Assembly: GCA_029210545.1 (NCBI GenBank)
Contig: JARGFV010000007.1
Location: 1 to 45,467 of the forward strand
Length of the DNA: 45,467 nucleotides
Origin: a bacterium
GTDB taxonomy: Bacteria > BMS3Abin14
Reading direction: 5' to 3'
Shown here: in pieces, positions 1 through 45,467 of the stretch
Numbering within the stretch: the first letter of the stretch is position 1
Layout: each line of letters starts with the position of its first letter
Program-made: the position numbers and the translations under genes
The notes under the pieces: model-generated
What the model saw: the letters and a program-made list of their open reading frames with translations, nothing else
Database searches by the model: none
What the model was told of the DNA's origin: nothing

Positions 1-78
1 AATAACTCCGGTGAATTACCAAATGTGCCATATATTTGTTTTTTTCGGTCTAAATGCTACTTCCGAAAAACTATATCC

Positions 79-111
79 AGGAGCCTGCATGGGGTTCTCC
101 GACAGGCTCCT
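79..111. repeat. GAGCCTG hairpin element, copy 1
   Basis: A 9-bp perfect stem (AGGAGCCTG, 79-87, with CAGGCTCCT, 103-111) encloses a 15-nt loop. Read on the minus strand it starts AGGAGCCTGTCGGAG, which closely matches a second hairpin at 41630-41661. The pair look like copies of a small palindromic intergenic repeat. It lies downstream of hemA, so it could also help to end that transcript, although no clear T-run follows. Confidence 0.55.
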
Positions 112-178
112 AGTAGGCCACACGTACCGCCAGTCATGCAAAATAAATCTTAAATACCTTTGAAAACATGTCACGTAC

Positions 179-195
179 CCCCGGCAACGCCGGGG
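179..195. other. GC-rich hairpin downstream of hemA
   Basis: CCCCGGC (179-185) and GCCGGGG (189-195) form a perfect 7-bp stem with an AAC loop, about 100 nt past the hemA stop. There is no good U-tract on either strand, so it is at best a weak terminator or a transcript-end stabiliser. Confidence 0.4.
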
Positions 196-278
196 TGTTT
201 ACCAAAGTTCTAATTACGACTCCAACTTCGCGAAACTTTGCGTCCTTTGCGGTTAATTGGCTCTTGATCTTCTTCATT

Positions 279-306
279 ATTCCCTATTCCACATTCCTTA
301 TTCCTC
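279..306. repeat. 7-nt degenerate tandem array (ATTCCNN x4)
   Basis: Four successive heptamers, ATTCCCT, ATTCCAC, ATTCCTT and ATTCCTC, run without interruption. The array contains the hemA stop codon and its last codons, so it reaches into the gene. It belongs to the set of period-7 arrays found between many genes of this window. Confidence 0.7.
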
Positions 307-1569
307 TAAATCAAAAATTTTTCTTACGATACTCACGATCTCCCCTTCGTCCCCGTCGTGGGCGGCCCGCTTCATACTGCTGACGGGCTTGTGCAGGATT
401 TTGTTTAAGATGGCCTCGGTCATGGCCTCGATCTTCTTGGTGTCGGCCTCGCTTAAGCCCTCGATCCTTTTCAGGGTCTTTTCAAGCTCTCCCCTGCGCA
501 CCTCCTCGGCCCACTCCCTCAAGGCCACGATGGTGGGAAACGACTCCCTCGACCTCATCCAATCGTTGAACTGCCGGACTTCCCCATTAACAATTTCTTC
601 AGCCTTGGCCGCTTCCTTGGAACGGGTCTTGATGTTGGTTTCCACCACGCCCTGGAGGTCGTCGATGTCGTAGGCGTAGACGTTCTCCACCTGGTTGACG
701 GCGGGGTCGATGTCCCTGGGGACAGCGATGTCGATAAAGAACATGGGCCGGTTGCGGCGCCGCTTGATGAGGCGCTGGACCATCTTTTTGTCGATGATGA
801 TGTTGGGCGCCCCGGTGGAGCTGATGACGATGTCGGCCAGTTCCATCTGCTGTGCCAGTTCGTCGAAGGGCACTGCCGAGCCGCCGAACTCCTCGGCCAG
901 GGTCACGGCTCTCTCGTAGGTCCGGTTGGCCACGATAATGTGCTCGAGGCCGTTACCCAGGAGGTGCCGGGCAGCCAGTTCGGCCATCTCCCCGGCGCCG
1001 ACGAGCATGACCGTCTTGCCGTCCAGCTCGCCGAAGATCTTCTTCGCCAGCTCAACGGCGGCAAAGGAGATGGAAACGGCGGAGGTGGCGATCCTGGTCT
1101 CGGACCGAACCCGCTTGGCTACCGAGAACGCCTTGTGGAGCAGGCGGTTGAGGATGTTCCCCGTGGCCTGGACGTTGGCGGCGCACCCGAACGCCTCTTT
1201 CACCTGCCCAAGGATCTGGGGCTCGCCCACCACCATGGAGTCCAGGCTGGACGCCACCCGGAAGATGTGCTGGACGCACTCTTCCCCCGAGAGGACGTAA
1301 AGGTGGGGGTCCAGCTTTTCCCTGGGCACCTGGTGGTGTTCGGACAGGAACTGGGCGATCTCTTCCCGCGCCTTGTCCAGGCTGCGCTTCGGGACGGCCG
1401 TGTAAAGTTCCACCCTGTTGCAGGTGGAGACGATGAGCCCTTCGGAAACGTTGGGGCAGGCGATCAGCGCCTTGATCCCTACGGACAGGTCAGCCTCGGC
1501 GAAGGAGACCTTTTCCCGGATCTCCAGAGGCGCTGTTTTATGACTCAGTCCGACAATGAGGATTTCCAT
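298..1569 (-). CDS. hemA: Glutamyl-tRNA reductase HemA
   Basis: This is the first committed enzyme of C5-pathway haem synthesis: it reduces glutamyl-tRNA to glutamate-1-semialdehyde with NADPH in the cytoplasm. At 423 residues it has the family's normal length. Visible signatures are the N-terminal GLSHKTAPLEIREK block, the catalytic cysteine in STCNRVELY (about residue 50), the VGEPQILGQVK substrate-binding stretch and the nucleotide-binding loop LVGAGEMAE. A C-terminal helical dimerisation region follows. The ATG lies 10 nt after the stop of the upstream CcsA-type gene; the SD is weak. A linked cytochrome c assembly gene is a common arrangement and fits a haem-rich organism. The last codons run into a heptamer array. 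Identification is secure. Confidence 0.97.
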   Translation of the reverse strand: MEILIVGLSHKTAPLEIREKVSFAEADLSVGIKALIACPNVSEGLIVSTCNRVELYTAVPKRSLDKAREEIAQFLSEHHQVPREKLDPHLYVLSGEECVQHIFRVASSLDSMVVGEPQILGQVKEAFGCAANVQATGNILNRLLHKAFSVAKRVRSETRIATSAVSISFAAVELAKKIFGELDGKTVMLVGAGEMAELAARHLLGNGLEHIIVANRTYERAVTLAEEFGGSAVPFDELAQQMELADIVISSTGAPNIIIDKKMVQRLIKRRRNRPMFFIDIAVPRDIDPAVNQVENVYAYDIDDLQGVVETNIKTRSKEAAKAEEIVNGEVRQFNDWMRSRESFPTIVALREWAEEVRRGELEKTLKRIEGLSEADTKKIEAMTEAILNKILHKPVSSMKRAAHDGDEGEIVSIVRKIFDLEE

Positions 1570-1579
1570 GGTACCTGTG

Positions 1580-2398
1580 TCAGTTGTATGAGTGCAGGCC
1601 GCTCAAAAAGAGATTGACGCCCAGAAAAGTGAAAAGAACGGCCACAAAACCCACGATGGAAAACCAGGCCGCCTTCCGGCCCCGCCAGCCAACCGTGAAC
1701 CTGGCGTGGAGGACGGCCGCGTAGATGAGCCACGTGATGAGGGACCAGGTCTCCTTGGGGTCCCACTGCCAGTAGGAACCCCAGGCGTACTGCGCCCAGA
1801 TCGACCCGGTGATGATCCCCAGGGTCAGCAGGGGAAAACCGATGGTCAGCGCCCTGTAGTTGATGGAGTCGAGGACCTCCAGGCTGGGCAGGCTGTAGTA
1901 GAACGATCCCGGCCGCTTGCGCTTGAGCTGCTTTTCCTGGATGAGGTACATGATCCCCGAACCGAAGGCCAGACCGAACAGGGCGTCACCCATGAAGCTC
2001 AGGGGCACGTGGATGAAAAGCCAGATGCTGCTCAAGGCCGGCGGGATGGAAGTGACGCCCTTGTCGGGCATCAGAGCCGCCGCGGCCATGAGGATGAAGG
2101 TGACGGGCATGACGAAAGCCCCCACCACCGGCACCTTGAACCTGATGGTGACCAAAAGATAGGCCCCCACGAGGCAGGCCGAGAAGAACACCAGCGACTC
2201 GTACATGTTGGTCCCGAAAGGCACCCCGCCCATCATGAACCTGCTGATGAAAAAGCCCAGCTGCGCCGCGAAGGTCAGATAGAGGCTGTACCGGGCCACC
2301 CTTGGCACCACGGGGTTCCTGAACACGAGGAACAGGAGGTAGTGCAGGGTCCCGATAAACAGGAAGAAAAGCGCGGCTGAGAAAAAGACGATATCCAT
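1580..2398 (-). CDS. ccsA: CcsA/ResC-type cytochrome c assembly membrane protein
   Basis: A 272-residue protein with about eight hydrophobic segments carries the tryptophan-rich haem-handling (WWD) motif near the C-terminus: WGSYWQWDPKETWSLITW. It also has conserved-looking histidines in LHYLL near the N-terminus, in HVPLSFMG and in LHARFTVGW. Proteins of this family move or present haem on the outer side of the membrane for attachment to apocytochromes c (System II). HemX-like relatives sit beside hemA and may instead influence HemA levels, and sequence alone does not separate the two. The partner CcsB/ResB is not in the window. The gene precedes hemA by 10 nt in one transcription unit. Confidence 0.85.
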   Translation of the reverse strand: MDIVFFSAALFFLFIGTLHYLLFLVFRNPVVPRVARYSLYLTFAAQLGFFISRFMMGGVPFGTNMYESLVFFSACLVGAYLLVTIRFKVPVVGAFVMPVTFILMAAAALMPDKGVTSIPPALSSIWLFIHVPLSFMGDALFGLAFGSGIMYLIQEKQLKRKRPGSFYYSLPSLEVLDSINYRALTIGFPLLTLGIITGSIWAQYAWGSYWQWDPKETWSLITWLIYAAVLHARFTVGWRGRKAAWFSIVGFVAVLFTFLGVNLFLSGLHSYN

Positions 2399-2583
2399 AG
2401 GTGTTAGTCCTGAAAGGTGGAAAGTGAAGGAAGGGAGGAGGGAGGATCCGCCGTCGCCAAGGCTATGGCGGACAGGGGGAGGAGGACGGAGGAAAAACCC
2501 TTCCGGTGATCATTACCGCTCAAGCTTGAGTTCCCCTTCCTCATTACTTATCCCTTATCTCTGAAATTTCCACTTGTTACTTT
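2399..2583. other. Intergenic spacer between ccsA and rnfB with a repeat fragment
   Basis: No gene is visible. Positions 2449-2477 read CCGCCGTCGCCAAGGCTATG followed by GCGGACAGG, a fragment of the same repeat that is present as an inverted pair at 5802-5856. The rest is purine-rich low-complexity sequence plus a short ATTACTT/ATCCCTT heptamer run near 2543. The spacer interrupts an otherwise same-strand gene group. Confidence 0.5.
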
Positions 2584-3594
2584 CTACCTGGCCACAGCGG
2601 CCGGGAACCTGGTACCCGCGACACTGATGGCCTCCGGTTTGCACCTTTCCACACACAGCAGGCACCCGACGCACGTATCCGGGTCCACCACGTGCAGCAG
2701 CCTGGCCTCGCCCACGATGGCGTCCACCGGGCACACCTTCGCGCAGATGGTGCAGCCGTTGCAGGCGTCGGAGATCATCACGGGCCGCCGGGGGGCCATC
2801 CGGTCGCCGATGGAGTCGGTGGGACAATTGGCGGCGCAAAGCCCGCACTCGATACACTTGACCGGATCGATGGACGCGAGGAAGTTATCCACGGTGATGG
2901 CGTCCACGGGGCACACCTTGCCGCAGATGCCGCAGCCGTTACACCCCACCGAGCACACCTTCCTGACCCGGCCGCCCTTGTCTTTCGAACTGCACCAGAC
3001 CCGGACCTGGTGGTCCACCGGCTCGAGCGCCAGGACATCCCTGGGGCAGGCCACCACGCACTTGTTGCACGCTGTGCATTTGTCGTTGTCAACTATTGGA
3101 AGCCCTTCCTGGGGGGACCCTGGCGGGGCCATGACGATGGCGTCAAAGGGGCACACCACCTCGCATGTCCCGTACCCCACGCACGAGTAACGGCACGCCT
3201 TGCCGCCGCCTCCCACGAGGATAGCCGCGCGGCAGTCCCGGACACCCAGGTACTCGGCCTCCATGACCGCCTTGCCGTGTCCGCCACCGCAGCGCAACAC
3301 GGCAACCTGGCGGACCATGTCGCCCACCTCCAGGCCAAGGAACTGGGCGAGGCCTTTGGCGACGGTCTCACCACCCGGGGCGCAGCCTGTGACTTCGGCC
3401 TCCCCCGCGAGGAGTCCTTCGGCAAAACCGGTGCACCCGGCGTATCCGCACGCCCCGCAGTTGAGGCTGGGGAGGATTCCCTCCACCACCTCCTGGCGGG
3501 GGTCCACCTCCACGTGGAACTTTCTGGAGGCGACACCCAGACCGAGAGCTGCGATAAAACCAAGCCCTGTAAGGCTGATGACAGCTGCAACCAT
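2584..3594 (-). CDS. rnfB: Electron transport complex subunit RnfB (polyferredoxin form)
   Basis: RnfB is the ferredoxin-like entry subunit of the Rnf complex, which couples ferredoxin:NAD+ oxidoreduction to ion translocation. Here it has 336 residues: an N-terminal membrane anchor (residues 1-22), the RnfB-specific iron-sulfur motif CGACGYAGC with a further Cys in TGCAPGG, and then six ferredoxin-type cysteine clusters ending in CPFDAI, CPRDVL, CPVDAI, CPTDSI, CPVDAI and CKPEAI. This is the long form known from anaerobes. Proteobacterial RnfB is near 190 residues with two ferredoxin motifs. The start lies 4 nt after the rnfA stop. RnfC, D, G and E are not upstream in the window; see findings. 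Confidence 0.93.
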   Translation of the reverse strand: MVAAVISLTGLGFIAALGLGVASRKFHVEVDPRQEVVEGILPSLNCGACGYAGCTGFAEGLLAGEAEVTGCAPGGETVAKGLAQFLGLEVGDMVRQVAVLRCGGGHGKAVMEAEYLGVRDCRAAILVGGGGKACRYSCVGYGTCEVVCPFDAIVMAPPGSPQEGLPIVDNDKCTACNKCVVACPRDVLALEPVDHQVRVWCSSKDKGGRVRKVCSVGCNGCGICGKVCPVDAITVDNFLASIDPVKCIECGLCAANCPTDSIGDRMAPRRPVMISDACNGCTICAKVCPVDAIVGEARLLHVVDPDTCVGCLLCVERCKPEAISVAGTRFPAAVAR

Positions 3595-3598
3595 GCTT

Positions 3599-4177
3599 TT
3601 ATTTCACCATTCCTGAAAAGCCCATGAAGGCCAGGGACATGATGCCTGCCGTGATGAACGCAACGGCGGTTCCCCTGAACGGCTTGGGGATGTCGGACAT
3701 CTCCAGGCGCTCCCGGATACCGGCCATGAGGACAAGGGCCAGTGTGAAACCGATGGAGGACCCGAAGGCAAAGGTTATGGTGGCGATGAAGCTCAAGCCG
3801 GTCTGGACCGTCAGGATGGCCACCCCGAGGACGGCGCAGTTGGTCGTGATGAGAGGCAGGAAAATACCCAGGGACTGGTACAGCGCGGGGCTCGCCTTTC
3901 GCACGAACATCTCCACGAACTGGACAAGGGAGGCGATGACCAGGATGAACATGATCGTCTGGAGGTACTCCAGCCTGAACGGGACAAGGAGGAAAGACTG
4001 GATGTTCCAGGTCACCGCGGAGGCCACCGTCATGACGAATATCACAGCCATCCCCATGCCGGTGGCGGTCTCGATCTTCCTGGACACCCCCATGAAGGGG
4101 CACAGGCCGAGGAACCGCGCCAGCACGAAATTGTTGACGAATACCGTACTGATGATTATGAGGATAAGCGCCTTCAT
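3599..4177 (-). CDS. rnfA: Electron transport complex subunit RnfA
   Basis: This 192-residue integral membrane protein has six predicted membrane helices. The family-diagnostic N-terminal stretch [18 protein letters not shown] distinguishes RnfA from its paralogue RnfE/NqrD. A second signature, [11 protein letters not shown], is in the middle. RnfA/E-type subunits form the membrane core of Rnf and hold an intramembrane iron centre through the conserved cysteines in GLCPF and TNCAV. The gene is translationally close to rnfB and is the first gene of its transcription unit, with its start facing ffh across a 235-nt divergent intergenic region. Confidence 0.95.
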
Positions 4178-4243
4178 CGGTTCATCCCCTCAAAAAATTC
4201 AAGAGAAATCGGTTCTCTCTCCCGCACCCGTTTCCTTTTATTG

Positions 4244-4261
4244 GTTCCCCTTACGGGGAAC
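4244..4261. other. Hairpin in the rnfA/ffh divergent region
   Basis: GTTCCCC (4244-4250) and GGGGAAC (4255-4261) form a perfect 7-bp stem with a TTAC tetraloop. It lies between the two divergent starts and would be in the rnfA 5' leader. The rest of 4178-4412 has no gene. Confidence 0.4.
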
Positions 4262-4293
4262 TTATCGGTGAACTCCGAAGGAGGTTATCGTCC

Positions 4294-4322
4294 TTGACAA
4301 ACGCGTCAGCATTCCATAGTTT
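4294..4322 (+). promoter_or_regulatory. Putative sigma-70 promoter for ffh
   Basis: A perfect TTGACA -35 lies at 4294-4299. The best -10 candidates are CATAGT at 4315 (15-nt spacer) or TAGTTT at 4317 (17-nt spacer). It is about 90 nt upstream of the ffh start and is the only consensus -35 in the divergent region. Confidence 0.45.
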
Positions 4323-4412
4323 TTATTTTTTCTCAAGAGACGGATAGCCCCTGAAACGTCACAGGCGAACGGTTTGGATGCAAGAATCTGATGAAGCACG
4401 GAGACGACAGAT

Positions 4413-5732
4413 ATGTTTCAGAACCTTGCTGACAAGTTCGACGCAGTATTCAGGAAGCTGAAGGGCCGTGGGAAGCTGTCCGAAGCGGACATCGACGCGA
4501 CCCTGCGAGAGGTCAAGCTAGCCCTTCTGGAAGCCGATGTCAACTTCAAGGTCGTCAGGGATTTCACGGCCCATATCCGCGAAAAAACCATGGGCAAGGA
4601 AGTCCTTGAGAGCCTTACACCGGCCCAACAGGTGATCAAGATCGTCCATGGTGAGCTGGCCGCCATCCTGGGGGGTTCCAGGGCCACCCTGAACAGGGCC
4701 TCCATACCCCCCACGCGCATCCTCATGGTGGGCCTCCAGGGTTCGGGCAAGACCACCACCTGCGCCAAGCTGGCGCTTCACCTCAAGGAACAGGGCTACA
4801 GGCCCTACCTCGTGCCCGCGGACCTCAGCCGCCCGGCCGCCGTTGACCAGCTCATCAGCGTGGCCGGCAAGGTGGGAGTCCCGGTGTATCGTTCGGATAC
4901 CTCCATGACCCCTGTACAGGTGTTCAAAGCGGCCGCGGTGGAGGCCGGCAGGGCCGGATGCGACACCGTCATCGTTGACACGGCGGGGCGCCTCCACGTG
5001 GACGAGAAGCTCATGGAGGAGGTAACGGCCCTCGCCGGGACCGTGGGACCCCACGAAACACTCCTGGTCGCCGACGCCATGACCGGCCAGGACGCGGTGC
5101 GGATAGCCGAATCGTTCCACGGGAAGCTGACCCTCACCGGTATCATCCTCAGCAAGCTCGACGGCGACGCCCGGGGAGGCGCGGCCCTTTCCATGCGCAG
5201 AGTCACCGGGGTACCGGTGAAGTTCGCAGGCGTGGGCGAGGGTATGGACGGGCTCGAACCGTTCCACCCCGACCGCGTTGCCAGCCGGATCCTCGGCATG
5301 GGGGACATGCTCACCCTCATCGACAAGGCCGAGAAGGCGTTTAACGAGAAGGAAGCGGCCAAACTCGTCAAGAAGACCCGCAAGGGGGAGTTCGACCTGA
5401 CCGATTTCCGGGACCAGCTCAGGAAGATGGGGGAGATGGGCTCTATGCAGGAGATCCTTTCCATGCTGCCCCTGCCCGGGAAGATGAAAAAAGCCCTGCC
5501 CTCCGGGATGGACGACCGTGAAATCGTAAGGATCACCGCCATCATCGACTCCATGACCGCCAGGGAGCGCCGCAACCCGAAGATCCTTAACGGCAGCCGC
5601 AGAAAGCGCATCTCAGCCGGCTCCGGAACCACAGTGACCGACGTGAACCGGCTATTGAAGCAGTTCGACCAGGCGAAGAAGATGATGAAAAAGATCGGAA
5701 AGGGTGGAAAAGGGATGGGGTTGCCCTTCTAG
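4413..5732 (+). CDS. ffh: Signal recognition particle protein Ffh (SRP54)
   Basis: Ffh binds signal sequences of nascent membrane proteins together with 4.5S RNA and delivers ribosomes to FtsY. At 439 residues it has an N domain, a GTPase G domain (P-loop GLQGSGKTTT near residue 105, DTAGRL near 188, SKLDGDARGG near 246) and a methionine-rich M domain. The M domain includes the RNA-binding segment around RKRISAGSGTTVTDVNRLL. It is somewhat shorter at the C-terminus than the E. coli protein. It leads the plus-strand ffh-rpsP-rimM-trmD-rplS series, the common bacterial order, but a 318-nt spacer with its own promoter candidate separates it from rpsP. Confidence 0.97.
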   Translation: MFQNLADKFDAVFRKLKGRGKLSEADIDATLREVKLALLEADVNFKVVRDFTAHIREKTMGKEVLESLTPAQQVIKIVHGELAAILGGSRATLNRASIPPTRILMVGLQGSGKTTTCAKLALHLKEQGYRPYLVPADLSRPAAVDQLISVAGKVGVPVYRSDTSMTPVQVFKAAAVEAGRAGCDTVIVDTAGRLHVDEKLMEEVTALAGTVGPHETLLVADAMTGQDAVRIAESFHGKLTLTGIILSKLDGDARGGAALSMRRVTGVPVKFAGVGEGMDGLEPFHPDRVASRILGMGDMLTLIDKAEKAFNEKEAAKLVKKTRKGEFDLTDFRDQLRKMGEMGSMQEILSMLPLPGKMKKALPSGMDDREIVRITAIIDSMTARERRNPKILNGSRRKRISAGSGTTVTDVNRLLKQFDQAKKMMKKIGKGGKGMGLPF

Positions 5733-5733
5733 A

Positions 5734-5761
5734 AATCAGTAATCAGTAATCGGTAATCAGA
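5734..5761. repeat. 7-nt degenerate tandem array (AATCAGT x4)
   Basis: The units are AATCAGT, AATCAGT, AATCGGT and AATCAGA, in strict period 7, starting one nucleotide after the ffh stop. Confidence 0.7.
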
Positions 5762-5801
5762 TTAAAGGCAAAAGGCTTCAAACACTAAGGAGCAGCCTTC
5801 A

Positions 5802-5856
5802 CCAAGGCTATGGCTGACAAGCCCGGCTTGTCCACCATTTTATCCGCCATAGCTTG
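5802..5856. repeat. Imperfect inverted repeat (CCAAGGCTATGGC family)
   Basis: CCAAGGCTATGGC at 5802 is mirrored by GCCATAGCTTGG ending at 5856. Inside it is a second palindrome, GACAAGCCCGGCTTGTC. It is followed by AGCGACGGTGGAAG/TAAGCGACGGTGGAAG direct repeats at 5861-5892. A one-arm relative occurs at 2449-2477. The structure suggests a small mobile or REP-like intergenic element. Confidence 0.55.
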
Positions 5857-5915
5857 GAAAAAGCGACGGTGGAAGCTTAAGCGACGGTGGAAGGAACGTG
5901 GAGAAGATCCTAACC

Positions 5916-5943
5916 TTGGATTTTGGATTTTGGACCTTGGATT
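5916..5943. repeat. 7-nt degenerate tandem array (TTGGATT x4)
   Basis: The units are TTGGATT, TTGGATT, TTGGACC and TTGGATT, in strict period 7, within the ffh-rpsP spacer. Confidence 0.7.
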
Positions 5944-5952
5944 CAAAAACGT

Positions 5953-5981
5953 TTGACGAACCCTCTAAATAAGGTTAAAAG
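5953..5981 (+). promoter_or_regulatory. Putative promoter for rpsP operon
   Basis: TTGACG (5953-5958), a 17-nt spacer and TAAAAG (5976-5981) sit about 70 nt upstream of the rpsP start, beyond the repeats of the ffh spacer. Spacing is ideal and the -10 match is moderate. Confidence 0.4.
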
Positions 5982-6004
5982 GTAAGGCTTTCAATGAGCT
6001 AATT

Positions 6005-6026
6005 GTGCACTGGTGCACCTGTGCAC
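6005..6026 (+). repeat. Three GTGCAC palindromes at 8-nt period in the rpsP leader
   Basis: GTGCAC occurs at 6005-6010, 6013-6018 and 6021-6026, spaced exactly 8 nt apart. Each copy is self-complementary, so the copies can pair with one another. They end 12 nt before the SD AGGAGGA of rpsP, so they could act as an operator or a leader hairpin for the ribosomal operon. Confidence 0.4.
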
Positions 6027-6050
6027 TGTACTTATTCAGGAGGAAGAAAA

Positions 6051-6413
6051 TTGGCAGTTCGTATCAGACTCAAGAGAATGGGAAAGAAAAAGAGCCCCTT
6101 TTACAGGGTGGTTGTTGCCGAGAACAGGTCGCCCCGTGACGGCCGGTTCATCGAGAACCTCGGGACCTACGATCCCAGGGAGAAACCCGCCCGGATCCTC
6201 ATCGAGGAGGAGAAGGCCCTGTACTGGCTGAGCCAGGGAGCCACTCCCACCGACACGGTACGCAGCCTGCTCTCGAAGATCGGCGTCATGAAGAGGTTCG
6301 ATGCCGCCACTGCGGGAACGGCGGCACAAGCCGGACCGACCCCGGAAGCCCTGGCAGCTGTATCAGACGCGGTTTCGCCCGAGGCGGCTGCAGAGGCGCC
6401 CTCGGACAACTGA
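6051..6413 (+). CDS. rpsP: 30S ribosomal protein S16
   Basis: S16 is an assembly protein of the 30S body. I place the start at the TTG of 6051, not at the in-frame ATG at 6003. An ideal SD (AGGAGGA, 6038-6044) precedes it, and the resulting protein begins [21 protein letters not shown], the conserved S16 N-terminus read with initiator Met. The core ends near residue 82. The remaining roughly 38 residues form an Ala/Glu/Pro-rich low-complexity tail ending EAPSDN, longer than in many S16 proteins. An in-frame KH-domain gene (khpA), often found between rpsP and rimM, is absent. Confidence 0.95.
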
Positions 6414-6420
6414 TCCAAGG

Positions 6421-6446
6421 GGCCGCCCGACCGGGCGGCCTTTTTT
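6421..6446 (+). terminator. Rho-independent terminator/attenuator between rpsP and rimM
   Basis: GGCCGCCC (6421-6428) and GGGCGGCC (6433-6440) form a perfect 8-bp GC stem with a GACC loop, followed at once by TTTTTT (6441-6446). It is a textbook intrinsic terminator. It ends only 3 nt before the rimM ATG, so it should end most rpsP transcripts and also occupies the rimM ribosome-binding region. Confidence 0.85.
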
Positions 6447-6449
6447 CCC

Positions 6450-6959
6450 ATGCCCGATCTCTACATTATAGCCCGGATCCTCCATCCCCACGGTCGGCGC
6501 GGCGATGTCGTGGTCCGTTCCCTCACCGATCACATCGAGACCCTCATGGGCGCTGCCAGCGTTTACCTGGGCCTGGATTCGGACACGCCGGTCACCGTCC
6601 AGAAGATCCGCTTGCACAAGGGCAGCCCCCTCCTTAAACTGGAAGGCATCGAAGATATCAACGGCGCCCTCGAACTTAAGGGGGTCGATATCTGTCTCCC
6701 CAGGGAGGAACTCGCCCCCCTCGAGGAAGGAGAGTATTTCCTCCACGACCTTGTGGGCTTTACAGTGCTCGACAGCAGCGGGGCCGAGGTTGGTCCGGTT
6801 GACGGGTTCGTGGAGACGGGTGGTCCGCCCCTCCTCGGAGGAAAAAGGGGATCGGGCAAACAGTTCCTCATCCCCTTCGCTCCCGGTACCATCGACGACG
6901 TGGACCTGGAGGCAGGAACGATCCGCCTGGCGGATTTATCTGGGCTGATCGATGAATAG
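6450..6959 (+). CDS. rimM: Ribosome maturation factor RimM
   Basis: RimM binds S19 and assists maturation of the 30S head. This 169-residue protein has the N-terminal RimM barrel (YIIARILHPHGRRGDVVVRSLTD), the linker LEGIEDINGALELKG and the C-terminal PRC-barrel (EGEYFLHDLVGFTVLDS through QFLIPFAPGTIDDVD). The ATG at 6450 gives a normal N-terminus. No SD is visible because the terminator hairpin and T-run fill the preceding 29 nt. Expression therefore probably depends on read-through and unusual initiation. The gene keeps its usual place before trmD but is separated from it by 375 nt of repeats. Confidence 0.95.
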   Translation: MPDLYIIARILHPHGRRGDVVVRSLTDHIETLMGAASVYLGLDSDTPVTVQKIRLHKGSPLLKLEGIEDINGALELKGVDICLPREELAPLEEGEYFLHDLVGFTVLDSSGAEVGPVDGFVETGGPPLLGGKRGSGKQFLIPFAPGTIDDVDLEAGTIRLADLSGLIDE

Positions 6960-6989
6960 TATTGAGAGGTCGATGTCGAAAACCGCTCG

Positions 6990-7068
6990 ACACGGAGACA
7001 CGGAGACACGGAGAAAGGTCTTTTCTCCCCGCGTCCCCGCGTCTCCGCGTCTCCGCGTCACCGCGTCC
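6990..7068. repeat. Inverted pair of 8-nt tandem arrays
   Basis: ACACGGAG is repeated three times at 6990-7013. It is followed by five CCGCGTCN units at 7029-7068, also in period 8. The second array is roughly the reverse complement of the first, so the region can fold into a long imperfect hairpin. It fills part of the rimM-trmD spacer, where no gene is seen. Confidence 0.65.
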
Positions 7069-7108
7069 TGGATATATTTGGCCAATCACCATTCACCTTT
7101 TGATAGAG

Positions 7109-7302
7109 TCGCAAAAAGTCCAATCCGGGACTTTTCGCTCCACGGAAAGGGAAAAGCGTGGTTTTCCCTTCCCTCACGGATCGCTGACATATTTACCGGT
7201 CATCGATCCGGGCGCCCTTCCCAGGCGCGGCTAGTCATTTGTGAGTCATTGATTTTGTCGCCCCACGCGGGGCGCGTTGATGGACTTTTTGCGAGTCCAT
7301 CA
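7109..7302. repeat. Modular interspersed element, copy A (full)
   Basis: The left end TCGCAAAAAGTCCA (7109-7122) is mirrored by TGGACTTTTTGCGA (7281-7294), a perfect 14-bp terminal inverted repeat. Internal modules are an AAAAGTCC/GGACTTTT hairpin, a GGAAAGGGAAAA/TTTTCCCTTCC hairpin, two GATCCGGGCGCCC-like blocks and a terminal 9-bp hairpin (TGATGGACT/AGTCCATCA). There is no room for a transposase, so it is a non-autonomous element. It separates rimM from trmD. Other copies are at 8668, 31872 and 45393. Confidence 0.75.
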
Positions 7303-7334
7303 CCTTTCATCGTTCACGATTCACGGAATTTCAC

Positions 7335-8087
7335 ATGAAATTCAACGTACTCACCATCTTCCCCGAGATCATCACCTCGGCCGTCTCCGCCAGCATCCTG
7401 GGCAAGGCGCTGGAGAGGGGCCATATCGCCATCAGCACCACGGACATCCGCGATCACGCCACCGACAAGCACAGCATGGTGGACGACTACCCTTACGGCG
7501 GGGGACCAGGCATGGTCATGAAGCCGGAGCCGATCTACGGGGCGGTCCAGTCCTTGTCCATGCCCGCCGGCGCGCCTCTTATCCTCCTGACTCCCCAGGG
7601 GGAACGGTTCACCCACGCCATGGCGAAGGAGTTCGCCTCCTTCGGGGAGATCGCCCTTCTTTGCGGTCGTTACGAGGGGTTCGACGAAAGAGTGCGCGAG
7701 CTTTTTCCGGTAAAGGAAGTCAGCCTGGGCGATTTCGTTCTTACCGGTGGCGAATTCGCGGCCCTGGCCATCATCGACGCTGTATCCCGTTTCATCCCGG
7801 GAGTCCTCGGCGACGAGGATTCGCCCACCGAGGAGAGCTTCGCCGCCAGCCTCCTGGAGTACCCCCAGTACACCCGCCCCGCCGAGTTCATGGGGAGCAA
7901 AGTGCCGGAGATCCTCCTGTCCGGGGACCACGGCAAGGTTGACCGGTGGCGCCGGGAACAGTCCCTTCTGCGCACCCTCGAGAGGCGCCCAGACCTCCTG
8001 GAGACTGCCGAGCTCACCGAGGAGGACCGGAAATTCCTTGAAAAAGCCAAAATCTGTCAATTTTCGGACAATGAAAGCGAAAAATAG
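7335..8087 (+). CDS. trmD: tRNA (guanine-N1)-methyltransferase TrmD
   Basis: TrmD methylates G37 of tRNAs reading CNN, CCN and CGN codons and so prevents +1 frameshifting. The 250-residue protein has the SPOUT trefoil-knot signatures: N-terminal FNVLTIFPEI, the substrate loop MVDDYPYGGGPGMVMKPEPI, the SAM-binding knot LLCGRYEGFDERV and SLGDFVLTGGE, and IDAVSRFIPGVLG. It is of normal length. It begins 33 nt after element copy A, and the sequence just before it is heptamer-like (TTCATCG TTCACGA TTCACGG). Identification is secure. Confidence 0.97.
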   Translation: MKFNVLTIFPEIITSAVSASILGKALERGHIAISTTDIRDHATDKHSMVDDYPYGGGPGMVMKPEPIYGAVQSLSMPAGAPLILLTPQGERFTHAMAKEFASFGEIALLCGRYEGFDERVRELFPVKEVSLGDFVLTGGEFAALAIIDAVSRFIPGVLGDEDSPTEESFAASLLEYPQYTRPAEFMGSKVPEILLSGDHGKVDRWRREQSLLRTLERRPDLLETAELTEEDRKFLEKAKICQFSDNESEK

Positions 8088-8191
8088 CATATTTCCAGCT
8101 TGCCTTATTCGAAATTTGCCCTACAATTCATTTTTCCATGGGATTTCGGAACGGAGAACGAAGGACGCCGCACGAAGAAACAAGGATCAAA

Positions 8192-8233
8192 TACTGTTTA
8201 CTGAATACTGATTACTGACTACTGACTACTGCT
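8192..8233. repeat. 7-nt degenerate tandem array (TACTGNN x6)
   Basis: The six units are TACTGTT, TACTGAA, TACTGAT, TACTGAC, TACTGAC and TACTGCT. The array fills the end of the 160-nt trmD-rplS spacer and stops just before the rplS SD (GAAGGAG). Confidence 0.75.
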
Positions 8234-8247
8234 CGAAGGAGCCCCCC

Positions 8248-8595
8248 ATGAACACAATCGAAATGTACGAAAAGGAACACATGAAGCGGGACGTTCCCGA
8301 CACCCCCATCGGATCCAACGTCAAGGTCCACTACAAGATCATCGAGGGCGAGAAGGAGAGGATCCAGATCTTCGAGGGCGTGGTCATCGCACGTAAACGC
8401 TCGGGCCTGAGGTCCACCATCACGGTCCGGAAGGTCACCGCCGGCATCGGCGTGGAGAGGGTGTTCCCCATCCACTCCCCCAAGATGGACAAGATCGAGG
8501 TCACCCGCCTCGGCCGCGTGCGCCGCAGCAAGCTGTACTACCTGAGGGCGCTGCGGGGCAAGAAGGCCAGGATCAGGGAGAAGGGACAGTACTGA
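8248..8595 (+). CDS. rplS: 50S ribosomal protein L19
   Basis: L19 sits at the 30S-50S interface. The 115-residue length is typical. Signatures are [47 protein letters not shown] and the basic C-terminus [13 protein letters not shown]. The ATG at 8248 follows a good SD (GAAGGAG). It keeps its usual place downstream of trmD. Confidence 0.97.
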
Positions 8596-8620
8596 GATTC
8601 CGACAGCTTGTCGGAATCTC
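8594..8620 (+). terminator. Hairpin at the rplS stop codon
   Basis: GAGATTCCGACA (8594-8605) and TGTCGGAATCTC (8609-8620) form a perfect 12-bp stem with a 3-nt loop. The stem starts inside the rplS TGA stop codon. No T-run follows, so it may act as a Rho-assisted end or a 3' stabiliser of the ribosomal operon mRNA. Confidence 0.5.
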
Positions 8621-8621
8621 A

Positions 8622-8649
8622 ATCTCAAATCTCATATCTAAAATCTCAA
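8622..8649. repeat. 7-nt degenerate tandem array (ATCTCAN x4)
   Basis: The units are ATCTCAA, ATCTCAT, ATCTAAA and ATCTCAA, directly after the rplS hairpin. The reverse-oriented counterpart CTGAGATCTGAGATC lies at 8753-8767, just before rnhB. Confidence 0.7.
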
Positions 8650-8667
8650 GGATGGACATTGACAGGG

Positions 8668-8699
8668 TCGCGAAAAGTCCAATCCGGGACTTTTCGCGA
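8668..8699. repeat. Modular interspersed element, copy B (internally deleted)
   Basis: TCGCGAAAAGTCC (8668-8680) and GGACTTTTCGCGA (8687-8699) form a perfect 13-bp hairpin. It is the left end of the element fused directly to a right-end-like GAAGTCATCAAC. Everything between the ends of copies A and C is missing, so this is a minimal derivative. It lies between rplS and rnhB. Confidence 0.65.
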
Positions 8700-8769
8700 A
8701 GTCATCAACATTTCGTGGTCATCTTTCGAGAAAACCAAGCAGTGGTCCTTCTGAGATCTGAGATCGGCT

Positions 8770-9387
8770 ATGGATCTTTCCAGAGACAAATTCCATTTGG
8801 ACAACGAACTCCGCGAAGCGGGCTACACCCTCATCGCCGGTGTGGACGAGGCAGGTCGCGGGCCCCTTGCGGGGCCGGTTTTTGCTGCCGCTGTCATCCT
8901 GTCCCCGGGAAACGGCCTCCCTCAGGCTCTTGACAGCAAGAAGATCTCCCCCACCCGGCGGGAGAAGCTGTGCCGGCAGATCCAGGAGGAGGCCCTGGCG
9001 TGGCAAGTGGCCCGGATCGAGCACAGCGTCATCGACGAGATCAACATCCTCCGGGCGACCTTGAAGGCCATGGTCGAGGCGGTGAAGAACCTTTCCCGTA
9101 CCCCCGAAATGATCCTGGTGGACGGCGCGCAGACGCCCTTCGTGAATTCCCACTCGAAGGCCATTCGAAAGGGCGATTCGATCTCCCAATCCATCGGCGC
9201 CGCCTCCATCCTGGCCAAGGTCCATCGCGACCGGGTCATGGCCGCCTACCACGAGGAGTATCCCCTCTACGGATTCGACCGCCACAAGGGATACGGCACA
9301 CAGGAACACATGGAGGCCATCGCCCTCCTCGGCCCGAGCCCCATACATCGCAGATCATTTGCTGGTGTCAAAGAACACTGCAAATAA
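8770..9387 (+). CDS. rnhB: Ribonuclease HII
   Basis: RNase HII removes ribonucleotides from DNA and the RNA strand of hybrids. The 205-residue protein carries the catalytic GVDEAGRGPLAGPV motif (the DE pair near residue 24), DSKKISPTRRE, the second acidic cluster in MILVDG and the C-terminal HKGYGTQEHMEA with the motif-V histidine region. The ATG at 8770 has little SD. The upstream sequence is heptamer-like. The position after rplS and before yraN is conserved in many bacteria. Confidence 0.96.
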   Translation: MDLSRDKFHLDNELREAGYTLIAGVDEAGRGPLAGPVFAAAVILSPGNGLPQALDSKKISPTRREKLCRQIQEEALAWQVARIEHSVIDEINILRATLKAMVEAVKNLSRTPEMILVDGAQTPFVNSHSKAIRKGDSISQSIGAASILAKVHRDRVMAAYHEEYPLYGFDRHKGYGTQEHMEAIALLGPSPIHRRSFAGVKEHCK

Positions 9388-9388
9388 C

Positions 9389-9495
9389 CTGCGTATGTGC
9401 GTGGATGAGTACGTGCGTGTATGCGTTTGAGGCTTTTCTGATCCATCGCGATCACGCTCCACCCACACACGCTCCACGCAACTACGCTATACGAA
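9389..9495. repeat. 8-nt degenerate arrays in inverted orientation (TGCGTGNN)
   Basis: TGCGTATG TGCGTGGA TGAGTACG TGCGTGTA runs at 9390-9421. Reverse-type blocks (CACGCTCC, CACGCTCCACGCA, CTACGC) lie at 9453-9487. A related composite at 11871-11950 shares the 13-mers GTATGTGCGTGGA (inverted) and CACGCTCCACGCA (direct). Together they fill the rnhB-yraN spacer. Confidence 0.55.
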
Positions 9496-9527
9496 CATCA
9501 TGGCCCCCACTTTGCAATTCATCCCTC

Positions 9528-9989
9528 ATGTCCAGACAAGAACCAGAACACCTACGTACCGGAGACCGCGGCGAATCGCTGGCTGCCTGGTTCCTTCGGC
9601 TGAAGGGGTACCGCATCCTGGAACGGAACTTCGAATGCCGCTGCGGGGAGATCGACATCGTCGCCTGGAAAAAGGGAACTCTTGTCTTCGTGGAAGTGAG
9701 GACAAGGAAAGACGGGTCGCTGGTCGCCCCCTTAAACTCGGTAACCCCCGTAAAAGCGGCGAAGATCATCGACACCGCACGCTGGTACCTGGCCGGGGTG
9801 GCCCGCCCCCTTCCTCCCTGCCGGTTCGACCTGGTCGCAGTAACACCTCTGGGGCCTCGTCACCAGGTAAACCACATCGCCGGCGCCTTCGACACGACCA
9901 CGGGAGAGTATGTCCTCGGCAGGCGGATCTCCGCCGCACGCAGTCGCCGCCGGTTTCCTCCCCGCAGGAAACGTAATACCGGCAAATGA
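9528..9989 (+). CDS. yraN: YraN family protein (UPF0102), nuclease-fold
   Basis: This protein of 153 residues starts at the ATG of 9528 (MSRQEPEH). The longer open frame upstream is only a shadow of rnhB. The family core is clear: GESLAAWFLRLKGYRILERNF, then CGEIDIVAWKKGTLVFVEVRTR, which contains the restriction-endonuclease-like E-x-D...E-V-K/R pattern. The C-terminus is basic (RRRFPPRRKR). The molecular role is not established; relatives are linked to DNA repair or recombination. It is the last gene of the plus-strand ribosomal/RNase HII group. No clear SD is seen. Confidence 0.9.
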   Translation: MSRQEPEHLRTGDRGESLAAWFLRLKGYRILERNFECRCGEIDIVAWKKGTLVFVEVRTRKDGSLVAPLNSVTPVKAAKIIDTARWYLAGVARPLPPCRFDLVAVTPLGPRHQVNHIAGAFDTTTGEYVLGRRISAARSRRRFPPRRKRNTGK

Positions 9990-10436
9990 TCGCTCTTCGT
10001 GAGATAGATATCAAATCTCACGTCTCAGATCTCAAAACAGGGGCTTTCGCTCCCTTCACTTGCCCCCTGGCACCCCGCACTCTTCTTTTTCGTGCTCTTC
10101 CCCGCGACCCCGCCTGCCCCGAGCTTACCGGCCATGAGCTTGTCGAATGGTCGAGGGGCGTCCCCGCGCCCCGGGCCCGGATCCTTTCTCCGGGCCCGGG
10201 GCGAAAACACGGTTTCTCCGGTACCCCGACAGGGGGCCGGACAAAACCATTCGCGGATTTCGAGTTTCTTCTGGTTTTACTTCCCCAAAAAACATGGTAG
10301 ATTACGCGCGGAAGTTGGAAAATTCCGCCCGGGGGGGCAATTTGTCAATACCGGCACGTAAATACCTTCCCAACCCTTCCGGTATCTACCCGCACTGCCT
10401 CCAGGGAGCAGGATTGTCACGGGATGGAGATGGTAG
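9990..10436. other. 447-nt intergenic region with heptamers and a GC hairpin
   Basis: No credible gene is seen; the open frames here are mutually overlapping and lack recognisable content. The region contains a heptamer array at 10008-10035 (ATATCAA, ATCTCAC, GTCTCAG, ATCTCAA). It also has a very strong hairpin at 10167-10203, a perfect 15-bp stem (CGCCCCGGGCCCGGA with TCCGGGCCCGGGGCG) with a 7-nt loop. The latter could insulate the yraN group from the regulator gene. The 3' part should hold the promoter of the sigma-54 activator, but I find no convincing consensus. Confidence 0.5.
10167..10203. other. 15-bp perfect GC hairpin
   Basis: Stem 10167-10181 pairs with 10189-10203 around the loop TCCTTTC. 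All but one pair are G-C. It lacks a U-tract (AAAAC follows), so it is not a canonical terminator on the plus strand. Confidence 0.6.
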
Positions 10437-11855
10437 ATGACAGGGGTTAACGTTCTCATCGTCGACGACGAAAAGGCCATCAGGGATGGCCTGTCCCGGG
10501 TACTGGAGAGCGAGGGGTTCAACACCGAACTCAGCGACAGTGGTTACTCCGCGCTGGAAGAGCTTCAATCCAGCGATTTTCAACTCGTCATCACTGATCT
10601 GAAGATGCCCGGAATGAGCGGCATGGAGGTTTTAAACGCAATCACCATCCTCCAGCCCAATGTCCCCGTTATTCTCATCACCGGCTACTCCACCGTGGAA
10701 AACGCCGTTGAGGTTATGAAAAAAGGCGCCTTTGACTACCTGGCCAAGCCGTTCACTCCCGACCAACTCCTTGATAAAGTCCGCAAGGCCCTCGATCATC
10801 GGGCGTTCCTGTTAGAGGAGCACTCCCCCGCCCGGCACTTGAGGGAGCAGATCGGGTTCGACACCATGGTGGGCCACAGCGCAGCCCTCGAGAAGGTGTT
10901 CTGGAGGATCAACCAGGTCGCCCCCACTGACAGCACCGTGCTTATCACCGGCGAGAGCGGCACCGGCAAGGAACTGGCGGCAAGGGGCATCCACCATGTC
11001 AGCCCGCGCCGGCAAAAACCGTTCATGGCCATCGACTGCACGACCCTCGTTGAGAGCCTCCTGGAAAGCGAGCTGTTCGGTCACATCAAGGGGTCTTTCA
11101 CAGGGGCGGTCCAGACCAAGAAAGGCCTGTTCCAGGTAGCAGACGGCGGGACCTTGTTCCTCGACGAGGTTTCCAATATCAGTCCGGCCATCCAGGCCAA
11201 GCTCCTGCGCGTCATCCAGGAGATGGTGATCACTCCCATCGGAGGGACGAAAACGATCCCCATCGATATCCGCCTTATCGCCGCCACCAACATGGATCTC
11301 AAGGAGATGGTGGCCGAGGGCACCTTCCGTGAGGACCTTTACTACAGGCTCAACATCGTGCCGATCCAGATCCCGCCATTACGCGAACGTGAGGGCGACC
11401 TTACTCTCCTTGCAAGTCATTTCATGAAAAAGTACTCCGAGGAGATCGGCAAGGACATACGGGGTATGGCGCCGGGAGCCATGAACGTGCTCAAGCGCTA
11501 CCCCTTCCCGGGCAACGTCAGGGAGCTCGAAAACGTCATTGAGAGGGCGATCGTGCTTGCGAAAGGCAACCTCATCCAGGCCGGAGACCTGGAGATCCAG
11601 GCTCCCCTTTGTGAAAACGGCATCCTCGACACCGAACGCGTTCCGAAAAGCACCGAGGAGCTCAAGTACATGAAGAAAAAGCTCCGTGAAGACGCTGTCC
11701 GGCCCCTGGAACACGCCTTTCTCCTGGACGCCCTGGAACGCAACGGATGGAACGTCACCCGCGCAGCCGAGGACGTTGGGATGCTGAGGCCTAATTTCCA
11801 GGCCCTGCTGAAAAAACAGGGGATTTCGTTGAAGGACCGTGAGGCCGGCTCCTGA
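10437..11855 (+). CDS. NtrC-family sigma-54-dependent response regulator
   Basis: The 472-residue protein has three parts. The receiver domain has LIVDDEKAIRDGL, phosphoacceptor Asp54 in VITDLKMPGMSG and Lys in YLAKPF. The AAA+ domain has Walker A GESGTGKE, Walker B GTLFLDEV and arginine-finger-type FREDLYYRLNIV. A C-terminal Fis-like HTH (NGWNVTRAAEDVGMLRPNFQALLKK) follows. The sigma-54-contacting loop reads GSFTGA instead of GAFTGA. SD GGAG precedes the ATG. It converges with the di-haem histidine kinase at 11960, its likely partner. The obvious local target is the -24/-12 promoter at 19536. The pairing is inference from position, and the domain calls are firm. Confidence 0.93.
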   Translation: MTGVNVLIVDDEKAIRDGLSRVLESEGFNTELSDSGYSALEELQSSDFQLVITDLKMPGMSGMEVLNAITILQPNVPVILITGYSTVENAVEVMKKGAFDYLAKPFTPDQLLDKVRKALDHRAFLLEEHSPARHLREQIGFDTMVGHSAALEKVFWRINQVAPTDSTVLITGESGTGKELAARGIHHVSPRRQKPFMAIDCTTLVESLLESELFGHIKGSFTGAVQTKKGLFQVADGGTLFLDEVSNISPAIQAKLLRVIQEMVITPIGGTKTIPIDIRLIAATNMDLKEMVAEGTFREDLYYRLNIVPIQIPPLREREGDLTLLASHFMKKYSEEIGKDIRGMAPGAMNVLKRYPFPGNVRELENVIERAIVLAKGNLIQAGDLEIQAPLCENGILDTERVPKSTEELKYMKKKLREDAVRPLEHAFLLDALERNGWNVTRAAEDVGMLRPNFQALLKKQGISLKDREAGS

Positions 11856-11870
11856 TGAAACCTGGTGGCC

Positions 11871-11950
11871 TGCGTAAGCGCGTGCGTGCGTAAAGCGAAA
11901 AAGCAGATATCGCATCGCAGTTACGCATGCACGCTCCACGCACATACTTA
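11871..11950. repeat. Inverted TGCGT-type array between the convergent regulator and kinase genes
   Basis: TGCGTAAGCGCGTGCGTGCG at 11871, followed by TAAAGCG, is answered by TTACGCATGCACGCTCCACG at 11921 followed by CACATACTTA. The two halves are partly complementary and could fold into a hairpin that ends transcription from both sides. It shares 13-mers with the array at 9389-9495. Confidence 0.5.
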
Positions 11951-11959
11951 CCTTTACAA

Positions 11960-13510
11960 TCACACCGGCAGTGTGATCGAAAATGTCGTTCCCTCATCCA
12001 CCTTGCTGTACACTTCCACCGTACCGCCGTGCCCTTCCACGATTCCGTAGGATACCGATAGCCCGAGACCTGTCCCCCGGGCTCCCTTCGTGCTGAAAAA
12101 CGGATCGAAAACCTTTACGAGATTTTCTTCCGGGATCCCGAATCCGGTGTCCTGTATTCTGACCACGACAGCGTCTCCGGTGAGATCCATCCCGGTCCAG
12201 AGGGTCAGCGTTCCCCCCTCCTCCATGGCCTGGCTGGCGTTTAAAAACATGTTGATGAACACCTGTTCCATCTGTCCCGAATCGATGAGAAGGTCCGGCA
12301 GATTATTTGCGTACTCCCGAACGATGGAGATATCGTAGAAAGAGGAGAGGTGTTCCACCAGGCCAAGGGCTCGGTCCAGGGTGTCGTTGATGCTGTTCAT
12401 GCTCTTCCTGGGCTCTGTCTTTCGGGAAAAATCCAGAAGGTTCTTGACGATCCTGGCGCAGCGGTCGGCTTCTTCGGTGATTGTGTCCAGGTCCTGTTTG
12501 AACTCCGGTACGAGCTTGACGTTCTTGTCGATGATGGAAGCGTGGATCAGGATCCCGGTTAAAGGGTTGTTGAGTTCGTGGGCGATCCCCGCGGCGAGTT
12601 CGCCCAGGGAGGCCAGCTTTTCTGAGCGGATGAGCACCGACTGCATCTCCTGGATCTGTTTTGTCCTCTCCTCTACCCGGCTTTCCAGGGTCGCCGCCCA
12701 CTGGTCCCTGTCCTCCCTGGCCTTTTTCAGGCTGCCGGTCATCTCGTTGAACGCTTCCGCAAGCTCTCCAAGTTCGTCGTTGGGAGCGTCTTTAATGATG
12801 CGCCAGTCCCCCCTGGACAGGGCACGTGTATGGTCCAGGAGGGTATTCACCGGCTGCGTGATGAGTTTGCGGGTCAGAAGGTTCAGGCACAGGGACAGGG
12901 CCACGACCAGGAACACGATCTCTATGAGGATGTTGTTCCGGTAGGCCGCCATCTGGGTCACGATGCCGGAGGTGGAGACCGTGATATCCAGGACACCCAG
13001 GAGGTTGACGTCAGACGGATGGTAGTGGCATTGAGCCTCATAGCATCCCGGTTCGTTCCGGATGGCCCTCGTAACCGCCAGGACCTCTTCCCTGTCCCGG
13101 TCGACGAACAAACGGCTTCGATCCATGGCAGGGACATCCACCTTCGTGGAGTTTCCCATGTGGCACATCCGGCAACTGGGATCCTCCTGCTTGTCGATCC
13201 GGGTGCTCACTTCCTTTTTGTCCAGGGAAAACTGGACGACCCCGTTTTTGTCGATAAGCCGGACGTTCTTGATGTTCTCCTGTTTCCCCGCCCGATTCAT
13301 GAGATGGTATGCCTCTTCGACATGGCCCCCCAGCATGGCGCTATGGGTTGTTTGAAGGATGGTCTCGGACAGGTTATCTATATCCCGGGTGTACAGCTCC
13401 ATGAACGCCCCTTTCAGGGCGGCAATGTTAAAGAGGGTGAACACGGTCATGGTGAACATCAGAACAATCGCGCTGATGATTGAGAACTTGATCATCAGAC
13501 CAAAGCGCAT
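11960..13510 (-). CDS. Di-haem periplasmic sensor histidine kinase
   Basis: The start is placed at ATG 13510 because AGGAGGGG stands 7 nt before it; this gives 516 residues. TM1 (10-32) is followed by a periplasmic domain with two haem c attachment motifs, CRMCH (113-117) and the rarer CX4CH form CYEAQCH (156-162). TM2 (193-212), HAMP (ITQPVNTLLDH onward) and a coiled coil come next. The kinase core has H-box GIAHELNNPLTGI (His311), an N-box with FLNASQAM, G1 DTGFGIPEE and G2 GTGLGLSVSYGIV. Covalent haem would let it sense redox state, oxygen, NO or CO; the ligand is unknown. It ends the ten-gene minus cluster and faces the NtrC-type regulator. Two hairpins precede it. Confidence 0.93.
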   Translation of the reverse strand: MRFGLMIKFSIISAIVLMFTMTVFTLFNIAALKGAFMELYTRDIDNLSETILQTTHSAMLGGHVEEAYHLMNRAGKQENIKNVRLIDKNGVVQFSLDKKEVSTRIDKQEDPSCRMCHMGNSTKVDVPAMDRSRLFVDRDREEVLAVTRAIRNEPGCYEAQCHYHPSDVNLLGVLDITVSTSGIVTQMAAYRNNILIEIVFLVVALSLCLNLLTRKLITQPVNTLLDHTRALSRGDWRIIKDAPNDELGELAEAFNEMTGSLKKAREDRDQWAATLESRVEERTKQIQEMQSVLIRSEKLASLGELAAGIAHELNNPLTGILIHASIIDKNVKLVPEFKQDLDTITEEADRCARIVKNLLDFSRKTEPRKSMNSINDTLDRALGLVEHLSSFYDISIVREYANNLPDLLIDSGQMEQVFINMFLNASQAMEEGGTLTLWTGMDLTGDAVVVRIQDTGFGIPEENLVKVFDPFFSTKGARGTGLGLSVSYGIVEGHGGTVEVYSKVDEGTTFSITLPV

Positions 13511-13542
13511 AAGAATCCCCTCCTGAAGCGCAGCTGTCTGCA

Positions 13543-13570
13543 AAGCGTGTCGAAAACTCTTGACACGCTT
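13543..13570 (-). other. Leader hairpin 2 upstream of the sensor kinase
   Basis: AAGCGTGTC (13543-13551) and GACACGCTT (13562-13570) form a perfect 9-bp stem with a 10-nt loop, just upstream of the kinase SD. With the hairpin at 13615-13638 it forms a two-stem leader that may set kinase levels relative to the upstream genes. Confidence 0.5.
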
Positions 13571-13607
13571 CTGGCCAGATCGGGAAACCAGAACCGGACA
13601 CAGGAAA

Positions 13608-14138
13608 TCAGGAAGGCGAAACTCCCCTGAGTTTCGCCTTCTTCACCTTCCTCTCTTCCTTCCTGATCTGGTCTGCGCACCAGATGCGCATCTGGTAGTT
13701 CTCCAGCCCCATGATGACGAGACCCGAAACGAAAACCGCCCAGTAGGTCTCGCTGCCTGCCGCGGCATAGGAGAAAAAGATGTAAAAAGAGGCGATGTAG
13801 AAAAGGTGGGACCAGCCGTGGTAGCCACCCTGCCCCTTGGCCAGGCGCGCCAGGGTGAGGGTCAGTGCTGAAAAAACGTAAACGATGAGGGCTACACCGA
13901 TGAGTTCCAGGGGAGGAGAGGCGCCCAGAACCTCCCGGACCCTGGCCGAAAGAGGGGGAAGCAGCCGGCTGTTGGGGATGGCGAGGACAGTGATGAGGAT
14001 GAAGGCCGCAAGCCCGTACGACCCGGTCCGGGATTGGGCTCTGAGATTCCGAATCCTTCCCTCAGCCTCGAACCGCTTATCCAGGCCGGAAGGCGCCTCC
14101 TCCGACGGGGGGGAGGCGCTACCTTGTTTTTCGTCCAT
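13608..14138 (-). CDS. Four-TM membrane protein of unknown function in the respiratory/sensor cluster
   Basis: The 176-residue protein is not one I recognise. The N-terminal 40 residues are hydrophilic and cytosolic-looking. Four hydrophobic helices follow, roughly at 41-56, 77-101, 108-129 and 131-150, and the C-terminus is Lys/Arg-rich (RKEERKVKKAKLR). No cysteine-haem motif is present; a few histidines and tryptophans lie in or near the helices (GGYHGWSHLFYIASF). It lies between the kinase-less haem sensor and the haem kinase and is likely co-transcribed with both. A role as membrane partner of the sensors or of the NrfD complex is a guess. Its last nine codons form a perfect hairpin. Confidence 0.8.
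   Translation of the reverse strand: MDEKQGSASPPSEEAPSGLDKRFEAEGRIRNLRAQSRTGSYGLAAFILITVLAIPNSRLLPPLSARVREVLGASPPLELIGVALIVYVFSALTLTLARLAKGQGGYHGWSHLFYIASFYIFFSYAAAGSETYWAVFVSGLVIMGLENYQMRIWCADQIRKEERKVKKAKLRGVSPS
13615..13638 (-). other. Leader hairpin 1, overlapping the 3' end of the four-TM gene
   Basis: GGCGAAACTC (13615-13624) and GAGTTTCGCC (13629-13638) form a perfect 10-bp stem with a 4-nt loop. It is made from the codons just before the stop of the four-TM gene and is followed on the minus strand by TTCCTGATTTCC. This is an attenuator or mRNA-processing candidate before the kinase. Confidence 0.5.
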
Positions 14139-14187
14139 GAGGCCCTCTGTGTTTCATGAAACCGGATACCGCGAAACCGGTGTTGGA

Positions 14188-15048
14188 TCACGAAGGGGTC
14201 CCGCCCGACTCAGGATTCCCGTTGTCGGTGGTGCCGTCCTCGTCTCCGGGCAATTGAGCTCCCCGCCGCTCGAGGGCCATGACCTGTACCAGTTCACCCA
14301 GACGCTCGATCTCGGCGGATCCCCTGGGGATATCCACACCGATACGACCCTCACAACACTCGGAGGCGTAGTCGACCAGTCCCCTTAACGGCTGCATCAC
14401 ATTGCGCCACAGGAGAGCCGTCACGCCGCCCACCGTCAGGAATAGAATCATGACGCAAAAAATGACCAGACGCAACCTCAGCATTGCCAGGGATTTCATC
14501 AGCTTTTCCTGGGACAACCCCATATCCAGGGTTCCGAGGAGTTGCTTTTCTTCGGGATGAAAATGACACGCGGCCGAGGAACAATCAGGATCGTTGAAGA
14601 TGGGCGTCATCAGATAGAGGATCTTCTCCTTGTTTTCATTGGTATGGACAATGGCCCGGTCCATCAGGCCCAGCCTGGTAACCGGCTTCGAGCCTGTGTG
14701 GCACCGGGCGCAAAGAGGTGATCCGCGATCGGGCACGGTGCCGATCTCTTCGATGTTGCTGGAATGGAGGATCACACCTGTGCACTTGAAGATCCGGGCA
14801 TACTTCACCGGCTCCTGGGCCCCGATGTTCAGCATCATCTGGTCAATGCTGTCGTGGTCCGACTGGAGCATGGCGTACCTCATGGACCTTAGGATCGTGT
14901 CCGAGAGGGCGGCTTCGTACCGCACCGAATCTTTCATCATATCTGCCTTGACGAAGGAGTACAGCAGGATGCAGCAGACGATGGTAAACCCGGTCACCAC
15001 CATGGCCACATTAATGATCTCTTTTGTGGCAAACTGCCTGAACATCAC
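14188..15048 (-). CDS. Di-haem HAMP sensor protein lacking a kinase domain
   Basis: This 286-residue protein has TM1 (12-33) and a periplasmic domain with CARCH (113-117) and CX4CH CSSAACH followed by FHPEEKQLLGTLDM (156-162). TM2 (192-212) is followed by a HAMP-like stretch (MQPLRGLVDYASE...RLGELVQVM). It then stops after a short acidic tail. Haem motifs fall at exactly the same residue numbers as in the kinase encoded at 11960-13510, and both have the C-x-C-H-x-H-P...LLGxLD block, so the sensory halves are paralogous. Without an output domain it may heterodimerise with the kinase or report to the pseudo-receiver. It follows the NrfD gene after a strong hairpin. Confidence 0.88.
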   Translation of the reverse strand: MMFRQFATKEIINVAMVVTGFTIVCCILLYSFVKADMMKDSVRYEAALSDTILRSMRYAMLQSDHDSIDQMMLNIGAQEPVKYARIFKCTGVILHSSNIEEIGTVPDRGSPLCARCHTGSKPVTRLGLMDRAIVHTNENKEKILYLMTPIFNDPDCSSAACHFHPEEKQLLGTLDMGLSQEKLMKSLAMLRLRLVIFCVMILFLTVGGVTALLWRNVMQPLRGLVDYASECCEGRIGVDIPRGSAEIERLGELVQVMALERRGAQLPGDEDGTTDNGNPESGGTPS

Positions 15049-15065
15049 CTGCTCCCTTCTGCAAG

Positions 15066-15105
15066 GCCCGCGACCTGCCCGGATGACACCGGGCGGGCCG
15101 CGGGC
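15066..15105 (-). other. Strong intercistronic hairpin between the NrfD and haem-sensor genes
   Basis: GCCCGCG (15066-15072) pairs with CGCGGGC (15099-15105), and the inner CCCGG/CCGGG blocks extend the stem to about 16 paired bases around a short loop. On the minus strand it follows the NrfD stop and precedes the sensor SD, without a U-tract. It could lower transcription of the sensor genes or protect the respiratory mRNA from 3' decay. Confidence 0.55.
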
Positions 15106-15127
15106 TTTTCACGCAAGGTCGTCTTAT

Positions 15128-16465
15128 CTATCTCATCTCCCTGGAAACCGTTGAGGGCTGGGCCACGGCTCCATGGCTGTGAACCTTTTCGGTCGCTTTC
15201 GCATAGGCCTCCACCGGCACCTTTTTCCAGGAATACACGATGGGGAGGCGGTAAAGGATGAACCGGTAGGTCGCGATGTAAAGCCCGAACAGGGTGAAGG
15301 CGATGATCCACTCAAAAATATGGGGGATCTCCTGGTAGAGGTTCCAGTTAAAGGCGATGATGGCGGTGTTGAGTCGGTTCAGGGCGATTCCGAGCACTGC
15401 GATAAGAGCCCCGAACCGGACGATCCCGACCCGCTGGTTGCGGATGCCGTAGGCGAAGAGGACCATGGGCGCGATCACTCCAAAAAGAAGCTCGAAGGAA
15501 AACCATTGTCCCCAACCTGTGGCCAGGTATGCCCACTCGTTGTCGTGGGCGATACCGAGGAGTTTGATGGTCAGATAAGTGATGAGGGCCATGCTCGACC
15601 CCCTGGCCAACCCGATGGTGAGCCGGTCAAGGTTCTCCCTGAACGCCTCGTCGGCTCGCCAGAACATGGTCTTTTTCACGATTGAGCTCACCACGATGAC
15701 CATGCACAGCCCGCCGAAGATGGATGACACGAAGAAGAAGATCCACAGGAACTCCTGAGAGTACCACAGGGGATGGACCTTGGAGGGCGCATAGGTGAAC
15801 AGTGCTCCCAGGGCCCCCTGATGGAGAGTAGACAGGATGATACCGGCGATGGTGAGCCCGATGGTCATCTTCTTGATGAACTGCTTGGCCATTGGCCATT
15901 GAGCCCACTCGAAGAACGCCTCGGACACCTCCAGGATCTGGACGGTCAGGTAGGTGGCCACATGCCAGCCCACCAGGAACAGGACCGCCGCGGTCCCCCA
16001 GGCCACCACCATCGGGTATGGCAGGCGCCATGGCTGACCCAGGTCACAGAGGAGGTAAACCACCGCGAAAAAGTAACCCAGCAGCCCGTTTAAAAGGGCG
16101 ATGCGCAGGATGGGCTTGAAATCCTTGCGGCCGAAGAGCTCAACCGTGGTCCCCATTAGGAACCCGGATGCCGAGAGGGGCACCATGACGAAAAGCCCGA
16201 AACCGAGGAACAGCCCCCAGGGGTAATCATTGGAGGAGTGGGTGACGACTCCCAGGCCGAAGATGAACCTGTAAATGATGAGGGGGAACCCGACGGCAAA
16301 GAGCGCCCCCAGGATCCAGTTTAACGGGTTTCGGACCGCCTGGCGCAGGTACTCGCGAAGAGTCAGGCCGAGGAGCAGCTTTTCCAGGAAGCTCCAGCGG
16401 CGTCCGGAACCTTCGTCGGCCACGGAATCCACGGGACGATAACCTGTTTTCACAAGGGATTTCAT
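15128..16465 (-). CDS. NrfD/HmcC-like quinone-interacting membrane subunit
   Basis: The 445-residue integral membrane protein has about ten hydrophobic helices. Signatures of the NrfD/PsrC/HybB/DsrP superfamily are the quinone-pocket region YPWGLFLGFGLF, LCDLGQPWRLPYP and the STLHQGALGALF helix. Members exchange electrons between (mena)quinone and a periplasmic iron-sulfur protein and carry no cofactor themselves. The start is set by the SD GGAGG before ATG 16465, 2 nt after the stop of the iron-sulfur gene. With that protein and the pentahaem cytochrome it makes a three-part complex resembling the Cbc4 (CbcSTU) type of Geobacter or the O/P/J part of Dsr. The exact substrate cannot be read from sequence. 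Confidence 0.92.
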   Translation of the reverse strand: MKSLVKTGYRPVDSVADEGSGRRWSFLEKLLLGLTLREYLRQAVRNPLNWILGALFAVGFPLIIYRFIFGLGVVTHSSNDYPWGLFLGFGLFVMVPLSASGFLMGTTVELFGRKDFKPILRIALLNGLLGYFFAVVYLLCDLGQPWRLPYPMVVAWGTAAVLFLVGWHVATYLTVQILEVSEAFFEWAQWPMAKQFIKKMTIGLTIAGIILSTLHQGALGALFTYAPSKVHPLWYSQEFLWIFFFVSSIFGGLCMVIVVSSIVKKTMFWRADEAFRENLDRLTIGLARGSSMALITYLTIKLLGIAHDNEWAYLATGWGQWFSFELLFGVIAPMVLFAYGIRNQRVGIVRFGALIAVLGIALNRLNTAIIAFNWNLYQEIPHIFEWIIAFTLFGLYIATYRFILYRLPIVYSWKKVPVEAYAKATEKVHSHGAVAQPSTVSREMR

Positions 16466-16467
16466 GG

Positions 16468-17409
16468 CTATATATCCTCCCTCTTCTCGGTTGCGGGTTT
16501 CTCTTCGGCCCCCTCACCACCCCGGGTTGCCAGGCGGTGGAACCCGAGGAACAGGGCGGGCCAGATGGACAATACCATGGGAACATTGGAGAGAAAAGCC
16601 TGTGCGTTGGCCAGGATCGGTTCTTTCTGGAGGGTGGTGTCGAACCCCACCTCCTCGAAGGGAACGCCGGAAAGGTACATCCAGGACGTCCCTCCTACCT
16701 CATTTTCCCCGTAAAGGTGGCCCACGTAGCGGCCCGGGTTGACCCGGATACGCTCATAGGCAACCTTTATCAGGTTCTTCCTGTGCCCGAAGGTCAGGAC
16801 CTCCTGGGGACACGCTTCCACGCAGGCAGGCGGCCTTCCGAACTTGAGCCGGGTGTCGTAGCAGAAAATGCACTTGCGGATCACCGGGTTGAAGGCGCTG
16901 GAATAGGAGTAAGCCGGAATCCGGAAGGGGCACGCGACCATGCAGTTCCGGCACCCCACGCAGACCTTGGAGTTGTAGATCACCGCCCCCTCCTTCGTCT
17001 TCGTGTAGGCGTTGACGAAGCAGCTGGTCAGGCAGGCCGGCTCGTTACAATGGTTGCACTGGATCTTCCGGTACGCCGGCTGCCCTTCCTTGCCGGCCTC
17101 GTACCGGTTCACCACGGTAAAAGCGTTCTCGTCGGTCCTTCTCTTCTGTGTGCCCCCGTGGTGCAGCTCATCGAATACCGAGTGGTCGTCGAAGGGCACC
17201 GCGGGAGCGGGCAGTTTCTGTTCTTCGTTGCACGCGGCCTCACAGGTCCGACAGCCGATGCAGCGGGTCAGGTCCACCAGGACTCCCATTCCATCGGGGT
17301 AGCCGGTGAAGCCGGCAGCACCGATAGCTTTCCCGGACAAGGTGAACGTCCCTGCTGCCGCTCCCGCCAGGCTCACCGAAAGAAACTTTCTTCGGGTCAT
17401 CTTACTCAT
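16468..17409 (-). CDS. Tat-exported 4x[4Fe-4S] ferredoxin-like subunit
   Basis: The start is set at ATG 17409 (SD GGGAGGAAGAC), giving 313 residues that begin [16 protein letters not shown], a Tat signal with the twin arginines at 6-7. Cysteine clusters are [11 protein letters not shown] (50-60), [13 protein letters not shown] (118-130), [11 protein letters not shown] (150-160) and CIFC...ACVEAC (180-200), enough for four [4Fe-4S] centres as in HybA, DsrO and PsrB proteins. A hydrophobic stretch near the C-terminus ([15 protein letters not shown]) may anchor it to the periplasmic face next to NrfD. It would pass electrons between the NrfD quinone site and the pentahaem cytochrome. Confidence 0.93.
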
Positions 17410-17478
17410 GTCTTCCTCCCTCATATATCTGGCGTTTCACTGACAAGGTTCCGCTCCCCCTGAATCATCCTCAAGGAC

Positions 17479-18003
17479 TCAGTGAGCGGAGCTGGTACCT
17501 TCACCAGATGGCGCATATTTTCCCGAGTGGTAAAAAGCGTCTCCGGCCTCGGTCCTCTCGTGGCAATCCTCACATCCGACAGGACCGCCCATTTCGTTGT
17601 GACAGTTGAGACAGTTGAGGTGGTAAGCGGCTTTCAATCCCGGCTTGTCGATGTGGTAGACGCTGGGGTCCGTCTCCTTGGCAGTAACGGCCTCGGCGGA
17701 GAAGGGGTCGACAGCGTGGCATGTCTGGCACGTCTGGGCCTCCAGGGTGTCCTCGGGGCCGTGACACCGCGCGCACTTCTCGTTGGTTGTGGGAACACCC
17801 GCGGCATGGTGGTGGCATTCGGTACAGTCGGCCGCGATATCAAGGTGCATATCGTGGTCGAACTCGGCTCCCCCATAAAGGTGAGCCAGGTTATCAAGGG
17901 TCACTGTCTCCGGCAGCTTGAGAGTATCTCCCTGGCCGCTTAAGGGGAGACAGATCACCATCAGCACCATCACCGAGCCGGCAATCCAATTGAACGGTTT
18001 CAT
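17479..18003 (-). CDS. Pentahaem periplasmic cytochrome c
   Basis: The start is at ATG 18003, directed by AGGAGGAAGATC; the upstream open frame is not translated in my view. The protein has 174 residues with a signal peptide (1-24) and five CXXCH haem sites at residues 60, 77, 92, 131 and 144. Surrounding histidines (for example FDHDMHLDIAADCTECHHH) are of cytochrome c3/c7 type and imply bis-His ligation. It would be the periplasmic electron carrier or terminus of the adjoining iron-sulfur/NrfD complex. Its haem is presumably attached by a System II machinery that includes the CcsA-type protein at 1580. Confidence 0.92.
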   Translation of the reverse strand: MKPFNWIAGSVMVLMVICLPLSGQGDTLKLPETVTLDNLAHLYGGAEFDHDMHLDIAADCTECHHHAAGVPTTNEKCARCHGPEDTLEAQTCQTCHAVDPFSAEAVTAKETDPSVYHIDKPGLKAAYHLNCLNCHNEMGGPVGCEDCHERTEAGDAFYHSGKYAPSGEGTSSAH

Positions 18004-18076
18004 GATCTTCCTCCTGTTCACAGGTCCGCCCCGGCGTCCGGCGCCGGGAAGGTTCTGGCCGATCCCCGGCCCATGC

Positions 18077-18280
18077 TCACTCACTTACTCTCGTGAACGA
18101 ATCGGCCTCCCGCTCTGAAGGCGTCTTGATGACGTACTTGTAAAAGAGCGGAAAGATGGCGAAGAATGCGACGCAGATCAGGTACTCCACGGCCTTGATG
18201 TAGTTGTAGAAGTCCACCAGAGTGTAGACCTTGACCACATCGCCGACGGAGCCGAACAGCTGTCGTATCAGGTCCAGCAT
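18077..18280 (-). CDS. Small single-TM membrane protein of the respiratory cluster
   Basis: The start is taken at ATG 18280 (MLDLIRQLFGSVGD), preceded by GGGAGGGAG, giving 67 residues. One membrane helix (about 34-52, YLICVAFFAIFPLFYKYVI) is followed by a charged tail. The gene lies directly before the cytochrome gene and is likely co-transcribed with it. I do not recognise the family. Short one-helix subunits often stabilise respiratory complexes, and that is the simplest reading here. Confidence 0.75.
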   Translation of the reverse strand: MLDLIRQLFGSVGDVVKVYTLVDFYNYIKAVEYLICVAFFAIFPLFYKYVIKTPSEREADSFTRVSE

Positions 18281-18320
18281 GAATCTCACTCCCTCCCGGC
18301 GCACCAGGCGCCTGTTATAG

Positions 18321-18336
18321 CCCGCTTTAAAGCGGG
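18321..18336. other. Perfect 16-bp palindrome in an intercistronic gap
   Basis: CCCGCTTTAAAGCGGG at 18321-18336 sits in the 130-nt gap between two small-protein genes of the minus cluster. It could be an operator or an RNA hairpin. Confidence 0.45.
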
Positions 18337-18410
18337 GTGGCGAGGAGGGCCCGCCTCACAGCGCGCCCCTCAGCTCGCCCCACAGCTCATACCAGAGACC
18401 TTCGTCCCGT

Positions 18411-18671
18411 TTACTCGATGATCTCCCGGCCCGTATCGGTAACCGCGACCTTTTTTCTGGCGGTGACCTTTTTCGCGAAAGCCGAGATCGTGCCCATCAT
18501 CAGGATCAGGGCCGGAACCATTTGGGCCACGATGATGAGGGCGACGACACCCAGGAACAGCAGGACCATGATCCCGCTCTGGTAGGTCTGGGTCGTGTCC
18601 ACGGCCCATGCGTACCCCGCTGTGGACAGAACGACCGCCGTCATGTTCAGCAAAGCTCTCAGCGTTTTCAT
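18411..18671 (-). CDS. Small membrane protein with QxVPAL motif, paralogue 2
   Basis: The 86-residue protein starts behind a strong SD (AAGGAGGATGTC). It has a signal-peptide-like N-terminus (to about 23, GYAWA), a short linker (VDTTQTYQSG), one long hydrophobic helix MVLLFLGVVALIIVAQMVPALILMM and a basic tail (FAKKVTARKK). The helix aligns with that of the 91-residue protein at 19187-19462: LLFL...GVV...Q-x-VPAL-x-L with a following S-x-F. So the two are paralogues on either side of the receiver-like gene. The function is unknown to me. Their position at the head of the cluster suggests a membrane signalling or scaffold role. Confidence 0.8.
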   Translation of the reverse strand: MKTLRALLNMTAVVLSTAGYAWAVDTTQTYQSGIMVLLFLGVVALIIVAQMVPALILMMGTISAFAKKVTARKKVAVTDTGREIIE

Positions 18672-18698
18672 GACATCCTCCTTCTCTGCGCCAAAGCT

Positions 18699-19115
18699 TC
18701 AGGAATGTCCCTTGGCCGCGGCACCAACCGGCCCTGATAGCCCGGTGATGTTGGCGAAAGCACACCTGACAGCCTGGAGCAGTTCGTCCCTGTCCTCCTC
18801 CCGTGCCGGCTTGAGGGCATGGTAAAAGATCCCCTCGCGCCTGAGCTTTCGAAGGAGGGGCAGGGATTCCTCGTTGGACACGAGGATTATAGTGAGGTTT
18901 TTGTTGCACTTTTTCAGGATCGGAATGAGGTCGCCCGCCGGCATGTTGTCGAACACGTTTCCCAGCAGTACGACCGGGGCTTCCTTCCTGAGGACATCCT
19001 TCAAGACCAGGTCCACCGAATCGGGAGCAACGATCTGGTAATCCTTGTCTCCGAAAACCTTCATGACATGATCCCTGGTCCTGGGATCCTCGTCAGCGAT
19101 TATCAGCAGTCTCAT
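18699..19115 (-). CDS. Receiver-like protein lacking the phosphoacceptor aspartate
   Basis: The start is at ATG 19115 (MRLLIIADEDPRTRD) after GGGAGAAGAGG, giving 138 residues. The fold elements of a CheY-like receiver are all there: beta-1 LLIIADED with an acidic pocket, beta-4 TIILVSNEE with the Thr/Ser position, and the conserved Lys in HALKP (102). At the phosphorylation site, however, beta-3 reads APVVLLGNVFDNMP: glycine replaces the usual aspartate, and the nearest Asp is four residues on. It is therefore probably a pseudo-receiver that cannot be phosphorylated normally. It sits between the two QxVPAL membrane-protein genes and may bind one of them or the kinase. Confidence 0.85.
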   Translation of the reverse strand: MRLLIIADEDPRTRDHVMKVFGDKDYQIVAPDSVDLVLKDVLRKEAPVVLLGNVFDNMPAGDLIPILKKCNKNLTIILVSNEESLPLLRKLRREGIFYHALKPAREEDRDELLQAVRCAFANITGLSGPVGAAAKGHS

Positions 19116-19186
19116 GGCCTCTTCTCCCTGTAAGCAGCCTGTGTCTATTTCCGGCACCCATTCGGACCGGAAGGCCAGCCGCTCCA

Positions 19187-19462
19187 TTAGACCTGCTCAC
19201 TGCCGGCAGCATCGACCTTATGGCTGCTCCGCTTGAATACCGAAACAAGAAGGGAGCTGAACAGAACCAGCGCTGGTACCAGCTGGAGCAGAACGACAAC
19301 CCCCAGGAAGGCCAGGAAAAGCAGGAGCATGGGGCTCATCCCGCCCGAACCAGGCGCGCCGGCGCTATCGGCATTGGCCAGCGTCGCGGTAAGGAGAACC
19401 GGGCAGATCATCGCCGAAACCCGCCTCCTCAGGACCATCAGCCTTTCCACATTCCTTTTCAT
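19187..19462 (-). CDS. Small membrane protein with QxVPAL motif, paralogue 1; first gene of the cluster
   Basis: The 91-residue protein starts at ATG 19462 behind AGGAGGTAAAGGTC. The N-terminus is basic and hydrophobic (signal-like, cut perhaps after LANA). A Ser/Gly/Pro linker comes next, then one long helix MLLLFLAFLGVVVLLQLVPALVLF and a basic tail (SVFKRSSHK). It is paralogous to the protein at 18411-18671. It is the first gene after the sigma-54 promoter, with a 5' leader of roughly 60 nt. No known family is recognised. Confidence 0.8.
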   Translation of the reverse strand: MKRNVERLMVLRRRVSAMICPVLLTATLANADSAGAPGSGGMSPMLLLFLAFLGVVVLLQLVPALVLFSSLLVSVFKRSSHKVDAAGSEQV

Positions 19463-19535
19463 GACCTTTACCTCCTCCTTCTCTTGGGGCCCCCTGCTCC
19501 ATCATTGGAGCCTGTCCCTCTACGCTTATGCTTAG

Positions 19536-19552
19536 GGCATCAAACGTGCCAA
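19536..19552 (-). promoter_or_regulatory. Sigma-54 (-24/-12) promoter of the haem-sensor/respiratory cluster
   Basis: Read on the minus strand, the site is TTGGCACGTTTGATGCC. It matches the -24 block TTGGCACG fully, has the obligatory GG-N10-GC spacing and matches TGC of the -12 block. Transcription would begin near 19525, about 60 nt before the first start codon at 19462. A sigma-54 activator gene lies at the far end of the same locus. Confidence 0.8.
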
Positions 19553-19859
19553 AAGGGATCAGTCACGTATATTTTTTCAAGTTCTTGTTTTTAAAAGGCT
19601 TTTATAAAACAATTCCAACGGTCCGGCAGCAGCTTAATAGGGAAACGTATATAAAAAATATGGGAATACAAAGACAAATCACTGGGCCAGGATAGTGGTA
19701 AGCGCATAACTATATGTAATTGTAAGCTTTTATTTATATTGAGGGGTGTATGGTGGAGATATACAGGCACGCGCCCCTGGAGATCAGGCTACAGGGGCCC
19801 GTACAGTGAGTGCATTAAGTGCAGTTTAGTGCAGCAATGCGCTTTTGCACTCATGCACC
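19553..19859. other. AT-rich divergent control region between the cluster and comM
   Basis: No gene is visible. The stretch 19560-19740 is far more AT-rich than its surroundings and has the near-repeats ACGTATATTTTTT (19572) and ACGTATATAAAAAATATG (19645). It is a likely place for activator binding upstream of the sigma-54 site and for the comM promoter. Further on are a GCCCCTG/CAGGGGC hairpin (19773-19798) and three AGTGCA repeats (19808-19834) closed by TGCACTC (19846-19852). I could not identify a clear paired enhancer site. Confidence 0.5.
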
Positions 19860-19969
19860 GGACTCTTGAGACCAATTTGACACATTTTTTGGCTTCAGGT
19901 TTGCACGGATCATCCCAATATCAGCTAACTTCAGCCAAAAAGGAGGAGACAAATTGGTCTCAAGAGTCC
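19860..19969. repeat. Perfect 20-bp inverted repeat enclosing the comM SD and start codon
   Basis: GGACTCTTGAGACCAATTTG (19860-19879) is the exact reverse complement of 19950-19969. A nested 9-bp pair, TTTTTGGCT (19886-19894) with AGCCAAAAA (19933-19941), lies inside, and TGCAC blocks flank both arms. In an RNA hairpin the comM SD (AGGAGGAG) lies at and just beyond the base of the inner stem, largely in the internal loop, while the TTG start (19954) and the first five codons are in the outer stem. Confidence 0.85.
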
Positions 19970-21477
19970 TGTCGTGCACCATCAGCGGTCTCGAGGCGGT
20001 TCCCGTCCACGTGGAACTGGACCTCACCAACGGTCTCCCGGGGCTGACCATCGTGGGGATGGGGGACACAGCGGTCCGGGAGAGCAGGGAACGGGTTATC
20101 GCGGCCCTGAGAAACTCCGGGTACGAGCTGCCCCCCTCACGGGTCACGGTGAACCTGGCCCCCGCTGACCTGAAGAAGGAGGGAAGCCGCTTCGACCTTC
20201 CTATCGCCCTGGGGATACTCTCCGCCTTGAGGGCGTTTCCGTCCGACGCCCTGGACGGCTACCTGGTCATGGGAGAGCTCTCCCTGACCGGAGAGATCGT
20301 GGGCCGGGAGGCGGCTTTTCCCGCGGCCCTCCTGGCACGAAGGGCGGGGTTGACCGGGATGATCCTGCCGGACGAGATGGCAGCGGAAGCCTCCCTCGCC
20401 GACGGGTGCATGTCGCTGCCTGTCCGCAGCCTGATGGAGGTCACCGAGTTTCTCAGGGGACAAAGGGAACTGAACGCCGTAGCCCCTGTCTCTGTCCGGA
20501 TACCGGACAAAAGCCCCGACCTTTCAGAGGTGGCAGGGCAGGAGATGGCGGTGAGAGCCCTTACGATCGCCGCTTCGGGAGGACATAATATCCTTTTTTC
20601 CGGACCACCGGGCTCAGGCAAGACCATGTTGTGTAAAAGGCTTCCCGGCATCCTGCCATCGTTATCCAACGACCAGGCCATGGAGGTCACCGCCATCCAC
20701 AGCGTAGCGGGACTCCTGTCCTACGGGGACGGGATCATCAGAACGCCCCCCTTTCGCGCTCCGCACCACACTATCTCCCACGCAGGCCTCGCAGGCGGCG
20801 GCTCCAACCCGAGGCCGGGAGAGGTCACCCTCGCCCACCGCGGAGTGTTGTTTTTAGACGAGATGTCGGAGTTCTCCCGCTCGGCGCTGGAAACATTGAG
20901 GCAGCCGCTGGAGGACAAAAGGATCGTGGTATCGAGGGCTGCCAGGTCGGTGAGTTATCCGGCAGACTTTCTCCTCGCCGGGACCGCCAACCCCTGCCCT
21001 TGCGGCTACCTTGGCCACGACACGAGACCTTGCACCTGTCCCCCTTCGGCGGTGGCCCGCTACCGGCGCCGCATCTCCGGGCCCCTCATGGACAGGATCG
21101 ACCTCGTCGTCCCGGTTCGGGCCCTCGAACCCGGGATCATCGCCGAGGGAGGACACGGGACCCGGTCTCAGTCGGTAAGGGAAAAGGTCCTGGCCTCCCG
21201 CGCCGTGCAGGCCGAGAGGGCGGCGGGAGGGATGCCGGTCACCAACGCGGCCCTGTCCCCCGAACAGCTGCGAGACGTGTGCCCCCTGGAGCCGGCCCAC
21301 AGGAAGATCATGGACGGTGCGGTACGCAACCTGGGGCTGACGGCCCGGGGCTACCACAGGATCATGCGGGTGGCCCGCACCATCGCGGACATGGAGGGGG
21401 TGGAACACGTCACACCTGAGCACCTGGGAGAAGCGCTGCAATACAGGCCTGTTATGGAGGGACCGATAAGGTTCTAG
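19954..21477 (+). CDS. comM: ComM/YifB family Mg-chelatase-like AAA+ ATPase
   Basis: ComM is a hexameric helicase that extends branch migration when incoming DNA is integrated in natural transformation; relatives are widespread also in species not known to be competent. The 507-residue protein has the N-terminal ChlI-like domain (DLTNGLPGLTIVGMGDTAV, VTVNLAPADLKKEGSRFDLPIALGIL), Walker A SGPPGSGKTMLCKRLPGILP, Walker B GVLFLDEM and the cysteine-rich NPCPCGYLGHDTRPCTCP before the sensor region RISGPLMDRIDL. The start is TTG at 19954 with SD AGGAGGAG, inside a 20-bp inverted repeat that could block initiation. That control is inference. Confidence 0.95.
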   Translation: MVSRVLSCTISGLEAVPVHVELDLTNGLPGLTIVGMGDTAVRESRERVIAALRNSGYELPPSRVTVNLAPADLKKEGSRFDLPIALGILSALRAFPSDALDGYLVMGELSLTGEIVGREAAFPAALLARRAGLTGMILPDEMAAEASLADGCMSLPVRSLMEVTEFLRGQRELNAVAPVSVRIPDKSPDLSEVAGQEMAVRALTIAASGGHNILFSGPPGSGKTMLCKRLPGILPSLSNDQAMEVTAIHSVAGLLSYGDGIIRTPPFRAPHHTISHAGLAGGGSNPRPGEVTLAHRGVLFLDEMSEFSRSALETLRQPLEDKRIVVSRAARSVSYPADFLLAGTANPCPCGYLGHDTRPCTCPPSAVARYRRRISGPLMDRIDLVVPVRALEPGIIAEGGHGTRSQSVREKVLASRAVQAERAAGGMPVTNAALSPEQLRDVCPLEPAHRKIMDGAVRNLGLTARGYHRIMRVARTIADMEGVEHVTPEHLGEALQYRPVMEGPIRF

Positions 21478-21502
21478 CAACGTGTCGGACTGGTTTCTTT
21501 GG

Positions 21503-21544
21503 ATCTCAAATCTCAAATCTCATATCTCAGATCTCACATCTCAG
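21503..21544. repeat. 7-nt degenerate tandem array (ATCTCAN x6), with inverted counterpart
   Basis: The six units are ATCTCAA, ATCTCAA, ATCTCAT, ATCTCAG, ATCTCAC and ATCTCAG. The reverse-complement version (TTTTGAG, ATCTGAG, ATATGAG) lies at 21636-21656. The array fills the first half of the 296-nt comM/binding-protein spacer, in which no gene is seen. Confidence 0.75.
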
Positions 21545-21713
21545 AAAACATCAACCGATGGATATTCCCGACATCTGTTTTCGGCATCAGGCCCGGGGCT
21601 GAAAAACCGTTCTTGACAATCGAGATTGAAACCACTTTTGAGATCTGAGATATGAGCTTGAGTTCCCCAAAGGCTCATCATATTTCCGAACGAGGCTAAC
21701 AAGTTGGAAAGCA

Positions 21714-21738
21714 GGAGGGCGCCCATCGGGCGCCCTCC
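21714..21738 (-). terminator. Terminator of the binding-protein/chemoreceptor operon
   Basis: GGAGGGCGCCC (21714-21724) and GGGCGCCCTCC (21728-21738) form a perfect 11-bp stem with a 3-nt loop, 36 nt past the stop of the binding-protein gene. On the minus strand it is followed by TGCTTTCC, a weak U-tract. Confidence 0.7.
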
Positions 21739-21773
21739 GCAGAAAATCTGGGTCCTGAGATCCGGAATTCGTT

Positions 21774-22997
21774 CTACTCGACGAGCACCCACCTCCCGCC
21801 CCGGGCCTGTGTGATGTAAACCTCGTCCAGCCCCTGGTGGTCACCGATCCCGAAAACCACTTCGCTTCCAATGCCGATGTCCACCCCGTCCATGGACTCG
21901 ATACTTCCCATCAATGAAACGGGTGTCAGGTCCTCACCAGCCATTTCGACAGCTTTGGCAAAAACGACGGCGTTGACGTAACCTTCCAGGCTGGCAAAGG
22001 AGTACTCGGAAGGGATGTAATCTGGATCCCTGAGGTCAGCGGGAAGGCTGGCAGCGTAATTTTTCATATCCTCACGGTACTGAACCACCAGCGGGATCGA
22101 GCTGTCGTCGAATGGCGGAACAACCTGGGAATTGAACAGTTCCCCGGAATAGTCCTGGCCGTCTCTTCTCTGTTGATCGAGGAGCAGGTTGAGGAGTGCT
22201 TCGCTTCCAACGAAGGAGATGTTGGCGATGGGACCTGCGAACCCTGCTTTTCTGGCATCCCGGATGAAAGCGGCGCAAGCCTGGTATGCCCCGACAGAGA
22301 TCACCGCGTCGGCGCCGCCGGCCATGAACGACCTGACCTGACTGGACATGTCCGTATTGTAAGTGTCGCCCCGTGTATAAGTTGTCTCACCCGCGATGGC
22401 CATGCCGTGGGCTTCCAGTCCCCTGACCACTCCATTCTGTCCGCTGCGGCCGTAAGCGTCATTCTGGTAGAATACGGCGATCTTGCGCTTGCCCTTTTCA
22501 ACGAAAAAGTCCACCAGGGCCGCCGTTTCCTGCCGATAGGAGGCTCTCACGTTAATGCAGAAGGCCGCATAGGGCTCTTCACGCTGGGGCTGTGCCCCTG
22601 TAAAGGGGCCGAACATGTAGACCGGAATGTTCTGGTACTTCAGCAGCAGGGGGAGGACCTTGACCGTGGTGGGTGTTCCCACGTTCCCGAACAGAAGGAA
22701 TGCCTTTTCCTGGCTCACCAGCTTTACCGTGTTCCTGACCGCCTCGGGAGGGTCGTAGGAATCGTCCAACGCCTTCACCGTGATGGTTCGGCCACCGATC
22801 CCCCCCTGAGCGTTGATCTTGTTGAAAAAGGCCATGTAACCTCTGTAAAGCTCGGAACCCAGGGAGGCGGCGTGGCCTTTGAAGGCGCTGGTAACTCCCA
22901 GGGTGATCGAATCGGAGGTAACACCCTGGGCGTCAACGGTTGCCGGTCCATACAAGGCCATGACGGTTGTCACAAAAAGGGCTAATGCAACTCTCAC
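21774..22997 (-). CDS. Periplasmic ligand-binding protein (Leu/Ile/Val-BP type)
   Basis: The 407-residue secreted protein belongs to the type I periplasmic-binding fold of branched-chain amino acid/amide receptors: signal peptide 1-23, then VTSDSITLGVTSAFKGHAASLG, YRGYMAFFNKINAQGGIGGRTI and LLFGNVGTPTT. The GTG start (SD GGAGG) overlaps the stop of the chemoreceptor gene as GTGA, so the two are translationally coupled. No permease or ATPase of a Liv transporter is nearby. This makes it more likely that the protein delivers its ligand to the adjoining chemoreceptor, or at least signals through it, than that it feeds a transporter. The ligand is unknown. Confidence 0.9.
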   Translation of the reverse strand: MRVALALFVTTVMALYGPATVDAQGVTSDSITLGVTSAFKGHAASLGSELYRGYMAFFNKINAQGGIGGRTITVKALDDSYDPPEAVRNTVKLVSQEKAFLLFGNVGTPTTVKVLPLLLKYQNIPVYMFGPFTGAQPQREEPYAAFCINVRASYRQETAALVDFFVEKGKRKIAVFYQNDAYGRSGQNGVVRGLEAHGMAIAGETTYTRGDTYNTDMSSQVRSFMAGGADAVISVGAYQACAAFIRDARKAGFAGPIANISFVGSEALLNLLLDQQRRDGQDYSGELFNSQVVPPFDDSSIPLVVQYREDMKNYAASLPADLRDPDYIPSEYSFASLEGYVNAVVFAKAVEMAGEDLTPVSLMGSIESMDGVDIGIGSEVVFGIGDHQGLDEVYITQARGGRWVLVE

Positions 22998-25165
22998 GAG
23001 ATATCCTCCTCCGTAACAAAGATCTCCAACTCAGCATGCAGGGCCTGCATCCGCTCGTTCAGGTCATCAATGATCCCCTTCAGGCCGTGCACCGCCGTCT
23101 TGTTCTTCTGGATGACACCACCAAGATCTTCGGTCATCTTCAGCACCTTGCTGCCGTTGACCACCTGGATCTCGGTGGATTCCGAGATGGTCCGCACGGT
23201 GTCGGAGATCCGGGTCAGATCCTTGTTGATCTGCTGGCTGGTGAACGTCTGCTCCTCGGTGCTGTCCTTGACCTTCTGGGCTGCCTGCTGGATCTGCTTT
23301 GACATCTGGAGGAGTTTCTCGCCGGCCTGGGTCTGCTGCTCGCTGATCCCCTTTATGTTCCCGACCGAATCTGTGAGGTGCTGGGTGGCCTCCAGGACCC
23401 GGTTACTCGTGCTAGCCTGCTCAGATGTGGTCTGGGCGATCTCCTCAACCCTGTGGGACACGAGCATGGTGCTTTCCATGATCCCTTCGAGGGCGGTGGT
23501 GACTTTCCCACTCAGGGCGACCCCCTCGTCAACCTTCAGGTTGGATTCGATCACCGCCTCACTGGTGCGTGAAACCTCCTCGCGCAGCCCCTCGATGACC
23601 TGGGCGATCCGGTTGGTCTGCGCCTTGGTGTTCTGCGCAAGTTCGTTGATCTCATCAGCAACGACCCCGAACCCTTTGCCCTGGGCCCCGGCCTGGGCGG
23701 CGATAATGGCGGCGTTCAGGGCGAGGAGGTTGGTTTTTCCTGTGATCTCGGTGATGAACCTGAGGATCTCGTCGATCTCCTCGATGCGGTCGGACACCAG
23801 CGAGATCATCTGGGTCACCTGACCCGAGCTTTTCTTGATGGCCTCCATACCCCCCATGGCGTTTCTGGAGATCGTCGCGCCCTCCTCGGCCACCTTTGTC
23901 ATCTGCACGGCGTCCTGGGAAGTACTCTCGGCATTTCCACGGACCTGGACGATACTGGCGCTCATCTCGTTCATGGCGCTGGAGGTCTCGTCGGCGCCCT
24001 TGGAAAGGGTCAGAAGGTTGCGGTTGATCTCGTCGATGGAAGCTGAAAGGTTCTCGATGGCAGTGTTGGACTCGTTGACCGATTTGAAGAGGGCGTCAGC
24101 CATGGAGGAAACCTCCTCGATGGAAGCACCCATCTCCATAACGCTGGAAAAGCTGTCGTTGGAAGAGTTTTCAAGGATATGGATCCCCTCGGTGACATCG
24201 TCGATCATTTTCTTGTTGCTGACCACCGACTCCATGGTCTCGCTGGCGAGGCCGGCCTGCTGCTCGATCCCCTCCTGAACGTCGTTGTAGACCTGCGATA
24301 TCCGAACGTTGGCCCGGGAGATCCCCTCGTAGGAATGGTCGACCCTATCGATCATGCCTGCGAGCTTGGCCAGTGTTGAGTTGAGGTTCTGAGCCAGATC
24401 CAGGAACTCGTCCCTGGTTGGGACCTCGACACGGGCTGTGAGATCCCCTTCCCCGACTCTTTTCAGGGTCGCAAGAACTGTCCTGATGTGACGCAGAAGG
24501 TAGATGACCATGAGATGCAGAAGAACGATACCCAGGATCTGGGCCACCGCGAACTGAACGATGAGCCTCCAGGTGATGCTGTCGAGCTCACTGGTGATGA
24601 GGCCGTGGTCCATGCCGACCCGGGCAGTCCCCGCCACCCCGAACAGGATGGGCACGGCGACCTCAAGGATGTCACCGACCTCGTCCCTCTGGAATTTGAG
24701 GATCCTGTGGGATTCCTCTCCGGTAACGGGGTTGAGGCCAAGGATACTTTTGGGGAAGATGCCGTCGAAAGTGTGGGCGACCACGACGCCCGTGGAATCC
24801 TGGACATACACGTACCGGATCCCGTGGATATCCCGGAAGTTGTCCACCAGGGACTGGATGACCTCGACGTTGCCGCTGAGCAGCTTGTCCTCGCTGGAAC
24901 TTGCGATAGAAAAAGCGATGGCCTGGGCCTTGCTCTCGAACTCCCGGTTCATGGTGGTGTTGTAACGGCTCTGGATGAAGATGATATTGACCACGGCCAG
25001 AACGGTCATGACCACGACGACGAGACTTGTGATCTTCCATCCGATCGTGAAACGGATGCCGCCTGGCTGCCTCCCGCCTGTACCCTGCGCCGGTTTGCCG
25101 GCGGTTCCGGCCGGGGTACTCTCGGGCTGATCCTGGGTCGTGCTGTTTTCAGCCGGGTCGCTCAT
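22994..25165 (-). CDS. Methyl-accepting chemotaxis protein
   Basis: The 723-residue protein has a proline-rich cytosolic start, TM1 (about 45-67) and a periplasmic Cache-like domain of about 125 residues (with GIRYVYVQDSTGVVVAHTFDG and VGMDHGLITSE). TM2, HAMP and a long cytoplasmic coiled coil follow. The kinase-control tip reads TNLLALNAAIIAAQAGAQGKGFGVVADEI, with IIAAQ where the common form has IEAAR. No CheR-docking pentapeptide is seen at the C-terminus. SD GGAGAG precedes the ATG. A TTGACA box lies about 75 nt upstream on the minus strand. Coupling to a binding-protein gene suggests indirect sensing of a bound solute. Confidence 0.95.
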   Translation of the reverse strand: MSDPAENSTTQDQPESTPAGTAGKPAQGTGGRQPGGIRFTIGWKITSLVVVVMTVLAVVNIIFIQSRYNTTMNREFESKAQAIAFSIASSSEDKLLSGNVEVIQSLVDNFRDIHGIRYVYVQDSTGVVVAHTFDGIFPKSILGLNPVTGEESHRILKFQRDEVGDILEVAVPILFGVAGTARVGMDHGLITSELDSITWRLIVQFAVAQILGIVLLHLMVIYLLRHIRTVLATLKRVGEGDLTARVEVPTRDEFLDLAQNLNSTLAKLAGMIDRVDHSYEGISRANVRISQVYNDVQEGIEQQAGLASETMESVVSNKKMIDDVTEGIHILENSSNDSFSSVMEMGASIEEVSSMADALFKSVNESNTAIENLSASIDEINRNLLTLSKGADETSSAMNEMSASIVQVRGNAESTSQDAVQMTKVAEEGATISRNAMGGMEAIKKSSGQVTQMISLVSDRIEEIDEILRFITEITGKTNLLALNAAIIAAQAGAQGKGFGVVADEINELAQNTKAQTNRIAQVIEGLREEVSRTSEAVIESNLKVDEGVALSGKVTTALEGIMESTMLVSHRVEEIAQTTSEQASTSNRVLEATQHLTDSVGNIKGISEQQTQAGEKLLQMSKQIQQAAQKVKDSTEEQTFTSQQINKDLTRISDTVRTISESTEIQVVNGSKVLKMTEDLGGVIQKNKTAVHGLKGIIDDLNERMQALHAELEIFVTEEDIS

Positions 25166-25293
25166 GACCGCTCTCCTGTAATCACATCAGATAATGACAA
25201 TTTTGTAATATCGCACCTTAACAAAAATAAGGGCCGCCTTCAACTGTCAAGGCTGCCCTGATCCATGTTTGAAGCAGTCGGGAGAAAACGGGA

Positions 25294-26421
25294 TCAGCCA
25301 GCCTGTTCGTCCTTGTATTTCGCGAAATCCCTGGCGAACCGGGTCACGGCCTTGTAGGCCGCCGCACTTGTTTCGCCGGTGAACTCTTCGAGAAGTCTCT
25401 TCTGTTTTTTCGTTAGCTTGGCAGGTATTTCCACTGTGATCCTCGTGTACTGGTCACCCCGACCGGACCCGTGAAGCCTGGGGACTCCCTTGCCTTTGAG
25501 GTGAAACACCTGCCCGGGCTGGGTACCGGCGGGGATCTTCAGTTCGGCGGGGCCGTCCAGAGTTGGGATCTCCACTACTCCCCCCACGACAGCGACCTCC
25601 ATCCGGATGGGTATCTCACAGATAATGTCGTTATTTTCGCGGTGGAAAAACTGGTGGTCCCGAACCTCGATCTGAACGAACAGGTCACCGGGACCTCCAC
25701 CCGAAAGGCCGCCGTCGCCCTCACCCCGGATCCTGAGCCGCATCCCGTCATCCATTCCCTGCGGGATCTTGACCGTGAGGTTCCGGTCCTTTCTGACCCT
25801 GCCCTCCCCCCGGCATCCCGTACAAGGGTCTTTCACGATCTTTCCCATGCCCCTGCAGTTGGGACAGGTCCGCGACATGGTGAAAAAGGCCTGCTGGAAC
25901 CGAACCTCGCCCATTCCCTCGCAGGCGCTGCACGTCACAGGATCGTGCCCGGGCTCGATACCGTCACCCAGGCACCGGTCACATTCCTCGAGCTTGGGAT
26001 AGGTGATCTCCTTCCGGGTGCCGAAAACGGCCTCCTCGAAGGTGATCATCATCCGGTAACGCAGATCGTCCCCGCGCATGCCGCGCTGCCTGCGCCCCGT
26101 GCGGCCCCCGCCGAAAAAGTCCTGAAAAATGTCCGAAAAAACATCGGCAAAAGAACCGGAATAATCGAACCCGCCCGGGAACCCGCCGTTTCCGGACAGC
26201 CCCGCGTGGCCGAACTGGTTATATATCTTTCTCTTGTCCTCGTCTGAAAGGATCGAGTACGCTTCACTCAGTTCCTTGAACTTCTTCTCCGCATCTATAT
26301 TGTCCGGGTTCCGGTCAGGATGGAACTGGATGGCCAGGCGGCGGTAAGCTCTCTTTATCTCTTCCGGGGACGACTCGCGGCCGACCTGGAGGGTCTCGTA
26401 ATAATCGGCTTTGGCGGCCAT
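25294..26421 (-). CDS. dnaJ: Co-chaperone DnaJ
   Basis: The start is at ATG 26421 ([14 protein letters not shown]), 4 nt after the grpE stop with an AGGAGG SD inside grpE; the longer upstream frame is a shadow. The protein has 375 residues. The J domain contains HPD (FHPDRNPDN), then come the G/F region ([13 protein letters not shown]), four zinc-binding repeats ([32 protein letters not shown]) and the C-terminal substrate-binding domains. It activates the DnaK ATPase. dnaK itself is not between grpE and dnaJ, where it usually is. Confidence 0.96.
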
Positions 26422-26425
26422 TGGC

Positions 26426-27037
26426 TCAGCTGTCCTCCTTTTCGCCGGTTCCGGCCGGCTTGCCGGCCACATGGACCATGGAGTGTCGCAGGACCTTGCC
26501 CTTGAGGCTGTATCCCTTCTGCATCTCGGCAACCACCGTTCCCTCTTCGTATTCGCCGGAGGGAAGGACTCCCAGAGCTTCGTGACGGTTGGGGTCAAAG
26601 GCTGTGCCCACCGCTTCCACAGGTTCCAGGCCGCAGCTGCCCAGCAGTGAATGAAGCTGTTCGCTGACCATCCTCACACCGTCCACCACGCTGTCCATTC
26701 CCGCCTTGTCCAGTCCCGCCGAAAGTGCCCTGTCCAGGTTGTCAAGGACAGGCAGCAGGTCTCTTATCAACCGTTCGTTGGCGAAACGGACAATATCTTC
26801 TTTTTCTTTGGCGACACGTTTCCGGAAGTTGTCAAAATCCGCTGCGGCCCGGAGGTACCGATCCTTCAGTTCGGCCGCCTCGGCCCTGAGGGCCTCATAC
26901 TCTTCGAGGGGCAGTGTCACCAATTCCTGTTCTCCGGCATTCTCAGGGGCTCTGTCCCCGCCTTCCTGTCCGCCATCGGCGACCGGGATCTGAACCGCCT
27001 CACCGTCGCCGTTTCCCTTTCGCTGCGACCTCTTCAA
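26426..27037 (-). CDS. grpE: Nucleotide exchange factor GrpE
   Basis: GrpE releases ADP from DnaK. The 203-residue protein has a charged, variable N-terminus, a long coiled coil ([33 protein letters not shown]), the core [16 protein letters not shown] and the C-terminal beta-wing signature [45 protein letters not shown]. Its ATG overlaps the hrcA stop as ATGA, so translation is coupled to hrcA. Confidence 0.96.
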
Positions 27038-28200
27038 TTCGTTCCCTCCTGAACGTCTCCCCCTTGAAAGCTTTCCCCTTCAACTTTTTCCGACGAGAAG
27101 TTCTCGCTGACCATCACACCCGCCGACCTGACGAGGGGAATGATATGTTTGTAGTCCATCCTCGAAGGCCCGATGACTCCCACCGCCCCGAGGGCTCCTC
27201 CGCCCCGGCCATAGGTCGAGACCACCATGCTCATCCCTCTGAGATCCTCCATACCGGTCTCGGAACCGATGAATACGGTGAGATCGCTGGCTTTAATGGT
27301 CTCTTCAAGGAGGGCGGCGAGGCTTCTTTTGTCCTCAAAAGCCCGGAAAATGGCGCGCATCCCCTCAAAATCGGTCATGAATTCGGGCATATCCAGGATC
27401 CTCGAACCGCCCTCAAAATATACTTCGGGCCCTTCGGGTTCTTCCAGGAGCCCGGTGCTCAGTCTCAGGGCTGCTGTCATCCAGTTATCGAAGTTCTCCA
27501 GGTCCCGGGCCAGGTCCTTTTCCACTCTCCAGCACATCTCACCAAGACTCATTCCGGCAAACCTGCGGTTCAGGTAATCCGACATCCTGTCCAGGGCGTC
27601 CTGGGGGAACTCCTCCCCGGTCTGGACGAGTTTGTGGGTGGTGACGCCGGAAAGGGAGACCAGGATGGCCAGGACCGAGTCCCTGTTCATGCGGGTAAAA
27701 CTGATCCTTTTGAAAAGGCGGCGAACCCTGCGTGGAGGAAGGACGACTCCCGCGCACCGGGAAAGGTCGGAAAGAACCCTGGAAGTCTTTCGCAACAGAT
27801 CGTCCAGCCCCCCTGTAAAACCTAAAAGGGCCCTGCGGAAGGTGTCGTCCTGGTCTACCAAATGACCCGGCGAATGACCCGGCGAATGACCGCTCGAATG
27901 GCCAGGTGAATGTTCGGGACCGCGCCCGAGCAAGCTGTTGACATAATATCGATAGGCCTTGTCGGTGGGAACACGTCCCGCGGAGGTGTGGGGCTGTCTC
28001 AGGTACCCTTCCTTCTCCAACTGGGCCATGAGGTTTCGCACAGTTGCGGCACTCACATCGAGTCCGGACCTTTCCAGCAGGTATCTGGACCCCACCGGCT
28101 CCGCTGTCCCGATGTGGGAGCGGATGAGGGTCATGAGTACGTCGTGACGACGGTCTGTTTTACGGTTCGGCGACACCTGCCACTCCTCGATGCTGCGCAT
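27034..28200 (-). CDS. hrcA: Heat-inducible transcription repressor HrcA
   Basis: HrcA represses heat-shock genes through CIRCE operators and needs GroEL for activity. I use ATG 28200 (MRSIEEWQV) as start; a GTG at 28203 with GGAG at better distance is equally possible. The protein has about 388 residues. Features are the winged helix (SGLDVSAATVRNLMAQLEKEGYLRQPHTSAGRVPTDKAYRYYV) and the HrcA core ending ALGAVGVIGPSRMDYKHIIPLV. An insertion after the wing reads SPGHSSGHSPGHSPGH, encoded by a 12-nt tandem repeat; this is unusual. No CIRCE (TTAGCACTC-N9-GAGTGCTAA) is visible upstream. It leads the hrcA-grpE-dnaJ operon. Confidence 0.93.
   Translation of the reverse strand: MRSIEEWQVSPNRKTDRRHDVLMTLIRSHIGTAEPVGSRYLLERSGLDVSAATVRNLMAQLEKEGYLRQPHTSAGRVPTDKAYRYYVNSLLGRGPEHSPGHSSGHSPGHSPGHLVDQDDTFRRALLGFTGGLDDLLRKTSRVLSDLSRCAGVVLPPRRVRRLFKRISFTRMNRDSVLAILVSLSGVTTHKLVQTGEEFPQDALDRMSDYLNRRFAGMSLGEMCWRVEKDLARDLENFDNWMTAALRLSTGLLEEPEGPEVYFEGGSRILDMPEFMTDFEGMRAIFRAFEDKRSLAALLEETIKASDLTVFIGSETGMEDLRGMSMVVSTYGRGGGALGAVGVIGPSRMDYKHIIPLVRSAGVMVSENFSSEKVEGESFQGGDVQEGTN
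27861..27908 (-). repeat. In-frame 12-nt tandem repeat inside hrcA
   Basis: Four 12-nt units (plus strand AATGACCCGGCG twice, AATGACCGCTCG, AATGGCCAGGTG) encode the His-rich tetrapeptides SPGH/SSGH. The first two units are identical. A slippage-prone microsatellite in a repressor gene could vary in length without frameshift. Confidence 0.8.
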
Positions 28201-28465
28201 CACAACCGCCGTCTCCGGCAAAACCGGGACGTTGGGACGGTTTTATTCTCAGTCTCAGCCACAGTTCAGGTCTGGTTCCCTTTTCCTTTGTCTGCGTCTG
28301 AGTCCGTGTTACGAGGTTATCCAGTTGGGATGTAAGATAACCAGATAAACACCACAAAACAAGGGGCTGACGTTCCTCTGGTAAGAACGTGGAAGAAGAT
28401 CAAGAGCTAATTTACACTAACTCTTTTTCTCTGCACCCTGCACTTTGCACTCTGCACTGTCTTTG
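28201..28465. other. Intergenic region upstream of hrcA
   Basis: No gene is seen. It holds an AAAACCG/CGGTTTT inverted repeat (28220-28226 with 28238-28244) just upstream of the hrcA start, possibly an operator. It also holds a heptamer array at 28431-28458 (CTGCACC, CTGCACT, TTGCACT, CTGCACT) next to the hemW stop. Confidence 0.5.
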
Positions 28466-29623
28466 TCAGAGTATTCTGACAAAGACTTCGTTACTCAGCA
28501 GCATCCCCCTCATCGTCAGCCTCACCCGATTTGCGCTGAACCTCACCAGCCCAAATTCCATCAGTTCGGCAAGGTGCGGTTTCAAAAGTTCCAGGGGGTC
28601 AGAACCGTACCGTAGCCGGAAGGCGTCCCGGTTCACTCCCTCCGTCATCCGCAGCGCCATGATAAGCGCCTCCCTTGCCCTGTCGAGTCCGCCCTCCCGG
28701 GACAGTTCCTCCCGGCAAGATACCGGGTCCTTCAGGTAAGCATTGATATCGGGCAGGTTGCGCCACCGTGTCCTGACCCCGTTCCTGGTCACGCAGCTGT
28801 GGGCCGAAGGTCCGAGACCGATAAAATCGCCGTCCCGCCAGTAGACCATGTTGTGCAAGCTGCGATGCCCGGGCCGGGAGAAGTTGGTGATCTCGTACTG
28901 TCTGAAACCGGCAGCACGAAGCATCCGCGCGGACTCCCTGAACATGGCCGCGGCGAGGTCCGGTTCACACCCCTCCAGTTTCCCGCCCTGCGCCCGGCGC
29001 CCTGGGCCCTGTTCCTCACCTCCCTGTTCCAGGGCGTACAGGCTGATGTGATCCGGATCAAGGGAAACGGTCCGGTCCAGGTCATCTAGGAGATCTTCCA
29101 GGGACTGGCCTTCAATCCCATATATGAGGTCAACACCCACAGAAGCAAAACCGGCCGAGCGGGCTGCTGCCACCGGATCCCGGATGAGGCGTTCCCCCGC
29201 TCCAAGGATCTTTTGGATCCGGGGGTCGAAGGACTTGACGCCTACGCTCACCCTGTCGAACCCCGCCCGGGCGTATCCGGACAGGAACTCCGGGGTGCCG
29301 TCCCCGTCAGTCTCGATGGAGAGTTCCATGAGGCCTGAGAGATCGAAGCGGTCCCGGACGAAACCGACGACCCCGGCATAGAACTCAGGCGGCAGAAGTG
29401 TCGGTGTTCCGCCGCCTGCGTAAAGGGTGTGGACCGCGCCGAGGTCATCCGCGTCGAGCGCCTCGATCTCCTTTCGCACCGCCTCGAGATAGCTCTCCCA
29501 CGGGGGGATCTCCGGTACACGGTAGAAATGGCAGTAGGGGCACAGCCTCCGGCAGAAGGGGATGTGGATATATAAAGAAAAAATCTGCTTATTCCAGATT
29601 CCAGATTCCAGATTCCAGATCAC
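28466..29623 (-). CDS. hemW: HemW-like radical SAM protein (coproporphyrinogen oxidase family)
   Basis: The 385-residue protein has the radical SAM cluster motif FCRRLCPYCHFY just after YIHIPF, followed by LYAGGGTPTLLP, SVGVKSFDPRIQKILG, DLIYGIEGQSLEDLLDDL and the C-terminal HemN-like region (YWRDGDFIGLGPSAHS). Family knowledge: HemW inserts haem into proteins and lacks true HemN activity. The start is GTG 29623 with AGGAG 9 nt upstream. The first codons are the reverse complement of four ATTCCAG heptamers, giving IWNLESGIWNK, and a second heptamer run (28984-29011) encodes the variable loop EQGPGRRAQGG. Both show repeat DNA used as coding sequence. HemN cannot be fully excluded. Confidence 0.85.
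   Translation of the reverse strand: MIWNLESGIWNKQIFSLYIHIPFCRRLCPYCHFYRVPEIPPWESYLEAVRKEIEALDADDLGAVHTLYAGGGTPTLLPPEFYAGVVGFVRDRFDLSGLMELSIETDGDGTPEFLSGYARAGFDRVSVGVKSFDPRIQKILGAGERLIRDPVAAARSAGFASVGVDLIYGIEGQSLEDLLDDLDRTVSLDPDHISLYALEQGGEEQGPGRRAQGGKLEGCEPDLAAAMFRESARMLRAAGFRQYEITNFSRPGHRSLHNMVYWRDGDFIGLGPSAHSCVTRNGVRTRWRNLPDINAYLKDPVSCREELSREGGLDRAREALIMALRMTEGVNRDAFRLRYGSDPLELLKPHLAELMEFGLVRFSANRVRLTMRGMLLSNEVFVRIL
29591..29618. repeat. 7-nt perfect tandem array (ATTCCAG x4) coding the HemW N-terminus
   Basis: Four identical ATTCCAG units lie at 29591-29618. A related array (GGAATTT, GAAATGT, GGAATTT, GGAATTA) follows at 29671-29698 in the 97-nt spacer to oppF. Confidence 0.8.
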
Positions 29624-29720
29624 TTCAAAAAACTCCTGTCTTGGATCTTTTCTTTGTCATGTTTTCCTTTGGAATTTGAAATGTGGAATTTGGAATTAGC
29701 TCACAGCTGCTGGCTGTGAG

Positions 29721-30692
29721 CTACCTGACGTGGCACGCCGCTTCGTGCCCGTCCCCTCTTGGGGTCAACTCCGGAACCTCGGTCATGCAGATATCACGGA
29801 CCAGGGGACAACGGGTATGAAAGGCGCACCCTGGAGGCGGGTCCATCGGGCTGGGCACCTCCCCGGGCAGTCCCTCACCCTTGCGGCTGAGCTCCGGGTC
29901 CGGCTCCGGGATAGCCCGGATGAGTTCCTCGGTATAGGGGTGGACCGGGCGCTCATAAAGTTCGTCCACACCCCCTGTTTCCACCACCCGGCCCAGGTAC
30001 ATGACAGCCACACGGTCGCAGATACTCCGGACGATCCTCAGATCGTGGGAGATGAAAAAGATCGTCAGGGAAAGGCGTTTCTTGATGTCCATGAGGAGGT
30101 TGAGGATCTGGGCCTGAATGGAGACGTCCAGGGCCGAAACCGGCTCGTCGGCAACGAGGAACTCCGGACGGAGGATGAGGGCCCGGGCGATCCCGATGCG
30201 CTGCCTCTGGCCTCCGGAGAACTCATGGGGATAGCGCATGGGGCTGTCGGGCGCCAGGCCCACCATCCCGATCATCTCTCTGACCTTCTCCGTGACTTCG
30301 CCGGAAGGTTCTCCTGCGACGCGCAAAGGCTCGCCTATGATCGATCCCACCGTCTTGCGCGGGTTCAGGGACCCGAAGGGGTCCTGGAAAATGATCTGCA
30401 TCCGATGCCGGTAGACCCTGAGGCTCTTGCCGTCCAGACGGGTGATGTCGTCGCCGTCGAAAATGATCTTTCCCCCGGACGGCTCCATGAGCTTGAGGAT
30501 CGTACGACCCAGCGTGGTCTTGCCGCAGCCCGATTCACCCACCAGGCCGAACACCTCGCCTCGTCGGACCTGAAGGGACACGCCGTCCACAGCACGCACC
30601 CCGCCGGTCACCTTTCCGAGGAACCCTCCCTTGACGGGGAAGATCTTTGTCAGGTTTTCAATTTGAAGAAGATAGTTGCTGTTCTCAGTCAA
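29721..30692 (-). CDS. oppF: Oligopeptide/dipeptide ABC transporter ATP-binding protein (OppF/DppF type)
   Basis: The 323-residue ATPase has Walker [16 protein letters not shown]-loop [13 protein letters not shown], signature [15 protein letters not shown], Walker [15 protein letters not shown] and H-loop ISHD. The C-terminal oligopeptide-transporter extension carries cysteines in [15 protein letters not shown], typical of the iron-sulfur-binding tail of this subfamily. The start is probably TTG 30692 with no clear SD. It is paired with the OppD-type gene just upstream, but no binding protein or permease gene is near. Substrates could be peptides or nickel; sequence does not tell. Confidence 0.92.
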
Positions 30693-30718
30693 TATCTGAT
30701 CCCGCCTTCATTCAACAA

Positions 30719-30776
30719 GTGAAGCGTGAACCGTGAAAAGTGAATCGCATAACCGTTCACCATTCACCTCTTCACC
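30719..30776. repeat. Inverted pair of heptamer arrays between oppF and oppD
   Basis: GTGAAGC, GTGAACC, GTGAAAA and GTGAATC (30719-30746) are followed by GTTCACC, ATTCACC and TCTTCACC (30755-30776). The GTGAA and TTCAC arms are complementary, and the array runs into the oppD stop. Confidence 0.7.
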
Positions 30777-31794
30777 TCTTCTCCTCTTCCTCAGTTCCTT
30801 TCCCCGGAAAATAACACCTCACCGCCCGCTTTCCAGTGAAAACCAGTTCCGGTTCCTCCCTCACACAAACCTCCCGGGCCCTTTGGCAGCGGGGATGGAA
30901 CCGGCATCCTCCCGGCAGGTCCGCGAGGTCGGGCACCATGCCCGTGATGGGGGTGAACTTCCTCCTTTCCGGAGACGGAAGGGACGCCATGAGCCCAAGC
31001 GTATAGGGGTGCTGCGGATAGGCGAACAGCTCCTTTACCGGGCTGGACTCCACGACGGCCCCGGCGTACATGACACAGACACGGTCCGCGACTTCAGCCA
31101 CGATCCCCAGGTCATGGGTGATCAGGAGCAGGGACCGGTCCTTCCCCCTGATGAGCCGCTCCATGAGCCTCAGGATCTGAGCCTGAACGGTAACGTCCAG
31201 GGCCGTTGTGGGTTCGTCGGCGATGAGAAGTTCAGGCTCACAGGCCATGGCCATGGCGATGAGGGCCCGCTGCTGCATACCTCCCGACATCTGGTGAGGG
31301 TATTCACCGGACCTTCGATCCGGGTCGGGGATCCCTACCTCGCCGAGGAGTTCGACCACCCTCTCCATGGCCTGTTCCCTTGTCACAGACCGGTGGACCC
31401 TCAGAACCTCAGCCACCTGCTCACCCACCGTGAACACGGGGTTAAGGGCCGACATCGGTTCCTGGAACACCATGGAGATCCTGTCTCCCCGGATGAGCCT
31501 CAGCTCCTCGGCCCCCATGGTTCGCAGGTCCCTTCCGCGGAAGAGGACCTGCCCGCCGGTGACCATCCCCGGTGGTGGAACCAGGCCGAGGATACTCAGG
31601 GCAGTCATGCTCTTGCCGCACCCCGACTCGCCCACGAGGCAGAACACCTCTCCCTTCGTGAGGGAGAACGACACGTCGTCCACGGCCTTGAGAACGCGGC
31701 CTCCGGCGGGGAAGACGGTCGTGAGGTGCTTTATTTCTAAAAGATATTCCAAATTTCCTTGAATCTCCGTGATTGGTGATTCGTGATTGGCCAA
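30772..31794 (-). CDS. oppD: Oligopeptide/dipeptide ABC transporter ATP-binding protein (OppD/DppD type)
   Basis: This ATPase has up to 340 residues, with Walker [16 protein letters not shown]-loop MVFQEPMSALNP, signature MSGGMQQRALIAMAM, Walker B LLIADEPTTALDVT and H-loop ITHD. The C-terminal Opp extension is GGCRFHPRCQRAREVC. The longest frame starts at TTG 31794, but its first 14 codons are heptamer-repeat DNA (GTGATTG-type). A second TTG at 31752 (LEYLLEIKHL) gives a more normal N-terminus, so the start is unsure. It forms a two-gene unit with oppF. Confidence 0.92.
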   Translation of the reverse strand: MANHESPITEIQGNLEYLLEIKHLTTVFPAGGRVLKAVDDVSFSLTKGEVFCLVGESGCGKSMTALSILGLVPPPGMVTGGQVLFRGRDLRTMGAEELRLIRGDRISMVFQEPMSALNPVFTVGEQVAEVLRVHRSVTREQAMERVVELLGEVGIPDPDRRSGEYPHQMSGGMQQRALIAMAMACEPELLIADEPTTALDVTVQAQILRLMERLIRGKDRSLLLITHDLGIVAEVADRVCVMYAGAVVESSPVKELFAYPQHPYTLGLMASLPSPERRKFTPITGMVPDLADLPGGCRFHPRCQRAREVCVREEPELVFTGKRAVRCYFPGKGTEEEEKR

Positions 31795-31871
31795 CGCTTC
31801 CCAATTCTCAACTCAGGACTTTACCACTTTCTCCTTCTTCCTGTCTTCTCTACCGATCACTGTTGATAGGG

Positions 31872-32233
31872 TCGCAAAAAGTCCAATCCGGGACTTTTCC
31901 TGGCTCATTAATGTCCTGGGGAAAGGGAAAAGCGTCGTTTTCCCCTTCCTTACAAATCAATGACTGCTGATAGATCACCAAAGTCTGTGCGAGACTTTGG
32001 CTCTACGGAAAGGAAAAAGCGGGGTTTTTCCTTTCCTCACGGAGACAGCTGATAATCACCAAAGTCTGTGCGAGACTTTGGCTCTACGGAAAGGAAAAAG
32101 CGGGGTTTTTCCTTTCCTCACGGATCAGTGACCTGCATTTCAGTCACTGATCCGGGCGCCCTTCCCGGACGCAACCGGTCATTGATCCGGGCGCCCCACC
32201 CGGGGCGCGTTGATGACTTTTTGGGAGGTCATC
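31872..32233. repeat. Modular interspersed element, copy C (expanded)
   Basis: It begins TCGCAAAAAGTCCA (31872-31885) and ends with the TGATGAC...GTCATCA hairpin (32211-32233). Between them lie a CCTGGGGAAAGGGAAAAGCG module shared with copy D and a 70-bp module repeated exactly at 31974-32043 and 32055-32124. A GGATCAGTGAC/GTCACTGATCC hairpin and GATCCGGGCGCCC blocks shared with copy A follow. Each 70-bp unit holds two perfect hairpins (CCAAAGTCT/AGACTTTGG and GGAAAGGAAAAA/TTTTTCCTTTCC). It fills the 458-nt gap upstream of oppD, where no gene is present. Confidence 0.8.
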
Positions 32234-32252
32234 AAGATGAAAATTTAAACTA

Positions 32253-32672
32253 TCATACCTCTTTGGCCCCGCCCGTGACAAGTTCCCTTATCTTCGGTGC
32301 CAGCTCCAGTGGGGCCATGGATTTTGGGGCCTCCAGGATGCGGGTGAATCCACTGCCCGGGAGAGTCGGGTCCGACTCATCGAAACTTTCTTTTTTAAGG
32401 GTCGAGCTGTAGATGACGAGAAACGCTTCCCGGCGGTTGGGGTTTTCCCGAACCGACATGAGAAACCTGGTCCCCCCCGAGAGGGGCATGATCCGGTCGA
32501 GGACCACCACGTCGGGCAGGATCCGCTGATACAGGGAGTACCCCTTTTCGCCGTTTTCCGCGGTATAGCACCTGAACCCTTCGTCCCTGAGCGCCTCCTG
32601 CATCGTCACGCGATAAAACTCTTCGTCGTCGATGACGAGGGCGATCAGTTTGCGTACCGGGTTGTCAGACAT
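32253..32672 (-). CDS. Stand-alone receiver-domain response regulator
   Basis: The 139-residue single receiver domain has VIDDEEFYRVTM, the phosphoacceptor Asp in VVVLDRIMPLSGG, the Thr/Ser position in VIYSSTLKK and the Lys in ILEAPKSMAP. There is no output domain. It follows rplC by 29 nt on the same strand and is probably read with it, an odd partnership. The cognate kinase is unknown. The ATG start lacks an ideal SD. Confidence 0.88.
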   Translation of the reverse strand: MSDNPVRKLIALVIDDEEFYRVTMQEALRDEGFRCYTAENGEKGYSLYQRILPDVVVLDRIMPLSGGTRFLMSVRENPNRREAFLVIYSSTLKKESFDESDPTLPGSGFTRILEAPKSMAPLELAPKIRELVTGGAKEV

Positions 32673-32701
32673 GGATAGTCTCCGGGACAGAAAGAGGAAG
32701 A

Positions 32702-33580
32702 TCAGTCCTCCTTCTTCTCCTCGTTCCGCTCTTCCACGGCGGTATCGGCAGGTGCTTCTTCAGAGGCTTCAGGGACAGCTTCTTCTGCAGGATTGTCCTC
32801 CACGGCTTCCGCCTCCGTTGAAGCTCCCGCCTTCGCCTCTTCGGCTTCGGCGGACACGTCGGCGGACTGGTCGGCAGACACGTCAGCAGTGGGAAGTTCT
32901 TCAGGGGCCTCTACCGGCGCAGTCACGATCTCCCTGAGGGGCGGAGCCTCTTTCTTGATGGCGTGGCTGATGACCAGCAGACCGTTCTTGGCGCCGGGGA
33001 CAGGTCCCTTGATCATGAGGAGGTTCTGGTCTTCCCTGATGTCTACGATCACGAGGTTCTGGATGGTGACGGTTCCGTCTCCCATCTGCCCGGGCATCTT
33101 CATATTCTTGAATACCTTGGCCGGGTCAGCCGATTGACCGATGGAACCGCCGCCCCTCTTGCTCTCGTGGGTGCCGTGGGTTGCGGTGAACCCCTTAAAG
33201 CCGTGGCGCTTCATGACACCGGCAAAGCCCTTGCCCTTGGACGAGCCGGTGATGTCGATGATATCACCCCTGGCGAAAAGGCCTACGGTGATGGCCTGCC
33301 CGGGTACGAAAAGAGACGGATCGTCGACCCTGCTTTCACGGACATGGCGCAGGGGGGCTGATCCCGCCTTCTTGAAGTGGCCGAGCATCGGCTTCGTTGT
33401 GCGCTTTTCCTTCTTTTCACCGAAGCCGATCTGTATGGCGTTGTAGCCATCGGTCTTGGCGGTTTTGACCTGAAGGATGGTGCAGGGTCCTGCCTGGACG
33501 ATAGTGACGGGAACTGCGTTACCGGTGCGGTCGAAGATCTGGGTCATCCCCAGCTTCTTCCCGAGAATGGTCTGTCTCAT
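32702..33580 (-). CDS. rplC: 50S ribosomal protein L3 with long acidic tail
   Basis: The 292-residue protein starts at ATG 33580 behind AGGAGGCACCTATC. The first roughly 207 residues are a complete L3 (MRQTILGKKLGMTQIFD, KGKGFAGVMKRHGFKGFTATHGTHESKRGGGSIGQSADPAKVFKNMKMPGQMG, with the peptidyl-transferase-reaching loop). The last 85 residues are Ala/Glu/Asp/Val-rich low complexity. L3 is normally second in the S10 operon (rpsJ-rplC-rplD); here no other S10-operon gene is adjacent. Either the gene has been relocated or this is a second copy. A structured inverted repeat lies upstream. Confidence 0.95.
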   Translation of the reverse strand: MRQTILGKKLGMTQIFDRTGNAVPVTIVQAGPCTILQVKTAKTDGYNAIQIGFGEKKEKRTTKPMLGHFKKAGSAPLRHVRESRVDDPSLFVPGQAITVGLFARGDIIDITGSSKGKGFAGVMKRHGFKGFTATHGTHESKRGGGSIGQSADPAKVFKNMKMPGQMGDGTVTIQNLVIVDIREDQNLLMIKGPVPGAKNGLLVISHAIKKEAPPLREIVTAPVEAPEELPTADVSADQSADVSAEAEEAKAGASTEAEAVEDNPAEEAVPEASEEAPADTAVEERNEEKKED

Positions 33581-33710
33581 GATAGGTGCCTCCTTTGCCT
33601 ATCTTATCCGCCATGCGACTCCAGGTGTTGGAGGCCGGCAGGCGAATGGTTTAGTTGGAGAAGGACGGTAATTACCCGATTTGGTGTTGTTCGTCAAGGA
33701 GTAAGCATGA

Positions 33711-33865
33711 CCCGAAATCCGCGATTGGTTTTGTTCAACCTCCGGTCGGGGTGTCGGAGGGGCCGTTTTTTCGGTCCCGGTCCGGAGAAAGGATCCGGGC
33801 AGCGTCAGGAACTGTTGATCGACGCCCTAACCCCGACCGGAGGGGTCCAATCGACGGATTTCGGG
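33711..33865. repeat. Long structured inverted repeat upstream of rplC
   Basis: Arms 33711-33752 and 33830-33865 pair in blocks: CCCGAAATCCG with CGGATTTCGGG (11 bp), CGATTGG with CCAATCG (7 bp) and CCTCCGGTCGGGGT with ACCCCGACCGGAGG (14 bp, 33739-33752/33830-33843). Inside, GGGGCCG-T6-CGGTCCC and CCCGGTCC/GGATCCGGG can form further hairpins. The result looks like a multi-branched RNA or small mobile element. It sits between the VWA operon end and rplC. No gene is seen in 33581-33877. Confidence 0.7.
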
Positions 33866-33877
33866 TATGGTCACCCG

Positions 33878-36403
33878 TCAGTTTTCAGGGGAGGGGGGCC
33901 GGAAGAACTCGTCCAGGGAAATCAGGAAGATCGCCAGGAGGATGAGCAGACGGAGCAGGCTGGGGTCCGACCTGTCGGGGCCGCCGGTCTCGATCTCGGC
34001 ACGGGCTGGTTCAAATTCGGTTGTTGTGAAGGTCGGAGTCGGTGCGGCTGCCTGGAACGAGGGGATAACCTGGTAGGCCAGCCTGTCGCCTTTTACTGAT
34101 GTTTTGAGTTCAATGGCGTTAGGTGTCCGGCCCGGGACCCTGAAGTAAGCCTCGTACCGACCCGGCCCCACCTTTTCCATGGGAAGGGTGCGGCTGTAAC
34201 CGTCCGGGTAGCTTGTCACGACCTCTAATCCACCGGCAGAGTCAGGGAAAGCGGTTCTGGTGAGGACAGTCCCTGTCCCATCACCACCTGAGTAGAAAAA
34301 GTCTGTCGCCGGGAGTTCATCGGAGAGGAACTTTGCCAGAATAGCGAGCCAGTGCCCTTGGTCAGGACTTCCCTTGCCCCATTCCCTGGCCAGGGATTGT
34401 CCTCCATCTGCCGTAAAAACTCCAACCTTGCCGGTTCCAAAGGGCCAGGTCGCAAAGAGGGGAAGGTCCCTGTCGCTCCAAGCGTACAGGGAAGCACCAG
34501 GTTTGAGTGTGGTGATAACCTGTCCGTTCAGGTCCGGGAAGCTGTCGATCCCGGGAAAATCCGACGAAAAGAAGTCCACTTTCCTTGCCTGAAAGTTCAG
34601 CAGGGAGTCGGCCACCTGTTCGAGATCCATGAGTCCGAAACCTGGGATCTCCTCGATATCGCTTGTCAGGTAGAAGTAGCCTCCCGATTCTTCGGCAAAC
34701 CGGTTGAGCTGGGGTATATGAGGATCTCCGGCCTTTCCAAAGCCGATGAGACTCACCGTGATCCCCTGCTCTTTCATCTCTTCAAGGAGTTCCCACACAG
34801 TGCCCCTGTCGGCTACCTGGTATTCATCCACATCCGCTGTATCAAGAAAGACGAGGATGTGTTTAAGGTCCGAATTCAGGGCGGCAAGTTCCTGATAGGC
34901 CGCAAAAAGGCCCGAGTAGAGGTTGATGCCGGGGCCAAAAGCGCTGATGCGTCTGATCTGTTCCGCTTCCTCTTCCACATTTCTGGGTTGAGACGGCTTG
35001 ATGATCCAGGAAGGCCTGTCCGTGACCGTGAGGACTCCCATCCGGTCCGACTCCTTGATAGCTCCCGCCAGGTTCATGATCGCTTTTTTAGCCATGTCGA
35101 TCTTGGTAGTCAATCCTCCTTCGGAACCCCGGCTGCGGGCAAAAGTGCTGACTCCCTTTATGTTGAAGAACATGCTCAGTGAGGTGTCGACGACTGCCAC
35201 GAAGGCAAGATCGGTGCCGGGATCGTCATTTTCCTCGAGTCCGAACTTGACCGGGAGTATGTTTTCAATGGCGGCGCCCCGGTCTCTCGGTGAGATGTCG
35301 GATCCCGGGAGAATGAGCAGTTTGTAGCCCTTTCGAAGTACAACGTCCGATAAAGAGGACACCAGCCGGCGGTTGAAATAGGATGCCGGCGCGGAATCCA
35401 GAATGAGCAGGCTGTCCCTCCCGGAAACGCCTGGTTCTGGCAGGGCTCCTGAGATCAGATCCCGGATCGAAAGGGAGTGGATCACCATCCCGCTTCTATC
35501 AAGGTATCCTGCCAGAGGGGCGTTATTACCCATGGGACTGTAGTAAAAGATATCGGGTTCCTGCAGAGCCCGAATGGGTAGCCTGTGCTGCCCGATGATC
35601 GACTCGTCCCGGTCCAGCACCGTCAATTCCACGCTATGAATACCGGGGGTTTTTAGAGCCAGGTCAAAAATGACGATATCGCCGGGTGATACCGATCCGG
35701 AAAGCGGCCGGCTCTCGATCCGGCTGTTGTTAACAGAGAGGACGAGCTCTTGTTGTCGCGGGCCAGGAGCGATCCTGACCTGTATCCTGAACACCTGGTT
35801 AGCGAAAATGACCCCGGGATAAATGACATCCTTTATAGGATGATTTCGGGATGCCCCCTTAGCCTGGTTCCACGACAGGTTGATACCGGCGAACTCAGGA
35901 CCATGAAGTTCTTCAGGGAGCACATCCGATATCACTGCAATCGAAATGTCAGGGTTAACTTTCATAAGCCACCGGACAATTGGGAGTGCGGCTTCGAACG
36001 AATTGTAAGAGCCAAGGGCTCGGCCTGTTCCGTCCGGCCCGGCTCCGGCAAGTCCATTGCCTCCCGGTTTGTTGCCGACAACTCTGTTATATGTCGCCGA
36101 AAGCGTTCTGCCGTTGCGGGCGTTGACAACGGTTCTTAACTTACGAGCGATCCTCTCCGACTCGGCGGAATTCCCTGAAGCCTCATCGACCAGGATGAGG
36201 GCGCTGACCGGGCGGGTGTCTCTCAAGGGCCGCTCCCAGGACCACCAGAGAGACAGGACTGCGATGATGATGATGGCTGCTCCCCGAAAAGCAGACAGGA
36301 GGGTTGCTGCAGCAGGAGAATGGTATGTGTTGGCAAGTGCTGCCCTTACGGTCAGAAGGATAACCAGGGGGAATATGATCAGGAAGGGTATGATCGGATT
36401 CAC
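33878..36403 (-). CDS. Large membrane-bound VWA/glutamine-amidotransferase-like protein (Bat-type operon)
   Basis: The 841-residue protein has two N-terminal membrane helices (5-24, 37-54), an extracytoplasmic beta-rich region and a class-I-amidotransferase-like segment (YKLLILPGSDISPRDRGAAIENILPVKFGL). A VWA domain with an intact MIDAS (VVDTSLSMF) and conserved Thr/Asp (FLDTADVDE) follows, then a second beta domain (GRYEAYFRVPGRTPNAIEL) and a C-terminal helix (LLRLLILLAIFLISLDEFF). The GTG start overlaps the upstream stop (GTGA). Such proteins accompany MoxR and DUF58 genes. The function is unproven, perhaps cell-envelope complex assembly or stress tolerance. Confidence 0.85.
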   Translation of the reverse strand: MNPIIPFLIIFPLVILLTVRAALANTYHSPAAATLLSAFRGAAIIIIAVLSLWWSWERPLRDTRPVSALILVDEASGNSAESERIARKLRTVVNARNGRTLSATYNRVVGNKPGGNGLAGAGPDGTGRALGSYNSFEAALPIVRWLMKVNPDISIAVISDVLPEELHGPEFAGINLSWNQAKGASRNHPIKDVIYPGVIFANQVFRIQVRIAPGPRQQELVLSVNNSRIESRPLSGSVSPGDIVIFDLALKTPGIHSVELTVLDRDESIIGQHRLPIRALQEPDIFYYSPMGNNAPLAGYLDRSGMVIHSLSIRDLISGALPEPGVSGRDSLLILDSAPASYFNRRLVSSLSDVVLRKGYKLLILPGSDISPRDRGAAIENILPVKFGLEENDDPGTDLAFVAVVDTSLSMFFNIKGVSTFARSRGSEGGLTTKIDMAKKAIMNLAGAIKESDRMGVLTVTDRPSWIIKPSQPRNVEEEAEQIRRISAFGPGINLYSGLFAAYQELAALNSDLKHILVFLDTADVDEYQVADRGTVWELLEEMKEQGITVSLIGFGKAGDPHIPQLNRFAEESGGYFYLTSDIEEIPGFGLMDLEQVADSLLNFQARKVDFFSSDFPGIDSFPDLNGQVITTLKPGASLYAWSDRDLPLFATWPFGTGKVGVFTADGGQSLAREWGKGSPDQGHWLAILAKFLSDELPATDFFYSGGDGTGTVLTRTAFPDSAGGLEVVTSYPDGYSRTLPMEKVGPGRYEAYFRVPGRTPNAIELKTSVKGDRLAYQVIPSFQAAAPTPTFTTTEFEPARAEIETGGPDRSDPSLLRLLILLAIFLISLDEFFRPPSPEN

Positions 36404-38097
36404 AGGGCTTCCTCCCTGTACAGTGCCCGGTCGGCGGCCATGACAAGCAGGAAAGCAAGAGCAAGGATCAGGAACATATTCCCCAGTTCTTTTCGAGTCT
36501 CCGAACGGATGAGGCGAGGATCATCCGCGATGCCTGTCAGAAGCGGTAGTGAGATCGCTCCGGCCTCTCTGACGAGGGATGCGCATTCTTCCGGTCGGGC
36601 CGTATCCGAAACAGTTCCTGCAATGCAGCTTTCAGATTTGACCTGCGTCTCCCCGCTGCGTGCCAGCCAAACCAGGCTGTTCCTGAGAAGAACTGGAAAG
36701 GCGGGATCGAGGTATATCCCGTTGTCCCCCGGGTCGAAGGTCCAGACAACTACCTTTTGGCCCTCCATTGTGCCCGCCATAATAAGGGGAATCCCTTGCG
36801 CACTGGCCAGGGTCTTAAAACCGGCGGGGGGGGGGATGTCCAGGATTCTGGCGGTCCTGAATTGTCTGAACGAGGCGCCGCGGGTGACAGGATGCCCGGG
36901 ATGAAAAGAGATGTCCATGGGTGCTGCCCAGATGCGCCGGATTTGGAACGGTCCGAACGATCTTGGTGGAAAGATTATCAGGGCGGGCGATGCTGTTTTG
37001 TTGTTCTTCGGCACGGATTTTTCGTGGATGGATACATGGTATCGAGCGGTGGCAGGGTTGTCCGAGACCGGGTGGAGTTCCCGGAAGGCGCTCAGAGCTA
37101 ATTTAAGGAAATCACTTTCGTTCCCTTGTAGCTGAACGTTAATTGATGACAGATTTTCAGGGGGGATGATGGTTAATCGGTTGTCGCTGGCCAGGTTGTC
37201 GTGGACCTCGAGCTGCAGGGATACCTCGGGTTTGGTGATCGGGACTTCGAGAAGATGAAACTCCCCTTCCCCGTCCCGGTCCAGATCTACTGTAAAAAAG
37301 ACAGATGGACTATTGACGTGATTGTAGGACATCTCGAGGGGACCGGTTCCCAGTCCTTCACTCGCGATCCTTCCATAGATATCATACAGGTTTCCTGCAA
37401 CTGACGTGACGTCTATCGTGATGAGACCCGCATTCCCTCTCTCCAGCAGCTGGTCAGAGGGGATCCACAGGCCTGGATCCGATCTTTCATCTGAAAGGAA
37501 GCGCCGCCATTGTTTTGACCGGGGGGAAACCAGGATCGCTCCTTTGTATTCCACACCCTCCTGCATGGCGCTGGTCGTCGTGGATAATTCCCCGATACTG
37601 GAAGAGGTGGAGGCTGACCTGATCCTGGAAAGGTGTGCTGTAAAAGCTTTCCGGTCCAGTTGATCGAAGATGACGGGAGTGGGAGAGGTTACCACAAGAG
37701 TGAACAGGTCCTTTTCATGCGCTCGTCTTGAGAACACTTTTAGACTGGACACCATTTCGGAAAGAACGGTGCCATTTTCGAATTGGGCCGAAGATCCCGA
37801 GGTGTTATCCAGGACGATCAGCCATCTCCCGGGTTGCCGGTCTTTCCTGACGATGTGTACCCCGTTGAAACTGAGGGCAAGACTAAACAGGGCTATTGTC
37901 AGAAAAAGGAGCCTCTGGTTGTTGGTGAAGCGCAGAAGTCTCCTGGACGGTGCGGGGTCCTCAACTTTTTGCCTCGTCAACACAGGGAATAACGATATGG
38001 GGACTTCCTGCTGAGCCGAGGCATGCCTCTGCTGCCAGTAAAGGAGCGGAACGATCAGCAGGAAGGTAAACCCCACCCAGCTGTCCAGGGCGATCAT
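36400..38097 (-). CDS. BatA-like membrane protein with degenerate VWA domain
   Basis: The start is ATG 38097 (MIALDSWVGFTFLL), overlapping the DUF58 stop as ATGA; the ATG 15 nt upstream is part of its SD (GGAGGGGAGG). The protein has 565 residues. Two N-terminal helices frame a BatA-type N-terminal domain. A VWA-like domain follows whose metal site reads VLDNTSGSSA instead of DxSxS, so metal binding is doubtful. Next come beta-rich regions, an amidotransferase-like end (GQKVVVWTFDPGDNGIYLDPAFPVLLRNSLVWLA) and a C-terminal helix. It lies between DUF58 and the larger VWA protein. Confidence 0.82.
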   Translation of the reverse strand: MIALDSWVGFTFLLIVPLLYWQQRHASAQQEVPISLFPVLTRQKVEDPAPSRRLLRFTNNQRLLFLTIALFSLALSFNGVHIVRKDRQPGRWLIVLDNTSGSSAQFENGTVLSEMVSSLKVFSRRAHEKDLFTLVVTSPTPVIFDQLDRKAFTAHLSRIRSASTSSSIGELSTTTSAMQEGVEYKGAILVSPRSKQWRRFLSDERSDPGLWIPSDQLLERGNAGLITIDVTSVAGNLYDIYGRIASEGLGTGPLEMSYNHVNSPSVFFTVDLDRDGEGEFHLLEVPITKPEVSLQLEVHDNLASDNRLTIIPPENLSSINVQLQGNESDFLKLALSAFRELHPVSDNPATARYHVSIHEKSVPKNNKTASPALIIFPPRSFGPFQIRRIWAAPMDISFHPGHPVTRGASFRQFRTARILDIPPPAGFKTLASAQGIPLIMAGTMEGQKVVVWTFDPGDNGIYLDPAFPVLLRNSLVWLARSGETQVKSESCIAGTVSDTARPEECASLVREAGAISLPLLTGIADDPRLIRSETRKELGNMFLILALAFLLVMAADRALYREEAL

Positions 38098-38981
38098 CTG
38101 CCTCCCCTCCATCCCGGGAGGGTCATGAATCGGATGACCGAATCCTCGAAACCCGTCAGGCTGGAGGCCCTCAGGAACGGGATGTCCATTCTGGAAAAGG
38201 CCTCTTCGGTCTCCCTGTGAAAGTCGGCCACGGCTTTCCGGTACGTACGCAGGGTCCGGTAGCCGACCACACGGGTTTTTCGATTCCCGGTTTCAGGATC
38301 CACGAGAGCGAGGTGGCCCCTCAATCGTGGTGAGATCTCAAGGGGGTTGAGTGTCTGGATAATACCGACTCGCGCACCCTGAGCCTGCAGGAACTCCAGC
38401 TGCTGGAAGTATCCGTTGATCTCGAGGAGATCGGAAATGATGATCGTTCTGAAGATGTGACCCCGGGAAATTCTTCGCAGGTTGGCAAGAGTTGCACCAA
38501 GGTCCGTTTCCCCGCCCACAGGCAGGGTTGATAGCTGGTGCAAGAGGTCATGGGTCTCCGATTCACCCCGATTGTACTGGCGTGTGAGTAGAAGCCTGTC
38601 GGCCCAGGAGTGGACTGCCAGCTGGTTCCCTGCGCTGAGGATGAGGTATGCGATACCGGCGGCGATCTCCAGGGATCGAGGCTGTTTCTCAGGGTGGGGA
38701 TTCCTCATGGACGTGCTTGTGTCCACGAGGAGGTGCAGGAGACCCTCCTCTTCGGCAACCACTGTCTTGATGAAGAACCTGTCAAGGCGGGCGTAAAGGT
38801 TCCAGTCGATGTAGCGGAGATCCTCCCCCTGGGCATAGGGACGGTGGGAGTCGATCTCGGGTGTGGTGAGCCTGCCCCTTGGAGCAGCGCTGAAAAACTC
38901 CAGACGTCCCATGAGAGGGGCAAGCTTCTCCCGGAGGAGCTGCAGGCGCCTGACGAACTCTGGTGAGGTGAGATGGTCCAA
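38094..38981 (-). CDS. DUF58 domain protein (VWA-like)
   Basis: The 295-residue protein has the DUF58 hallmark HRPYAQGEDLRYIDWNLYARLDRFFIK followed by a MIDAS-like VDTSTSMRNPHP and IIISDLLE. No membrane helix is seen, so it is probably cytoplasmic. The start is TTG 38981, 3 nt after the moxR-like stop, with AGGAAG upstream. DUF58 proteins are the regular partners of MoxR ATPases in chaperone-like systems. Confidence 0.92.
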   Translation of the reverse strand: MDHLTSPEFVRRLQLLREKLAPLMGRLEFFSAAPRGRLTTPEIDSHRPYAQGEDLRYIDWNLYARLDRFFIKTVVAEEEGLLHLLVDTSTSMRNPHPEKQPRSLEIAAGIAYLILSAGNQLAVHSWADRLLLTRQYNRGESETHDLLHQLSTLPVGGETDLGATLANLRRISRGHIFRTIIISDLLEINGYFQQLEFLQAQGARVGIIQTLNPLEISPRLRGHLALVDPETGNRKTRVVGYRTLRTYRKAVADFHRETEEAFSRMDIPFLRASSLTGFEDSVIRFMTLPGWRGGR

Positions 38982-38984
38982 GTT

Positions 38985-39995
38985 TCAGAACTGCTTCCTG
39001 ACGGAGCGGAAGATCTCCTCAAGAACCCGGTCGGAACTGATCCCTTCGATCTCTCCTTCGAACCTCATGACGAGGCGATGCCGCAGTGCCGGGATATAGT
39101 TCTCCTCGATGTCGTCGATGGAGATGTTGACCCTGCCGTCCATAACCGCTGAGATCCGGGCAGCCCATATGATAGCGTTCAGACCCCGTGGCGAAGCTCC
39201 ATAGCGGATGAAGCGGGAAACGCTCTCTGGAGCCCCGACTTTTCCGGGATGAGTTTTGTGGATCAGCTGTACCACGAAATCGTAAATGCGGTCTGTGATG
39301 GGGATGTCGATGACCGCTTTCCTCATGTCGATGATCCGCTGACGCGAAAGGACCGTTTTAACCTTCTTGCCAGGTCCCGGCCCGTTCACATTGAGCCTGC
39401 CTATCCGTTTCAGGTTCTCTTCGGTCGGGAAAGGGACCACCAGCTTGAACATGAAACGGTCGAGCTGGGCCTCCGGAAGAGGGTAGGTGCCGGCCATCTC
39501 GATGGGGTTCTGGGTGGCGAGGGTGAAAAACAGTTCATCGAGGGCGTGGTTTTTTCCAAAGACTGTAGCCTCGTGCTCTTCCATGGCCTGAAGCATTGCG
39601 GATTGGGTTTTGGGGCTGGCCCTGTTGATCTCGTCAGCAAGGAGTATGTTTGTGAAGACAGGCCCTTCCTCGAACCTGAAGTGCCGGCCTCCCTCCCCGT
39701 CCTCGACAATGATGTTGGTGCCGATGATGTCGGCCGGCATGAGGTCGGGGGTAAACTGGACTCTTCTGAACTTGAGATCCAGGATATCCGATAAAGTCCT
39801 GATCATGAGCGTCTTGCCCAGTCCGGGAGCGCCTTCGAGGAGGACATGTCCGTTGGAGAGAAGCGCCTTGATGATGAAGCCAAGGATCTCTTCGTTCCCG
39901 ACGATCCTCCTGCCAAACTCGATCTTCACGCGGGCAAGGTCGTCCCTGATATCCTGGATAACAGACGGGATATCCTTTAAGGTTTTTGGCTCCAT
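38985..39995 (-). CDS. MoxR-family AAA+ ATPase
   Basis: The 336-residue protein has Walker A EGAPGLGKT, Walker B ILLADEINRASPKTQSAMLQAMEE, sensor-1 FFTLATQNPIEMAGTYPLPEAQLDRFMF and a C-terminal lid domain (GASPRGLNAIIWAAR). MoxR ATPases act as assembly or metal-insertion chaperones together with VWA proteins encoded alongside. The ATG overlaps the 3' end of the preceding membrane-protein gene by 19 nt (SD GGGAG in that gene). Confidence 0.95.
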   Translation of the reverse strand: MEPKTLKDIPSVIQDIRDDLARVKIEFGRRIVGNEEILGFIIKALLSNGHVLLEGAPGLGKTLMIRTLSDILDLKFRRVQFTPDLMPADIIGTNIIVEDGEGGRHFRFEEGPVFTNILLADEINRASPKTQSAMLQAMEEHEATVFGKNHALDELFFTLATQNPIEMAGTYPLPEAQLDRFMFKLVVPFPTEENLKRIGRLNVNGPGPGKKVKTVLSRQRIIDMRKAVIDIPITDRIYDFVVQLIHKTHPGKVGAPESVSRFIRYGASPRGLNAIIWAARISAVMDGRVNISIDDIEENYIPALRHRLVMRFEGEIEGISSDRVLEEIFRSVRKQF

Positions 39996-41062
39996 TTTTT
40001 AAGCTCCCAGTAGTAGGTTTGAAGTGGTTCCCTGTATCGGTCAGGGAAGCTTTCGATCCCCTCCTCGAAATTGGATATGATGCCTGGATCCAGTCGAGCG
40101 AGGGACTTGCTACCCTGCCCCGGCACCAGGCTCAGGAACCGGGTGGCGTCAGGAAGGTCCCGGAAAGAGTATGCGGCATTCGCGGCAAGGTTGGGGGGGA
40201 TGGGTTCAGATGCTGTTGGGCTTTCAAAAATGGATTCCAGAGATTCTGGTATCGTCGTGAGACCGCCAACGGCACTACCTCCTGAACCGTTTGGTCCGGC
40301 GCCAGGCTCGGAGGTGTCTCCCAGGTCAGAAATTCCCTCTGAATCCGCTGCTTTTTCCGTTGTTTCCCGCTGCGCCTTATCAAGGGCGGACAGCCGTTCT
40401 TTTTCAAGGGAAGTTTTATTCCCTGGACCGTCCAACCGATCTGGATCCATTCCTGGTTCCGGAGCAGCCTTTTGTGTCCCCTCCGTGTCAGCCTGAAGGG
40501 TGGTCGAAACTGCGGGATGAGGGTCCGGAGCGATCCTGCCGATGATCATCCTTGTTGCTATGTCAGGTGGCCTGTATTCAGCGTTCCAGGTCATATACAT
40601 CAGGAAACCGAAAATGGGCAGAGTAAGCAGCAATGCCACCGGGGCACGCACTTTCATGGATCTTCTCAGTCTTTCAAAATCCACCGCCTCCAGTGTTTCG
40701 AGGGCCTGCGCCTGCCTGATCCGGTTTTGGACCCTGTTTCCCCCCGAGAACCACACATAACTGTAAAGACGATCCTTGAGATCGAATCGGTCATCTACCA
40801 GGGTGGCAAACATCTCTGAAGATCCTCTGGTCCGTTCCCTGATCATAAGGACGAGAAAAAGGGTTTCGAAAAGGAAGGGTACCCCCAGTTTGACGTTCCA
40901 CACGTTGAAAGCGATTGCAGCCACAAGATTGAAGAGCAGGTCCACGATCAGGGCGATGGAGAAGATCGCGAGAGTCCTGTTGATCATATGCCGCCGCCGC
41001 AAGGCCCGGATATGTCCGGATACCAGGGTGACAGGGTCTGAACCCTGCAGGGTCTTTGACAT
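39977..41062 (-). CDS. Membrane protein at the head of the MoxR/VWA operon
   Basis: This is a 361-residue protein if ATG 41062 (MSKTLQGSD) is used; a TTG at 41077 overlapping the previous stop is an alternative, and neither has a good SD. Hydrophobic helices lie near 30-50, 55-72 and 140-160. Next to the second is MFATLVDDRFDLKDRLYSY, which resembles the start of DUF4175-type proteins often found with moxR; that likeness is tentative. The middle part (about 180-275) is Pro/Ser/Gly/Glu-rich and probably unstructured. The C-terminal 80 residues are ordered (FPDRYREPLQTYYWELKKW). The role is unknown. Confidence 0.78.
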   Translation of the reverse strand: MSKTLQGSDPVTLVSGHIRALRRRHMINRTLAIFSIALIVDLLFNLVAAIAFNVWNVKLGVPFLFETLFLVLMIRERTRGSSEMFATLVDDRFDLKDRLYSYVWFSGGNRVQNRIRQAQALETLEAVDFERLRRSMKVRAPVALLLTLPIFGFLMYMTWNAEYRPPDIATRMIIGRIAPDPHPAVSTTLQADTEGTQKAAPEPGMDPDRLDGPGNKTSLEKERLSALDKAQRETTEKAADSEGISDLGDTSEPGAGPNGSGGSAVGGLTTIPESLESIFESPTASEPIPPNLAANAAYSFRDLPDATRFLSLVPGQGSKSLARLDPGIISNFEEGIESFPDRYREPLQTYYWELKKWSQKP

Positions 41063-41073
41063 GTGCAATTCAG

Positions 41074-41535
41074 TCAAGGTCTGAATATGTCGGTGATCCG
41101 GGCCTTCATCTGTGCCCGGACGTGATCAGCATACTCTTTTTGCAGAGATTTGCTGGTCAGGGAGATGTCGGCACTCCCGCGTCCAGTTCGCAGGCTTACT
41201 GCCAGGTCGTCCGACGCCCACAATTCCTGAATCGACTCCTGGAAGGCGGTAGTCACGTAGGTTCCCGGGTGCTGGTCTAAAAGCGGGATGGGGGTCGAGA
41301 AACTCAAACGGTAGAGCCTGTTGCGGTGGTCGAATTCGGGGACCAGGTTGATGAGGGCCGATCCCTCGATGTAATAATCGCCGGTTTCCAGCTGCTGCCA
41401 GGCAGCGTTGACCGCCTCCTGGACCATCCCCATCTTGACGCCAAAAAGGCTGAACCCTTCCGCCGAAGCATCGGGCGTGATCGTCATGCCGGTGGCGATG
41501 ATCAGTGCAAGGAGAAAAAACGGTACCCTTTTCAT
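41074..41535 (-). CDS. Secreted protein of unknown function, first gene of the MoxR/VWA operon
   Basis: The start is ATG 41535 (MKRVPFFLLALII) after GGGAAGGGGGG; the longer frame upstream runs back through the tRNA-Sec terminator and is not credible. The protein has 153 residues: a signal peptide (to about DASA, 25), then a 128-residue domain with mixed alpha/beta character (SALINLVPEFDHRNRLYRLSFSTPIPLL) and no cysteines after cleavage. I do not recognise it. Its stop overlaps the possible TTG start of the next gene. Confidence 0.75.
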   Translation of the reverse strand: MKRVPFFLLALIIATGMTITPDASAEGFSLFGVKMGMVQEAVNAAWQQLETGDYYIEGSALINLVPEFDHRNRLYRLSFSTPIPLLDQHPGTYVTTAFQESIQELWASDDLAVSLRTGRGSADISLTSKSLQKEYADHVRAQMKARITDIFRP

Positions 41536-41629
41536 TGGCCCCCCTTCCCATGATAAAAACCTGAAACGGAAGTTAAGTGCAATCGTTACAGGTTGGAATT
41601 TAACCACAACCACCAACTCCTGTCCACCC

Positions 41630-41661
41630 GGGAGCCTGTCGGAGGTTTCACACAGGCTCCC
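41630..41661. repeat. GAGCCTG hairpin element, copy 2
   Basis: GGGAGCCTG (41630-41638) and CAGGCTCCC (41653-41661) form a perfect 9-bp stem; the loop begins TCGGAG. It matches copy 1 at 79-111 read in the opposite orientation. It lies between the tRNA-Sec terminator and the secreted-protein gene. Confidence 0.6.
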
Positions 41662-41678
41662 AGGCCAGAAACAAAAAA

Positions 41679-41724
41679 CCTGACAACGTGCCGATGTTTT
41701 TCGATACGTTGTCAGGGCTTTTTT
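41679..41724. terminator. Bidirectional terminator downstream of tRNA-Sec
   Basis: CCTGACAACGT (41679-41689) and ACGTTGTCAGG (41706-41716) form a perfect 11-bp stem. It has TTTTTT on the plus-strand side (41719-41724) and AAAAAA on the other (41673-41678), which is TTTTTT for minus-strand transcripts. It starts a few nucleotides past the tRNA-Sec 3' end. Confidence 0.85.
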
Positions 41725-41727
41725 GTT

Positions 41728-41825
41728 TGGCGGAAGTGCATGGGAATCGAACCCACCGTACCGGGTTTTAACCGGCACCACTGGATTTGAAGTCCAGGAG
41801 GGCCACCAGTGCCCTACGCACTCCC
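41728..41825 (-). tRNA. selC: tRNA-Sec (UCA anticodon)
   Basis: The 98-nt tRNA has an encoded CCA. The acceptor is 8 bp (5' GGGAGTGC with 3' GCACTTCC, one G-U), followed by discriminator G and CCA. The T arm holds GGTTCGATTCC. The anticodon UCA (plus-strand complement at 41788-41790) is in a CUUCAAA loop on the stem CTGGA/TCCAG. The long variable arm is GTGCCGGTT...AACCCGGTAC-like. The extended acceptor and the UCA anticodon are diagnostic of selenocysteine tRNA. It reads UGA during SelB-dependent decoding. selA, selB and selD are not in the window. Confidence 0.96.
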
Positions 41826-41831
41826 GGAAGA

Positions 41832-41860
41832 AGAGTATCGGCCATCGAAGTCTCTGTCAA
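41832..41860 (-). promoter_or_regulatory. Promoter of tRNA-Sec
   Basis: On the minus strand a perfect TTGACA (plus 41855-41860), a 17-nt spacer and TACTCT (plus 41832-41837) place the transcription start close to the tRNA 5' end at 41825. The -35 is ideal and the -10 moderate. Confidence 0.65.
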
Positions 41861-41940
41861 GAACAAGGACTGTGATTGCCGGTGGAGGAGGAAGGAGGGG
41901 AAGACCTGTGTCCCGGCCTCTGCGCATTACCTTGATTGTG

Positions 41941-41968
41941 TCCAAAATCCAAGGTCCAAAATGCAAAC
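41941..41968. repeat. 7-nt degenerate tandem array (TCCAAAA x4)
   Basis: The units are TCCAAAA, TCCAAGG, TCCAAAA and TGCAAAC, in strict period 7, within the 634-nt stretch 41826-42460 that has no large gene. Confidence 0.7.
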
Positions 41969-42106
41969 ATGGTGAACGGTATTCTCAATTATGTTGAAAG
42001 GACGGTTCCTTTTTTAAAGGACGTTTTTTTATGGAGTCCTGGCTTTTGGATCTTAGATCTTGAATTGACTGGCCAAATTACCAACGCGACCGACATAAAG
42101 AACAAA

Positions 42107-42127
42107 CTTGACAGTTTAACCGTCAAG
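42107..42127 (+). promoter_or_regulatory. 21-bp near-palindrome with embedded -35, upstream of the 40-residue ORF
   Basis: CTTGACAGTTTAACCGTCAAG is symmetric except at the centre and one pair. It contains a perfect TTGACA (42108-42113). A weak -10 (TAATCA) follows at 17 nt and CATAAC slightly beyond. This is the arrangement expected of an operator overlapping a promoter. The small ORF starts about 64 nt downstream. Confidence 0.5.
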
Positions 42128-42190
42128 TGCTAATCATAACTTAATGCTTGGTGGATTTGCTGGCAGATTTATCGGTAGGTGGGGTGAAAT

Positions 42191-42313
42191 ATGTCTCCTG
42201 AAGAACTGCTTCACGTGGTTTACAGCATGATCGATCGGTGCTTCGCCCGGGGAATGGAACTCGGCGAGGTTCTCACTGAAATTGAGAACTACATCGCCTC
42301 ACTCGAAACCTGA
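42191..42313 (+). CDS. Possible 40-residue protein
   Basis: The ORF is ATG 42191 to TGA 42313 and encodes MSPEELLHVVYSMIDRCFAR and then GMELGEVLTEIENYIASLET. It is hydrophilic, predicted all-helical, with one Cys and no signal peptide. GC-ending codons are common (about 60%) and the upstream GGTGGGGTG may serve as an SD. It is the only credible frame between tRNA-Sec and uvrA and stands behind a promoter-like palindrome. I do not recognise it. The nearby tRNA-Sec raises the question whether its TGA is read through, but the codons after it are heptamer-repeat DNA, which argues against that. Confidence 0.5.
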   Translation: MSPEELLHVVYSMIDRCFARGMELGEVLTEIENYIASLET

Positions 42314-42324
42314 CGGTCTCTCGA

Positions 42325-42359
42325 GTTCCGTTTTCCGAGTTCCGAGTACCAAGTTCCGG
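42325..42359. repeat. 7-nt degenerate tandem array (GTTCCGN x5)
   Basis: The units are GTTCCGT, TTTCCGA, GTTCCGA, GTACCAA and GTTCCGG, in strict period 7. Shorter ATCCGG/ATCCAAA/ATCCAGG units follow near 42400-42418. Confidence 0.75.
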
Positions 42360-42460
42360 GTTGAAAACCCAGGTCCGGCTTTGTTTCCCCTGCCGTAAAA
42401 TCCGGATCCAAAATCCAGGAATGGTTCAGCTGCCGCTCACAGCTACATGATGTCAGTTCC

Positions 42461-45361
42461 CTATTCACTGCCGGCTTTGCCGGGCGACCCGGGTTTTTCT
42501 CCGCCCTTCGCCCTGCGCCCTGGATTTTTCCCTCCGGCAGATTTCTTCAGAATGTCCTTCAGAAATCTGCCGGTGTGGCTCCCTTTCACCTTGGCGACCT
42601 CCTCCGGCGTCCCCGTCGCCACCAGGTAGCCGCCCTTGTCCCCGCCTTCCGGCCCCAGGTCGATGAGGTGGTCGGCTGACTTGATCACCTCCAGGTTGTG
42701 CTCAATGACGATGACGGTGTTGCCCCTTTGTACGAGGTTATTCAGAACGACCAGGAGCTTGACCACATCGTCGAAATGAAGACCCGTGGTGGGCTCGTCG
42801 AGGATGTACAGGGTCCTGCCGGTGTCCCTCTTGGAAAGCTCCCGTGACAGCTTGATCCTCTGGGCCTCGCCTCCCGAGAGGGTGGTCGCCGCCTGCCCGA
42901 GCTGGATATATCCCATACCCACCTCCTGGAGGGTGTGAAGGCGCCTCGCGATGACAGGGATCCCGGCGAAAAGTTCAGCGGCCTGGTTCACCGTTCGGGA
43001 GAGGACTTCGGCGATGTTGACCCCTTTGTAGGTGATCTCGAGGGTCTCCCTGTTGAACCTCCTGCCGTCACAGATTTCGCAGGTGACGTGGATGTCGGGG
43101 AGGAAGTGCATCTCGATCTTCTTGACACCGTCTCCCTGGCAGGCCTCGCACCGGCCTCCCTTGACGTTGAAGCTGAAACGGCCAGGCTTATAGCCCCTGA
43201 TCCGCGATTCGGGAACCTGGGCAAAAAGTTCCCTGATCGGCGTGAAAGCCCCCGTGTAGGTCGCGGGGTTGGAGCGGGGAGTCCGGCCGATGGGGGACTG
43301 ATCGATGTCGATGACCCTGTCGATGGCCTCGGTTCCCTTGATCCCTTTGTGGATCCCCGGCCGCTGGGCGTTGATGGATCGGCTTCGGGCGAGGGCACGG
43401 TAGAGCGTCTCAATGACCAGGGAAGATTTGCCGGAACCAGACACACCCGTGACGCAGGTAAAAACCCCGAGGGGGAACGAGACGTCGATCTCCTTGAGGT
43501 TGTTCCGGGCGGCTCCGGTGACCACGAGGGATCCCAGAAAACCGGCTCGACGCCTCGTTTTTGGGGTCTCGATGGAGAGCCGCCCGGAAAGGTACTTCCC
43601 CGTCAGGGACTTTTCGGAGTTCATGATGAACGCGGGAACCCCCTGGGCCACCACCTCGCCGCCGCGCACCCCCGCTCCGGGGCCCATATCCACGACGTAA
43701 TCCGCCGTGGTGATGGTGTCGGCGTCATGCTCCACGACGATGACGGTATTCCCCATGTCCCTGAGGGCCAGGAGGGTCTGCAGAAGGCGCGCGTTGTCCC
43801 TCGGGTGAAGGCCTATGCTCGGTTCGTCCAGGATGTACAGAACACCCATGAGGCTTGAGCCGATCTGGGTGGCGAGGCGTATGCGCTGGCCCTCTCCCCC
43901 GGAAAGGGTTCCCGAGGCCCGGTCCAGTGTCAGGTAATCAAGCCCTACATTCCGGAGGAAGCTGAGTCTCTCGGTGATCTCCTTGAGGATCCTGGAGGCG
44001 ATCTCACTTTCCTTCTCGTTGAGGGTGAGGTCGGAAAAGAACCGGAAAGCTTCGCCAATGGAAAAGTTGGTCACCTGGGAGATATTCAGGTCCCCGACCG
44101 TGACGTGCAGGCTTTCCGGGCGCAGTCGGGCACCGCGGCATGCCTCGCACGTCTGGTTGCCCATGAACGACTCGATCTCCTCCCGGCTGTGCTCAGAGCT
44201 GGTCTCCAGGTATCTGCGCCTGAGGTTGGGGATAATCCCCTCGAACGGTTTCCGTGTTTTCCACACCTGGCTCGAGTCCTGGTAGCGAAAATTGATGACC
44301 TCGGATCCCGAACCGTACAGGACCACGTGACGGGCGATCTCAGGCAGCTTCTCGAAGGGAACCGTCAGGTCGAAGCCGAAGTGTGTGGCAAGGGCCTGGA
44401 GAAGCTGGTGATAGAACATGCTGTTTCGTTTGCGCCATGGAGCAAGAGCCCCCCCCCTGATGGAGAGGCCGGGATCCGGGATCACCAGGTCCGGGTCGAT
44501 CTCGGTGGTGAAACCGAGGCCGCTGCATGCCGAACAGGCGCCGGTGGGGTTGTTGAATGAGAAGAACCTGGGTGAGATCTCCGGGTAGCTGATCCCGCAG
44601 GAGGCGCACGCCAGTTTCTCCGAAAAGATGGTCTCCTCGTCCTTGCCGATCAGGGCGATCAGGAGGCCGTCTCCCACCTTGAGGGCCAGCTCCACAGAAT
44701 CGGCCAGCCGGTTGCGGACCTCCGGCTTGACCAGGATGCGGTCGATGACGATCTCGATGTCGTGCTTTTTCTTCCGGTCCATTAAGATCTCTTCGTCCAG
44801 ACCGAGGATCTGACCGTCGACCCGGGCCCTCAAGAACCCCTGCCGGGCGAACTTTTCGAGTTCCTTGCGGTGCTCTCCCTTGCGGCTGCGGACAATGGGA
44901 GCGAGGAGTGTCAGACGGGTACCCGGTTCGATCTGGATGAGGGCGTCGGTGACCTGCTGGGAGGAACTCGCCTCGATGAGACGGCCGCACTGGTAGCAGT
45001 AGGGGATGCCGATCCTGGCGAAGAGAAGCCGGAGGTAATCGTAGATCTCCGTGACGGTCCCCACGGTGGAGCGGGGGTTCCTGCTCACAGTCTTCTGTTC
45101 GATGGAGATGGCGGGCGAGAGCCCCTCGATGGAATCCACGTCCGGCTTGTCCATCTGCTCTAAAAACTGTCTGGCGTAGGCGGAGAGGGACTCGACGTAC
45201 CTCCGTTGTCCCTCAGCGTAAAGTGTGTCGAAGGCAAGGGATGATTTTCCTGAACCGGAAACCCCCGTGATGACAGTCAGGGTGTCCCTCGGGATCGTTA
45301 CGTTAACGTTTTTCAGGTTGTGTTCCCGGGCGCCCTTTATGGTGATTTTGTCGGTGGACAA
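42461..45361 (-). CDS. uvrA: Excinuclease ABC subunit A
   Basis: UvrA finds DNA lesions for nucleotide excision repair. The 966-residue protein is complete. The first ATPase half has [35 protein letters not shown], and the UvrB-binding and zinc regions have CYQCGRLI and [32 protein letters not shown]. Signature [15 protein letters not shown] is followed by a second half with [15 protein letters not shown], the C-terminal zinc finger CEACQGDG...[24 protein letters not shown] and [13 protein letters not shown]. The start is TTG 45361 with GGAG 8 nt upstream. The last 25 residues are Gly/Lys/Pro-rich and partly encoded by CGCCCTG heptamers (42502-42522). No SOS box was identified. Confidence 0.97.
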
Positions 45362-45392
45362 GGGGCTAACTCCTAATCAGCTGTTGATAGGG

Positions 45393-45467
45393 TCGCAAAA
45401 AGTCCAGTCGGGACTTTTCCTGGCTCATTAATGTCCTGGGGAAAGGGAAAAGCGTCGTTTTCCCTTT
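45393..45467. repeat. Modular interspersed element, copy D (cut by window end)
   Basis: It starts TCGCAAAAAGTCCA (45393-45406). Its following roughly 60 nt are nearly identical to 31886-31948 of copy C, including CCTGGCTCATTAATGTCCTG and the GGGAAAGGGAAAAGCGTCG module. It lies just upstream of uvrA and continues beyond the window. Confidence 0.75.

Follow-up and report, generated by a model that had tools for sequence, protein, structure and literature searches.

The ten minus-strand genes at 19462-11960 of the window (the whole 45,467-nt stretch that was analysed), and the NtrC-type gene K that converges on the last of them, J, point to a haem-sensing sigma-54 module that is portable and drives menaquinol:cytochrome c oxidoreductases of interchangeable type, with the operon placed under a J-K circuit. 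We consider this reading, which derives from sequence comparison, probable (about 0.7). Every gene proposed in an initial, sequence-only reading of the locus was recovered where that reading had placed it:

10437..11855, plus strand: K, NtrC-type activator (Asp54 receiver, sigma-54 AAA+, HTH_8), convergent with J
11960..13510, minus strand: J, dihaem sensor histidine kinase (HAMP, HisKA, HATPase)
13608..14138, minus strand: I, 4-TM protein, CbcE-like by position, without known fold match
14188..15048, minus strand: H, dihaem sensor without kinase, CbcD-like by position
15128..16465, minus strand: G, HmcC-like integral membrane protein, NrfD-type (NF045714, 368 bits, cut-off 550)
16468..17424, minus strand: F, HmcB-like [4Fe-4S] protein, Tat-exported (NF045715, 382 bits, cut-off 420)
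17479..18003, minus strand: E, pentahaem c-type cytochrome (cytochrome c7/c3; TmcA model, 44 bits)
18077..18280, minus strand: D, HmcD-like one-TM protein, 67 aa (NF045712 matches in homologues)
18411..18671, minus strand: C, small QxxPA membrane protein V2, 86 aa
18699..19115, minus strand: B, pseudo-receiver, Gly in place of the phosphoacceptor Asp
19187..19462, minus strand: A, small QxxPA membrane protein V1, 91 aa, without Pfam family
19536..19551, minus strand: sigma-54 -24/-12 promoter TGGCACGTTTGATGCC, with the site TGGCACGTTTGATGC at 19551-19537, about 90 nt ahead of gene A
19646..19670, minus strand: degenerate version of the second enhancer site, at -104 to -110 (at best 4 mismatches in 12; weak)
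19747..19765, minus strand: palindromic enhancer TGTATATCTCCACCATACA, consensus TGTATA-N7-TATACA, centred 205 nt ahead of the -24 element

Co-conservation was assessed in 60 Hmc-like loci with enough flanking sequence. H was present in 39 of these, accompanied by I and by an upstream D in all 39, by V (the QxxPA proteins) in 36, by B in 34 and by K in 35, J being found near 25 and absent near the others; from the 21 loci without H, V, B, I, J and K were all missing. V, B, H and I appear, on these comparisons, to behave as one conserved block, kept together in Hmc-like loci as the sequence-only reading had anticipated. The same V-B-H-I set occurs in other genomes and is thus not unique to the source genome; in Geomonas, a haem-less GAF/PAS kinase adjoins K, which, like the absence of J near some Hmc-like loci, weighs against the J-K circuit.

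The tie to NrfD, by contrast, did not hold. The sensors and small proteins had been taken as part of an NrfD complex, and their homologues apart from it, named beforehand as evidence to the contrary, were looked for and found beside a CbcBA-like complex. Of 146 genomes sampled from a single class, 115 encode the QxxPA family, and 53 of these 115 V-bearing genomes have no NrfD protein. In many Desulfuromonadia, the J-K-V-B-V-H-I set, the sigma-54 site and the enhancer flank a 7-haem/cytochrome b561/12-haem complex. An NrfD-specific module was rejected because V and H also go with CbcBA-like operons. On a tree of K, the attached complex switches four times, at least three of the switches being forced by starred branches, in quick searches that leave open forks and long branches. 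Because the switch, the helper proteins and the enhancer also adjoin a CbcBA-type complex in relatives of Geobacter, the control unit would be portable and its signal testable.

Among the oxidoreductase genes, E carries five CxxCH motifs, F a Tat signal and [4Fe-4S] motifs of the ferredoxin type, and G is an NrfD protein of the HmcC/HybB type. F and G are clear homologues of HmcB and HmcC, below the equivalog cut-offs (382 versus 420 bits and 368 versus 550 bits, respectively). D, whose 67-residue length is counted from the second start, scores 12.2 bits against the HmcD model NF045712 in the window (cut-off 34), and 16 of 19 homologues match this model (best 2e-5). No 16-haem HmcA is found among the cluster genes, and none of the ten matched the HmcE (NarI-like) or HmcF (CCG) families. 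A plain Hmc operon was rejected on this composition and on the model cut-offs. NetBCD, described for Aeromonas hydrophila, was likewise rejected as a name for the window complex. An ordinary Hmc/Tmc-type operon that happens to adjoin an unrelated two-component system would accommodate the Hmc-like F, G and D as well as the 21 Hmc-like loci lacking the module; we regard it as very improbable in view of the block co-conservation, the fixed promoter and enhancer architecture and the recurrence of K near 35 of the 39 loci.

Taken alone, the sigma-54 site is no more than chance would give in the window (one match with at most one mismatch versus 2.6 expected), and its significance comes from position and conservation rather than from the match itself. 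Indeed, a site occupies the same place in 41 of 50 homologous operons versus 5% of control regions (score of at least 14.5: 82% of V-headed Hmc operons versus 5.2% of 610 control regions), and in all seven relatives examined from the same small phylum. RpoN is encoded in the genome. The sequence-level features of an NtrC-type sigma-54 system are all present: receiver Asp, AAA+ domain, HTH, adjacent kinase, -24/-12 site and RpoN.

Across loci, the enhancer lies at about -107 and about -209 from the -24 element. At these fixed positions, 34 of 63 promoters carry it with at most one mismatch, versus a shuffled mean of 0.06. The window has one good enhancer only; it is the sole zero-mismatch match to TGTATAN7YATACA in the 2.72-Mb genome, the expectation for the window being 0.03 with up to one mismatch. 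Among 16 genomes, each has 0-2 exact copies; the V-B-H-I operon is their most frequent place, and in three genomes they precede a 12-haem cytochrome gene. The same scan with the pattern reversed, as a control, yielded zero. In three relatives within the source genome's phylum, the sigma-54 site is kept and no clear enhancer accompanies it; this gap and the single good enhancer of the window weigh against the circuit. The enhancer occurs in operons adjoining the K activator family, and seven CbcBA-type loci without TGTATA-N7-TATACA share another palindrome and mostly adjoin a different regulator pair. We infer from this distribution that TGTATA-N7-TATACA is a candidate K-binding site.

H and J each contain one CxxCH and one CX4CH, usually with 43 residues between, and the sensor part of J is 30% identical to H. 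H is laid out as a TM segment, a Cache-like domain bearing both motifs, a second TM segment and a HAMP-like end. Ten of 72 H proteins and seven of 45 J proteins lack the CxxCH haem, CX4CH being the conserved site, so that ‘dihaem’ is not strictly required. A structure model of H matches sensors of the Cache/PAS type, WalK, CitA, DctB and the c-haem domain GSU0935 (3b42) among them, and 25 members of the H family were matched by Mcp40H-20_sensor (23/25) and sCache_3_2 (19/25, best about 2e-6). Judged by these models and profiles, H and J qualify as Cache-type extracytoplasmic sensors, for which the redox state of periplasmic haem is a plausible signal. It could be argued that the haems detect nitric oxide instead of redox state, the operon being a response to nitrosative stress or nitrogen oxides, since NO binding and NO-sensor properties are described for related Cache domains that carry one haem and are fused to signalling modules (PMC12889525) and H and J match the same structural group (GSU0935). 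However, the Tll0287 family model (PF11845/DUF3365) matches only one of the 25 H members (E=0.03), the conserved haem site is CX4CH and not CxxCH, the operon's products are those of quinone/cytochrome electron transfer, and CbcBA, which the module's other partner resembles, is a respiratory complex of low potential (PMC12307469, PMC10553843). NO sensing is therefore unlikely.

H may also be read as an electron-transfer subunit, a c cytochrome of the CbcD type, with V, B and I as assembly factors and regulation left to J and K alone. In both types of complex, the genes for H and I are part of the operon and adjoin the catalytic genes, and CbcD (a c cytochrome) and CbcE (a membrane protein), whose positions they take, are listed as Cbc5 subunits (PMC11434368), although the names CbcD and CbcE for H and I come from gene order only. 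The homology of H to a histidine-kinase sensor, its Cache-like fold and its HAMP-like end (HAMP matched by 9 of 25 members) argue the other way, as does the receiver-like B, which points to signalling; we consider the subunit reading a serious though less probable alternative.

In the remaining genes, the Q and the P of QxxP do not vary among 33 small-protein homologues. B departs from a canonical response regulator: all 19 homologues have Gly or Ser in place of the phosphoacceptor Asp, 17 of the 19 keep an acidic-pocket Asp, and the Lys position holds K in 16 and R in 3. In five related loci, B is fused to the second small protein. I is modelled as four long helices, and its good-confidence AlphaFold model found no PDB match below E = 1; neither V nor I had a meaningful match in Pfam/NCBIfam. 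The QxxPA proteins, the pseudo-receiver and the 4-TM protein are thereby brought out as three uncharacterised conserved families.

The circuit that we favour would run as follows. D, E, F and G would form an Hmc-like menaquinone:cytochrome c oxidoreductase carried within the V1, B, V2, H, I, J, K module. J would sense the periplasm through its Cache-like domain with two covalent haems and phosphorylate K, which would bind TGTATA-N7-TATACA at one or both of its positions, about 107 and 209 nt ahead of the -24/-12 promoter, to drive the operon via RNA polymerase-sigma-54. The signal is most likely the redox state on the periplasmic cytochrome/menaquinone side, the complex being made once the potential of an acceptor or donor is suitable. 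The most likely part for H is that of a link between complex and kinase, either relaying electrons as a subunit or acting as a co-receptor. The QxxPA proteins may tether B to the membrane, where it most likely exerts feedback or assembly control without phosphotransfer. Whatever function V, B, H and I are given here is our proposal. H is a kinase-less copy of J's sensor and is retained in the operon across exchanges of the oxidoreductase.

The single circuit of the sequence-only reading thus survives as a link between haem sensors, NtrC-type activator, sigma-54 and electron-transfer operon (conserved site, fixed-distance enhancer, block co-conservation), but loses its NrfD specificity. Its ‘self-regulated’ character is retained locally and weakly, J standing at the operon end in the source genome, whereas the upstream regions of K and J genes generally show no clear excess of sigma-54 sites.

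More tentatively, and with the odds somewhat against it, the haem kinase, its kinase-less twin, the membrane-tethered pseudo-receiver, the QxxPA proteins and the 4-TM protein could form, together with a paired enhancer of their own, a transferable control module, re-attached in evolution to unrelated quinone:cytochrome oxidoreductases, in which the pseudo-receiver/QxxPA/H set reports the complex's working state to the kinase. These results bear on the means by which metal- and electrode-respiring bacteria gauge the potential of their acceptors and select among inner-membrane quinone oxidoreductases, and they name a candidate sensor (J with H), a candidate operator sequence with its spacing and a small predicted regulon common to Hmc-like and CbcBA-like complexes.

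A search of the open-access literature found no description of the full composition, and the known systems resemble it in part. The covalent haem c in an extracytoplasmic Cache-like domain is common to GSU0582 (3b47), GSU0935 (3b42) and sCache_heme (PMC12889525); H and J differ in their two haem motifs and in pairing a histidine kinase with a kinase-less paralogue, and they fall outside sCache_heme (DUF3365/Tll0287), defined by a PF11845 match and a single conserved CXXCH. Desulfovibrio Hmc (hmcABCDEF) shares HmcB- and HmcC-like subunits and a putative HmcD-like one with the window cluster, which lacks a 16-haem HmcA or HmcE/HmcF-type gene and has sub-equivalog model scores. Desulfovibrio hmc, too, is accompanied by regulators, rrf1 and rrf2 being described as controlling its expression (PMC10924467); the regulation of the window cluster is of another type (sigma-54 and a haem kinase). 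The Desulfuromonadia 7-haem/cytochrome b561/12-haem complex resembles Geobacter Cbc5 (cbcEDCBA) by gene content and order. BccR is reportedly the sigma-54 activator of the Geobacter Cbc5/CbcBA locus (Joshi et al. 2021). Cbc5/CbcBA-type loci differ from the window in their complex (7-haem, cytochrome b561 and 12-haem versus pentahaem and HmcB/HmcC/HmcD-like), the 7-haem CbcA and cytochrome b561 CbcB being absent from the window cluster and present in related loci. Their accessory set is nevertheless the same: J and K as neighbours, V-B-V, H (CbcD position), I (CbcE position) and the sigma-54 site, with homologues of H, I, V and B beside a K-type activator and an enhancer, which in K-linked CbcBA-type loci (e.g. 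L140, L141, L147, L150, L153) is that of the window type.

All ten minus-strand genes (A to J, 19462-11960) and the convergent NtrC-type gene K (10437-11855, plus strand) listed by the sequence-only reading are found in the window, and the circuit it proposed is real in outline, a conserved promoter and a putative enhancer now being added. The locus is best described as a sigma-54-regulated menaquinol:cytochrome oxidoreductase, in which an Hmc-like core lies within a Cbc5-type control module. Among Pfam and NCBIfam models, the Fe-S protein F is nearest to HmcB (382 bits, cut-off 420) and the NrfD-type protein G to HmcC (368 bits, cut-off 550), while HmcD is matched by 16 of 19 homologues of the one-TM protein D (best 2e-5). 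These likenesses point to a catalytic core that is Hmc-like, not merely NrfD-like. In the same databases, E appears as a pentahaem cytochrome akin to c7/c3/TmcA, K combines receiver, sigma-54 AAA+ and Fis-type HTH domains, and the dihaem sensor kinase J has HAMP, HisKA and HATPase domains. The pseudo-receiver B gives a weak receiver match; its phosphoacceptor position is Gly or Ser in 19/19 aligned homologues, which mostly retain one acidic-pocket residue and the Lys. The small membrane proteins V (genes A and C) share invariant Phe, Gln and Pro and have no family match in Pfam or NCBIfam, and protein I is predicted as four helices by a structure model for which no known structural match was found.

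A genome scan with G as query returned 80 loci, of which 60 had enough flank for counting. Records labelled Desulfuromonadales repeat the order V-B-V-D-E-F-G-H-I, as do those of the window's own small phylum (V in 7/7 genomes searched; G in six of the seven with a completeness of 90% or more); the one Tharpellota contig shows the downstream part of it (G-H-I, J, K). The kinase-less dihaem sensor H occurs in 39 of the 60 loci, always with I and an upstream D (39/39 each) and mostly with V (36), B (34), K (35) and J (25). The remaining 21, mostly labelled Desulfobulbales or relatives, contain E-F-G, in most cases with a D-like gene at some position, and none has V, B, H, I, J or K. Thus, the accessory set is gained or lost as one unit, and the Hmc-like complex can also occur on its own. 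Five loci encode B and the second V protein fused as a single polypeptide, which suggests that B works at the membrane.

The specificity for NrfD previously attributed to this module does not hold. Among 146 genomes sampled from the class of Malonomonas rubra, 115 have V, 127 have H-type domains (E<=1e-15) and 62 have an HmcC-like G; nearly all V-positive genomes have H at 1e-42 or better, and the listed V-negative genomes none better than about 1e-22. In genomes without G, a 7-haem cytochrome and a cytochrome b561 protein (PF01292), often with a 12-haem cytochrome, are flanked by the same partners: K (about 780-865 bits against the profile built from the window), J, V, B, H and I. Both complexes occur together in some loci (L052, L057/L135, L137-L138), and the attached complex switches four times on a quick, rough K tree (at least three forced by starred branches) and six times on a rough H tree (at least three forced).

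The window's single sigma-54 match has no significance alone; its position is conserved across loci. Upstream of the first V gene, the best score was 14.5 or higher in 82% of the Hmc-type operons (n = 50) and 77% of the Cbc-type operons (n = 22), versus 5.2% of 610 control upstream regions; the sites lie mostly less than 100 nt from the gene start, and 7/7 relatives from the window's phylum have one. No clear excess was seen upstream of K (4/60) or J (4/43), both near background, so that the epithet 'self-regulated' is limited to J ending the operon in the window's genome.

A gapped-palindrome search of 63 regions upstream of sigma-54 sites retrieved TGTATA-N7-TATACA in 34 (shuffles: at most 4 for any word); allowing up to one mismatch, the count is 34/63 against a shuffled mean of 0.06 and maximum of 1. 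This candidate enhancer of module operons, new in the present analysis, is centred at two set positions, near -107 and -209 relative to the -24 element (spacing roughly 102 bp), common to Hmc-type and K-linked Cbc-type operons. The window holds one copy:

19747-19765, putative enhancer, centred at -205 from the -24 element

Apart from this copy, the 2.72-Mb genome contains no match to TGTATAN7YATACA that is free of mismatches; recognizable sites exist in 4/7 phylum relatives. Across 16 genomes, the exact site has 0-2 copies per genome (reversed pattern: zero), most of them preceding the V operon. Three genomes (G008, G009, G010) have exact copies before a 12-haem cytochrome gene; both of those that could be read completely also show a sigma-54-like site. 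Two more exact copies, away from the cluster, precede genes for 9-haem cytochromes (L168, L173), which are possible further regulon members. Cbc-type loci L117, L118, L125, L126, L128, L137 and L139 are without the TGTATA site; upstream of their sigma-54 sites they contribute to a second palindrome, TTCCTG-N5-CAGGAA, and where flanks are readable their neighbours are different activators or a kinase of about 790 aa.

Around the cluster (8770-21477), rnhB-/yraN-like genes (about 8770-9989) and a yifB/comM-like gene (19954-21477), named by eye from translations, lie on either side, as if the cluster had been inserted into a housekeeping block. Between the yifB/comM-like gene and the cluster sits a 34-nt inverted repeat (19857-19890/19939-19972; 82% complementary, arms 48 nt apart), with a 19-nt core that is the same in both arms and occurs nowhere else in the window. 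A selenocysteine tRNA gene lies at 41728-41825.

The sensor domain common to H and J carries CxxCH (62/72 H, 38/45 J) and CX4CH (69/72 H, 45/45 J), usually 43 residues apart. Over the part preceding these motifs, the H profile matches the Geobacter c-haem chemoreceptor domains GSU0935 (E=4e-4) and GSU0582 (E=2e-3). The H AlphaFold model (pLDDT 80) matches Cache-type sensors such as WalK, CitA and DctB as well as GSU0935. Cache-type Pfam models match most family members weakly; the Tll0287 model touches only 1/25. According to a 2026 preprint (PMC12889525), Cache domains with a single haem bind NO when fused to signalling modules, and the stand-alone ones look redox-related. On this basis, NO is the serious alternative to redox as the candidate signal. 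A third, distant H/J relative (24% identity) lies elsewhere in the window's genome (L003, G000:C24:359-1060). H-like sensor genes without V or I (L155, L156, L157), possibly a separate haem-sensing system, adjoin a gene for a 10-TM protein of about 1080 aa that carries GAF and SpoIIE phosphatase domains (as confirmed for L155 only).

As for known relatives of this sigma-54-regulated oxidoreductase, the CbcBA activator in G. sulfurreducens is reportedly the sigma-54 protein BccR, a finding credited to Joshi et al. 2021. Cbc5 comprises the heptahaem CbcA and b-type CbcB (PMC7726332), together with CbcC, the c cytochrome CbcD and the membrane protein CbcE (PMC11434368), and CbcBA is reported to be active near -0.2 V in the absence of better acceptors (PMC12307469, PMC10553843). 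The published order, cbcEDCBA, matches that of the module-flanked 7-haem/b561/12-haem loci; therefore, on the basis of order and composition rather than direct comparison with G. sulfurreducens sequences, H sits at the CbcD position and I at the CbcE position.

Follow-up and report, generated by a model that had tools for sequence, protein, structure and literature searches.

The protein encoded at positions 14188..15045 of the window (the whole 45,467-nucleotide stretch of contig JARGFV010000007.1) is a kinase-less relative, here called the twin, of the sensor half of a di-haem histidine kinase encoded nearby. On balance, we favor the explanation that the twin is a CbcD-type redox subunit of a respiratory complex, made from a recruited sensor half. 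This reading is based on the homology, motifs and predicted fold of the twin, its gene order and clade, and its patterns of co-occurrence and conservation. The relevant features of the window are listed here.

10437..11855, plus strand: sigma-54-dependent response regulator of the AtoC/NtrC type, the likely partner of the di-haem kinase
11960..13510, minus strand: di-haem histidine kinase with the twin layout plus HAMP, HisKA and HATPase; counterpart of GSU0599 by position and motifs
13608..14138, minus strand: 4-TM protein of 176 aa, CbcE-like by position, without a Pfam family
14188..15045, minus strand: twin, CbcD-like, TM1-periplasm-TM2-HAMP layout with CXXCH and CX4CH
15128..16465, minus strand: HmcC/NrfD-type integral membrane subunit (NF045714, 368 bits, below the cut-off of 550)
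16468..17424, minus strand: HmcB-type iron-sulfur subunit (NF045715, 382 bits, below the cut-off of 420)
17479..18003, minus strand: multihaem cytochrome c, weakly TmcA/HmcA-like, with five CXXCH motifs counted by eye
18411..18671, minus strand: small single-TM protein of 86 aa, with similar small proteins in relatives
18699..19115, minus strand: pseudo-receiver, a stand-alone receiver without the phospho-acceptor Asp
19187..19462, minus strand: small 91-aa single-TM protein, with whose gene the presumed operon starts
19536..19551, minus strand: sigma-54-like promoter candidate upstream of the first gene, matching the consensus at 9 of 10 scored positions

The genes for the twin and the di-haem kinase are both on the minus strand. 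Translation of the twin could begin at GTG 15048 (286 aa) or ATG 15045 (285 aa); the ATG is the more likely start because nine aligned family relatives begin at the same Met. In the 285-aa numbering, TM1 (approximately residues 11–33) is followed by an sCache-type periplasmic domain, TM2 (approximately 190–213), a degenerate HAMP region (214–258) and a variable tail, with CXXCH at 112–116 and CX4CH at 155–161. A previous interpretation made without database searches (the sequence-only reading) had proposed that twin and kinase share a TM-periplasm-TM-HAMP layout, with CXXCH at residues 113–117 and CX4CH at 156–162 in both proteins. This was borne out, with a degenerate HAMP in the twin: BLASTP aligns 251 aa of the two proteins at 29% identity (E 5e-29 in this single comparison), and the motifs do occupy the same positions if the 286-residue count is used. 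Shuffling the twin sequence 20,000 times produced CXXCH in 118 cases, CX4CH in 122 and both together in six.

Relatives were compared as a set of 44 twins, comprising 39 of the 53 twin rows found plus five others, including the window twin. The 14 rows left out were three same-contig copies (L056, L084 and L104), one interrupted frame (L063) and ten presumed close relatives whose similarity was assumed (L107, L110, L111, L113, L117, L119, L122, L125, L126 and L131); L074 was counted as a twin, though labelled HK by score. The L063 frame (10001-10846, from one metagenome bin) is broken at the first Cys position of CX4CH, which may be either a sequencing error or a genuine loss. CX4CH is present in 44/44 twins and CXXCH in 37/44. 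The seven that lost the first haem motif and kept CX4CH belong to the Desulfuromusa/Malonomonas group; at three of their loci (L071, L073 and L074) the kinase was also read, and it keeps both motifs. Both motifs are found in 33 of 34 kinases, the exception being a paralogue from the window's own genome. This third homologue (L003/L054, contig C24), a kinase of 509 aa, has one CXXCH but lacks CX4CH, and there is an NtrC-type regulator near it.

Pfam searches found neither HisKA nor HATPase_c in the twin, and the gene directly after it on the strand encodes the 4-TM protein, not a kinase domain. We call the twin HAMP degenerate because the window twin has no Pfam HAMP match at E≤0.1 and only 16 of 44 twins have one at E≤0.01; HAMP was found in 10/10 kinases. 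A profile of the 44 twin rows matched HAMP structures weakly, and one twin copy (L135, in genome G319) is only 224 aa long and ends after TM2, with HAMP absent. Second, short copies of the twin occur in six genomes (G319, G411, G460, G472, G485 and G486; open frames of 228–257 aa), and in all six the match stops before HAMP. No CbcE-like gene was found alongside the three short copies that were read in context (L135, L152 and L153).

The kinase-less form is widespread. It was found at E below 1e-70 in 10 of the 12 genomes of the window's family, the one family by which its phylum was sampled, and is present in all seven that are ≥90% complete and ≤5% contaminated; the exceptions are G002 (73% complete), which has the kinase form only, and G010 (71%), which has neither. 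Twins are also present in 108/141 genomes of the order of G319, taken as Geobacter-like, and in named members of the Desulfuromonadales, Desulfuromusa kysingii and Malonomonas rubra among them. In a sensor-half tree of the 44 twins and 34 kinases chosen from those available, a branch supported at 100/100 sets all twins apart, and their clade spans the window's phylum and Desulfuromonadales. Candidatus Tharpella aukensis, of the phylum Candidatus Tharpellota, has a twin (L059) that groups inside the family's twins, which makes it very likely that the window comes from this phylum too; L065 is placed among the window's relatives. The midpoint root was used for drawing only and gives no direction of descent; it is the wider spread of the kinase form that suggests the twin derived from a kinase-type sensor half. 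These distributions and the separate clades indicate that the twin is an old, conserved protein and not a damaged or truncated kinase. The suggestion that a sequencing error after 14188 hides a kinase domain is excluded by the kinase-less orthologues. The sequence-only reading had also held that one copy simply lost, or never had, an output domain; the twin does indeed have none, but the phylogeny of the two sensor halves gives no support to its being a copy of this kinase with the output lost.

In an AlphaFold model built from the 44 twins (mean pLDDT 84.4, pTM 0.65), TM1 is a long helix that leads into a mixed alpha/beta domain whose loops carry the haem motifs; TM2 and one more helix follow. 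Comparison of the model with WalK sCache structures (Foldseek, VIA-align) gave Z 13.4 over 137 residues at 2.3 A, and the predicted sCache fold has a haem motif ahead of its last strand. By sequence, the twin is matched best in the PDB by two haem sensor domains, from GSU0582 (E 2.3e-4) and GSU0935 (E 6.5e-4). These class-40H chemoreceptor haem sensors (PDB: 3b42, 3b47; PF21563) and the sCache_heme family have the fold modeled for the twin, but they carry one haem motif rather than two, with CXXCH in place of CX4CH, and their chemotaxis output is absent from the twin. PF21563 was detected at E≤0.01 in 40/44 twins, the window twin not among them. The single CXXCH of the GSU0582 and GSU0935 domains aligns with the twin CX4CH; haem 2 would therefore be the common haem and haem 1 the extra one. 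Met59 is conserved in 44/44 twins and 22/22 kinases and aligns at a Met-Met pair in the GSU0582 and GSU0935 structures. Met60 is a distal haem ligand in GSU0935 (PMC8396549), and Met59 is probably the second ligand of haem 2. Likely redox-related roles have been described for stand-alone haem Cache domains (PMC12889525).

Genes along the minus strand of the window come in the order small TM protein, pseudo-receiver, small TM protein, five-CXXCH cytochrome, HmcB, HmcC, twin, 4-TM protein and kinase, and the sigma-54 regulator gene faces the kinase. Relatives have much the same gene order, with the kinase and regulator on either side and in either direction. A CbcE-like gene follows the twin on the same strand in 9/9 family loci and 20/20 named loci, six of the latter sitting on the same contigs as family loci. 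A redox gene lies ahead of the twin in 9/9 family loci and in 18/20 named loci; L066 has no preceding redox gene, and in L067 the contig begins too near. The preceding core is HmcC-type in seven of the nine family loci and a b-type cytochrome in the other two (L036/L055 and L038/L057). A core of multihaem c and b-type cytochromes was seen in L055, L057, L064, L134, L151 and L154 (L064 and L154 being one contig), with a dodecahaem cytochrome in 4/6 of them, and L150 has both kinds of core. The core varies (Hmc/CbcSTU-like or CbcA-CbcB, with or without the dodecahaem cytochrome), whereas the twin and CbcE-like protein are constant. Twins with no recognized adjoining redox core also occur (L066, L135 and L146). 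In L145 (6231-8090, genome G444), a 619-aa protein with nine CXXCH motifs and membrane helices is encoded upstream of the pair and is possibly a third kind of core.

The CbcE-like protein has no Pfam family; its model, four long helices with a pLDDT of 88.5, gave no Foldseek match at E≤0.001. It has one invariant His, H111. In the pseudo-receiver, the acceptor Asp is replaced in 23/23 aligned copies (Gly in 21, Ser in two), and the protein is kept across both bacterial groups despite this loss. The two small single-TM proteins encoded at 18411-18671 and 19187-19462 flank it; both have similar counterparts in relatives, and L151 has three matches to these.

The position of the twin between a redox core and a CbcE-like gene is that of CbcD in Geobacter. 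We take GSU0591 to be CbcD, and GSU0598 is presumably BccR, the sigma-54 regulator paired with the GSU0599 kinase; Joshi et al. reportedly studied CbcBA in 2021. Cbc5 is described as the c cytochromes CbcA, CbcC and CbcD, the b-type CbcB and the membrane protein CbcE (PMC11434368). In the cbcEDCBA cluster, CbcD (Gmet_2931) lies beside a c/b-cytochrome core and next to CbcE, as the twin does, although the window core is HmcB/HmcC (CbcSTU-like) and the Geobacter Cbc5 core is CbcBA. At loci with the Cbc5-type order (L134, L151 and L154), the twin occupies the position of CbcD, and genes for a di-haem kinase and a sigma-54 regulator lie close by. Among twelve haem signal transducers of G. sulfurreducens, the two-motif (CX2-4CH) proteins are GSU0591 and GSU0599, annotated as a cytochrome c family protein and a two-component protein, respectively (PMC8396549). 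The window twin likewise has two CX2-4CH motifs. It shares its sensor-half layout, both haem motifs and its gene neighborhood with the GSU0599-type kinase, but lacks HisKA and HATPase and has a poorly conserved HAMP. By gene order and haem counts, which fit cbcEDCBA, the twin resembles CbcD (GSU0591) and the kinase resembles GSU0599. Published tables for G. metallireducens describe cbcD as a monohaem periplasmic cytochrome (PMC10470525, PMC10989804), with mention of neither a CX4CH haem nor a sensor-like layout, both of which the twin has; if CbcD resembles these twins, its CX4CH haem has gone unnoticed. GSU0591 is among detected proteins (PMC7894505, PMC8691401). In G. metallireducens, all of cbcA-cbcE are higher in DIET-grown than Fe(III)-grown cells, with cbcC, D and E rising 2 to 3 fold, cbcA 29 fold and cbcB 42 fold (PMC10470525); given these unequal rises, the Cbc genes may not form one unit. 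No experiment placing CbcD in a complex was found in the portions of the Cbc literature searched. In the searched literature, with subscription journals mostly outside its scope, no paper linked CbcD to the kinase.

Constraint on the twin has shifted relative to the kinase, with the TM helices the most conserved part and HAMP the least. In 15 loci with both genes, mean pairwise identities for the twin are 61% in TM1, 42% in the periplasmic domain, 69% in TM2 and 32% in HAMP; the kinase values are 45%, 41%, 44% and 53%, respectively. In the nine of these loci that come from the window's own phylum, TM1/TM2 identities are about equal (63/72% for the twin, 62/65% for the kinase), and the contrast lies in HAMP, at 41% for the twin versus 68% for the kinase.

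Co-occurrence was tallied across the 141 genomes of the Geobacter-like order, using best E values below 1e-70 for the twin, ≤1e-60 for the kinase and below approximately 1e-45 for the CbcE-like protein, and counting genomes without a listed match as absent. Twin and kinase occur together in 101 genomes, the twin only in seven, the kinase only in five and neither in 28 (phi 0.77); for the twin and a strong CbcE-like match, the corresponding numbers are 104, four, two and 31 (phi 0.88). Because the genomes share ancestry, these figures are descriptive and not tests; that the first value is little below the second counts against the CbcD-type reading, as do the kinase-type layout retained by the twin and the HAMP still found in some copies. 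Five of the seven twin-only genomes (G395, G444, G446, G449 and G511) have no second match of any kind at E≤1e-15, and two of these, G444 and G449, are 100% complete and have the twin and CbcE-like gene with the kinase match absent. G393 was counted as kinase-less, but its five matches at E≤1e-15 may include a more distant kinase. Four of the 106 kinase genomes have frames under 420 aa (G400, G435, G440 and G485), and G435, one of the five kinase-only genomes, contains a twin fragment.

Of the 374 genomes searched beyond the window's family, 34 gave a match at E≤1e-20, and the only clear full-length kinase-less form was in G319; a match in G017 runs into the contig end and was not scored as such. 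Elsewhere the kinase thus functions with no twin present. In 10 of 12 kinase loci read outside the family, HmcB- and HmcC-type genes are close to the kinase, often with an NtrC-type regulator (the exceptions are L048 and L051, and L053 is weak), so the di-haem kinase commonly adjoins NrfD-type quinone modules, twin or not. A sigma-54-like site near the operon start scored at or under the 5% shuffle level in 16/25 loci and not in the other nine, using 200 shuffles per locus that preserved base composition alone. The loci are related, several gene starts were BLAST match starts, and the 16 include L064 and L154, which are one contig with the site past the assumed start. Window-wide, the sigma-54 pattern was not enriched (19 found versus 17.1 expected). 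The candidate promoter sites agree with possible control of the operon by the kinase and its regulator.

Several other explanations for the twin were weighed. One is that the operon-made twin is a haem-dependent regulator, forming mixed dimers with the kinase or competing for its signal, with negative feedback or redox-gated tuning of the kinase as the result. The homologous sensor halves with the same two motifs, the kinase-grade match in 101/108 twin genomes, the HAMP recognizable in some twins and a promoter-like site that beats 95% of shuffles at most operon starts would all fit this. However, the twin conserves HAMP far more poorly than the kinase does, some twins lack it altogether (L135) or lack haem 1 (7/44), the two groups have long been separated, in 7/108 twin genomes no match reaches kinase grade at E≤1e-60, and the kinase form is mostly twinless outside the family. 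We regard such a regulator as rather unlikely, though it is the main rival to the favored reading. The mixed dimers or haem brake of the sequence-only reading are weakened by the state of HAMP, the loss of haem 1 and the kinase-less genomes, and keep the co-occurrence in their favor. A narrower proposal, that the complex carries a sensor-half relative of its own kinase and that TM/HAMP contacts let the redox occupancy of the enzyme gate transcription, seems to us unlikely.

Still more doubtful is a stand-alone redox receptor that acts independently of the kinase and core and whose output would be the CbcE-like protein or the pseudo-receiver. The twin/CbcE-like pair does persist when the core is swapped or not seen nearby (L066 and L146), and the pseudo-receiver shares the operon in many loci. 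Yet the pair adjoins a redox core in most loci read, and the CbcE-like protein has no recognizable output domain. Signaling through the pseudo-receiver had been suggested earlier; the protein is real and in the same operon, but nothing further ties it to the twin. Finally, a recent truncated duplicate of the neighboring kinase, drifting to loss, is scarcely credible: the degenerate HAMP of the window twin would suit it, but the gene is kept in 10/12 family and 108/141 other-order genomes, forms a single group in the tree and encodes TM helices that are 61 to 69% identical. This candidate was already refuted by the distribution of the twin, and the tree rules out a recent duplication of the window kinase.

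For the favored CbcD-type reading, we infer haem attachment, ligands, contacts, electron transfer and regulation as follows. An inner-membrane menaquinol:cytochrome c oxidoreductase module would, long ago, have taken in a di-haem sCache-fold sensor half. The conserved TM helices of this sensor half would pack against the CbcE-like 4-TM protein and the NrfD/HmcC-type core, and its periplasmic haems may either exchange electrons with the core on one side and periplasmic cytochromes on the other or determine the redox response of the complex. Haem 2 (CX4CH) would be the one common to other haem sensors, with haem 1 an accessory. That redox pool is probably also what the kinase and sigma-54 regulator respond to when they turn the operon on, so that the twin is probably induced by the kinase and not a driver of it.

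The kind of protein is not new, since the GSU0591/GSU0599 pair is already listed from Geobacter as two-haem proteins. What is added here is a view of CbcD drawn from homology, the finding that it pairs steadily with CbcE whichever core is present, and its occurrence in a second phylum, there with an Hmc-type core. CbcD would be recast from an anonymous monohaem cytochrome to a likely di-haem sensor half homologous to the adjoining kinase, and CbcD and CbcE would be a steady pair across two redox cores and two bacterial groups. This bears on the way in which Geobacter-type bacteria select one inner-membrane quinol oxidase or another as the redox potential differs; CbcBA is used when energy is very scarce (PMC12307469). 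If the TM/HAMP contacts considered above do exist, the kinase would read the complex directly, with no diffusible signal, and the twin, constant across two swapped cores, would be a general adaptor from quinol oxidases to di-haem kinases.

Follow-up and report, generated by a model that had tools for sequence, protein, structure and literature searches.

The window, as we call the whole 45,467-nucleotide stretch of bacterial DNA analysed here, carries on its minus strand a cluster of genes for a cytochrome, an Fe-S protein, an NrfD-type membrane subunit and proteins with putative sensory roles, preceded by an AT-rich stretch in which several regulatory elements can be predicted (Table 1). Read from the predicted -24/-12 promoter, the gene order is smA, P0004, smB, smC, P0007, P0006, P0001, P0005, P0008 and P0003, with P0002 at the far end of the cluster.

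Table 1. Genes and predicted regulatory elements at the locus, in window coordinates.
Feature	Position	Strand	Basis or remark
P0002, NtrC-type response regulator (receiver, sigma-54 activator AAA+, Fis-type HTH), proposed activator	10437..11855	plus	domain matches
P0003, histidine kinase, same haem-motif sensor domain as P0005	11960..13510	minus	
P0008, membrane protein, no family	13608..14138	minus	
P0005, kinase-less Cache-like sensor protein with CxxCH and CX4CH	14188..15045	minus	
P0001, NrfD/HmcC-like membrane subunit	15128..16465	minus	368 bits, cut-off 550
P0006, HmcB-like Fe-S protein, Tat-like leader	16468..17409	minus	382 bits, cut-off 420
P0007, periplasmic c-type cytochrome, 5 CxxCH	17479..18003	minus	
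smC, small membrane protein, weak HmcD resemblance (E 0.13)	18077..18280	minus	
smB, second small membrane protein	18411..18671	minus	
P0004, receiver-only protein, phospho-acceptor Asp replaced by Gly	18699..19115	minus	
smA, small membrane protein with signal peptide, first cluster gene	19187..19462	minus	
-24/-12 sigma-54 promoter (predicted) TTGGCACGTTTGATGCC	19536..19552	minus	near-consensus match and conservation at relatives
IHF-like site (predicted) AAACAAGAACTTG	19578..19590	minus	8/9 to WATCAANNNNTTR; 39 bp before -24 TGG
Activator site 2 (predicted, degenerate, one half kept) CCCATATTTTTTATATACG	19646..19664	minus	113 bp before TGG; second-best PWM match
Activator site 1 (predicted), palindrome TGTATATCTCCACCATACA	19747..19765	minus	214 bp before TGG; best PWM match in window

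Neither smA nor smB has a Pfam or NCBIfam family match. Of 44 readable relatives, 42 have Gly or Ser at the phospho-acceptor position of P0004 and two have Asp, and P0004 is predicted to be a conserved pseudo-receiver within the operon. The sensor region of the kinase P0003 is homologous to P0005 (29% identity over about 250 residues), with CxxCH and CX4CH motifs in both. A PDB sequence search with P0005 returned chance matches only, while a fold search with its AlphaFold model (mean pLDDT 78.7, pTM 0.58) matched the Cache-like sensor folds of WalK, DctB and CitA and the sensor domain of Geobacter GSU0935. Unlike WalK, DctB and CitA, none of which is known to carry haem, P0005 adds the CxxCH and CX4CH motifs and is without a kinase domain. 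The P0005 orthologues of six loci (L028, L030, L035, L037, L038 and L042) have no CxxCH-type match, and the haem of P0005 may be dispensable in one lineage.

The sigma-54 consensus against which sites were scored is TGGCACG-N4-TTGCW. The element TTGGCACGTTTGATGCC agrees with it at 10 of 12 specified positions: as had been claimed for it, all eight bases of TTGGCACG are present in the -24 block and the GG-N10-GC spacing is exact, whereas the -12 block reads ATGCC against TTGCW and agrees at TGC only. The RpoN consensus given for Geobacter in the available text of PMC2725144, TTGGCACGGTTTTTGCT, is closely similar to the consensus used here. Within the 45-kb window, searched on both strands, TGGCACG-N5-TGC occurs once, at this site, and the relaxed pattern TGGCA[CT][AG]-N5-TGC again finds this site alone. 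Across the 2.72-Mb genome there are three matches to TTGGCACG-N5-TGC and none to the reversed pattern; TGGCAC-N5-TTGCW with up to three mismatches was too loose to inform, giving 129 matches against a chance mean of 157.

The site lies 73 nt from the ATG at 19462, which is preceded by a good Shine-Dalgarno run, AGAAGGAGGAGG. From the usual spacing, transcription would be expected to start near 19525, leaving a leader of about 63 nt; the distance from the site to the start codon had earlier been put at about 60 nt. The activator gene that had been placed 8 kb away at the other end of the cluster is indeed there, convergent with the cluster, with its near end 7.7 kb and its start codon 9.1 kb from the site.

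Upstream of the site, the G+C content falls to 34% (19553-19735), compared with 58% for the window. Sigma-70-like boxes easily arise in DNA of this composition, and a sigma-70 promoter in the AT-rich stretch might drive the operon, leaving the -24/-12 match incidental. We consider this highly unlikely, since a consensus scan of 19300-20050 found no sigma-70-type site on the minus strand, its single plus-strand hit comparing with a shuffle mean of 0.6, and since among relatives the letters of the -24/-12 blocks are held by selection while the spacer varies. There may nevertheless be a second, basal promoter.

Conservation was assessed at 85 loci, comprising 80 from a genome-contig scan with P0001, four of the window's own family (L114-L117, of which L115 repeats L006) and the window. 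Seven loci were dropped because fewer than 300 bp of contig precede the first cluster gene, or because the contig has no such gene. The search for sites, in which GG and GC had to match, covered the 600 bp preceding that gene. The remainder fall into 51 loci with the architecture of the window and 27, mostly from Desulfobulbales, without the smC and sensor genes, a division made by hand after earlier results were known and reproduced by the rule 'smC homologue upstream of NrfD', bar three loci already dropped for contig ends. A site scoring at least 9/12 is present at 48 of the 51 same-architecture loci, whereas shuffles average 4.5 and never exceed 9, and the antisense strand and reversed sequence give 4 each. 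At least 10/12 is reached at 36 loci (shuffle mean 1.1) and at least 11/12 at 17 (shuffle mean 0.07). Among the misses, L032 and L035 carry a site beyond the 600-bp frame, and the third, L015, has just an 8-of-12 site. In the group with the other architecture, the count at 9/12 or better is near chance (5/27, shuffle mean 3.1) and that at 10/12 or better somewhat above it (4/27; shuffle mean 0.6, maximum 2). As in the window, the start codon of the first gene in the relatives is preceded by a Shine-Dalgarno sequence, and it typically lies 50-80 nt downstream of the site.

The sequence-only reading had taken the site for the sigma-54 promoter of the haem/NrfD cluster and had suggested searching upstream of orthologous clusters. 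That search supports the proposal, and the outcome named in advance as refuting it, lack of the site in relatives with the cluster, did not occur; the rpoN gene encoded in the same genome and a linked regulator with a sigma-54 activator domain and a conserved GSFTGA motif support it too. A chance match would be conceivable for a single site, for the three exact TTGGCACG-N5-TGC sites in the genome indicate that isolated matches do occur; conservation so far above the shuffle maximum contradicts it, as does the arrangement of the other elements described below, and its probability is vanishingly small. Comparison between loci thus makes us highly confident that the predicted -24/-12 promoter is real.

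The DNA upstream of the site also proved to be patterned. In 46 upstream sequences, left after removing four near-identical loci, the dyad GTAT-N9-ATAC is present in 34 and GTAT-N10-TACA in 36, whereas any dyad reached at most 12 in three shuffled sets. A symmetric PWM finds the corresponding palindrome, TGTATA-N7-TATACA, in 46 of 50 loci, for four of which (L018, L034, L032 and L035) the promoter position in the palindrome and IHF analyses was chosen by hand among candidates. There are 76 PWM matches in the 22.5 kb upstream of the site, compared with 22 in 1.45 Mb elsewhere; this first PWM was trained on the same loci as it scored, and the analysis was repeated with the window's family held out. 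Over the whole window, the held-out PWM places its best match at 19765-19747 (20.3 bits) and its second at 19664-19646 (5.8 bits), 101 bp apart; none of 2000 shuffles reached the score of the former, which is one of two single-mismatch sites to the palindrome consensus in its genome. With up to two mismatches, the palindrome is found at 15 places in the genome and at 18 in the reversed control, so that only the top ranks are informative. A search for direct or inverted repeats shared by the window and two relatives found none.

The palindrome is usually present in two copies, typically 114-118 and 214-220 bp before the TGG of the -24 block, and among the 39 copy-to-copy spacings of 60-130 bp that were counted, 26 measure 101-103 bp. 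Outlying distances of the near palindrome lie one helical turn away, at 103-105 and 124-126 bp. Between the near palindrome and the promoter lies a further element. The IHF consensus used for scoring is WATCAANNNNTTR; its matches on the promoter strand hold a fixed place 39-42 bp before the TGG, with the peak at 40-41 bp, and 19 of the 50 loci match at 8 or 9 of 9 positions in the 38-48 bp bin, whereas the count for every other 11-bp bin is 7 or lower. A closely similar IHF consensus is printed in PMC7962754. In the genome, an ihfB-type gene clears the family cut-off and an ihfA-type gene narrowly misses its own (118.7 bits compared with 120.25). A weaker cluster of IHF-like matches is seen 170-180 bp before the TGG, between both activator sites, at 7 of the 50 loci. 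The suggestion that the AT-rich 180 bp upstream of the promoter would suit IHF or activator binding thus gains substance from the elements predicted there, namely a pair of palindromes in phase and an IHF-like site at a fixed position.

Small AT-rich palindromes are generally known to serve further classes of regulator too, and the palindrome could be the operator of an unlinked repressor or other regulator, with sigma-54 activation proceeding from another, unseen site. This explanation is quite unlikely: the helical phasing of the palindrome to the -24 box is fixed, and its distance from the box is typical of enhancers, unlike that of operators, with the IHF-like site in between. Beyond the far activator site, a run of GTGCA/TGCAC motifs occupies 19808-19860, between that site and a divergent comM-like gene. 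In six family relatives, no such run appears in the 500 bp preceding the site, and it is therefore either private to this genome or part of the divergent gene.

The protein that would act from these palindromes is probably P0002, whose family adjoins the cluster in most loci, often divergently oriented or just before the cluster. The linked NtrC-type proteins have Asp54 in 44 of 44 readable cases and GSFTGA in all 45 readable rows of 47, and they share a distinctive recognition helix, R-x-N-F-Q. The palindrome is present at 41 of 45 loci with the RxNFQ helix and at none of 20 with another helix, an association that is confounded with phylogeny (of the 85 loci, 7 had been dropped for contig ends, 6 have no gene for the regulator on the contig and 7 could not be read). 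The four loci with the helix but no above-threshold palindrome are L027, L047, L067 and L114, the last a relative of the same family.

The -24/-12 promoter might also be real but be driven by another enhancer-binding protein of the genome, which would then own the palindrome. There are 18 sigma-54 activator-domain matches in the genome, and the gene for P0002 lies 8-9 kb off in convergent orientation. We nonetheless judge this explanation unlikely, given the adjacency of the P0002 family to the cluster in most loci and the co-occurrence of palindrome and helix, and since in this genome only P0002 carries the RxNFQ helix. P0002 therefore remains, on the sequence comparisons, the likely activator acting on the palindromes.

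The elements were also combined into a single code and sought away from the main promoters. Of the 22 palindromes located there, 18 were examined. For seven of them (at L029, L031, L032, which has two, L037, L038 and L041), a -24/-12 site lies 115-117 bp away, or 218 bp away where the palindrome is the outer one of a pair. No site stands at that distance from the remaining 11, save for L015, with an 8-of-12 site 113 bp from its palindrome. In 30 whole genomes (about 102 Mb), a strict form of the combined code gave 17 matches and its control none. Eight of these are main clusters and four are nearby satellites. The five remote ones, three of them in Malonomonas rubra and two in Desulfuromonas sp. 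BM522, all precede smA/smB-type genes, although three of the five genes run off the contig end and their type was judged from the first codons. Orphan smA/smB genes with the same promoter code stand at contig ends in L175, L176, L177, L178 and L179, which suggests that these orphan genes are repeated copies. The strict code is not found in the window itself, and it is present in 3 of 12 genomes of the window's class and in 13 of 30 others; its absence from many genomes is explained by the variation of real sites, and with 12 genomes of the class covered the class-wide strict search is uninformative.

Taken together, these elements describe a predicted sigma-54 promoter of an Hmc/Cbc4-like quinone-cytochrome operon, with two activator sites, one IHF bend and its own two-component pair, a reading to which we assign a probability of roughly 0.87. 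Dozens of distantly related bacteria share the layout, which therefore represents a real, testable switch and not a chance match. What sequence and comparison of the loci establish is that the promoter elements are present, conserved and set in a fixed geometry, and that the palindrome goes with the helix. The switch would operate as follows. The Cache-like domain of the membrane kinase P0003, with its CxxCH and CX4CH motifs, would detect a redox or haem-ligand signal in the periplasm, and the kinase would phosphorylate P0002. P0002 dimers would bind both palindromes, about 101 bp or about ten helical turns apart, and a bend made by IHF would lie between the -24 box and the nearer palindrome. 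The AAA+ GSFTGA domain could then remodel sigma-54 RNA polymerase at -24/-12, and the promoter, once active, would start a transcript near 19525 that presumably extends through the cluster and supplies a complex acting between quinones and cytochromes.

A broader reading is tentative, and we would give it somewhat less than even odds. It holds that the cluster is a redox-feedback regulon, in which the haem Cache kinase P0003 and its kinase-less twin P0005 would read the redox state of periplasmic cytochromes or quinones, and in which one NtrC-type protein, through a private palindrome, would switch on only the NrfD complex and the scattered smA/smB genes, the promoter geometry being common to more than one lineage of phylum rank.

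Among known systems, the predicted regulation of ohcBAC by DVU3142 in Desulfovibrio comes closest. There too, according to the available text of PMC4641369, a sigma-54 promoter and an enhancer-binding-protein site, both predicted from comparative genomics, precede an electron-transfer operon of cytochrome, Fe-S and membrane subunits, with the regulator gene adjoining. The same text does not give the binding sequence of DVU3142. DVU3142 is described there as a single-component GAFTGA regulator and Ohc as an octahaem cytochrome with a haem-b subunit, in contrast to the GSFTGA response regulator, haem-motif kinase and NrfD found here. In gene make-up, by which alone the two are likened, the cluster also resembles Geobacter Cbc4 (cbcSTU), where the available parts of the sources describe a c-type cytochrome, an Fe-S protein and a b-type/NrfD-like subunit encoded in one operon (PMC11434368, PMC7894505, PMC10989804); genes for a cytochrome c, an Fe-S protein and an NrfD-type subunit are likewise adjacent here. 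The present cluster differs from Cbc4 in its additional smA, smB, smC, pseudo-receiver and haem sensor protein and in its own two-component pair, and the available text of PMC2725144 notes no sigma-54 promoter for cbcSTU. As to the Hmc complex, HmcB and HmcC are the best NCBIfam matches of P0006 and P0001, and smC is weakly like HmcD; P0006 and P0001 nevertheless score below the HmcB and HmcC equivalog cut-offs, and the P0007 cytochrome has 5 haem motifs as opposed to the 16 of hexadecahaem HmcA.

The kind of control proposed, a sigma-54 promoter with an enhancer, is already known, whereas the regulon is new; in the limited set of papers searched, we found no description of the palindrome or the regulon. 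A single promoter guess has become a predictive code of palindrome, IHF-like site and -24/-12 element, which predicts when anaerobes related to Geobacter and Desulfuromonas would build one quinone-cytochrome complex, the triggers of such complexes being poorly known, and which nominates smA and smB as its partners. Citrifermentans bremense, Geomonas and Malonomonas rubra are cultured carriers of the code, which is therefore testable now.

Elsewhere in the genome of the window, another exact TTGGCACG-N5-TGC site (L002, positions 1501-1516) lies directly 3' of an NtrC-type activator gene and about 60 nt 5' of a gene for a small secreted protein with a Shine-Dalgarno sequence, and from this setting it also looks like a real sigma-54 site.

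Follow-up and report, generated by a model that had tools for sequence, protein, structure and literature searches.

The start codon of comM lies in the right arm of an exact 20-bp inverted repeat, and a putative sigma-54 promoter sits between the two arms, such that the comM message should lack the left arm. The explanation that we favour, tentatively and at slightly less than even chances, is a promoter-in-the-loop quasi-palindrome, made and kept by template switching, that silences RNA reading through from upstream. The repeat was identified in a stretch of bacterial DNA of 45 467 nucleotides (the window), in which the relevant features are as follows.

19807–19853, plus strand: candidate activator (enhancer-binding protein) site, TGAGTGCA ... 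TGCACTCA with further GTGCA copies, by inspection only
19860–19879, plus strand: left arm of the 20-bp repeat, GGACTCTTGAGACCAATTTG, directly 5' of the sigma-54 promoter and outside the predicted comM message
19886–19894, plus strand: left strand of the nested 9-bp pair, TTTTTGGCT, overlapping the -24 element
19889–19905, plus strand: predicted sigma-54 -24/-12 promoter, TTGGCTTCAGGTTTGCA, with GG at 19891–19892 and GC at 19903–19904, conserved in the family
19916, plus strand: predicted transcription start, 12 nt past the -12 C, from promoter geometry
19933–19941, plus strand: right strand of the nested 9-bp pair, AGCCAAAAA, just 5' of the Shine–Dalgarno sequence
19942–19946, plus strand: comM Shine–Dalgarno sequence GGAGG, in the internal loop between the stems
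19950–19969, plus strand: right arm, CAAATTGGTCTCAAGAGTCC, containing the TTG start codon (19954–19956) and the first codons (MVSRV)
19954–21477, plus strand: comM, encoding a YifB family Mg-chelatase-like AAA+ ATPase of 507 aa (TIGR00368, 552 bits; PF13541, PF01078, PF13335)

The geometry is as the initial annotation had described it: two 20-bp arms 70 nt apart enclose the 9-bp pair, with the TTG codon in the right arm and the Shine–Dalgarno sequence between the stems. Pairing of the arms is Watson–Crick throughout, with no G–U pairs and with sharp boundaries. A perfect match of this kind had been judged unlikely by chance and simple arithmetic agrees, with about 1e-5 expected within 200 nt in 45 kb; the length of the repeat rules out a chance origin. 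The assignment of comM is supported by TIGR00368, for which the cut-off of 362 bits is passed; against the narrower model NF007365 the product scores 416 bits, below the cut-off of 530. Just 3' of the gene, at 21519–21656 of the window, there is an 18-bp inverted repeat (CTCATATCTCAGATCTCA, loop of 102) built of simple ATCTCA-type words that are common in the intergenic DNA of this genome.

The repeat at the comM start is single-copy in the 2.7 Mb genome, and a mobile or dispersed palindromic element of the MITE or REP type is ruled out there by the single occurrence. No other exact inverted repeat with a loop of 40 nt or more matches it in length within the first 845 kb scanned. Over 2.03 Mb its score is equalled or exceeded by those of eight other single-copy repeats, three of which have loops of more than 70 nt. 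The comM repeat is real, yet others of its kind exist in the genome. That the genome is a draft in 241 contigs might suggest an artefact of assembly or amplification; we regard this as the least probable of the explanations considered, given the single copy and the analogous hairpins in relatives that were assembled independently.

The promoter exactly matches TGGC-N7-TTGCW, with GG and GC at the -24/-12 spacing. Since 0.34 matches to the pattern are expected in the window, one match is unsurprising, and the weight for this assignment comes from conservation in relatives. Each of the seven free-standing comM genes in the family has a sigma-54 box 54 to 103 nt upstream of its start; in the four members with a yraN–comM arrangement the box precedes yraN, 457 to 505 nt upstream of comM. 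All 11 family loci thus carry a box before comM or yraN–comM; outside the family, just one comM leader in about 92 had it. An rpoN gene, with the sigma-54 DNA-binding domain, was present in every one of the nine family genomes searched. The candidate activator site would lie at about -109 to -63 relative to the predicted comM start.

With transcription predicted to begin near 19916, between the arms, the comM message would lack the left arm and the stem would form only in RNA initiated further upstream. Folded as one RNA, the whole region gives -62 kcal/mol (z of -5.5 against dinucleotide shuffles). The calculations, which the initial annotation had proposed as a check, bear out a strong stem that buries the start codon when the 5' end of the RNA precedes the left arm: in silico, the codon is 0% unpaired in RNA beginning at or before 19870 and 87–92% unpaired in RNA beginning at 19905–19920. 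Shuffling the left arm gives z-values of -6.9 for this comM, -5.5 and -4.0 for two comM leaders from another genus and -2.8 to -5.4 for five comF leaders.

The same annotation had suggested the stem as a translational control of comM, and it is on this point that we differ. A translational switch in the main message, such as an RNA thermometer or a ligand-binding element, would draw on the strength of the fold and the burial of the start codon in RNA that begins before the left arm. It is nevertheless improbable, as the conserved promoter is predicted to start transcription inside the loop, that is after 19880, an outcome that had itself been named as counting against control by the stem. Furthermore, a search for known riboswitches and RNA thermometers returned no Rfam family at gathering score, and most relatives lack a counterpart of the 20-bp arm.

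Other sigma-54 boxes in this genome lie before comEC, comF, a type IV pilin gene, a Flp-type pilin gene and response-regulator genes. Those that recur across the family are at the following loci.

comF, L177–L184 and L323: family-wide sigma-54 box
comEC, L154–L161: family-wide sigma-54 box
pilA, L187–L190: family-wide sigma-54 box

An initial search at comEC placed the box at or near the start of the open reading frame in all eight family members covered, and three outsiders had none; of three further family members examined afterwards, one has a box and the other two lack a clear one. For comF, nine of the 11 family genomes with upstream sequence have the box, three of these nine with one mismatch; the other two, G005 and G010, are those in which the preceding gene directly adjoins or overlaps comF. 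About 10 nt separate the end of the comF box from the ATG, so close that the comF message is predicted to be nearly leaderless. No box was seen for dprA in a scan measured from the upstream RNase R-like open reading frame. A hairpin as a general feature of sigma-54 genes was ruled out, none being present at the other sigma-54 genes of the genome. Elsewhere, at L218 3830–3917, a 17-bp inverted repeat adjoins on the 5' side the sigma-54-like box (CTGGTATGCCTTTTGCT) of a pilin-like gene.

Relatives were compared gene by gene, none of them belonging to the genus of the source genome. Absence of the left arm from close relatives had been named as evidence against a functional stem, and the outcome is divided: the left-arm sequence is absent from every relative compared, none being of the same genus, but another genus carries a different arm in the same place. 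In this genus (g4) the comM leaders of G011 and G003 contain a 14-bp repeat, the left arm of which abuts the -24 box and the right arm of which is the Shine–Dalgarno sequence; G008, also of g4, has a weaker version. A comparison of orthologous comM leaders for compensatory change had likewise been proposed earlier. By eye, compensation is seen at two of the four pairs in which G008 and G011 differ. The comM leaders of G002, G006 and G001 have the promoter and no significant hairpin. None was found at comEC, pilA or yraN.

At comF, hairpins are present in five genomes from four genera (G000, G008, G003, G007 and G002), with the left arm just 5' of the sigma-54 box and the right arm within codons 6–13. 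In an alignment of four of the five genomes the share of paired cells is 94.6%, slid controls reaching no more than 48%, and four pairs are doubly changed, one of them occurring as GC, AU and CG. The open reading frame upstream of comF is co-directional with it, and read-through RNA would therefore be expected at that locus; by eye, this gene resembles gpmI (secY-like in G008). A third case is dapF, a non-competence gene, with a 22-bp repeat in the source genome, of which G011 and G003 have a version that co-varies. The hairpin is a recurring type, present at comF in four genera and at comM and dapF in two each, in matching positions and with different co-varying arms.

These observations bear on the idea that a regulator binds at each arm, on either side of the promoter, both arms containing the imperfect dyad GGaCTCttGAGaCC. 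The dyad symmetry inside each arm and the position of the promoter between them would suit such sites. However, the 20-bp match extends past the dyad, one arm must encode protein, and the arms of relatives differ and keep only their mutual complementarity, which is unlike the site of one protein. We judge this idea to be slightly less probable still than a switch in the main message.

The right arm encodes the N-terminus usual for ComM in the family (MVSRVLS), and the left arm is accordingly the copy. A local inverted duplication of the first codons, which the initial annotation had offered as an alternative, is supported by this N-terminus, by the sharp boundaries and by the many similar repeats at gene ends. 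Hairpins and compensatory changes of several bases are known products of template switching (PMC8794818, PMC7202029), and the comM repeat has the marks expected of it, namely a perfect reverse-complement copy, sharp edges and a single copy. We infer that template switching is the origin of the arms and maintains them. Since template switching also produces compensatory changes, such changes cannot separate selection on the RNA from a scar.

Single-copy repeats with scores of at least 14 and loops of 20–160 nt number 60 in 2.03 Mb. Those that straddle coding and non-coding DNA divide between 5' and 3' gene ends as nine and nine at scores of at least 15 and as 12 and ten at scores of at least 14, counts for which the gene calls are rough, being greedy open reading frames. 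A genome-wide class of repeats specific to gene starts was dropped as proof of function, the 5' and 3' counts being equal. This equality weighs most heavily against a function specific to gene starts, and it is what a local inverted-copy process would yield if the copy survives only in non-coding DNA. Where the loop exceeds 35 nt, the genome has more 5' than 3' cases, although few repeats are involved. The density of long-loop repeats is not unusual, at 28–32 per Mb across the source genome, family and outgroup sets. No straddlers were found in 0.52 Mb of outgroup loci, where five or six would be expected at the rate of this genome; this is suggestive only.

Several individual repeats were noted in this survey. 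Single-copy repeats of 15–25 bp with one arm in the leader and the other at the start or first codons occur at dapF (L330/L254) and at znuA-like (L288 3826–3950), lipase-like (L203 745–881), phosphoesterase (L239 207–277) and rsmG (L295 8691–8803) genes. Repeats of 14 bp, the right arm of which ends exactly at the Shine–Dalgarno sequence, occur at acpP-like (L279 6887–6993), glyA (L315 2844–2960) and zwf-like (L233 3845–3914) genes. A dispersed MITE-like element of about 140–190 bp with inverted ends TCGCAAAAAGTCCA lies at 7109–7294 of the window; further copies include L208 1580–1720, L222 8328–8468 and L214 10955–11115, and by BLAST one copy matches about 200 other places in 2.03 Mb.

We consider it nearly as likely as a silencer that the repeat is a neutral scar, in which a template switch copied the first codons of comM inverted into the leader, later switches keep the arms alike, and expression is unaffected. 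The perfection of the arms over 20 bp, with sharp edges and no G–U pairs, the even split of straddlers between gene ends, the unrelated nature of the genes affected (znuA-like, dapF, rsmG, lipase-like and others) and the documented products of template switching (PMC8794818, PMC7202029) all fit such a scar. It accounts less well for the recurrence of a repeat in the same position with respect to the sigma-54 box, at comF in four genera and at comM in two, and for the excess, in small numbers, of 5' cases among the longer loops.

In the promoter-in-the-loop explanation the left arm would likewise be an inverted copy of the first comM codons, made and kept perfect by replication template switching. 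The sigma-54 message, predicted to start between the arms, would be translated normally. RNA entering from upstream would carry both arms, and the 20-bp and 9-bp hairpin that forms in silico would hide the start codon, so that synthesis of the comM product would depend on firing of the sigma-54 promoter. The promoter-in-the-loop anatomy recurs at comF, a further competence gene of the family that has a sigma-54 box. Silencing of read-through RNA as the effect of the hairpin is a suggestion from the folding model, supported by the box between the arms and its conservation before comM or yraN–comM in the family, the presence of rpoN, the difference in start-codon occlusion, the exceptional left-arm z-values, the covariation at comF and the co-directional open reading frame upstream of comF. 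It is weakened by the similar repeats at unrelated genes such as dapF, equally at 3' ends, by the comM leaders with a promoter and no significant hairpin (G002, G006 and G001), and by the lack of hairpins at comEC, pilA and yraN. In addition, the gene 5' of comM is divergent, so there is no obvious source of read-through RNA at this locus.

A broader proposal, which we regard as possible though doubtful, is that sigma-54 directly drives comM/yraN, comEC, comF and pilA and that promoter-in-loop hairpins insulate comM and comF, such that only RNA made in response to the competence signal is translated. If true, a competence regulon run by sigma-54 would cover DNA-handling genes, beyond the pilus alone, in an uncultured lineage, and the placing of a promoter in a hairpin loop would constitute a simple insulator. 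In the literature searched we found no paper that places sigma-54 directly on comEC, comF and comM. The comF and dapF hairpins are natural cases in which selection for RNA pairing could be told apart from template switching as a source of concerted evolution.

The IS10 transposase and T4 late genes such as e are known examples of fold-back inhibition, which acts on read-through transcripts. What comM has in common with them is a promoter placed between the arms and a start codon that is occluded in read-through RNA and free in promoter-proximal RNA, at comM in silico. In contrast to those systems, the comM promoter is of the predicted sigma-54 type and the genes concerned are chromosomal transformation genes. 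With the quasi-palindromes formed by template switching (PMC8794818, PMC7202029) the comM repeat shares perfect reverse-complement arms, sharp edges and arms that change together, although its loop of 70 nt is far longer than at classical quasi-palindrome hot spots and encloses a promoter. In Ralstonia solanacearum sigma-54 is needed for transformation and a predicted box precedes pilA; RpoN was linked to competence through pilA, in what was presented as the first such report (PMC4371752). The family described here differs in having boxes directly before comM/yraN, comEC and comF as well.
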